NCBI GenBank assembly: GCA_029098165.1
Contig: JAQXNU010000081.1
Span: 1-39,988, forward strand
Direction: 5' to 3'
Origin: Clostridiales bacterium
GTDB taxonomy: Bacteria; Bacillota; Clostridia; Lachnospirales; Lachnospiraceae
Length of the DNA stretch: 39,988 bases
In this document: positions 1 to 39,988 of the stretch, in pieces
How the letters are laid out: each line of letters starts with the position of its first letter
Numbering within the stretch: position 1 is the first letter of the stretch
Made by a program: the position numbers and the translations under genes
The notes under the pieces: generated by a model
Seen by the model: only the letters and a program-made list of their open reading frames with translations
Database searches by the model: none
What the model was told of the DNA's origin: nothing

Positions 1-785
1 TCCGGAGTTACGTTGTATTTGTCCAAAGCAGCTTTTGTCTCTAAACCGATGATCGACTGATGTAACAAAACCTGATTAAGGACACTGCCCAATACATAAC
101 GGTATCCAGGCATGCTCGTTGCCTTTTCTACTGCCTCTGAGATAGCGCATCCAAGACTTCCTGTCGTCCCCGGATGTTCTTGTAATATTTTACGGCCCAC
201 TTCTGTTTCAGTCGATGGAGAAGGCGTTACACTAGCACCATAGGTTCTCATAACTTCTCGACGAAATGGTTTCTGCTCATAGGATACCTTAACCATATAG
301 ACTTTACAGTCAAGATCAAAATAAGAACAAGCCATGGATAATGCCGTTCCCCACTGTCCTGCACCGGTCTCAGTTGTAACCCCTTTTAACCCTTGCTTCT
401 TAGCATAATAAGCCTGAGCAATTGCAGAATTTAACTTATGACTACCACTTGTGTTATTTCCTTCAAATTTGTAGTAAATCTTCGCTGGGGTCTGTAACTT
501 TTTCTCCAAACAGTAAGCACGAACCAATGGAGCTGGACGATACATCTTATAGAATTCCTGAATCTCCTGAGGAATGTCGATATAAGCATTCGTCACATCC
601 AGTTCCTGTTTTACTAACTCATCACAAAATACATGACGCAGCTCATCAAATGTCATAGGTTCTAACGTCTGAGGATTTAACAATGGTGCTGGCTTTACTT
701 TCATATCGGCTCTAACATTGTACCACTGTTTTGGCATCTCGCTTTCTTCTAGATAGATTTTGTATGGAATCTTTTCCTTACTCAT
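1..785 (-). CDS. TrpB-like pyridoxal-phosphate enzyme (tryptophan synthase beta-like, TrpB2 type), partial, runs off the left edge
   Basis: Minus-strand translation from ATG at 785: MSKEKIPYKIYLEESEMPKQWYNVRADM...YKFEGNNTSGSHKLNSAIAQAYYAKKQGLKGVTTETGAGQWGTALSMAC; contains the PLP-lysine motif GSHKLN and the ETGAGQWG motif. Not in the ORF track because it is open at the edge. Confidence 0.93.
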   Translation of the reverse strand, partial: MSKEKIPYKIYLEESEMPKQWYNVRADMKVKPAPLLNPQTLEPMTFDELRHVFCDELVKQELDVTNAYIDIPQEIQEFYKMYRPAPLVRAYCLEKKLQTPAKIYYKFEGNNTSGSHKLNSAIAQAYYAKKQGLKGVTTETGAGQWGTALSMACSYFDLDCKVYMVKVSYEQKPFRREVMRTYGASVTPSPSTETEVGRKILQEHPGTTGSLGCAISEAVEKATSMPGYRYVLGSVLNQVLLHQSIIGLETKAALDKYNVTP

Positions 786-849
786 AATACTGTTCTCCTT
801 TCGTTTTACGTGGACTTTCCACCTGTTTCGGGAAAAAAGTATATATTTT

Positions 850-1115
850 AGTATAAAAAAATACCTTCATCCCATGCAACTTAACGCTGGGACAAAAGTA
901 TATAACTTCTGCGGTGCCACCCGGCTTGACGATAGAAATCGCCCTCTTAACGCATACCAACATATGCTTACTTTGATAACGGAGATTACCCTCCGGCGCC
1001 CCTACTAAATGTTCAGTTTGCCCTCCAAAGTCCATTCGGAATTGTCTTTGCTTGCCACATTCCCACCAACAGTGACTCTCTGCATAGAAAGATACAACTC
1101 TTACTTACTCTTTGT
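850..1115 (-). promoter_or_regulatory. T-box leader (probable tryptophan, UGG specifier) upstream of the TrpB-like gene
   Basis: Minus strand carries AGAGAGTCACTGTTGGTGGGAA, then GAA-TGG-ACTTTGGAG (TGG at 1032-1034), the T-box GGGTGGCACCGC (about 911-922), and a terminator hairpin ATACTTTTGTCCCA...TGGGATGAAGGTATTTTTTT. Confidence 0.9.
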
Positions 1116-1245
1116 CAACGGTTTAGCACAATATACCATAGTATATGAACAATGTAAATACTCTGTGACATACCGTTTTGTTATACCTTCTATGCATTGA
1201 GGGAATAAATAAGCTAGATTATGCAACGCCATCTCCTATAGGAGC

Positions 1246-2172
1246 CTACTTCCAGAAATCCTTGACTTCTCTAAGTATCTCTGCTGCTGGAGTGAGCGTT
1301 GCTTCGACTATGGACTTTCCTGTCTTATGTAGATAATGCTTGATTAAGTAGTATCCACAAGCATAACCAGCACAATATGGTAATCCCACTGGGAAGTAAT
1401 CTCTCATCTTTGCCATCTCATCACCATACATATAGCCTGTAATCTCTGCCATTCCAGACTTATCTAATCCATCAAAGATGATTGGCTTAATATAATCATT
1501 TAATGTTTCTTGATCCGTCTTGCTGACCCATGGGCCAACTTGATCCTCTCCATAAAGACTCGTTGCAAAGTTTTCCGCTAATCCTTCACAGATCATGTAT
1601 TCTCCAACCGTAATATCATCTCTCCATAATTCAAACTGAAATCGAACATTGTGATTTACTTCGTGTGCAAGTGCAATCGGAACACGAGCAAGCGTTTCCT
1701 TGCTTGGAACCAGCGCCCCTGTTATGTAACCCGGGATTCCACCATCTCCACAGTAATTATCGCACATAATGGCATATGGGCTTTCTGGATTTAATAAGAT
1801 ATTCGTAAACACGTAATCTTTTCTCGGTAACTCTATTCCATATTCCAAAAACTGCTGAAACGAAAGTTCAATTGATCTCTGGCACTTCTCCCAAAACCCA
1901 TCATCGCTTAACAGTTTTATTTGCTCCCGTACAGTATCATCCACTTTTTTCGGTGTTAAATATCCTAACATATCACTTGCCATGACAATATCATAACCAC
2001 GTGGTTGTTTTGCCTTCAATGGAATTCGATAAATATCCCATTTTTCTTGAAATGGTTTCATTAGTTCATACCGAAAGATATCCTCTTTCTTTTCAATTGG
2101 TGCCTCTAGAATTTTCTGATAAATAACATCCGAACGAAATGTATTGATGGTTATCTGCTTCATAATAATCAA
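1246..2172 (-). CDS. DUF2268-type predicted Zn-dependent protease
   Basis: 308 aa; HEVNHNVRFQF with downstream CEGLAENFATSLYG, typical of DUF2268 proteins. Confidence 0.75.
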   Translation of the reverse strand: MIIMKQITINTFRSDVIYQKILEAPIEKKEDIFRYELMKPFQEKWDIYRIPLKAKQPRGYDIVMASDMLGYLTPKKVDDTVREQIKLLSDDGFWEKCQRSIELSFQQFLEYGIELPRKDYVFTNILLNPESPYAIMCDNYCGDGGIPGYITGALVPSKETLARVPIALAHEVNHNVRFQFELWRDDITVGEYMICEGLAENFATSLYGEDQVGPWVSKTDQETLNDYIKPIIFDGLDKSGMAEITGYMYGDEMAKMRDYFPVGLPYCAGYACGYYLIKHYLHKTGKSIVEATLTPAAEILREVKDFWK

Positions 2173-2203
2173 CTCCTTTATATATTCTAGAAGTGATTAT
2201 ATA

Positions 2204-2941
2204 CTATGACGTTACGTTAGACTCAAGAGTTTTTTTCACCTTTCCATACTTCATCGGACAAACGTTTCGACATGCATTGCATTCTACCGTATCAAACCCT
2301 CTCGCTGTCTTTCCATATGTATTCGGACGGCATAGTTTTTGACTAACATTCCCTTCATTAATTGCATGAGCTGGGCAGTGATCGATACATCTCCTGCATT
2401 TATCAATACAGATATTCTCGCATAGCTCATCTGATTGTAGTTCTAGGTTCGTTAGAATGGCACCGATTACCAAAAGGCTCCCATACGTTGGATTTAGTAA
2501 CAAAGTGCTTTTCCCTAATTGTCCGATTCCACATGAAACTGCTGTATGCTTCATAGAGATCATTCCTCTAGCAGTTAAATTTTCTGCATCCCAGTATTCA
2601 TTTGGTGCATCGCTAGGAATTGGTACTGCAACCGCATTCCATTGCTCCTCAATTCTTTTTGATGCTAATAATGCAATTTCATCGACTCTTTGAGTGATCA
2701 CAGGTCCATTAAAATGACTATAGATCAATTTTGGTGAGACTTCCATAACTCCTTTTGGCAATGCAACTCCAAAGGATATCACAGATCGACATTCATGATA
2801 AATATCCTTTGGTGAAAAGCCAGCTGGTGCATCCTTAAAGCGATCAATCGAACCGATTCCACAGACATCTGCACCAAGAGAAACTAAAATTTGTTTTATC
2901 GACTGTTCTTTTACTGAAAATATAAAATGTTCTTCCTCCAT
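2204..2941 (-). CDS. 4Fe-4S ferredoxin-type protein, epoxyqueuosine reductase (QueG)-like
   Basis: C-terminal Cys clusters CENICIDKCRRCIDHCPAHAI and CRPN...CNACRNVCPMKYG; QueG-like GMISMKHTAVSCGIGQLGKSTLLLNPTYGS. Confidence 0.8.
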   Translation of the reverse strand: MEEEHFIFSVKEQSIKQILVSLGADVCGIGSIDRFKDAPAGFSPKDIYHECRSVISFGVALPKGVMEVSPKLIYSHFNGPVITQRVDEIALLASKRIEEQWNAVAVPIPSDAPNEYWDAENLTARGMISMKHTAVSCGIGQLGKSTLLLNPTYGSLLVIGAILTNLELQSDELCENICIDKCRRCIDHCPAHAINEGNVSQKLCRPNTYGKTARGFDTVECNACRNVCPMKYGKVKKTLESNVTS

Positions 2942-3582
2942 GTAATTTCTCCTTTACTTCTATGTAATATGCTTTTTTGCTTTTTTAGTATAACATAAAT
3001 CTATCTATAAATACTTTGTTTTGAAGCTAAATCTTCCTATCCTAAGTATTGGATTAAATTCTTCCATGGAATTCGTCTTCTTTGTAACATAAGAAAAGCC
3101 AGCACAACGCTGACTCTTCCTACTACTCATATAAAAAAGAAAAAAGGGGGCGATGATTGTCAAGTACACTGGCTAAACCAATCTACTTTTCTTTCGTAAG
3201 ATTCTTTAAATATTTTAACATGACTTTTCGTAGAATTACACCCGATACAGTTCACATAATACCCTGTCATTTTATACTAATACCATTTGATATCAACTTA
3301 TAATTAGGAAATCATTGCTTGTCATACCAAGACAAGATTAAGTATGGCACTTTACCATATTATCTTGATATCAGAAAAGATAAGATATTCTCAGCTTTCT
3401 CCACTTGAAATTTGATCTTTTCGTTACTAATATCACTTTTTCTATTCTTAGGAGAGACATTTATAGATATATTGACAGCATTTTTCCCTATTATTGGATG
3501 TACTGGAAGAATTATAGCATTTACTATTCTCGAAGATTATTATAGTATAAGTGTATACAATCTACAGAAAAGGAATGAGGAT

Positions 3583-5157
3583 ATGTTTAAAAAGAAAGAA
3601 AAAGGCCAAAACAATGTAAGCATTGAAAAAAGACCACAGAAAGTTTCCTTCATTGAAAGAGTTGGACATAAGATTCCGGATCCAGTTATTATTTTCATTA
3701 GCTTATTCGGAATTGTTATGCTCCTCTCCTTAATAATGGGTGGACACACATTTGAAACATTAGGAAAAGATGGTGGAACAGTTGAAGTTTCTATCAAGAA
3801 TATGTTCACCTCAGAGAATATCCGTTGGATTTTCGAAAACGCACTCGTGAAAAACTGGTTAACATATGGTAATGGTATCTTAGGTGTTATCCTCATCATC
3901 ATGTTCGGTATCGGTTTATCCGAAGAATCTGGTTTATTATCCGCATTAATCCGTAAAGTTGGCGGTAACTTACCAATCAAAATCTTACCTTATTTATTAG
4001 TATTCTTAGGTATCATGAGTAACATTGCTTCTGACGCTGGTTACATTGTATTAATTCCACTTGCTGGTCTTTTATATCTTGGTATTGGTAAGAATCCATT
4101 GATTGGTATGTGTGCTGCATTTGCCGGTGTATCCGCTGGTTTTAGTGCAAACTTAATTCCATATACCGTTTCAGATATCGTAGTTGGTAGCAACGCTGAA
4201 ATCTTTGCAGATGCTCAGGGTGTACCTTTCGTATCATATATCGGAAGAGACTTAAATGGTACTTCCATGAACTACTACTTTATCGTAGCATCTACTTTCT
4301 TATTAGTACTTGTTGGTGGTTTTATTACAAATAAATTCACAAAACGTAAATTTGAGAATGCTGCTTATACAGTTCCAGAAGACATCGATGTATCCAATTA
4401 CAAAATTACAGCTGAAGAAAAGAAAGCTTTAAGATGGTCTGGTATCGGTTTATTAATTTCAATTGGTATCTTAGTTGGTCTTGCATTTGGTCCATTAAAA
4501 CCTTATGTAAATGCAGATGGCAAAACAATCAAACCATTCGTAGATAATATTATATTATTAATTACTTTTGTATTCTTTACATGTGGTTTATTCTACGGTG
4601 TTGCTATCGGTAAGTTCAAGAAAACAAAAGACATAGTTCATGCAATGTCTAAACAGGTTGGTGGAATGGGTTACATCATCGTATTAACCTTCTTCTCTTA
4701 CAACTTCTTAGCATTATTAAATTACACTCAGTTCGGTACTTATATCACTTACTTAGGTGCTGAAGCGTTAAAAGCATTAGGTTTAGCTGGTTCTCCTGCA
4801 TTATTGATCATTGGTTTCATCATTATTACTTCCTTAATCAACCTCTTTGTAGGTGGTTTAACTTCCAAATGGATGTTACTAGGACCAATCTTCATCCCAA
4901 TGTTATATCATGCAAACCCTAACATGACACCTGATGTAGTTGGTGCTGCTTACCGTATCGCTGACTCTTCTACAAACATCATTACTCCTCTTATGAGTTA
5001 TGCTGGTGTTGTATTAGTTTACATGAAGAAATACAAAGAAGACTTCTCAGTAGGTCACCTCATCTCTGCGATGATGCCTTACTCTATTGCCTTCTTAATC
5101 TCATGGATCGGTTTATTATTCTTATTCTTAGGATTAAAACTTCCATTAGGATTCTAA
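3583..5157 (+). CDS. AbgT family transporter (p-aminobenzoyl-glutamate transporter-like)
   Basis: Long multi-TM protein with HKIPDPVIIFISLFGIVMLLS and AbgT-like SGFSANLIPYTVSDIVVG. ATG at 3583 follows an aggaatgagg ribosome-binding site; the ORF-track start at 3412 is probably too early. Confidence 0.9.
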   Translation: MFKKKEKGQNNVSIEKRPQKVSFIERVGHKIPDPVIIFISLFGIVMLLSLIMGGHTFETLGKDGGTVEVSIKNMFTSENIRWIFENALVKNWLTYGNGILGVILIIMFGIGLSEESGLLSALIRKVGGNLPIKILPYLLVFLGIMSNIASDAGYIVLIPLAGLLYLGIGKNPLIGMCAAFAGVSAGFSANLIPYTVSDIVVGSNAEIFADAQGVPFVSYIGRDLNGTSMNYYFIVASTFLLVLVGGFITNKFTKRKFENAAYTVPEDIDVSNYKITAEEKKALRWSGIGLLISIGILVGLAFGPLKPYVNADGKTIKPFVDNIILLITFVFFTCGLFYGVAIGKFKKTKDIVHAMSKQVGGMGYIIVLTFFSYNFLALLNYTQFGTYITYLGAEALKALGLAGSPALLIIGFIIITSLINLFVGGLTSKWMLLGPIFIPMLYHANPNMTPDVVGAAYRIADSSTNIITPLMSYAGVVLVYMKKYKEDFSVGHLISAMMPYSIAFLISWIGLLFLFLGLKLPLGF

Positions 5158-5170
5158 TAAACGCAAAAAG

Positions 5171-5212
5171 AAAAAGCGACTGTGAAATCATTTTTTCACA
5201 GTCGCTTTTTTT
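5171..5212 (+). terminator. Rho-independent terminator after the AbgT transporter
   Basis: aaaaagcgactgtgaa atcattt ttcacagtcgcttttttt, a near-perfect stem with a T tract. Confidence 0.93.
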
Positions 5213-5282
5213 GGCATATCGAGTACCTATCCACGTCTATGCCTCGCATCCTGCCGGCCGCAGCACATGAACTATTTCAATT

Positions 5283-5846
5283 TTATCCTCTCTTACTTTC
5301 ATATTCCGATCGTAGAATAGAATGAAACATTCTTCCAACATACTGATCTCCCATTCGAAAATAATCTCGTAAGGTTCCTTCATAAGTTAATCCGCATTTT
5401 TGTATGACGCTTAAGGATGGCTGATTGATTGTCTTACAACATATCTGTACTTTATGTAAATTCATCTTATCAAATCCATATGCGATTACTGCTTTCGTTG
5501 CTTCTGTTGCTAACCCACGACGCTGAAACGCTGAACCAATGCAATACTCAATCTCAGCAAAGTTATTCTTGCAGTCCACTAAAAAGTAAGCAATCTGGCC
5601 AATGCACTGTTGACTCTCTTTGTCGATTATGGCCCATCGATAATAGTCCTCTCGCTCATAAGAGGATATATACTTGTCTAGTAATGCTTTGACTTCTTCT
5701 TTCGTCGTATATACGGGTTCGGAATACATAGATTGAATTTTTACGTCTGCAATCCAATATTTTAACATTGCTTCATCATCACTATATTCAAATCGTCGTA
5801 AAATCAATCTCTCCGTTGTAATTGTCTGTGTTCCAATGTTTTTCAT
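5283..5846 (-). CDS. GNAT family N-acetyltransferase (RimJ/RimL type)
   Basis: TERLILRRFEYSDDEAMLKYW...IGSAFQRRGLATEATKAVIAYGF...NQPSLSVIQKCGLTYEGTLRDYF. Confidence 0.9.
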   Translation of the reverse strand: MKNIGTQTITTERLILRRFEYSDDEAMLKYWIADVKIQSMYSEPVYTTKEEVKALLDKYISSYEREDYYRWAIIDKESQQCIGQIAYFLVDCKNNFAEIEYCIGSAFQRRGLATEATKAVIAYGFDKMNLHKVQICCKTINQPSLSVIQKCGLTYEGTLRDYFRMGDQYVGRMFHSILRSEYESKRG

Positions 5847-5914
5847 TGTCTGTTCTCCCTTTCACAATGCTTGATCCTAACTTAATTTTTGAATATAGTC
5901 GTTTTGTTTCAAAG

Positions 5915-6358
5915 TCAGGAATCATGTTCAACCTCCTCTTTTGACAGCATTCGATGTATGAATCCGCCAGTTAATTGTTCTATTTTGAGATTTAAAGTAG
6001 CATAATCCATGACTGCTTTCACTGCCTCAGATGCTAATCCTATTCCCCAAAATTTTTTTCGTAAATGAAATCGTATTTCATAACAATCTTCTTGTTCCGT
6101 GATTGGATATAGACCACAACAGCCAATCAGTTCTCCCGAAGCAAGTTCGAAGATTGGCCAAACTTGCACTCCTAATTCTTTTTGATATTGTACTTCCAAT
6201 AAAAGTTGCTCTTGAATTATTTCATCCGACACAACTTTATCTGGATAAATAGACTGTATCACATCTTTATCTTCCCATAATTGTTTTGCTAGCACTAAAT
6301 CTTCTTTCCCCCAGATAGAGAATCCAATACGCTCTGTTTTAAGAAAGTAGTTGCCCAT
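5915..6358 (-). pseudogene. GNAT family acetyltransferase, probably 3'-truncated or frameshifted
   Basis: FLKTERIGFSIWGKEDLVLAKQLW...LRKKFWGIGLASEAVKAVMDYA is GNAT-like. The reading ends GGFIHRMLSKEEVEHDS, while a neighbouring frame carries HTSNAVKRGG, resembling the missing HPxN.A.R motif. Confidence 0.6.
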
Positions 6359-6465
6359 GTCTACTCCTCCCGCTTATTACTCTCTTGTAACTTCTACCCT
6401 TTTCCCTAATATCCCTATTTCTTTTCTTTTTTACATTAAATTAAATATTCAAAATCTACTCCAAA

Positions 6466-8427
6466 TCATTTATTTGAATGAAAATACCAGTACAAACCAA
6501 ATCGTTCCTTGTGTTGTGAATAATGAGGAACAAACACAAGATTCGCATCGGTATGCTGTAATTCAAAACATAATTGATCTGTATGTTCCATACGGACCAT
6601 ATGCTTTGGAATCTCCATCATAAATAACTCCACCGATTGATCATCTATGGTGATCACATCATCCCCATGTTTGGTATAACTAAAATCGATCAATTTCGTT
6701 TCTGGTATCGTAACGTCGACACCAGTTGTGGTTTCTCTCATATCTTTCCTTCCAAGCAGTGCACTCAAAACAACTGGCCCATAGGTAAAACCGTAAACAT
6801 TCTTGCAATCTGGCAATGTAACCGCCCGTACCTGCATTGGTAGTTGAAGTGTGATTCTAGTTTCCTTTATGCAAGAACACGAGATATATGCATATCCTTC
6901 CACATCCTCGTAGGAATAAATCTCTCCATTAACTTTGATGTCTGCCTCACTAGTAAGCCAGTCTGGCAATCGTAAGGCGATGACAAGATTCACATCTTCT
7001 GCTATGGATGGAGTATTTTCCTTTGTCAATCTAATTTCCACCTTGTCTTGATCTGGAATGGAGGAAACCTGAGTCAATCTTATTCCCTTCTCCTCCCAGA
7101 ATAATTCAGAACTAATATATTGATTTACGACAAGTAGGTTATCTTTATGAAAATAAAAACTTTCTGTAAGTTTTGAAAAATTCTCCATACCAGAACCAAC
7201 GCAACACCAGAATTTTGTTGTCGGCTGGCCATACACCTTAAAATATCCCGTAGCCATTGGCTGAAAATAGGTCGTCATTCCCGTTTCAGGATTCTGAGAA
7301 GCCAAAATTGCATTTATGAAGGCTCTCTCATAAAAATTAGCATACTTTACTTTTCCAGTGATCATAAATAATTTCTTCGTCATCTTTAACATATTGTAGA
7401 CGTTACATGTTTCATTGTTACAATTTGTCCGTTCATGATCTAACAAATTATCCTTCCCAAAATGCTCCCATTCACTGTTCCCACCAGTAAGATACGTATG
7501 ATGGTTCACCACCAAATCCCAGAACTTTTCTGCATATAACAGATAGATGACTGCATCTTGCGATGGGTCATTTCGATATGAAATATAACGATTTAATGCT
7601 CCCAAAAATTTAGGAATTGTTGTATTGGCATGGAGGTCTTCTAGCACATGATCTCCAGCATTTGCTAAGTATACTTTCTCAAATAAATCGATTTCATCAA
7701 ATACATGAGCAGCCTTAGCAAACTTTTTATCCCCCGTTAACTGATATAGGTCATAAAGGCAGTCATTCATCCCACCATACTCCGTTTTCAAAACCGTCTT
7801 TCTCACTTCTTCAGACCAAGAAGTTACTCGTCGATAAATCCAATTTCCAAGGTTTGTAGCAACAGTTAAGGAGCGTTCGGATAAAGATACTTTTTTCATC
7901 GAAGCAACACTGATAAGTCCTTCCATAATCTTATGCATCGTATACCACGGAACCCAGGCCTGTGTAAAGATATCCGTTTTTTCCTGTTCCACATGGTCAA
8001 ACTGAAGTTCGATATTCTCTCGATCTAGAACGGTCGCACCAAAGATAAACCCCGTTCCAATTGCTTGCTGACATTCAAAAAGACCATCTACAAGTTCCGT
8101 TAATTTAGACAAAAGCTGCGCTTTTTGTTCGTCCGATGTATTTTTGCAACAATATGCATTCGCACATGCTGTCATATAATGGCCAATGGTATGACCGCCA
8201 ATTAGAAGGTTCTCCCATCCGCCATATCTTGTAACATTTTTAGTTATTCCTGCATTATCATAGAATCCAGCTAATAGTCTCTGAGAATCCAGCGATAATA
8301 AATACGTAATTTCTTTTTCTGAAGCATTCCGCATATACTCATTCGTAAGAAAAACATGGTTCAGTTCAAATGATTCTAGATTATTTCGTTTTACTTGAAG
8401 TTCTATTTTTTCTAATGGATCTTTCAT
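6466..8427 (-). CDS. Glycoside hydrolase family 127 (beta-L-arabinofuranosidase-like)
   Basis: 653 aa; RLLAGFYDNAG...YGGWENLLIGGHTIGHYMTACANAY...TKFWCCVGSGMENFSKLTESFYF, the GH127/DUF1680 motifs. Confidence 0.88.
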   Translation of the reverse strand: MKDPLEKIELQVKRNNLESFELNHVFLTNEYMRNASEKEITYLLSLDSQRLLAGFYDNAGITKNVTRYGGWENLLIGGHTIGHYMTACANAYCCKNTSDEQKAQLLSKLTELVDGLFECQQAIGTGFIFGATVLDRENIELQFDHVEQEKTDIFTQAWVPWYTMHKIMEGLISVASMKKVSLSERSLTVATNLGNWIYRRVTSWSEEVRKTVLKTEYGGMNDCLYDLYQLTGDKKFAKAAHVFDEIDLFEKVYLANAGDHVLEDLHANTTIPKFLGALNRYISYRNDPSQDAVIYLLYAEKFWDLVVNHHTYLTGGNSEWEHFGKDNLLDHERTNCNNETCNVYNMLKMTKKLFMITGKVKYANFYERAFINAILASQNPETGMTTYFQPMATGYFKVYGQPTTKFWCCVGSGMENFSKLTESFYFHKDNLLVVNQYISSELFWEEKGIRLTQVSSIPDQDKVEIRLTKENTPSIAEDVNLVIALRLPDWLTSEADIKVNGEIYSYEDVEGYAYISCSCIKETRITLQLPMQVRAVTLPDCKNVYGFTYGPVVLSALLGRKDMRETTTGVDVTIPETKLIDFSYTKHGDDVITIDDQSVELFMMEIPKHMVRMEHTDQLCFELQHTDANLVFVPHYSQHKERFGLYWYFHSNK

Positions 8428-8472
8428 AAGAATTTCCTCCTATATGTAAGGTAATTACATTGTAGTGAATCT

Positions 8473-8496
8473 CATTCTATTCTATTTAATAGAATG
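8473..8496. repeat. Perfect inverted repeat between the AraC gene and the GH127 gene
   Basis: CATTCTATT-CTATTT-AATAGAATG, 9-bp arms. Confidence 0.6.
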
Positions 8497-8507
8497 CTTT
8501 GTTACAA

Positions 8508-9374
8508 TTATTCACTTGTATAATATCTTTTATATTCACTCGGTGAGCATCCGCTAACGTGTCGAAATACACGGTTAAATGTTGAAATACTACGAAAACC
8601 AATTTGAAAGGCCGCATCGGTTATGGATATTTTAGTATTCGTCAATAGCATTTGAACTTTTTTGACACGTTGTAAGGATAGATACTCTACAAAATTATAG
8701 TTTGTCACCTTCTTAAAACATCGAGAAAAATAACAAGGACTAAATCCATATAACGCTGCTACTTTTTCAAGCATGAGATCATTTTCACAGTTGTCCTGAA
8801 TATATGCGCAGGCATGTAAGATCTTCTCTGTCGTTAGATTGTTTCCACTTGTCGGAACAAATCGATTCTTATTCTCTTCAATCAGATAGGATCCAAGTGT
8901 CTGAAGAATCTCGTAAACTTGAATCAGCATTTTAACCCCAGCAAATGGGGTATTTCCTATATCAATGTCATTAATTTGCTGAATATAATCTAATATTTTA
9001 TGTACAAACGTATAGTCATTCTTTTGTGTCATAAGATGGCAGCTTCGAATCAAATTAAGATTAATGGCTAGGTCATGCACTTCACTGATTACGTTAATTG
9101 GAAACTGTAAAGCCATAAGACCTTTTCCTCTATTATCTACAATTTCATGTAATTCCCCTGGCCACACAAACAAAATATCATAAGAGTGAAGAATAAAGGA
9201 TTCTTGATTGATATTTACCACAGCTTCTATCTCTTCCGGCGCTTCCTCGATAAATGCTATGATTTCAACATATTTATGCCAGTGTTTCGGAAACTTCACT
9301 GGATAATACTGCTTATGTATTACATTAATCGGATTGGAAAAGGTTCGATTTTCAAATTGATCTAAGTTCTTCAT
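8508..9374 (-). CDS. AraC family transcriptional regulator
   Basis: N-terminal cupin-like region (HKQYYPVKFPKHWHKYVEIIAFIE) and C-terminal HTH: LMLEKVAALYGFSPCYFSRCFKKVTNYNFVEYLSLQRVKKVQMLL...FRSISTFNRVFRHVSGCSPSEYKRYY. Confidence 0.95.
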   Translation of the reverse strand: MKNLDQFENRTFSNPINVIHKQYYPVKFPKHWHKYVEIIAFIEEAPEEIEAVVNINQESFILHSYDILFVWPGELHEIVDNRGKGLMALQFPINVISEVHDLAINLNLIRSCHLMTQKNDYTFVHKILDYIQQINDIDIGNTPFAGVKMLIQVYEILQTLGSYLIEENKNRFVPTSGNNLTTEKILHACAYIQDNCENDLMLEKVAALYGFSPCYFSRCFKKVTNYNFVEYLSLQRVKKVQMLLTNTKISITDAAFQIGFRSISTFNRVFRHVSGCSPSEYKRYYTSE

Positions 9375-9640
9375 CCCTTCACCTCAAATTATCTAACTTG
9401 TTTAGTATTATCATATTTTGTCCATATCATTATAACGAATTCATAGAAAAGTATCAAGAATAATGCATAATAGTATTTAATAAATACTGTATCGAAGAAT
9501 AATTCTTGCTAATAGGACAAAAAATGAGCAAAAAAAAACAATGGATAGGATGTATTTCTGTTTTTAAAGGATTATAATGCTTTTTGCATAGAAAATCTAT
9601 GTACGTACTTATTCAATGATTTCAATGGAGGACACAAGAT

Positions 9641-10993
9641 ATGAATAAGAATATTAAAGATATGACTACGGGCGGCACCATGGGGCATATCATCCGTTTT
9701 ACCTTGCCACTGCTGCTTGGCAATATCTTTCAACAACTATACAACATGGTAGACTCCGTGATCGTGGGAAACTTTGTTGGAAAGAATTCACTAGCTGCAG
9801 TTGGAACCTGTGGTTCCATTAACTTTTTCTTTTTTTCCTTAGCGCTTGGCCTTTCAGTGGGTATCGGTATCATCGTCTCACAGTATTTTGGAGCAAAGGA
9901 CGAAGCGCGTGTACGCGCTACTATCGCCAACTCGGTTTACGTACTGATCAGTGCTGGTCTTGTTGTAAGTATCTTGGCTTATGCGCTTTGTCCCGCTGTC
10001 CTTCGACTGCTTAAGACACCTGACCATATTATTGGAGAATCGATTACATATATGCGTACCAGCTGTTTTGGTATCATTTTTGTCACACTGTATAATGGAG
10101 TTGCAAGTATCTTACGAGCTCTTGGTGATTCGAAGACTCCACTGTATTTTCTGATTCTCTCAAGTATCACGAATGTCATTCTTGACCTTATATTCGTCTT
10201 AACTTTTGGGTGGGGGGTATTTGGCGTTGCATTTGCAACGGTCATTTCCCAGATGATCTCTGCTATCGTAAGTATTCTATACGCTTATCGCAAGATACCG
10301 TATTTTCGTCTGACGAAAGAACATTTAAAACCAGATAAAAGGATCATTCGTATGTCATTTAAACTTGGAATTCCAATTGCACTGCAAAATTCTATGATTG
10401 CTGTATCTATGATGGTCCTGCAGGGCATTGTCAACAGTTTTGGAGATACGGTAATGGCTGCATATACCATTGTCAGCCGTATTGAACAAATTGTACAACA
10501 GCCGTACTCTTCCCTTAGTATGGCAATTACCAACTATTCCGGTCAAAATATCGGAGCAAATAAAGTCGACCGAGTTAGAAAAGGATTCCGTCAGTCGATT
10601 CTGGTTGCGTTAATCTTTAGTATGGTGTTGATACCAATCGCCTATCTGTTTGGAGAGACGATTGTTGGATTCTTTGTTAAGGATCCTGAGGTCATCCACA
10701 TTGGTATGAAAGCTCTACGTATCAACTCCCTGTGCTACTTCGGCCTTGGTATGATCTATGTTCCACGAGCCGTTTTAAATGGCTGTGGAGATACTTTATT
10801 TGCAATGATCAACGGATTTACCGAAGTTGTATGCCGTATTGGATACTCCAATATCTTTACAAGAATTCCGCGCATTGGCTACTGGGGAATCTGGATCACA
10901 ACAGGATTTACATGGGTAACCACTGCAATTATATGTATCATTCGTTATCTGTCTGGACGATGGAAAACGAAGAAATTAGTTTCTAATTCCTAA
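9641..10993 (+). CDS. MATE family efflux transporter
   Basis: GHIIRFTLPLLLGNIFQQLYNMVDSVIVGNFVGKNSLAAVG; 450 aa multi-TM; ribosome-binding site ggagga upstream of the ATG. Confidence 0.95.
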   Translation: MNKNIKDMTTGGTMGHIIRFTLPLLLGNIFQQLYNMVDSVIVGNFVGKNSLAAVGTCGSINFFFFSLALGLSVGIGIIVSQYFGAKDEARVRATIANSVYVLISAGLVVSILAYALCPAVLRLLKTPDHIIGESITYMRTSCFGIIFVTLYNGVASILRALGDSKTPLYFLILSSITNVILDLIFVLTFGWGVFGVAFATVISQMISAIVSILYAYRKIPYFRLTKEHLKPDKRIIRMSFKLGIPIALQNSMIAVSMMVLQGIVNSFGDTVMAAYTIVSRIEQIVQQPYSSLSMAITNYSGQNIGANKVDRVRKGFRQSILVALIFSMVLIPIAYLFGETIVGFFVKDPEVIHIGMKALRINSLCYFGLGMIYVPRAVLNGCGDTLFAMINGFTEVVCRIGYSNIFTRIPRIGYWGIWITTGFTWVTTAIICIIRYLSGRWKTKKLVSNS

Positions 10994-11094
10994 CGCTTAC
11001 TTACTTAATACTCCTTTTCTTTATTTATGATGAATCTGGGTAGTTTTCCAATTGCTTAAACGGAAGAAATAATCTCTCAGTTCATCGAAAATAC

Positions 11095-11140
11095 AAAAGG
11101 TCTTACTGTCCTATTTCTAGACAATAAGACCTTCTTTTTT
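11095..11140 (-). terminator. Terminator between the convergent MATE and MetRS-like genes (possibly bidirectional)
   Basis: AAAAGGTCTTACTGTC...GACAATAAGACCTTCTTTTTT. Confidence 0.85.
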
Positions 11141-11145
11141 ATTGT

Positions 11146-13119
11146 TTATTCATACTGACTTTCTAACTTAGAAAAGAAGTCTACTCTTGGCTCTAAGAAC
11201 TTCATCTCATGTTTGGAAAGATCACCTACATAAGAGGAAATCGGTTCTAAGATATGATCCCAACTCCATAAATCTTCAGAAATATTGATATACTCACGGA
11301 ACATCTCACATCCAGTTGGTGCGATTGGATGAACAAGAACAGCCATTACCTTACAAGCATAGAAACAATCGATTAATGTCTGCTTTCTAAGTTCCATGTC
11401 ATCGTTATTATCTGCAGTTCGAATCTGATTTGTCCAGTACTTATTAATTTCACGGATATATTCATCAAGAACATAAGAAATTCTATGGAATTCCTGATTG
11501 TACATATGACGCTCATATTCTGTAACTTTTTCTTCTGCAAGGTTTAGGATCTTTTCGCTCACTTCACCTTCTGGAATCTTGCCATCGAAGTTCGTCTGAG
11601 CAGCATAGAAACAGGAACGGATCAAGCGATTAAATACGTTAGTTAACAAGTTTCCATCTTTTAATACCATATCCACGCCAACACGTTCTTCTTCCTTCAT
11701 AAATACCTGTGGCTTAAATCCTGTACTCTTATTAGATAAACCAAGACTCATAAAGTGCATACGAAGTTGCTCTGGAGTGTAGTACGTAAGCAATTCATCT
11801 GCCATTGGTGGCTTGATCTCAGAACTTGAACTCGCCTTAGTATCCATAAATAATACATGGCGGTTTGGAATGATGTGTGGAAGCTTCATCTTAGTATCGC
11901 CCTTGCTTAATGCCTGGAACATCGCCATCTCTGCGATGGAGTAAAAATAGATGTTATCTTCTCCGATGAACTGGTAAACGAAAGAATCTTCTCCGTTCCA
12001 CCATTCTTTCCATTCTTCCTTGTTATGACCGATCGATTCCAAATAGGTCTGAGTAAATGAAATCGGTGCCCATAAGGATTCTGGCCATACCCAGAACGTT
12101 AAGTCTTTTAAGTCTTCCTTATCTGGTACTTTTACGCCCCAAGAAACATTTCCAGATAAACGAAAAGGAACTAATGTCTTACCTGCAGTATAGTGAATTC
12201 CTAACTCTTCTAACGTCTTTCTTGCTTCGTCACGTAACTCTAAAGTTTCGAATTCAAATGTAACAGATTTCTTCTTTTCTTCATCGATTGTTGTATGAGC
12301 CGGAAGTTTACTTTCTAATTCTACAAGATCTTCAAAATACTTTCTTGGAACATGGATCAATGGTTTCTTTAAGAATTCATCAATGATGTCCATCTGATAT
12401 CTTCTTGTATTTGTTTCTTTACGTAAGAAGTTTAAACGCTCTTTTAATGGCTCAATACATTCATCTAATACGAAATACCAATTTGTTACGTTACGGAATG
12501 CTGGCTTTTTCCCGGATAATACGGAAATCGGATTGATCAGTTCACTTGGCATGTACTGATGTCCTAAAGAACACTCATCTGCATATGCGTGTTCTGACGT
12601 ACATCCAACGATTGGACATCTACCAACTACCTGACGACCATTTAAATATACATTAAATTCTTCATCATAGAACTGTGGTGTAGATTCCTGTCTAATGTAT
12701 CCAAGCTTGTAAAGTTCTTCGAATAACCAGTTGGATACTTCCTGATGAATCTCTTTTGCTTCACCGATTGCAGAACCCGCAAACATATTACAGCTGATTT
12801 CGTATTTCTTTAAAGTTTCTTCCTGGCTTTTATGATTCATCATCACGTAATCTTCAATGGAACCCTGATAACCGTCAGCAACTAATTTACGGTAACTTTC
12901 CTGAATAGGAGAACCATAACAGTCGGTTCCGGATACAAAGATAACATTGTCTTTACCGATACGGTCTCTTAAGAATCTTGCAAAGATGTCGGCGTGAATA
13001 AACATGCCACCAACATGTCCAAAATGAAGATTTTTATTGCCGTAAGGCATACCTGCTGTAATCACAGCTTTTTTAGGAAAACATGGACGTTCTCCTGGTT
13101 TTATACGTTTTGAAAACAT
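11146..13119 (-). CDS. Methionyl-tRNA synthetase-like class I aminoacyl-tRNA synthetase (diverged; amino-acid specificity uncertain)
   Basis: 657 aa; MetRS-like start AVITAGMPYGNKNLHFGHVGG (HIGH as HFGH), Zn-knuckle-like CPIVGC...ADECSLGH, QFIGEDNIYFYSIAEMAM; KMSKS position reads KASSS. Confidence 0.85.
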   Translation of the reverse strand: MFSKRIKPGERPCFPKKAVITAGMPYGNKNLHFGHVGGMFIHADIFARFLRDRIGKDNVIFVSGTDCYGSPIQESYRKLVADGYQGSIEDYVMMNHKSQEETLKKYEISCNMFAGSAIGEAKEIHQEVSNWLFEELYKLGYIRQESTPQFYDEEFNVYLNGRQVVGRCPIVGCTSEHAYADECSLGHQYMPSELINPISVLSGKKPAFRNVTNWYFVLDECIEPLKERLNFLRKETNTRRYQMDIIDEFLKKPLIHVPRKYFEDLVELESKLPAHTTIDEEKKKSVTFEFETLELRDEARKTLEELGIHYTAGKTLVPFRLSGNVSWGVKVPDKEDLKDLTFWVWPESLWAPISFTQTYLESIGHNKEEWKEWWNGEDSFVYQFIGEDNIYFYSIAEMAMFQALSKGDTKMKLPHIIPNRHVLFMDTKASSSSEIKPPMADELLTYYTPEQLRMHFMSLGLSNKSTGFKPQVFMKEEERVGVDMVLKDGNLLTNVFNRLIRSCFYAAQTNFDGKIPEGEVSEKILNLAEEKVTEYERHMYNQEFHRISYVLDEYIREINKYWTNQIRTADNNDDMELRKQTLIDCFYACKVMAVLVHPIAPTGCEMFREYINISEDLWSWDHILEPISSYVGDLSKHEMKFLEPRVDFFSKLESQYE

Positions 13120-13124
13120 AAAAA

Positions 13125-13445
13125 AAGACCCCCTGAAATAATTTACATTTCAAGGGACGAATCATTATCCGCGGTGCCACCCAAGTTCACTGTCATGTCA
13201 CCATGACAGCCTCATCAAGTACTTCCAATGCTGGTTCATACTCTAGTCTTGTAACGTAGACAAACGTCATAGCATCACGCACAAAAGATATTCATCCTTC
13301 CTTTAGGATGATTGAATTCTTGCGATCCGTATGCGGCTCCGAGGCTTGCTTCGTCTTACAAAAGATATCTGCTTCCAGCAATCACAGACTCTCTGAAATC
13401 TTTTTATAAGATTACTCTTCTCTTCATAGCTTTTCGATCAAATAT
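13125..13445 (-). promoter_or_regulatory. T-box leader upstream of the MetRS-like gene
   Basis: Minus strand: GAAGAGAAGAGTA, CAGAGAGTC, GATTGCTGGAAGC, T-box TGGGTGGCACCGCGG (about 13169-13182), and terminator GTCCCTTGAAATGTAAATTATTTCAGGGGGTCTTTTTTT directly abutting the ATG. Confidence 0.93.
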
Positions 13446-13523
13446 ACATTGTTTGAAATAATATATTACTTTCTTCTTGATTTGTCAAGTCAATTTTCGA
13501 AATTTACTGTCTTTTTAGAAAAA

Positions 13524-14285
13524 TTACTTTCTTAGAAACACATATTCGGATGTGCTACTGCCCTTTTCATCAAACTGATATCCATTCCAGTCAAACTGCT
13601 TTAACTGTTCTGGTGTAGTCCAACGATTTTTTATGATTGCTTGTACCATCGCACCACGCGCCTGTTTTGATGCTGTGGATTCTACTTTTGGTACTCCATT
13701 CTTGACCACCTTAAATGTACAGGTGATAAAACGATCAGTCTGGTTAAGATGCTCTTCGACAACTTTACTATATTCCTTCGAAGCAAGGTTGATATAAGTT
13801 TTCGGTGCCGTCTGTTGTTCTAATTCAAGAAAATGCATTGCCAATGGTTGTTTCCAATGCTCATAGAGATTCTTTTTTTCTCCGATCGTAACCTTTAACT
13901 GCATTTCTAATCGATATGGATAAATGCTCGTATTTGGTCGAAGTATCCCATACAATCCGCTTAAAATTCGAATATGCTCATTGGCGAATTCCATCTCTTC
14001 GTTTGTAAACGTATGAGTCTCCATTGCTTTGTACTGAATTCCATCGTACGTATACAGTGCCGGCATTCCCTGATCATCAAAGGTCATCTTCTGATAATTC
14101 TTCTGCGTCTCACGCGCAATCTTCTCATTTACTTTCATGAGTTTTTGAATCTCTTCGGAGGATAATTGTTTCATCACATCCAAAATCTTAAGTGACTCTT
14201 TGACAAACATCGGGCACTCTAGCTGACGATCGTTCGCTAACACATTCTTTTTCATTGTCTTCGCTGGAGAAATTAAAACAATCAT
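13524..14285 (-). CDS. yaaA: Peroxide stress protein YaaA (DUF328/UPF0246)
   Basis: MIVLISPAKTMKKN...LSGLYGILRPNTSIYPYRLEM...INLASKEYSKVV. Confidence 0.93.
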   Translation of the reverse strand: MIVLISPAKTMKKNVLANDRQLECPMFVKESLKILDVMKQLSSEEIQKLMKVNEKIARETQKNYQKMTFDDQGMPALYTYDGIQYKAMETHTFTNEEMEFANEHIRILSGLYGILRPNTSIYPYRLEMQLKVTIGEKKNLYEHWKQPLAMHFLELEQQTAPKTYINLASKEYSKVVEEHLNQTDRFITCTFKVVKNGVPKVESTASKQARGAMVQAIIKNRWTTPEQLKQFDWNGYQFDEKGSSTSEYVFLRK

Positions 14286-14752
14286 TCACTCTTGCTCTCA
14301 TTCAAATACTCTAAAATTTCGGAAGCATTTACGTCTGGTTTTACCTTTTCATACACTTTTTCTATCATACCATTCTCATCAATAAGGTAAGTCGTTCGAA
14401 CAACGCCCATGCTCACTTTACCATACAATTTCTTTTCCTGCCATACATCGTAAGCTTCAATCGCAACGCGATCCGGATCGGACACCAACGTAAATGTTAA
14501 TCCTTGCTTGGTTGCAAAGTTTTTATGACTTTTTACGCTATCCTTGCTGATTCCGATCACTTTGATTGCTTTTTCATCGTATTGGCTGATGGCTGCCTGA
14601 AACGCACATGCTTGTCTTGTACATCCTGGTGTGCTGTCTTTAGGATAAAAGTAAATGATTACTTTTTGTCCTTTGAAATTGCTCAAGCTGACTTCATTAC
14701 CATCCTGATCCAATAATGTAAAATCTGGAGCTTTTGTTCCTACTGCTAACAT
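14282..14752 (-). CDS. bcp: Thioredoxin-dependent thiol peroxidase (BCP-type peroxiredoxin)
   Basis: MLAVGTKAPDFTLLDQDGNEVSLSNFKGQKVIIYFYPKDSTPGCTRQACAF; internal ATG at 14752 with an AGGAGAAAAGG ribosome-binding site preferred over 14812. Overlaps the yaaA start. Confidence 0.93.
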   Translation of the reverse strand: MLAVGTKAPDFTLLDQDGNEVSLSNFKGQKVIIYFYPKDSTPGCTRQACAFQAAISQYDEKAIKVIGISKDSVKSHKNFATKQGLTFTLVSDPDRVAIEAYDVWQEKKLYGKVSMGVVRTTYLIDENGMIEKVYEKVKPDVNASEILEYLNESKSE

Positions 14753-14981
14753 ATCCTTTTCTCCTTTATAAATAAACTCTCCTAAATAATGTAAATTCTT
14801 ATGGTAAACCATTACATAATAATTTTATCCATTTTTTCTTGAATATTCAATAGAAGAATTTTCCTCAATACTTAGCAACGATCAACGAATACTGATGGTT
14901 TCTTAGCTCTTTCTTTATGCACACCCATATCTTTATTTCAATATAATAATAGTGCTATCTTAATATTTTTTAGGAGATATT

Positions 14982-17081
14982 ATGGATTTACACCTAACTT
15001 TATTTCTCATCGCCTCTCTCGTGATCTCTGTCGCTGCATTTTTTTTTGCCGGATGGCTCTATCGTTATGTTGCGAAACAACCATCTTCCAATGAAAAAAT
15101 ATCGAATGTTAGTCAGTTGATCAAAAACGGGGCAAATACCTTTCTTAGAAAAGAATATACCGTTTTAGCTAAATTTGCTGGCATCGCTGGCATAGTTATC
15201 CTTCTTTTTCTCCCGGCTCCTATTTGGAAGTCGGAGTTTCTTGATAATCTTACGATGATGCTATCCTATCTGTTTGGTACTGTTTTTTCTGCCCTTGCAG
15301 GTAAAATTGGTATCATGATAGCAACCATTGCTAATGTAAAAACCGCAGAAGCTGCGAAATATGGAATTAAACCAGCATTTATGTGTGGTTTCCGTGGTGG
15401 AGCCGTTATGGGTATGGCTGTGGTTGGAAGCAGTCTTCTAGGAGTTGCTTTGATTATACTGATTACTGGCAACACTACCGCACTCTTAGGATTCAGTTTT
15501 GGTGCTAGTTCCCTTGCTCTGTTTGCCAAAGCAGGTGGTGGAATCTTTACGAAAACGGCTGATATCAGTGCCGATCTGACTGGTAAAGTGGAACTTGGAA
15601 TACCGGAAGATGATCCTCGAAATCCAGCGGTAATTGCGGACAATGTTGGTGACAATGTTGGGGATGTAGCCGGAATGGGAGCAGACCTCTTCGACTCCAA
15701 TGTAGCTAGTATGTCTGCTGCTTTGATTATGGCAGGCTCCTTACAGGAGCCAGTCAAAGCTTCCTGCACGGTCTTTGCGTATGCTGCCCTCGGACTTCTA
15801 TCTTCCATAATTGGTGTTGCTACCGCTCGTATCGGAAAACGTGGCAATGCAACAAGTGCTCTCAATAACAGCACGTATGTAACAACAGGTATTTTTGCAA
15901 TACTCACTGCCGCAACCACTGCAATCTTTGGTTTTGAATGGCGAATCTGGGGAGCTTCGATGATCGGTCTAGTCGTTGGTGTAATCATCGGTATTGCAAG
16001 TGACTATTTTACGGATGATCGTAGAAAGCCAGTTCACATGGTAGCAGAGGCTTCTAAGAGTGGTCCAGCATTTACGATCCTTTCTGGTGTCTCCTATGGC
16101 TTTTTAAGTACGCTTCCAAGTCTGATTGGAATTGGTTTTTCCGCTCTTTCTGCTTATCGTTTATGTGCCCCTCTTGGCTCAGGATATTCGATGTTTGGTA
16201 TCTCGATGGCTGCCGTTGGCATGTTATCCATCGTCGGTATGATTGTTTCTAACGATGCTTATGGACCTATCGTAGACAATTCCCGTGGCCTTGCAGAAAT
16301 GGGAGATTTAGGTGATGAGGTGCTTGAAGTTACCGATCAGTTAGACAGTGCCGGCAACACCGTAAAAGCAATTACAAAAGGATTTGCAATCGGAGCAGCG
16401 GGACTTACTGTAATTTCTCTGTTGGGTGCATTTATCAGTGAAGTAAATGAAGCAGTTTCTGCTCACAACCTCCTCCATCCTCTTGACTTATTAGAAGAGA
16501 TTACTTCTTTTGATATTATGAATCCACTCGTATTCTTCGGAATGTTAGTTGGTGCCAGCATTCCGGCAGTGTTCTCTGCTTTATTGATGCTCGGAGTCAA
16601 TCGAAACGCTCAACGAATGGTCTTTGAGATTCATCGTCAGTTCAAAGAGATTCCTGGTCTCAAAGAAGGTAAAGATGACGTTACACCAGAATATGATAAA
16701 TGTATTACGATTGCAACCAAAGGTGCTATTAAAGAATTGTTACCTGCTAGTTTATTTACGATTATTATGACAGTGATTGTCGGATTGATTGGAGGCGTGC
16801 ATGCGATTGGTGGTTTCCTGACTGGTAATATCGTCAGTGGTCTCTTGCTTGCTCTCTTTATGTCCAATTCTGGCGGTCTTTGGGATAATTCGAAGAAATA
16901 TATCGAAGCTGGCAACTGCGATGGCAAGGGTTCTGACAGTCATAAAGCTGCAGTTGTTGGTGATACTGTAGGCGATCCATTTAAAGATACAGCTGGCCCT
17001 TCCATCAATACTCAAATCACAGTTGTATCTCTCGTAGCCTCTCTGATGGCAACGATTTTTCTGACTATTAGCTTGTTTTAG
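14982..17081 (+). CDS. hppA: Membrane-bound ion-translocating pyrophosphatase
   Basis: 699 aa; GIPEDDPRNPAVIADNVGDNVGDVAGMGADLFDS; GNTVKAITKGFAIGAAGL; HKAAVVGDTVGDPFKDTAGPSIN. Confidence 0.97.
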   Translation: MDLHLTLFLIASLVISVAAFFFAGWLYRYVAKQPSSNEKISNVSQLIKNGANTFLRKEYTVLAKFAGIAGIVILLFLPAPIWKSEFLDNLTMMLSYLFGTVFSALAGKIGIMIATIANVKTAEAAKYGIKPAFMCGFRGGAVMGMAVVGSSLLGVALIILITGNTTALLGFSFGASSLALFAKAGGGIFTKTADISADLTGKVELGIPEDDPRNPAVIADNVGDNVGDVAGMGADLFDSNVASMSAALIMAGSLQEPVKASCTVFAYAALGLLSSIIGVATARIGKRGNATSALNNSTYVTTGIFAILTAATTAIFGFEWRIWGASMIGLVVGVIIGIASDYFTDDRRKPVHMVAEASKSGPAFTILSGVSYGFLSTLPSLIGIGFSALSAYRLCAPLGSGYSMFGISMAAVGMLSIVGMIVSNDAYGPIVDNSRGLAEMGDLGDEVLEVTDQLDSAGNTVKAITKGFAIGAAGLTVISLLGAFISEVNEAVSAHNLLHPLDLLEEITSFDIMNPLVFFGMLVGASIPAVFSALLMLGVNRNAQRMVFEIHRQFKEIPGLKEGKDDVTPEYDKCITIATKGAIKELLPASLFTIIMTVIVGLIGGVHAIGGFLTGNIVSGLLLALFMSNSGGLWDNSKKYIEAGNCDGKGSDSHKAAVVGDTVGDPFKDTAGPSINTQITVVSLVASLMATIFLTISLF

Positions 17082-17530
17082 TGATGACAGTCTTTCTAAC
17101 TTTTTGCTTAGTTTTACGAAAAAATTATTCTGTCTTTTGCTTTTTGTAATGGATCGCCAATTTAAATTCTGATATTGTAATATTACTTTCTTAGATTTGC
17201 TGGATTCTATGACTAAATACTCCGTCTCGAATCCGATTCGGTGTGCTTTGGATACTTTCCTTCTTACCTTTGGACTCCCACGACCAATTACCCCTTTCTT
17301 CTATTCAAAGCCACCGCTTGTTAGAGTTTTTTTTCTCATCTATGGATTCTTATGGCATATTTCTACGTCAGGAATCCAAAGTCACTCACTCTTTGAATAT
17401 CTCCTCATATATCATATTTCCTTCTAAGCTGTGTATACTTTCTTAATATTCTTAAGTTTTATTAACAATTTACTTAATTTGAGGACAGTTGAGATTATTT
17501 CAAGTATAATGCAAGTGGGAGGATTAACTT

Positions 17531-18268
17531 ATGAAGAACAAAAAATTATTAATCATATCTACATTGATATTAATGCTTAGCTTGAGCGCCTGTTCAAACA
17601 ATAAGTCCAATTCAAATGAGATAACTGCTACTCCAATGATTACAGAATCTGTGCCAACGGAAAGTGGTTCGTCTTCCAATAAAGTTTCCGATACGAAAAT
17701 TACTGAAAATAAGGAAGATGTAGACAAAATGACAAAAGAAAAAGAGGGAGAAACAGGTACAAAACTACTGGATAATGAGAACGAGGTGGGCACAAATACA
17801 GTTGATAAAGAAAACGAACCTACAACGTCAGTAACAGATTCCACAGTTTCTGTTCAGAAACTTACTACATATTACGAAGGCATCGGAACACTCGATGATA
17901 ACTATGAATTTGCCACTTCTTATATCGATGCGATCACTTCAAAAGAACAAATTTCGAATTATGCCAAAGCACATAATCTGACAGAGTATGAAGTTGCTGA
18001 CCTAAGTGGTATGGAATGCTATTTGATTATTCCAAAATATGAAACTACAACGATCAAAGTCGAGCTATTCACAGACTTTGAACACACAAATATAGAGACA
18101 ATCCTAGACTCTGATAAACCAGTATTTGTTCTCTGCAATCCAAGTGATATCTGCTCCAATGTACAGATCACCGTCTCCTATGATGATATGTCATTTGCCT
18201 TCTCACCATATCTCAGTTTAAAGGATGGAACCGCAATCTTACCTGAATATGCGAACCCAAAGATGTAG
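17531..18268 (+). CDS. Putative lipoprotein of unknown function
   Basis: MKNKKLLIISTLILMLSLSACSNN lipobox (LSAC), low-complexity Ser/Thr/Glu linker, unknown C-terminal domain; ribosome-binding site gggagga. Confidence 0.8.
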   Translation: MKNKKLLIISTLILMLSLSACSNNKSNSNEITATPMITESVPTESGSSSNKVSDTKITENKEDVDKMTKEKEGETGTKLLDNENEVGTNTVDKENEPTTSVTDSTVSVQKLTTYYEGIGTLDDNYEFATSYIDAITSKEQISNYAKAHNLTEYEVADLSGMECYLIIPKYETTTIKVELFTDFEHTNIETILDSDKPVFVLCNPSDICSNVQITVSYDDMSFAFSPYLSLKDGTAILPEYANPKM

Positions 18269-18467
18269 CTGTTAAGATAACACTGAACATAATATAAATA
18301 GGAGCCAACGTTTCGATATGCTCCCCGTGCGATTTACCTTGGGACATATCAAAATGATGACTCCTTTCTCGTTTGCAATCATTCTTTCAATTAGATTCTC
18401 TCCGCATACGAAATCTCATACTCTTTCATATAACTTTCGACTTTAGATTCTTTTTTACAATAAACCG

Positions 18468-18663
18468 TTACCTTTGGACAGCCACAAATTTTTCATACCC
18501 TTTTTCTGAAAAACGCTCATACGTAAATGCTCCATCCGCAATACCAACCGTTCCATCTTCGATCTTGTACTTACCATGAAATTCATCCGTGGTGTCTATG
18601 ATCCACCCATCCAGATACAAGACATGATCAATAATGGTCTTGTAATCGCCATACTCACCAAGG
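18468..18663 (-). pseudogene. 3' fragment of an unidentified coding sequence abutting the MATE remnant
   Basis: Minus-strand open frame without a start: VLGEYGDYKTIIDHVLYLDGWIIDTTDEFHGKYKIEDGTVGIADGAFTYERFSEKGYEKFVAVQR*. Confidence 0.5.
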
Positions 18664-18975
18664 ACAAAAGGATTCCTCCCACTAGTGTCAGGCCTGCCAT
18701 CGTATGAATGACGGAGCTTAATTTATCTTTTTGACCAGCTCCTTTACATTGAGTATGATAACGCTCGCACCTGCTGAAATCCCAGTAAATAATCCTAAGA
18801 TCATACGAAGCAAATATGTACTTGATGCAACAGATGCTAATGCAAAATCTCCCCCATATTTTCCTACGATTACAGAATCGGTGGCTCCATATAACTGTTG
18901 AAACAGATCTCCCAACATCAGTGGAATTGCAAAACGAATAAGAAGCGGCATAACTTTTCCTTTGCTGTTTTTCAA
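18650..18975 (-). pseudogene. Truncated, frameshifted MATE transporter remnant
   Basis: MKNSKGKVMPLLIRFAIPLMLGDLFQQLYGATDSVIVGKYGGDFALASVASS... is a MATE N-terminus; similarity resumes in another frame as VIHTMAGLTLVGGILLSLVS after the stop near 18718. Confidence 0.8.
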
Positions 18976-18987
18976 AACCCTGTCTTT

Positions 18988-20919
18988 TTACTTCGCGGAT
19001 ACCACAATATTCGGATGTTCTCTTTTATATTTTTGCTTCATATCAAACATTGAACTATCCGTGAGCTTAATATAATAATCAAGATCATGGTCTTCTTCTA
19101 TCTGTCCACACCAAAATCCAACACTAATCGTAATATCATATGGTTTATCGTTACTTTCATTATATTGATCCAGGTAAGAATGTATCTCCTTCACCAAGTG
19201 TTTTGCCTGTAAGCTCGTATAATTGCCAGCACCAAATAGAATAAATTCATCTCCTCCATAACGAAAACATTTTTCATTTGCGGAACAGACCCGTTGAAAT
19301 GCTAACGCACATAATTGTATTGCATTATCTCCTTCGATATGCCCAAACGTATCATTGATATGTTTAAGATTATTTAAGTCGCCCATTAGAATTAGCAATT
19401 CTTTTTGACCTTGTAGTGCTTTTGTAAAGAAAGAATTACTATATTTTGCATACGCATTACGGTTATAGATTTTCGTCAAACTATCAATCTGTGCATACTC
19501 CTCAAGCTGTTCATTCGAATAACGGAAATTATTCTTAACTCTTAAATTCTCAAGTGCAATTCCAACCATTCGAAGCCAGTCCCGGTGAATATTGGATATG
19601 GTATTTGGCGTTGTATAACTCGTAACCACATATCCGAAACAACGATCATTAAAGTGAACTGGATTAAAATAAAAAACAGCAGGCTTCTCTCGATCCGCCC
19701 AAATCTCAGGGAGCATAATAGAGGAAGGAAAGACTTCTTTGTTATAGATATTTGTATTCTCTTTCTTTACTACCTGAAGATGCATCTTATTTGTGTAACT
19801 TTTCGTATTATAGTTTCTCGCAGTTTCTTCACTAAAGCCAACATAATCCCAGTTATCACAAAGCGCCAGATAAAAATTATCAAATTGATTTAATTGAAAC
19901 GTATGTTCACACATTCGTTCCGATAAAACCTGAAGTGTATCTGCAGATACCAGTTCTTCAAACATAAAATTATAAACGCTGTAAAAGCTATCCGTATAGT
20001 CATCATCTAAAAAACATAACTTTTGATAATCCACATATTCATCCGTATGTTCACATCCACAGCTTTCCTGTAATAGTAAGTTAGCGGTATCTTCCTGTAA
20101 TGTCGTAAATGGAATCTGGTCTAATGCTTCTATCATATGCGTCATCGCATATTTACCAAGTAGCTTAGAATTATGTCGCATCGATGTTATTGAAGGTTTA
20201 AAATACAACCCACTAGAGTGTGCATCGAAACCGACAACTGCAATGTCATCTGGTACATATATATTTTGTTCTTTCAACGCATTAATGACACTGATTGCCA
20301 TAACATCACAAGTACAGATCAACGCATCCGGTAACTTTGGAAGAATATGCAACATATGCTCTGCTACCCGCTTCCCCTCATTATACCAAAAATCGCCATA
20401 GTAGATCTGTTCTTCCTTTACTTCAATTCCATGTTTTTCTAACGAGTTTATGTATCCCTGAAGACGGCGGATGGCATGAGGATGCTCTTTGGGGCCAGTC
20501 ATACAAGCTACATTCATATAATGATGTGTATCAATCAGATGATCCGTGAGTATTTCCATGGATTTCACATCATCAAATTCTAAGTTCATAAAGCCATCGA
20601 CTCTATAATCAAGACTGATTACTGGACCACTAAATTTTTCTTTAATCTCGGATGTTATATGTTCTACAAGGCCTGGTATACGTATTGTATCCGGAATGAT
20701 GATAATTCCATCTAATAATTCATAATTGATTAAGTTGTAAATATTGATTTCTCCTGTCTGATATAACATTCGCGCATGCTGTTTCACCGACATAGAAAAC
20801 ACTAAAACATCATAGTTATGAGCAAACGCGATTTCACATATTCCCTTCATCATATCAGCCTGAGTACCAACTTCAACCAGACTAGCAATTACACCAATAA
20901 TCCTTCGCTGCTTTTTCAT
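18988..20919 (-). CDS. LacI-type periplasmic-binding-like sensor domain fused to a GGDEF diguanylate cyclase domain
   Basis: N-terminal RIIGVIASLVEVGTQADMMKGICEIAFAHNYDVLVFS...DDIAVVGFDAHSSGLYFKPSITSMRHN; C-terminal DSLTKIYNRNAYAKY...CFRYGGDEFILFGAG. No HTH and no obvious TM segments. Confidence 0.9.
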   Translation of the reverse strand: MKKQRRIIGVIASLVEVGTQADMMKGICEIAFAHNYDVLVFSMSVKQHARMLYQTGEINIYNLINYELLDGIIIIPDTIRIPGLVEHITSEIKEKFSGPVISLDYRVDGFMNLEFDDVKSMEILTDHLIDTHHYMNVACMTGPKEHPHAIRRLQGYINSLEKHGIEVKEEQIYYGDFWYNEGKRVAEHMLHILPKLPDALICTCDVMAISVINALKEQNIYVPDDIAVVGFDAHSSGLYFKPSITSMRHNSKLLGKYAMTHMIEALDQIPFTTLQEDTANLLLQESCGCEHTDEYVDYQKLCFLDDDYTDSFYSVYNFMFEELVSADTLQVLSERMCEHTFQLNQFDNFYLALCDNWDYVGFSEETARNYNTKSYTNKMHLQVVKKENTNIYNKEVFPSSIMLPEIWADREKPAVFYFNPVHFNDRCFGYVVTSYTTPNTISNIHRDWLRMVGIALENLRVKNNFRYSNEQLEEYAQIDSLTKIYNRNAYAKYSNSFFTKALQGQKELLILMGDLNNLKHINDTFGHIEGDNAIQLCALAFQRVCSANEKCFRYGGDEFILFGAGNYTSLQAKHLVKEIHSYLDQYNESNDKPYDITISVGFWCGQIEEDHDLDYYIKLTDSSMFDMKQKYKREHPNIVVSAK

Positions 20920-21148
20920 CTTTCCTCCTTAATAAGTAAGAAAACTAGCTACATTAGGATATCTTAACTTAAGTCACGTACATTAGTTTACTGTTGTAAT
21001 TATATACCATTTAAGAAAAATCTACAATATCATACAATCATTTGATGAAGAAAAAATAGGACTTTTGCTCTAATTCTTAACAATGAGAGTGTGAGTTGAT
21101 AAAAGCCACCTATCGCGCTGAATTGAATATTATTTTCTTATAGCACAA

Positions 21149-21193
21149 GAGGGTGTCGCTTAGCAATTTCTTTAATTGCTAATACGACACCCT
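21149..21193. repeat. Inverted repeat/hairpin (possible terminator)
   Basis: AGGGTGTCGCTTAGCAATTtctttAATTGCTAATACGACACCCT followed by attatttt. Confidence 0.65.
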
Positions 21194-21442
21194 ATTATTT
21201 TGCATTATTTATTAGAAGGAGTCTGCTTTGGAACTTTCTTGCTTCTTTCTTGTGTCCTGGGCACAAAATTCCGACCATCTGGCACAAATCCCTTGGCTTT
21301 GGAACTACTATCTGTTAGATTATATAGATGCTAATAATGATGCTACATTTGCAAAAATTCGAAGTATTCATTTCGAAATTATGACGTTCTTCATAATTTA
21401 TAAGACAGGATATCCAACTTTTATTAGATACATTCCTTTCAA

Positions 21443-21865
21443 CTAATGAATTTTCCGATTGATATCCGCAATAATTTTATCCGTAAAGCGTATCCATTCG
21501 TCAAAACCTGAAGTACCATCCTCATCCAAGAATTTGCCACCATGAACATCATAGATCCGTGCATTGAAATCATGCTCTAGTCTTCGAAAAACCACAGTTG
21601 GTTCCTTTACTCCCCGCACACCCATTTCAATGATATCGAAAGGTTCATAATCTTCATAGAAGCAAAATTCAATACTCCATCCATCACCTCGAAGATAAAC
21701 AAATTCTTGGTCTATGTCCTCTACTTGAAATCCATAATCTCTTACAAGATTTCTTATTTCATCAATGACTTCATCTCGGCTAAAGCAGATCACATTCTCA
21801 TCGGTCACTTCACCATAAGTTCGAACTTTCGTCTTAGTTCGAACTAAAAAGACATCCCAACTCAT
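21443..21865 (-). CDS. Hypothetical protein (MSWDVF-type small protein)
   Basis: 140 aa acidic ORF: MSWDVFLVRTKTKVRTYGEV...LRGDGWSIEFCFYEDYEPFDIIEMGVRG. Confidence 0.65.
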   Translation of the reverse strand: MSWDVFLVRTKTKVRTYGEVTDENVICFSRDEVIDEIRNLVRDYGFQVEDIDQEFVYLRGDGWSIEFCFYEDYEPFDIIEMGVRGVKEPTVVFRRLEHDFNARIYDVHGGKFLDEDGTSGFDEWIRFTDKIIADINRKIH

Positions 21866-21900
21866 ACTATCACTCCAGTATTACAACTACATTTTTATGC

Positions 21901-22092
21901 TTATTTACTGACCTTTTCCACTTTACATCCATTGAGAAATTCATTGTTATGTAAAAATGTTTCGATCTCTTGTTCTATACTACCAATCTCCTTGTTCATA
22001 AGAAAATGCCCTGTTGCGCTGACCGTATAATCTTCCCCAGATGAAAAATCAACGATGACTGGATACGCATTTTCATAAAGATAGATTACATC
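21901..22092 (-). pseudogene. C-terminal fragment of a paralogue of the lipoprotein at 22997-23644
   Basis: Open frame DVIYLYENAYPVIVDFSSGEDYTVSATGHFLMNKEIGSIEQEIETFLHNNEFLNGCKVEKVSK*, matching VYVFDQGFPIIVDFTVGEDHSVNANGHFIMTNDFDDTVEGIKTLMNLPGVLECNIEKVNK*; upstream in-frame TAG, no start. Confidence 0.8.
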
Positions 22093-22130
22093 CTATTTTT
22101 TTAATCGAACCTTTATAGAAAGCATGTTGG

Positions 22131-22955
22131 TTACTTGACATACTTCGTAAGAAGCTGCCGAACATCCGCAATTTGCTTATTTAGCATCGCAATATCGACC
22201 GAACCATCCTCTCTCATCCCAGGAGCTTCTAAAGTAAAGGTCTCTCGATAGCCTATTTTATCAATGAATTGAAAAAAACGTTGAAAATTGATACCTCCTG
22301 TTCCGACAGGAAGTACGTTAAGATTACTCCAGTCCATATAACCGCCTGCATAATCATTTACGTGGTAATGATGAATGTGATCCTCTTTCCATAGCCATTC
22401 GTACTCTTTTTCATATAGCAAGCTCTCCTGATCATGAAACTGTGCCATTTTCGTATCGTAAATAAAGTGGATCTTCGGGTATATTCGGCGTAATTCGCAC
22501 CAATGGCTCATGGGATCTTCTCGATTACATACGACATTCTCTATTAATAAATCAATTGCATATCGGGTTGCAATTTCCTCCAAATTAGGATATGCTTTGA
22601 TATTATTCTCAAAATGATTGTCAGAAATCATTCCATTCCATAAATGCAACACCATTTTGCTTGCACCAATCTGTTGTGCAATCTGACAGTTCACCTCAAA
22701 TTGCTTAAAAGCTAACTCAAAATCTCCATTCCCGATTTTCTCTCCAATAAATTTCTCGCAATGCATGACTGGAATATATAACTTTTCTTCCTTTAGCATA
22801 TGCACAAGTTCCTCTGTTTTCTCATACCAGTCCATATACATCATCAACTCAAATCCATCGCAGTTAATTTGTGCCGCCAATTCTGGTAACAGATGAAAAT
22901 TTCGTCCATTTCTTCGTCCAATAATTGCTCCTGTCGAACATAATATCTCGCTCAT
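22131..22955 (-). CDS. Sugar phosphate isomerase/epimerase-like TIM-barrel protein
   Basis: MSEILCSTGAIIGRRNGRNFHLLPELAAQINCDGFELMMYMDWY...NVLPVGTGGINFQRFFQFIDKIGYRETFTLEAPG; internal Met chosen as the start. Confidence 0.82.
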   Translation of the reverse strand: MSEILCSTGAIIGRRNGRNFHLLPELAAQINCDGFELMMYMDWYEKTEELVHMLKEEKLYIPVMHCEKFIGEKIGNGDFELAFKQFEVNCQIAQQIGASKMVLHLWNGMISDNHFENNIKAYPNLEEIATRYAIDLLIENVVCNREDPMSHWCELRRIYPKIHFIYDTKMAQFHDQESLLYEKEYEWLWKEDHIHHYHVNDYAGGYMDWSNLNVLPVGTGGINFQRFFQFIDKIGYRETFTLEAPGMREDGSVDIAMLNKQIADVRQLLTKYVK

Positions 22956-22996
22956 TTCTACTCCATTTCTACATTTCACCAGATGCTTAATCCACG

Positions 22997-23644
22997 TTAC
23001 TTATTAACTTTCTCAATATTGCATTCAAGAACACCTGGCAAATTCATAAGTGTTTTAATCCCTTCTACGGTGTCATCAAAGTCATTTGTCATAATAAAAT
23101 GTCCATTCGCATTTACTGAGTGATCTTCACCCACAGTAAAATCTACAATGATCGGAAATCCTTGATCAAATACATAAACGTAATATTGATTAGTTTTAAT
23201 TTCTTTGCTGGAAAACGTCTGATTAACAGTATAGCTACCAACGACCGCTAGTTCTGTAGCACCAAAACGGCCATTAGCCTGCACTGGTATACTCTGAAAG
23301 AGTTTTTGTTGAAAAATCTCTTTTAACTCTGGTGACATTTCTTTCATCCCATAAGTATCTTGTTCTTCGCTTGTCATAATTGCAGAAACCAAATCGTCTG
23401 ATAATGTGACTCTATACACGGATTTTGGAGTTTTATAATCTACTTCCTTGATTTTATCTACGATGTCTTGTAGCGTGTTAACTCCAATCAATTGACTATA
23501 AACGTCACTATCTACTAATTCGACCATATCGTGAATGAGTTCGAGTCCCCTGTCATAAATGGATACCGTTTCGGCTTGTTTCTGGCAGCCACAAACCATT
23601 ACAGATAATAACATAATGGCTGTTGCATACTTTAACTTTCTCAT
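22997..23644 (-). CDS. Putative lipoprotein of unknown function
   Basis: MRKLKYATAIMLLSVMVCGCQKQ lipobox; conserved C-terminal domain shared with the fragment at 21901-22092. Confidence 0.8.
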   Translation of the reverse strand: MRKLKYATAIMLLSVMVCGCQKQAETVSIYDRGLELIHDMVELVDSDVYSQLIGVNTLQDIVDKIKEVDYKTPKSVYRVTLSDDLVSAIMTSEEQDTYGMKEMSPELKEIFQQKLFQSIPVQANGRFGATELAVVGSYTVNQTFSSKEIKTNQYYVYVFDQGFPIIVDFTVGEDHSVNANGHFIMTNDFDDTVEGIKTLMNLPGVLECNIEKVNK

Positions 23645-24222
23645 TTATCACTTCTCCCTATTTTTTCATCGTTCCACTCTTCCCGAAGCATGCCATAATA
23701 ACAAGAATCACATATTCCTTGATTATTCATGCCTACTCTTCGCAAAGTTCCTTCATATTTTAATCCGCATTTTCTCATAACACCTCCAGAATGAGGATTG
23801 TTCGGATCATGACACAATTCCACACGATTTACTTCGACGACTTCAAAAAAGAATCTCATAACTTCATGCAATGCTTCTGACGTAATTCCCTGATGCCACC
23901 ATTTTTCTCCAATGCTGTATCCGATATTGACCATTCCAACACCCTCATTCTGCTCTACAACACTAATGGTTCCAATTGGCTCAGGCCCATTTTCTTTTAA
24001 AACGATTGCCCATATGTAACTACTATCTTTCTCATAACTATCGATCCATTCCTGAATCACGGATTTACTTACTTCTACATTTGTATGTACCGGAAAATTT
24101 AAAAACTTCACAACTTCTTCACTTGAAGCATAGTTTTTATACATTGCCTCTGCATCATTTAAAGTATATCGACGTAATATTAATCGATTCGTTTCAAGTG
24201 TTTTTGTCCCACAATGTTTCAA
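23641..24222 (-). CDS. GNAT family N-acetyltransferase (RimJ/RimL type)
   Basis: KTLETNRLILRRYTLNDAEAMYKNYASSEEVVKFL...GYSIGEKWWHQGITSEALHEVMRFFF...NPHSGGVMRKCGLKYEGTLRR. Confidence 0.92.
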   Translation of the reverse strand: MKHCGTKTLETNRLILRRYTLNDAEAMYKNYASSEEVVKFLNFPVHTNVEVSKSVIQEWIDSYEKDSSYIWAIVLKENGPEPIGTISVVEQNEGVGMVNIGYSIGEKWWHQGITSEALHEVMRFFFEVVEVNRVELCHDPNNPHSGGVMRKCGLKYEGTLRRVGMNNQGICDSCYYGMLREEWNDEKIGRSDK

Positions 24223-24620
24223 TTCGATTAATCACTCCTTTCAGTAAAGCTAACAAGTAGATAATATCTAGCATTACTTCCTATTTTCTCTAAGCTATTA
24301 TACACTAAGCTTTTCTATGTTTCTAGTTTTAATTTTTTCAAAGTGTGGGGAGGTTCGAGCATCTAATCGTTTCAACACATAATAGAACTAGAAAATAAAT
24401 GGGGCTGTCGTACTAAGTTACAGTTGGTTTCTTAAAGTTGACGGAATCGCTTAGGGATTTGATCCAAACCACATTTTTCTAGAGCTTTTTAGTATAGATG
24501 AACAAAATATTTTCTCGATGCCTTAAATCATAGTAAATCCAATACGTGACAGCATTATGCTACCTAAATAGGTCATGCAAGTTTATATGATACTCGATGA
24601 AATAGATTTTGATCTATATG

Positions 24621-24740
24621 AATGATTACGGGTAAATTTAAGAAAATCAATAAAATTGTATGTAAATTTGATTTGTTTGGTTTCGGTGGATACGAATGAT
24701 TACGGGTAAATTTAAGAAAATTAAGTAATTTATATGTAAA
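24621..24740. repeat. Imperfect direct repeat, two units offset by 74 bp
   Basis: GAATGATTACGGGTAAATTTAAGAAAAT is identical at 24621 and 24695, and similarity continues downstream (tgtaaatttgattt / tgtaaattgtgttt). Confidence 0.8.
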
Positions 24741-25009
24741 TTGTGTTTAGAAGTTAAGTAGAACCTAAATAAATACAGGTAATTATAAAGATACTATTTT
24801 TTTTACATGTAAAGAAGTATGAGCTTGACAGATATCGACATAGTTTTTACCTGTAATTTTTAGGAATTATATTTTTTTACAGGAGTAGTAATTAATTGAG
24901 AGTAACAAATCATTACCATACTAATTCCAGAAGATAAACTTATCATAGTCCGACACATATATGCTATAATTAGCCAAAAAGTGCACTACGCTATTCCAAC
25001 AAAAAAGGA

Positions 25010-25062
25010 AGCACCGTTTAGTGATTTTTCAAATCGCTAAAGCGACACTCCCTTCTATTTTC
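25010..25062 (-). terminator. Probable terminator downstream of the superoxide reductase gene
   Basis: Minus: AAGGGAGTGTCGCTTTAGCGATTTgaaAAATCACTAAACGGTGCTTCCTTTTTTG. Confidence 0.75.
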
Positions 25063-25082
25063 TAATATTTTAAAACGTTATT

Positions 25083-25457
25083 CTAGTCGATATCTACTTT
25101 CCAAAGTCCATGCAGATTACAATATGCATATGCCGCAACTGCACGATCCCCAGAAGCAACCTGAAATTTTGCAATTGGCTCACCGTCTGGTGGCAAGAAT
25201 TGATACTGCCCGCCTTTTTGTGTTTCCAACATAACAGTTGTGATCGAATGCTCTTCTGTCATTGGATGTGCAACACTGCCAACATTGACTGTAATCAAAT
25301 TTTCTGTACAAGTTACAACCGGCATATGTTTTTCTTTTGCTGCATCTACACTATTTGGTGTAATCTCATCTGCATTCTGAAGAGAACTTTCATTCGTAAA
25401 GTTCTTTGTTACAGGAATTACTAAACTGTCATTATTGCATTCAAAAAATTTCATCAT
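25083..25457 (-). CDS. Superoxide reductase (desulfoferrodoxin/neelaredoxin family) with degenerate N-terminal desulforedoxin domain
   Basis: NSVDAAKEKHMPVV...VGSVAHPMTEEHSITTVMLETQKGGQYQFLPPDGEPIAKFQ...AYAYCNLHGLWKVDID; SOR Fe-ligand motifs (EKH, HP, EEH, CNLHG) present. Confidence 0.88.
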   Translation of the reverse strand: MMKFFECNNDSLVIPVTKNFTNESSLQNADEITPNSVDAAKEKHMPVVTCTENLITVNVGSVAHPMTEEHSITTVMLETQKGGQYQFLPPDGEPIAKFQVASGDRAVAAYAYCNLHGLWKVDID

Positions 25458-25557
25458 CGTAAAGGACCACCTTTCATAACTTCTTAAATAGTGTGGCTTT
25501 TACGTTTGATTCTATACATGCAAACTCATTGATAGATAGCATCAATTCCGTTGTAAT

Positions 25558-27018
25558 CTAATTTAATATAAAGATTCTGAATGCAGTCGTTCTAGGTGGA
25601 ATGCTTGCGGTCTGTGCATTGGAATGTTCTACTCGGATTAGATCTCCAACACGTAGACGATTGAAACGAACTCTTGCTCCACCTGGTCCAAAAATTTCCG
25701 TATCGTCTGTGACATTAAAGATGACTTGTGTATTGATATTATTTGGATTACCAATGGTGATCGTTCGAAGTCTATTGTCTCGATTGATGATTGTTCCGCT
25801 AGTCACCGTAAATGGTTCTTCAATAAATGCGATAATACTAAATGCTATAGTCTGCGGTGGAATACTTCTAGTAAATCGACTCGAGTAAGCCGCGGAAATG
25901 AACATGCCAACACGAAGATTATTTACTCTGATTGCACGGAAATTCTGATCCCGAATTACAGTATTCGGTGTAACAATTAATGTGATCAGCTGATTCTGGT
26001 TCGGTATCGTGACAACACTCAATGCTACTGTGACCTGTACATTGATTCCAACTCGGTTGATTGCACGGATAATGCCATCCTGAAGAAATAGAATCTCATT
26101 CTGTGGAGCTGGGAAGTTATTCCGTGGAAAATGTTCACGTGGACCAAATCTTCTTCTCGGTGGTCGGCCTCCTGGACCTGGTTGAGGTGGTCTCACTGGA
26201 CCTCCTGGTCTACCTGGTCTTGGTGGTGGCACCACTGGACCTGGACCTCCTGGTCTGCCTGGACCGCCTGGTCTTGGTGGTGGTACGTCTGGACCTGGGC
26301 CTCCTGGGTTGCCTGGTCTACCTGGTCTTGGTGGTGCGACTGGGCCTGGGCCTTGTGCTAGTCGTTGCACCTCTGGATCTAGGCCTTGCACTGGTTGTTG
26401 GTTCACTGTGCTTGGCTCTTGTGCCACAATGGATGCAACTGGACCTTGATTATCTGCGCCACTCAGGTTGTCGACAAATTCCTCCCTGCTAATTTGGTCA
26501 TCCGCAAGAATTGTCCAATTACTCGGCCATCCATCATACCCATCATCAAACATTTCGTTTCCATCCCAACGATCCATATAATCGTCACTATTCGGATCAA
26601 TTAATTCACTATCGGAACGGATTCGATCCATACGATTTATTTCAGAATCAGATGCTACTCCATTCCTAAGATTTCTGTCATCATCCTCATCTTCAAACCT
26701 TCCATGCCAACGATCCATATCGTCATCTTCCTCTTGCTGTAAATCATTCATCTGATTCATATCATTGACTTCCATTCGGCGTGATTGATTCATCTGATTC
26801 ATATTATTGACATCATTTCGGCGTGTTCCATTTGTCTGATTCATACCATCCATATCATCGACCCATGTTCCATATGTTCGATTTAAGACACTGTTATCAT
26901 CGATTAATGTTTCATCCCAACGATCCCCATCATCGTTGGCTGATCGAATATCAGCATCTCGTTGACCGATATCACTTATCTGTTTCAGTAAGTTTCTTTC
27001 ATTCACATAGTCTGGCAT
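25558..27018 (-). CDS. Multi-domain low-complexity protein: Asp/Met/Asn/Arg-rich N-terminus, Pro/Gly repeat stalk, two tandem C-terminal beta-rich repeats (DUF5666-like in style)
   Basis: ORF 25558..27060; the listed start at 27060 is TTG, so ATG at 27018 (MPDYVNERNLL) is preferred. Stalk VAPPRPGRPGNPGGPGPDVPPPRPGGPGRPGGPGPVVPPPRPGRPGG; C-terminal units end NNLRVGMFISAAYSS..IPPQTIAFSI and NRLRVGDLIRVEHSN..IPPRTTAFRI. Confidence 0.8.
   Translation of the reverse strand: MPDYVNERNLLKQISDIGQRDADIRSANDDGDRWDETLIDDNSVLNRTYGTWVDDMDGMNQTNGTRRNDVNNMNQMNQSRRMEVNDMNQMNDLQQEEDDDMDRWHGRFEDEDDDRNLRNGVASDSEINRMDRIRSDSELIDPNSDDYMDRWDGNEMFDDGYDGWPSNWTILADDQISREEFVDNLSGADNQGPVASIVAQEPSTVNQQPVQGLDPEVQRLAQGPGPVAPPRPGRPGNPGGPGPDVPPPRPGGPGRPGGPGPVVPPPRPGRPGGPVRPPQPGPGGRPPRRRFGPREHFPRNNFPAPQNEILFLQDGIIRAINRVGINVQVTVALSVVTIPNQNQLITLIVTPNTVIRDQNFRAIRVNNLRVGMFISAAYSSRFTRSIPPQTIAFSIIAFIEEPFTVTSGTIINRDNRLRTITIGNPNNINTQVIFNVTDDTEIFGPGGARVRFNRLRVGDLIRVEHSNAQTASIPPRTTAFRIFILN
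26195..26345 (-). repeat. Degenerate tandem repeat, about 54 bp (18 aa), encoding the Pro/Gly stalk
   Basis: Repeated units VAPPRPGRPGNPGGPGPD / VPPPRPGGPGRPGGPGPV / VPPPRPGRPGGP visible in protein and DNA. Confidence 0.75.
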
Positions 27019-27193
27019 ATTTTTGCTCTCAATGTTTTTATTATATACTATGCAGTTCAAAACATAGTTGAAACTACTTGCTTACAAAAGAATCAATTTC
27101 GGCGTTACTTTTTTCGACGTATTTCGACTTCTTTTGACAGTAACAAATTATTGTACTACAAGTGTAGAAAAATAGCATTAATCATACACACAA

Positions 27194-27670
27194 TTATTTG
27201 ATATGTCCCTGTTGGTACAAATAATCTAAAAACCCCTGACAACCTTCCACGACATCCTTATAGGTAATGTCGAATCTTCCAGAATACCAAGGGTCTGAAA
27301 TACTGTCATGCCTTCCTGCATAATCAAGTAATAACGATATCTTACCACCCTTATGCCCGGTCATGCGTTCCATATTTCGAATGTTCATGGTATCCATTCC
27401 AATTAGGTAATCATAGTAATCATAATCTGCTTTTTTCAGCTGAACTGCTGTTTTTCCATCACAACAAAGTCCATGTCGAGCAAGTTCCTCTCTTGCTGGT
27501 GGATACACTGGATTTCCTTTTCCATTCCAGATTTCTTCTGTACTAGTTGCTGCAGAAGCAATCTCAAATTGATCTGCGATTCCTTGTTTTTTTACCATAT
27601 CTTTAAAAATAAATTCTGCCATTGGGCTACGACAGATGTTGCCGTGGCAGATGAATAATACTTTTATCAT
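27194..27670 (-). CDS. Low molecular weight protein-tyrosine phosphatase
   Basis: MIKVLFICHGNICRSPMAEFIF (CX5R loop) and SDPWYSGRFDITYKDV. Confidence 0.95.
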   Translation of the reverse strand: MIKVLFICHGNICRSPMAEFIFKDMVKKQGIADQFEIASAATSTEEIWNGKGNPVYPPAREELARHGLCCDGKTAVQLKKADYDYYDYLIGMDTMNIRNMERMTGHKGGKISLLLDYAGRHDSISDPWYSGRFDITYKDVVEGCQGFLDYLYQQGHIK

Positions 27671-27787
27671 AAAATTCTCCTATCTCAAAATTCCGTGAAA
27701 TGCATACTTTTGCAAGTTTTTTATCTTTATTCCTTAGTTTCATATAGAAAATTTTCAAAATGATAGATTGATATTGACATTTCCTAC

Positions 27788-28558
27788 TTAATGTGTTCTT
27801 ACATATGATGCAACTTCATACGCCACATACTCATGATCAAATTCATAACCAAGTTTTTCAGCCAGATGAACCGAACTCATATTTTGAGCATCCCAACTTG
27901 GATACAAACCTTCATCCAAGCAATTTATTATAAGTGCAGAACACACTATTGTCGCCAAATGTTTTCTTCTTTCAGATTCTACTGTATCTACTTCAATCTC
28001 TATACCTTCATTATAACGAGTATAAGAAGATGCTCCCGCAACAATCTTTCCATCTTTAATAATTACCATTCCTCTACCCATTTTCAGATATTGTTCTTTG
28101 CTTTCAAAAGAAGAAACAAAATCTGCTGTCACAGGATTCTCTAAACATTTATCATAAATATCAGAATCTATCTGCTTTAATTCATATCCTACTGGAAGCT
28201 TGCTTACTTCTCTTTGCAATGCTTCTTTATCAAAGTTTGTATCTTTTTTTATTGCATACCTAATTACCCTCTTCGAAGATGGAAAACATTCTTCAATCAA
28301 TTTGGCCCACGCTTCATCCTGTGGCACCATTATCACAAACCCATCGGGTTTGTTTATTACAAGTTCTCTATTTGGTTCTCCGGCAAAAAAGCCAAAACAT
28401 CCTACAAATGCAAAAGCTGATTTAGGGTTCTTCAAATCAGTAACATATATTTTTCCCATAACGTTTTGAAGGCATGAATAAATCAATGTTTCTTGCCAGC
28501 CTTTAAAAATCTCTTTAACCTTGGATGTATCTTTTATTTCGTATACCAATGTCATCAC
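27788..28558 (-). CDS. GNAT family N-acetyltransferase
   Basis: GMVIIKDGKIVAGASSYTRYNEGIEIEVDTVESERRKHLATIVCSALIINCLDEGLYPSWDAQNMSSVHLAEKLGYEFDHEYVAYEV. Confidence 0.88.
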   Translation of the reverse strand: MMTLVYEIKDTSKVKEIFKGWQETLIYSCLQNVMGKIYVTDLKNPKSAFAFVGCFGFFAGEPNRELVINKPDGFVIMVPQDEAWAKLIEECFPSSKRVIRYAIKKDTNFDKEALQREVSKLPVGYELKQIDSDIYDKCLENPVTADFVSSFESKEQYLKMGRGMVIIKDGKIVAGASSYTRYNEGIEIEVDTVESERRKHLATIVCSALIINCLDEGLYPSWDAQNMSSVHLAEKLGYEFDHEYVAYEVASYVRTH

Positions 28559-28689
28559 CCTCCATTAAGAAAATAGGAATTTAGTACAATTCGTTCTACT
28601 TCTTATTGCTACAGTATATTATAAAGGTTCTCTTCGATATAATCAAAAGCAACATGATGATCGTGAATGAAAAACTATATAGAGTGTGT

Positions 28690-29390
28690 ATACTTAGGCG
28701 TTTGCAAAACGCCTAAAGCCGCATAAACACGGGATTTTCTTGTCACAAAAATCAAATAACTCCTCACTGGATATGGTATAATAGAGTTGTCAAAAACTAA
28801 AAACAATCATCCAAGAAAGGAGTTATTCTGATATCTATGATACCATATAAACAGCTTTCCTTAAATGATATTTTTGCAAATTGACAAGAAAAATTTGAAA
28901 ATGACAAACCTGCGTTTCTTTCTCTATTAGAAACTCATATCGACATTGATCAAATTATTCCGATTTCCTTTAGAAATCATTTCTATGCATCAACGCGAAG
29001 ATCCCGTAAATACCCTTTACAAGCTTTTCTATGGGCTTTAATCATTCAGCGTATTTTCTCAATCCCTACAGACCAGCTTCTTTTAACCTTTCTCGCTTAC
29101 TCGAAACCACTTCGTGAATTCTATGGTTTTACAAAAGTACCTGATGCTTCTAAAATTACCCGTTTTAAACAGGATTTTTCGATGACCTACAACTCGTTTT
29201 TAATAACCTTGTTGATGTTACTGAACCTATCTGCCAAACCATTCTTTGACGTTATTCTTTTCCAACCAACAAAAACTGTATTCTACGGACACTCTACATG
29301 ATGGAGAGCTACAAGACAAGTCTGCACATTAAAGCCAGTACCACACTTGTTCGTCGAGCCAATCAGCATTACTTTTTCTCAGCTTTGAAC
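28690..29390 (+). mobile_element. Remnant of an insertion sequence with a decayed transposase
   Basis: Reading from ATG at 28837: MIPYKQLSLNDIFAN*QEKFENDKPAFLSLLETHIDIDQIIPISFRNHFYASTRRSRKYPLQAFLWALIIQRIFSIPTDQLLLTFLAYSKPLREFYGFTKVPDASKITRFKQDF(frameshift)DDLQLVFNNLVDVTEPICQ. Internal TGA and frameshifts; palindrome TAGGCGTTTgcAAAACGCCTA upstream. Confidence 0.82.
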
Positions 29391-29722
29391 AGTACCGGGA
29401 TAGTAATAAACATATAGTAATATTATTAACTTTGACTCATTGACTATATAACAAAATTTCCAGATTCTTTCATAACTATTCTGAACCCGTTTTTTATTAT
29501 CAAGAATGACAAAGGCGATTTATAGCTGTAATGAGATATCACATCAGTTGTTGAATGAGATTTAAACAATGCTGCAGACCATATTAAACTACGAGTTCTT
29601 GTCCTATTCTAGAATATCATATCATCAGCCACTATTGACTGAATTTACCATAAGCAGTATAATGTATTCTAATAAGATACGTTCATTTAACTAATAAGTA
29701 TACACAAATAAGGAGTGATTCT

Positions 29723-30715
29723 ATGCGAAAATTCAAGATATGGATTCTATGTTGCACTCTCATACTACTGCTTGCATCTACAACCTGTTTCACAGCATTT
29801 GCGGCTTCTAATCTTACTGTCACTTCCAACAAAACATTAACAGCCAAATTTAACAAATACGATAACGTAACAGTATGCAAGAATTCGACCCTCACACTTG
29901 CAAAACGTAAAGGAGAGCCTGTAGGACTTGAAATAAATAAGAGTCTTGTAGTAGAAGAAGGAGGCAAAATTACTGGAGATGGAATACTAATATTTGATAA
30001 AAACGCGACCTATTCAGGAATCACCTTGTACTATAAGTACAAAGGCGAACTTAAGAAGCTTCCGCCAAACCGTAAATTGGATCAACTTAGTTCCGATGAA
30101 GATTACAGACCATCGTTTTACTTCGATTCTAAGAATGGTATCTATGTCCTGAATGCTGAGTTTACTGGAGGAGACCCATTTGCCATAGAGATATCGAGGA
30201 AACATGTGAAAATGCTCATCAAAGATAAACAGCAGCTTGATTTGTCTGGATTAACCGAAGGCGTTACCTGGAAAAGTTCAAAGAAAGCGGTTGCAACAGT
30301 AAGCAAAACAGGTAAGGTTACTGCTAAAAAGCTTGGTACAGCAGTTATTACGGCTACCTACGAAGGCAAGAAATATTCCTGTGAAGTTGAAGTAGTGAAA
30401 AAGGGACTGAATCAGAGCAACATGTACATGGAAACCGGCAACGAATTTTATCTCTTCCTTAATGGAACCAAAGTAAAGGCAGTCGCAAGTTCGGATAAGA
30501 CAGTCGCCAAGATTACAAAAAAATTAGTAGTCACTGCAGTTTCACCAGGCGAATGTACCATAACCGTGAGAGGAACTGATGGTATACGCTACAAATGCAA
30601 AATTACAGTAGGTAATCCTGGCGAACAGCAACCTAACGACCAGCCACCTACAGATCATCAACCTCAGAACCAACAGCCACAGGATAACAATCCACCTGCA
30701 ACAAATAACCCATAA
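29723..30715 (+). CDS. Secreted protein with BIG2 (bacterial Ig-like) repeats and a Pro/Gln/Asn-rich tail
   Basis: Signal peptide MRKFKIWILCCTLILLLASTTCFTAFAA; VTWKSSKKAVATVSKTGKVTAKKLGTAVITATYEGKKYSCEVEV is BIG2; tail PGEQQPNDQPPTDHQPQNQQPQDNNPPATNNP. Confidence 0.88.
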   Translation: MRKFKIWILCCTLILLLASTTCFTAFAASNLTVTSNKTLTAKFNKYDNVTVCKNSTLTLAKRKGEPVGLEINKSLVVEEGGKITGDGILIFDKNATYSGITLYYKYKGELKKLPPNRKLDQLSSDEDYRPSFYFDSKNGIYVLNAEFTGGDPFAIEISRKHVKMLIKDKQQLDLSGLTEGVTWKSSKKAVATVSKTGKVTAKKLGTAVITATYEGKKYSCEVEVVKKGLNQSNMYMETGNEFYLFLNGTKVKAVASSDKTVAKITKKLVVTAVSPGECTITVRGTDGIRYKCKITVGNPGEQQPNDQPPTDHQPQNQQPQDNNPPATNNP

Positions 30716-30768
30716 TTCCACGAACATTACAACGGTAGGGATGCTACATACATATAATAAAAGGCTAT

Positions 30769-30822
30769 AAAATGATAAACGCTTCATAATGGGAATCCCT
30801 ACTATGAAGCGTTTATCATTTT
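30769..30822. terminator. Strong hairpin terminator between convergent genes
   Basis: AAAATGATAAACGCTTCATA atgggaatccctac TATGAAGCGTTTATCATTTT: 20-bp perfect arms. Confidence 0.9.
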
Positions 30823-30838
30823 ATATCTCAAGCTCAAC

Positions 30839-31390
30839 TCATGCAACATATTCCTTTATTGCATCCTGAGAAAAACCTGAAAGAAGACATAATCCTTCCT
30901 CATTATCAACTTTTGGAATTGTATCTGTTCTACCACAGACATTCCAAAAAATAAGACGAGGCATCTGATATCCATTCTCCTCATATCTTTTTGCTATTTT
31001 TTCAAACAGCACATCATTTACTGGATGCCATTTCTCTATATTAGAATAGTCCGACCTAGTAGCAATATCAAACTCCATATCGGATATAATAAGTACCTGT
31101 TTTGGAAGTTCTTCTCTTGGGACCTCCTTGCATTTTGCCATATCAAGAATCAATTCAAAAACTGCCTCAATATTGGTATTTGCAACCTCATCATGAGCAT
31201 ACATGATTTCTAGTTTATCCTTAAGACTTGTATTTTCCTTAAGATCAATAAACTGAGGACGCCCACTAAAGGTAATTGCCTTATTGTGGAATACACCCTT
31301 TAACTGCTCGATTCTTGTTTTCAGACTACAGGTAATCCCAATGTAATGTCCCGTCTGATTGTCTTTTATTGCATTCGTAAACAGGCAAAA
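30839..31390 (-). pseudogene. C-terminal fragment of a DUF2828 (vWA-like) protein joined in frame to a histidine-kinase-derived fragment
   Basis: Open frame LFTNAIKDNQTGHYIGITCSLKTRIEQLKGVFHNKAITFSGRPQFIDLKENTSLKDKLEIMYAHDEVANTNIEAVFELILDMAK...QVLIISDMEFDIATRSD. First part matches HK LLTNAVKYNQTGHYIGITCSLSARIE; the rest is DUF2828-like. Confidence 0.75.
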
Positions 31391-31489
31391 CTATGCACAT
31401 ACAATTATAATTATTGACTACACGATTAAAATTTGCTATCATATTATTGACCATATGGTTAATAATATATACTTAAGGAAACATACAAC

Positions 31490-32095
31490 ATGAAAAAAAG
31501 TGAAAAAACAGAACTTACAATATCAAAAATACTAGAAGCCTCCATGAATGAATTCGGCAAAAATGGATATTCCGGGGGCTCTATAAATAGTATTTGTAAT
31601 ACTGGAATCAACAAAGGGTTGATTTATCATAATTTTGAAGGAAAAGATGACCTTTACCTGACATGTCTGAACCACAGCTGCAAAAAGCTTATAAGTCATC
31701 TTAATGAGCAGGAAAGAACAAAGAATCTGCAGAACTATATGTCTGCCCGTATGGATTTTTTCAACAAATATCCCCGTGAATCCCGTATTTTTTTTGAGGC
31801 ATTACTATCCCCGCCTCCTCATCTATTAAGTCAGATAAGTCAGATGCTTTCAGAATTCAATCGATTAAATGAGAAAATGTATAACCGTACTCTTGATTCT
31901 GTTATCCTTCGTGACGGAATATCAAGAGAAGATGCGATATCCTATTTTCACCTAATGCAACTCATGCTGAACGGCTATTTCAGCAGCCCGACATTTCATA
32001 ATACTGATTTGTCCGAAAAAATAGAAATACACGAAATGATAGTATCCAAACTGCTTGATTATATGCTATATGGCATTGCGAAAGGAGAGAATTAA
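31490..32095 (+). CDS. TetR/AcrR family transcriptional regulator
   Basis: TELTISKILEASMNEFGKNGYSGGSINSICNTGINKGLIYHNFEGKDDLYLTCL. Confidence 0.95.
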   Translation: MKKSEKTELTISKILEASMNEFGKNGYSGGSINSICNTGINKGLIYHNFEGKDDLYLTCLNHSCKKLISHLNEQERTKNLQNYMSARMDFFNKYPRESRIFFEALLSPPPHLLSQISQMLSEFNRLNEKMYNRTLDSVILRDGISREDAISYFHLMQLMLNGYFSSPTFHNTDLSEKIEIHEMIVSKLLDYMLYGIAKGEN

Positions 32096-32131
32096 ATGTT
32101 TATTAATATATTTCGATAGATTATCGTACTG

Positions 32132-33307
32132 GTGATTGCCTTTGTAGCAGGAAAGCTTATTACAAAAATAAAAATGCCATCCATCCTCGGCTGGCTGATT
32201 GTAGGGATGATTTTAGGTCCCCATGCTGTAAAATTAATACCTCAAGGTGTTTTAGATGCTGTCTGGTATAAAACATTAATTATGTGGATGCAGTGTGCGT
32301 TTGGTGTAATGCTCGGTTCAGAACTGATCTGGAGCAAGCTTAAAACCTCTGGCAAAGCACTAATTATTACTACTCTAACTCAGTCTCTTGGTGCCTTTGC
32401 AGTCGTCGCCCTTGCTTTCGGAATCGTTTTCTATTTTACGAATATACCTGTTTACCTTGCATTTGTCTTCGGCGGCATTGCCCTTGCTACTGCACCGGCT
32501 CCTGCTCTGTCCATTGTCAAAGAATTTCATGCAAAGGGACCTGTAACAAACACACTGCTTCCCATGACCATACTGGATGATATCGTAGGAATTTCCGTCT
32601 TCTTTACAGTAAATTCACTAATTGCACGAATTGTTTCCGGTGGTGCAATCCCACTTTATATGATTCCTGTTATGATTTTTCTTCCAATTATGATTGGTAT
32701 GATCGTCGGATTACCAACAGGACTATTATTAAAAAGATGTAAGAATAAATGTACGAATCTCACGGTATTGCTCTGCGGAATTACAGTTACAATGGTAACA
32801 GGTTGGATTATAAATACCTATCTTCTTTCTGGCATCACACTTAACTATATGCTGATGGGTGTTTCCTTTTCGGCAGTATTTTCCAATATGGTCACACCTT
32901 TGCAACTCGATCATATCAACAACTATTTTGCTCCTATTCTTGGTGTCTGTCTACTTGCCGCTATTGTCGATCTCGGCGCACCTTTAGACTACCACCTGAT
33001 TCTTGGAGCCGGTCTTTATACTTTTATTTATATTACCGCTCGTGCCTTTGGAAAATACTTTGGTGCCAGAGCCGGGGCAAAGCTTACCCATATGCCGGAT
33101 ACTGTCGGCAAATATCTCGGTCTGACACTATTGCCACATTCCGGCGTATCCTTAGTATTTACAGGCATTATCTGTTCGACATTAGCTTCTGCACCAGAAT
33201 TGGTTCAAATTGTACAAGGAACAATCGCCGCGGCTGCCATCATCAACGAATTCATTGCAGTAATCGCTGCAAAAAAAGGATTTGAACTTGCAGGAGAGAT
33301 ATCATAA
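32132..33307 (+). CDS. Cation:proton antiporter (CPA2/Kef-type membrane domain), 5' end anomalous
   Basis: KLITKIKMPSILGWLIVGMILGPHAVKLIP...FGGIALATAPAPALSIVKEFHAKGPVTNTLLPMTILDDIVGISVFF. Best ribosome-binding site/ATG is at 32096, but that frame has TAG at 32117-32119; GTG at 32132 is the fallback start. Confidence 0.85.
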   Translation: MIAFVAGKLITKIKMPSILGWLIVGMILGPHAVKLIPQGVLDAVWYKTLIMWMQCAFGVMLGSELIWSKLKTSGKALIITTLTQSLGAFAVVALAFGIVFYFTNIPVYLAFVFGGIALATAPAPALSIVKEFHAKGPVTNTLLPMTILDDIVGISVFFTVNSLIARIVSGGAIPLYMIPVMIFLPIMIGMIVGLPTGLLLKRCKNKCTNLTVLLCGITVTMVTGWIINTYLLSGITLNYMLMGVSFSAVFSNMVTPLQLDHINNYFAPILGVCLLAAIVDLGAPLDYHLILGAGLYTFIYITARAFGKYFGARAGAKLTHMPDTVGKYLGLTLLPHSGVSLVFTGIICSTLASAPELVQIVQGTIAAAAIINEFIAVIAAKKGFELAGEIS

Positions 33308-33502
33308 GTAACTATCTTCCGCTTTTTTGCACATTTTTGACTTTTTCTTTGGTCTCCGCTTCACTGCGGTCTGTATAGCACAAGGTCTACCAGACCTTGT
33401 GTTACTTGCAAATATTGGTTTTGGATTAGCAGCATTTACTATCATATCTGCTTTGACATGGGCTATATCATTGCGTACTATCTTAAATGGCATCATCTTC
33501 AA
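33302..33502 (-). pseudogene. Macro domain (ADP-ribose-binding) N-terminal fragment
   Basis: MPFKIVRNDIAHVKADMIVNAANPKP is the macro-domain N-terminus; the sequence then loses similarity before the GGGVxxAI motif. Confidence 0.75.
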
Positions 33503-33603
33503 AAGTGCTATCTGCCTTAAATCGTATGTAGACTTCCTTCATATTCGTCACATTTCTTCCTTTCATTTCGAATTCCTGATATCCTCACCCCTATCTTTTC
33601 CCC

Positions 33604-34956
33604 CTACATCTGAATCACAAAACAATTATATGCTCCTTTTCTCAGGTACTCTACCCTCCCACCATGTCTAGAAATGATGGTTTTTGCAATTGAAAGTCCC
33701 AGACCAGTTCCTCCAACGGAAGTTCTGGCTTCATCTCCTCGGACAAATGGATCAAATAAGCTCTTCGTAAGGCTCTCAGGAATCGGTGCTCCATCATCCA
33801 GAACCTCGATTCTTGCACTCAGGCTACAGGTAATCCCAATGTAATGTCCTGTCTGATTGTATTTCACTGCATTCGTAAGCAGATTGCCGATCACCCTTGT
33901 AAATAACTTTGCATCGACATTTACCTCTACCCTGTCTTCTGGAATCTGAATCTCGAAATCATATCCTCGATCTGTAATCTCATTATAATACTCCGCACAA
34001 ATCTCACGTAACAATTCACAAAGATCCAGCGTTTGTTTCTCCACTGTATACTCCAAACGATCCAGTTTCAACATCAGAAACATATCTTCCATCAGACTGC
34101 TGACACGATTTGCCTTAACGTCAATCATTGCATAAACTTTTTCTTTCTCCTCCTCCGGGACTAGATTGGACTGTAAAGCATTTGCATAGGATTTGATGGT
34201 TGAGATCGGTGTTTTTATATCATGGGATAAATCCAGCAGAAGTTGATTCTTTTTCCGCTCATTACACAATTTTTCTGCTTTTTCTTTCTCCAACCTCTCC
34301 ATCATAAGATTAAAGATATCCTTAATCTGTGCAAACTCTGCTTTGGCATCGAATATCAATCGGACTCCTTCCTCTCCCTGACGTACCCGTTCCATTCCGT
34401 CGGTCAGTTTCTTTAACGGTTTCTTAATCATTGAACTCAAATAATAACTCATCCCTATGCAAAGCAGCGCAAACAGACTCAGAAAAAGAACAATAAATAC
34501 TACATTCCAGACCGGAATTCCATTGACCAGGAAGGTAATATCGGTCTTGATCGTTTTCCTTGGTAGGATGGTAAGATAATAAAAGTCTTCTCCATTTTCT
34601 TGGCGATACTTCACAAAACCAAGATATTTAAGCGTTCTATCTTCCCACTGTGTCAGCTGCGTAAATTCATCCTTACGATAGACTTGTTTTTGATTCTGCT
34701 TCTCTCCCCAGGTTTGAATCACATGATAGTTATTATCCAGTTTTTCTACCCATCCGCCCAGTCTCTGGATTGCAGTGATATCATTTACTTCTCCGAATTC
34801 ATTTACGATGTCATATACATCAAACGATGGGAAATCTCTGCCTCCGATTCCATAAGCAACGGTGAAAAGACAGCCCATAAATATTACGATACTCAAAACA
34901 GTAAAGATTAAGAAACTGCCAATCAGCCTCTTAAAGATTCCTCCCTTATGGCGCAT
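33604..34956 (-). CDS. Sensor histidine kinase (HAMP, HisKA, HATPase_c)
   Basis: LLLDLSHDIKTPISTIKSYANAL (H box), NLLTNAVKYN (N box), GGTGLGLSIAKTIISRHGG (G box); two N-terminal TMs. Confidence 0.97.
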   Translation of the reverse strand: MRHKGGIFKRLIGSFLIFTVLSIVIFMGCLFTVAYGIGGRDFPSFDVYDIVNEFGEVNDITAIQRLGGWVEKLDNNYHVIQTWGEKQNQKQVYRKDEFTQLTQWEDRTLKYLGFVKYRQENGEDFYYLTILPRKTIKTDITFLVNGIPVWNVVFIVLFLSLFALLCIGMSYYLSSMIKKPLKKLTDGMERVRQGEEGVRLIFDAKAEFAQIKDIFNLMMERLEKEKAEKLCNERKKNQLLLDLSHDIKTPISTIKSYANALQSNLVPEEEKEKVYAMIDVKANRVSSLMEDMFLMLKLDRLEYTVEKQTLDLCELLREICAEYYNEITDRGYDFEIQIPEDRVEVNVDAKLFTRVIGNLLTNAVKYNQTGHYIGITCSLSARIEVLDDGAPIPESLTKSLFDPFVRGDEARTSVGGTGLGLSIAKTIISRHGGRVEYLRKGAYNCFVIQM

Positions 34957-35658
34957 CTACTTCACCTCTTTTTCGAACTTATAGCCAAGCCCCTTTATCG
35001 TCTTAATCCACTCTGGAGACTTTTGATTCAATTCAAGCTTAGCTCTAAGATTGCTCATATGTACCATGACTGTACTGTCATCTCCCAGATATTCCTCTTC
35101 CCATGCCGAATTAAAGATCTGTTGTTTGGTGAAGATTCTTCCCGGATTTGACATCAATAGTTTTAGTATCAAAAACTCTGTCTTCGTAAGGGTAATCTCA
35201 CTTCCGTCCCTTCTTAGAATTCCTTCTTGAATACTGAGGCAAAACGGTCCAATGCAAATATCCTCATTTACATCCTTTCTATCGCTTAAATAATCATAAT
35301 TTCTTCTAAGCTGTGCCTTAATTCTTGCCACCACTTCCATCGGATTATATGGTTTAGTGATATAATCATCGGCACCAAGTTCCAGTCCCAGAATCTTATC
35401 ATAATCTTCTCCACGTGCCGTACACATGATGGCAGGAATCTTACTAGTCTGCCGTATCTTTCGTAGAACACCAAAGCCATCCAGTTTCGGCATCATCACG
35501 TCCAGAAGTGCAAGATGTACCTTTTGTTCAGCAAAAATCTTCATTGCCTCTAACCCATCGGCAGCTTTCAACAATGTTATATTTTCTCTGATCAGATATA
35601 ACTCCAATGCGTCCAATAATTCCATTTCATCATCCGCTGCAAGCACGTAGTAATCCAT
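34957..35658 (-). CDS. OmpR-family response regulator
   Basis: MDYYVLAADDEMELLDALELYLIRENITLLKAADGLEAMKIFAEQKVHLALLDVMMPKLDGFGVLRKIR...LTKTEFLILKLLMSNPGRIFTKQQIF; ATG at 35658 with a GGGAGGA ribosome-binding site preferred over 35763. Confidence 0.95.
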   Translation of the reverse strand: MDYYVLAADDEMELLDALELYLIRENITLLKAADGLEAMKIFAEQKVHLALLDVMMPKLDGFGVLRKIRQTSKIPAIMCTARGEDYDKILGLELGADDYITKPYNPMEVVARIKAQLRRNYDYLSDRKDVNEDICIGPFCLSIQEGILRRDGSEITLTKTEFLILKLLMSNPGRIFTKQQIFNSAWEEEYLGDDSTVMVHMSNLRAKLELNQKSPEWIKTIKGLGYKFEKEVK

Positions 35659-35695
35659 ACAATCCTCCCATCGGTATAAATCGAATACTATTCTT

Positions 35696-36670
35696 CTAAT
35701 TTGTAAATGAATCCACTCCATAAGTTTCATACAAAAGTTGTGTAAGACTGATGGAGTAATCATAACTTGATTTCCAATTCTTTGATAGCTCGTCTAACAA
35801 AAGACATTTTGCCATTCCCATGCTGTAGTATTTATGTGTTCCGTTCGAGTATTGACCAATTGGCATAAGATAATTTTCCTCATAAGCCGCTCTTCCATTT
35901 AACATCTCATATACTTTCGACTCCACATAATATGCAATCCCTTCGACACTCTCATAGTATTCCTCCATCGTCAGTATCTCTTCGGAAAGAAGGCTTCTTC
36001 TCTGTTCTTCTATCTTCTTATACTTTAGCACACAAGAAATCTTAGCGTCAATGGATTTAGCATTAACGGCCTGCAAAAGGCAATCCATTTCCTGCTGATA
36101 AAGAGTAACTACCTTCGCATTCTCATCAATTTCTCTAGATAAATCAGTAGATGCCTCATCTGCCTTCCCTTTCTTCATACGATTTAAGATCTGCTTCTCG
36201 TAATTTGTAAATTGCCATGCATGAGTTGCTTCGTGCCAGATTACCGTTGCCTGTTCCTCTTTTCCAAATTCCTGTTCCCCAAAGGTGAAGGTTTCCTTCT
36301 GAATTCCTGATACGGTATCCATCACCGACATCAGAGCATGAAATTTATCAATAGTCGGAATAATCACCTGGTAGATTCCATCCACTTCGTATGCAGTTCC
36401 TGCAATGATTCCCAATACTGGATCCTGCTTTTCCATATGTACCTCACCGTCTTGACTTGAAAATACATAATCATAGGTACCATCAAAGCATCGCACCGGA
36501 TAATCCTGTAATCTGAATTTCGGAAACGCAAGTTCATCCACTTGTGTCTGTAAGTTTAGTGCCAGCTCATAACTCTGACGATTGTCCGGATGGATTCCAT
36601 AACTGCCGGTAACCAGCGTGACAATAGTTAGAACAACACCAAGTGCTCCATAAATGAATCGACCTCTCAT
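35696..36670 (-). CDS. Membrane-anchored or exported putative metallopeptidase (HExxH) of unknown family
   Basis: N-terminal hydrophobic RFIYGALGVVLTIVTLVTGSYG; EEQATVIWHEATHAWQFTNYEKQ; downstream YYESVEGIAYYVESKVYEML. Confidence 0.7.
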   Translation of the reverse strand: MRGRFIYGALGVVLTIVTLVTGSYGIHPDNRQSYELALNLQTQVDELAFPKFRLQDYPVRCFDGTYDYVFSSQDGEVHMEKQDPVLGIIAGTAYEVDGIYQVIIPTIDKFHALMSVMDTVSGIQKETFTFGEQEFGKEEQATVIWHEATHAWQFTNYEKQILNRMKKGKADEASTDLSREIDENAKVVTLYQQEMDCLLQAVNAKSIDAKISCVLKYKKIEEQRRSLLSEEILTMEEYYESVEGIAYYVESKVYEMLNGRAAYEENYLMPIGQYSNGTHKYYSMGMAKCLLLDELSKNWKSSYDYSISLTQLLYETYGVDSFTN

Positions 36671-36672
36671 CT

Positions 36673-37428
36673 CTAGGCCTCCTTTCTACGGAATACGAAA
36701 ATCCCCCAGGAAATGATATATATCGTAAGTACACTGACACAAATCGAATGAAATGAGATTGGCTTTCCTAGGATTACCTTCGCAGCCATCTGGGCATTTT
36801 CATTGAGATCCGGAAGAATTCGTAGCAAGAATCGAAATACCTTCTGACCAATTCCATCATTGGTCTGTACCAATAGGTTCAACAGACTGTGAAATACACC
36901 AGCAATCAATAGGATTGCACTCAGAACACCCGTCACAAAGCCAGGCAGTTTAATTGATATTACACTCGTAAATAAACTGATTATACTTGTGCTTAGCCCC
37001 ATCAGAAAAAATGCAGGAACAAGATACAATAACGCATTTACATGCCCCTCTTTGATGCAATAACCACTCAAAATAAGGAAGAATACGGATTGTGCGCCCA
37101 AGGATACTACTACATTGGCACAAGCCAACTGACCATGGTACTTAAGCTGTGAGATTCCCCGAATCCATACAAGATGGCTTGTTTTTCTCTCGTACTCATT
37201 TCGAATCGTACCCACGCTTAAAACCACCGCCAATACGCAACAGACAAAGTGAGTAACTGTCAAAAATACCACAACCACATTTTCATAATCTGTGATTATT
37301 TTTCCATTGATCGACAGGGACGAATTGTCGGAAGTTAGTAACATCAACACTGCCACTGCGATTCCTGCTATGATATACAATTCCTTACGCCTTAGCTTTT
37401 CTTTGATTGCTGTCATCATAATCTCCAT
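36673..37428 (-). CDS. ABC-2-type transporter permease
   Basis: Six-TM hydrophobic protein directly downstream of an ABC ATPase; RNEYERKTSHLVWIRGISQLKYH. Confidence 0.85.
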   Translation of the reverse strand: MEIMMTAIKEKLRRKELYIIAGIAVAVLMLLTSDNSSLSINGKIITDYENVVVVFLTVTHFVCCVLAVVLSVGTIRNEYERKTSHLVWIRGISQLKYHGQLACANVVVSLGAQSVFFLILSGYCIKEGHVNALLYLVPAFFLMGLSTSIISLFTSVISIKLPGFVTGVLSAILLIAGVFHSLLNLLVQTNDGIGQKVFRFLLRILPDLNENAQMAAKVILGKPISFHSICVSVLTIYIISWGIFVFRRKEA

Positions 37429-38108
37429 TATTCTATCCCTCCAACTGCCATAAGAAACAGACTCTCCAACGTCTCACCCTGTTTTAACTCTTCGTTACTC
37501 CAAACTCTTACGAGTTTCCCGTGCTTCATGATGATTCCACGATCACAGACACGCTCGATGTCATTTAAAATATGAGAATTCATCAGAATGGTCTTCCCTT
37601 GTTCTTTTAATCGGTTCAATAGGTTCATCATCTCGATTCGTCCTAAAGCATCCAATCCTGCCGTAGGCTCATCCAGAATCAGAAGACTTGGATTTCCAAG
37701 CATTGCCTGTGCCAACGCTAGACGTTGAAGCATTCCCTTGGAATAGTGCTTTACCTTTACAGAATCATTGCTTAATCCAACCAATTCAAGTAAATGTAAG
37801 ACTTCCGACTGACGTTTTTCTTTTGCGATGTTTTGAATTCCTGCGTAATACATTAGCACTTCCTGTCCTGTAAGAAATGGTGGGAAGTAAGGGGTCTCTG
37901 GAGAATAGCCAATGGTCACTCCTTTTTCTAATTGAATCAAGCCACTCTCTGGCTGAATTAAGCCAAGAATCATTTTTATGGTTGTCGTTTTCCCGGCGCC
38001 ATTGCTTCCTAACAGGGCAAATGCTTCTCCTTGGTTTACGCTGAAATCTAGGTGATCTACCACGCAATGGTTTTTATAGGATTTGACTAGTTGTTTGCAC
38101 TGTAGCAT
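37428..38108 (-). CDS. ABC transporter ATP-binding protein
   Basis: Walker A GSNGAGKTTTIKMILGL, signature YSKGMLQRLALAQAML, Walker B LLILDEPTAGLDALG. Confidence 0.97.
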   Translation of the reverse strand: MLQCKQLVKSYKNHCVVDHLDFSVNQGEAFALLGSNGAGKTTTIKMILGLIQPESGLIQLEKGVTIGYSPETPYFPPFLTGQEVLMYYAGIQNIAKEKRQSEVLHLLELVGLSNDSVKVKHYSKGMLQRLALAQAMLGNPSLLILDEPTAGLDALGRIEMMNLLNRLKEQGKTILMNSHILNDIERVCDRGIIMKHGKLVRVWSNEELKQGETLESLFLMAVGGIE

Positions 38109-38362
38109 TGAACTTACCTCCTTTTTTCTTTATTGTAGCGGGGTAAGATAAAGGAGGGATGAAGGGAAGTTAAAGATATTCTAAAGATGGGGTTGGATGA
38201 AAGGTGGAAGATAAGGACTAAGGTAGGACTAAACTTCTAATAATTATCTTAATTCACAAAAACGGTTAATTTTTATATAATATGGCATTCAATCCAAGAT
38301 GCAGTAGACGGATTTATAGGTGTCGGAAAAGTAAAATTGGCTTACAACTAAAATACACGAAG

Positions 38363-38395
38363 AAAAAGGCTATTCCTTCCTGGATTAGCCTTTTT
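38363..38395. terminator. Hairpin terminator
   Basis: AAAAAGGCTAattccttcctggatTAGCCTTTTT. Confidence 0.8.
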
Positions 38396-38456
38396 CAAAT
38401 CAATTATTCCAAAACTATACAGTTTCACACTAGATCAATACCAGTTACTATTTGAT

Positions 38457-39641
38457 TTATAGTTGTGCATGCTCTGATTGGAACTCTGAGTTTGAGTCAG
38501 TAAATATGAATGATTCCAATTCTTTCTCCATTAATTCTATTGCTTCCTTCATTCTTTTCGTCTGTTGTCCACACATTGAAACTGTTTCTCTTAATTGGTT
38601 AACGGTTGCTGCCGTTTCCTCAGTACTTGCAGCATTTTCTTCTGCTATAGTTGCTAAACTCGACGTTCTTACTCCTAAATCATCCTTTAGTTTTTCGAGA
38701 AATTGTGATTTTTCTTGTGTTTGATTAATCTCTTTAAATATTTGTTGTATTTCAACTAGAAGTTGTTCAAATAGTTTTCTATTTTCTTCTAATTTGTTAT
38801 TTTGCTCTTCAATAATATCAGACACATGATCAATTACTTCTACACTTTGATTCGAGTTATTTACGAGTTGCTGCATATTACTATGTATCCTATTTACCGA
38901 TTCTGACGATTGCTCTGCTAACTTACGAATTTCATCAGCAACTACTGCAAATCCTTTTCCTGTCTCACCAGCTCTTGCTGCTTCAATAGCTGCGTTCAAC
39001 GATAAAAGATTCGTCTGTTTTGCTATATTATTGATTATTTCTAAAACCCTGCTAATTTCTTCTACAGAATTATTTGTAGCATTTGCTTTCTCCTTAACTG
39101 TCGTAAAAGAATGATATGTGTCTTTTCCTATTCCGTATAATTTTTCTAACATATCTTGCGCTGTTTCACTATATTCCTTCATCCGTTTAGAGCAGTCCTT
39201 CATGCTTTCAACGCATTTTACATTTTCTTCAATTGCTTTTGCCATAGCTTCAATATTCTCTGTTGCTAATTGTGTCTCCTGTGCTTGTGAAGTTGCCCCT
39301 CCTGCAATCTCTTCTACTGCATAATTAACATCGATCATGTTTTTTTCGATTTCTAAAAAGGATTCAGAAAAACAATCTGTATTAATATTTAATGTAGTAC
39401 AAGTTTCTTTTATCTGACTAATGGTAATTTTTAAAGTTTCTACTACTTTATATAAAGATTGTGTGATTACTCCTATCTCATCTTTTCTCTTACAATATTT
39501 CTGTGGCATATCTACCTTAATTTTATTTTGGGATAACAAGTTCAAATTTTCATTTACTTTCTTTATTCCTCTTGTTATTCCTCTTAAAATGAAATATGCC
39601 ATTATGAAGACAATTATAAATACCACATCTGCATTAAGCAT
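38457..39641 (-). CDS. Methyl-accepting chemotaxis protein, apparently 5'-truncated (one TM, HAMP and signalling domain remain)
   Basis: [33 protein letters not shown]...[42 protein letters not shown]; upstream in-frame [36 protein letters not shown] without an evident start. Confidence 0.9.
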
Positions 39642-39764
39642 GATTCGTTGCCTAGCAGAAGAGATATACTGTGCTACTTCTGAAGTAATTGTACCATTAC
39701 CAGCTAAACGTGCTATATTCCTCCTTTCACCAACTATTAATGCAATAAATCATCGACCGTACAT

Positions 39765-39798
39765 AAAAAAGCTGCAAAGTAGAATGTACTCTGCAGCC
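39765..39798 (-). terminator. Terminator downstream of the hexapeptide acyltransferase
   Basis: Minus: GGCTGCAGAGTACATTCTACTTTGCAGCTTTTTT. Confidence 0.85.
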
Positions 39799-39827
39799 GA
39801 ACGGTCATAAAAAGATATTATCTTTTC

Positions 39828-39988
39828 TTAGACTTCAAACTTTGAATCCCCGATCACACAGCCTTCTCCAATGTTGACGCCTGCTGCAATAACCACATTG
39901 CTGGCAATCCAACAGTTAGATCCTATGCTAATAGGCTTTCCATATTCATCATCATATATGGTTCCATCCTCTTTACATTTCATATTAC
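39828..39988 (-). CDS. Hexapeptide-repeat (left-handed beta-helix) acyltransferase, C-terminal part, runs off the right edge
   Basis: NMKCKEDGTIYDDEYGKPISIGSNCWIASNVVIAAGVNIGEGCVIGDSKFEV*. Confidence 0.8.
   Translation of the reverse strand, partial: NMKCKEDGTIYDDEYGKPISIGSNCWIASNVVIAAGVNIGEGCVIGDSKFEV

Follow-up and report, generated by a model that had tools for sequence, protein, structure and literature searches.

In a 39,988-nucleotide stretch of a clostridial genome (hereafter the window), we identified an intact open reading frame on the minus strand (11146..13119, ATG start, 657 aa) whose product belongs to the methionyl-tRNA synthetase (MetRS) lineage, and we propose that this protein, which we call MQ, is a class Ia glutaminyl-tRNA synthetase, independent of both the class Ib enzyme (GlnRS) and the GluRS/GatCAB route. 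We put the probability of this reading at about 0.92. The T-box leader of the gene and the pattern of its occurrence among genomes strongly suggest that MQ acts on tRNA-Gln for decoding, and the amino acid attached would be glutamine rather than glutamate, because carriers of the gene without GatCAB exist.

MQ contains both the HIGH motif and a PF09334 (tRNA-synt_1g) domain at 6.8e-66 and 223 bits, which places it in the MetRS lineage of class I synthetases. It shares with MetRS (class Ia; PF09334, TIGR00398) the fold family, the HIGH region, the CP/zinc-type region and a C-terminal helical anticodon domain, and its best matches by Pfam, by PDB sequence and by Foldseek are all to this family. 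The nearest solved sequences are the MetRS enzymes of Pyrococcus abyssi and E. coli, and the top Foldseek match is still MetRS with an AlphaFold2 model from six sequences that is itself poor (pLDDT 57). All of the curated MetRS models that match MQ score well under their cut-offs (TIGR00398, 200 bits against 336; NF001100, 249 against 587; NF008900, 79 against 598), and the main MetRS models likewise match 19 of 19 aligned relatives; the class Ib GlnRS profiles TIGR00440 and PF00749 gave no match to MQ. Relatives were gathered by family-level, class-level and GTDB scans, and 49 members were aligned with E. coli MetRS. In a maximum-likelihood tree the family forms a single clade (support 94/98) beside MetRS and not beside Ile-, Val-, Leu- or CysRS, with branches long enough to draw a warning from the program, so that the exact attachment point of the clade is unsure. 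An insert of ~65 residues (residues ~254-320; 12160..12360, minus strand) separates the CP region from the latter half of the catalytic domain; it has no Pfam match and is missing from the MetRS enzymes of the same genome. The MQ family profile found no relatives in the viral_contigs collection, from which a MetRS query recovered MetRS-like sequences, most of them near-identical to E. coli metG.

MQ is neither a canonical MetRS nor the sole MetRS-type gene of the window's genome. The search for a second, canonical metG that had been suggested from the sequence alone located one on contig C171, encoding a protein of 687 aa with KMSKS and a tRNA-binding domain. A further MetRS-like gene on contig C2 (L001 1039..2691, minus strand) encodes a 550-aa enzyme with KISTS for KMSKS, which may be a spare MetRS or one under different regulation.

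Comparison of the 49 members with E. coli MetRS, in the published numbering, revealed that all six methionine-pocket residues (L13, A256, P257, Y260, H301 and W305) are replaced in every one of them. In the HIGH-motif region GMPYGNKNLHFGH (13015..13053, minus strand), A12 becomes Gly and L13 becomes Met, with Y15 and HxGH retained. The pocket strand VWPESLWAPISF (residues 344-355; 12055..12090, minus strand) carries A256S, P257L and Y260P, and the pocket helix GEDNIYFYSIAEM (residues 386-398; 11926..11964, minus strand) carries H301Y and W305E and keeps D296. The substitutions A12G, L13M, A256S, P257L, Y260P and H301Y, together with N391R, are uniform (49/49), while the W305 position holds Glu in 47 members and Gln in two, and R395 is Ser in 48 and Thr in one. 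W461 is also replaced, with Trp absent from the residues found at that position. The three contacts to the CAU anticodon (N391, R395 and W461) are thus changed throughout the MQ family and conserved in the metG of the same genome. VWPESLWAP, S354 and F355 are invariant in 19 of 19 aligned relatives, and the family retains Y15, W253, D296, the HIGH histidines and the Asp of 'GTDCYG' (D66); D296 and the latter Asp are the residues expected to hold the amino group.

The sequence-only reading had recognized a MetRS-type protein with KASSS in place of KMSKS, which is borne out: the loop (residues 428-432; 11838..11824, minus strand) is invariant in the family. Its hand alignment of pocket and anticodon residues stands as to the replacements and needs correction at two positions, since Y260 faces Pro and not Phe when 'VWPESLWAPI' is aligned without gaps, and W305 faces Glu. 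A profile alignment did not restore the methionine pocket elsewhere in the protein. We considered and rejected a decaying MetRS, as the substitutions are uniform or almost uniform in the 49 members and KASSS is invariant; this conservation indicates an enzyme under constraint whose side-chain pocket and anticodon site have changed. The exchanges of W305 for Glu or Gln and of H301 for Tyr could provide hydrogen bonds to a side-chain amide. E397, Y393 and the VWPESLWAP strand are predicted to be among the contacts to Gln-AMP and tRNA-Gln. The absence of the second lysine of KMSKS counts against the proposal; class I LysRS, with the loop KMSGS, likewise lacks it.

The feature that decides specificity, which the sequence-only reading did not include, is a T-box leader (RF00230) that immediately precedes the MQ gene (13150..13436, minus strand). 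It scores 113.3 bits against a gathering score of 93, spans the full-length model (1-219), ends 30 bases before the start codon and has a canonical specifier loop and antiterminator. The specifier codon is CAA, for Gln (13346..13348, minus strand), followed by a purine (G). We calibrated the frame by how far the specifier lies from the conserved GAG that ends Stem I in 19 other T-boxes of the genome. In 17 of them the codon agrees with the amino acid predicted from the gene that follows (for example metG AUG, valS GUA, cysS UGC, dapA AAA, asnS AAC and tyrS UAC), a prediction that is not independent for L012, L014 and L026; the two exceptions, upstream of pheS and serS, have one extra base each. 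Sixteen T-boxes of family genes, from which L143 was left out because its specifier stretch is the same as that of L142, read CAA (12) or CAG (four), both Gln codons. The frames one base to either side yield mixtures of Lys and Arg or of Thr, Ala and Pro, and the calibrated frame is the only one in which the amino acid is constant. A Gln specifier predicts a synonymous CAA/CAG switch beside a variable 5′ neighbor, so the glutamine reading fits the pattern. The T-box bulge, UGGC (13176..13179, minus strand), is complementary to a tRNA 3′ end of GCCA, that is, to a discriminator G73, which the tRNA-Gln(UUG) of the window's genome has; the corresponding bulges of relatives are UGGC or UGGU. Both other MetRS-type genes of the genome carry T-boxes with the specifier AUG, and a Gln specifier before a MetRS-like gene is an unusual combination for this RNA family.

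We compared the presence of MQ with that of GlnRS, scored by TIGR00440, in 299 genomes from the taxonomic family of the window and in 391 genomes from the class Clostridia. Carriers make up 15 of the 299 genomes in the family sample, and GlnRS is missing from 11 of these 15 versus nine of 284 non-carriers (Fisher p=5.7e-12); with the sample restricted to completeness of 90% or more and contamination of 5% or less, the figures are 9/13 and 2/233. G036 and G047, the two well-assembled non-carriers that lack GlnRS, have GatB and hence the known indirect route. In the Clostridia sample, GlnRS is missing from 46 of 49 carriers versus 106 of 342 non-carriers (p=6.5e-18). Both p-values treat related genomes as independent and are indicative, and the stronger argument comes from switches within genera: in g410, MQ occurs in G443, G487 and G612 and GlnRS in G546; in g327, MQ in G431, G495, G535 and G655 and GlnRS in G323, G356 and G586; in g307, MQ in G303, G341, G396, G465 and G564 and GlnRS in G578 and G594; and in g354, MQ in G602 and GlnRS in nine species. 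Some carriers (G000, G127, G024, G166, G406 and G483) keep the class Ib enzyme. The window's genome has both enzymes, and none of its 22 T-box matches lies on the GlnRS contig. Most of the carriers in the family sample that lack GlnRS do have GatB, so MQ is not the sole conceivable route to Gln-tRNA in those genomes.

Other carriers have no second route that we could find. Neither GlnRS nor GatB was found in G039 (100% complete) or G115 (97%), both of which have tRNA-Gln. For a full inventory we used the entire sequence of G396, a small carrier genome of 865,569 bp with no N and no masked stretch, setting aside G303 for its 72-kb masked stretch, and queried it with the synthetases of E. coli and of the genome itself. 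Synthetases are present for 19 amino acids (Ser, Gly, Met, Val, Pro, Leu, Lys, Asp, Phe, Thr, Ile, Tyr, Arg, Cys, Ala, Glu, Asn, Trp and His), with a canonical MetRS among them, and MQ is the only synthetase without an assigned amino acid. No GlnRS was found in the whole genome, where the GlnRS query matches only the gltX-like GluRS gene, and GatA and GatB queries gave no match. One is thus left on each side: glutamine without a synthetase, and MQ without an amino acid. G396 has both tRNA-Gln(UUG) and tRNA-Gln(CUG). We reject a reassignment of CAA and CAG to a different amino acid, as homologue positions opposite these codons in G396 are enriched in Gln 10.7-fold over expectation, like ordinary codons. 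MQ is therefore present where GlnRS and GatCAB are both not found and where the meaning of the Gln codons is unchanged. The absence of a gene from a draft genome is never fully safe, and here G039, G115 and the N-free G396 agree. The tRNA-Gln sequences of carriers look ordinary, with no obvious co-evolved identity change.

These observations bear on several other explanations. MQ might be a MetRS-fold analogue of GluRS2 that glutamylates tRNA-Gln for subsequent amidation by GatCAB, which would also account for the Gln T-box and the loss of GlnRS and would suit the GatB of most GlnRS-less carriers in the family sample; the pocket changes alone do not tell Glu from Gln. Without GatA and GatB in a genome free of masked bases, or GatB in G039 and G115, however, no correction of Glu-tRNA-Gln would be possible, yet CAA and CAG in G396 still mean Gln, and we regard this explanation as highly improbable. 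The specifier could alternatively be misplaced by one base, as the extra base in the pheS and serS T-boxes (two of 19) illustrates, so that the leader senses tRNA-Lys or another tRNA. We see next to no chance of this: a shift turns a pure CAA/CAG set into non-synonymous mixtures, the UGGC bulge suits the G73 of tRNA-Gln and not the A73 of tRNA-Lys, and LysRS is present in G396.

Two further explanations, a resistance-type variant and an enzyme acting outside normal translation, had been raised in the sequence-only reading alongside a paralogue with altered amino-acid or tRNA specificity. A second MetRS, either spare or of a resistance type, would agree with MetRS being the closest homologue in profile and structure searches, but canonical metG genes exist in the window's genome and in G396, the residues for methionine and the CAU anticodon are replaced family-wide, and MQ goes together with GlnRS loss; a resistance-type variant would neither carry a Gln-specific T-box, where the other MetRS-type leaders read AUG, nor replace GlnRS, making this an exceedingly improbable account. 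Amino-acid activation outside translation, for a peptide or a tRNA-dependent modification with MQ only sensing Gln starvation, draws on the fact that T-boxes can control non-synthetase genes and on the coexistence of MQ and GlnRS in some genomes, that of the window included. It leaves unexplained the exclusion of GlnRS within genera, the 19+1 inventory of a 0.87-Mb genome and the pairing with gltX, no biosynthetic cluster occurs among the inspected neighbors of MQ genes, and MQ is the only candidate source of Gln-tRNA in whole genomes; we judge it very improbable indeed. A paralogue altered in both specificities is the part of the earlier proposal that gains strong support, now made specific as glutamine and tRNA-Gln.

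As a MetRS-derived glutaminyl-tRNA synthetase, MQ would follow the usual two-step chemistry of class I, binding ATP and glutamine in the Rossmann site formed with the HIGH motif and KASSS loop, generating Gln-AMP and transferring glutamine to tRNA-Gln (anticodons UUG and CUG, G73), whose anticodon would be read by a rebuilt MetRS-type helical domain. The gene would be switched on when uncharged tRNA-Gln pairs with the leader at both its CAA specifier and its UGGC bulge. Beside the class Ib GlnRS of the window's genome, MQ may serve as a starvation-induced second copy in a back-up role, and in many Clostridia it appears to be the direct route to Gln-tRNA.

How glutamine came to be decoded is a textbook topic in code evolution. 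Reviews and surveys know only class Ib GlnRS or the amidation of Glu-tRNA-Gln by GatCAB or GatDE: the amidotransferase route is stated to serve organisms that lack GlnRS (PMC7373986), bacteria fall into three groups with respect to glutamine in a whole-genome survey (PMC3927822), and the accessible part of a 2024 synthetase catalogue describes glutamine supply by class Ib types only, with no class Ia family (PMC11580382). MQ shares its proposed reaction and tRNA with class Ib GlnRS (TIGR00440), and the two replace one another across Clostridia, but MQ comes from another class I lineage. A non-discriminating GluRS or GluRS2 with GatCAB likewise supplies Gln-tRNA-Gln in GlnRS-less genomes; that route needs an amidotransferase, whereas MQ is proposed to glutaminylate directly. 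From MetRS it departs by its sub-threshold scores, replaced pocket and anticodon residues, KASSS loop, insert, Gln T-box and coexistence with a canonical metG. The MQ family fits none of the types of glutamine supply described in PMC7373986, PMC3927822 and the accessible part of PMC11580382, and very likely represents a further bacterial solution besides GlnRS, GluRS2 with GatCAB and non-discriminating GluRS with GatCAB. Among titles and the openings of abstracts, with preprints and most subscription journals outside the scope, we found no paper on a MetRS-like GlnRS and no description of this pairing of lineage and amino acid. If the proposal is true, a whole synthetase specificity, for amino acid and anticodon, has been re-invented from another class I enzyme, and a MetRS-derived GlnRS has displaced the standard one repeatedly. 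It would account for genomes in which Gln-tRNA seems to have no source, set right the annotation of the gene in many clostridial bacteria and give synthetase engineering a natural scaffold of class Ia.

The MQ gene of the window appears to be monocistronic, flanked by genes that we read as a MATE-type transporter and a yaaA-like/peroxiredoxin pair. In Monoglobus pectinilyticus the MQ gene directly follows gltX, and on plasmid pRUMAL02 of Ruminococcus albus 7 it follows gltX with one hypothetical gene between. This conjugative plasmid of 353 kb, on which the gltX-like and MQ genes lie a short distance apart toward the start of the record (L297 131..4468), is a possible vehicle for the horizontal spread of MQ. 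A homologue is annotated in Collinsella too, and NCBI names all three 'class I tRNA ligase family protein'; WP_013483668.1 from R. albus 7, a family member 53% identical to MQ, is thus annotated without an amino acid or specific function. GluRS proteins of ~510-550 aa fall slightly under the TIGR00464 cut-off (L239 14217..15740; L297 131..1786), the GluRS copy of G396 shares 32% identity with the GluRS usual in clostridia, and long GluRS-type frames (549-563 aa) also occur in carriers G089 and G297 and non-carriers G008 and G017. In L034 (1168..9611) the MQ gene lies in a tight same-strand cluster between hybrid histidine kinases and a PEP-utilizing enzyme resembling PTS enzyme I, and L031 (1139..9608) has the same layout of open reading frames. 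A RAGATH-18 RNA (RF03064, 62 bits) is located just upstream of a tyrosyl-tRNA synthetase gene (L033 10945..11006). The window itself holds a second T-box (885..1127, minus strand) with the Trp specifier UGG, upstream of a truncated gene at the contig edge that looks like tryptophan synthase beta (TrpB2).
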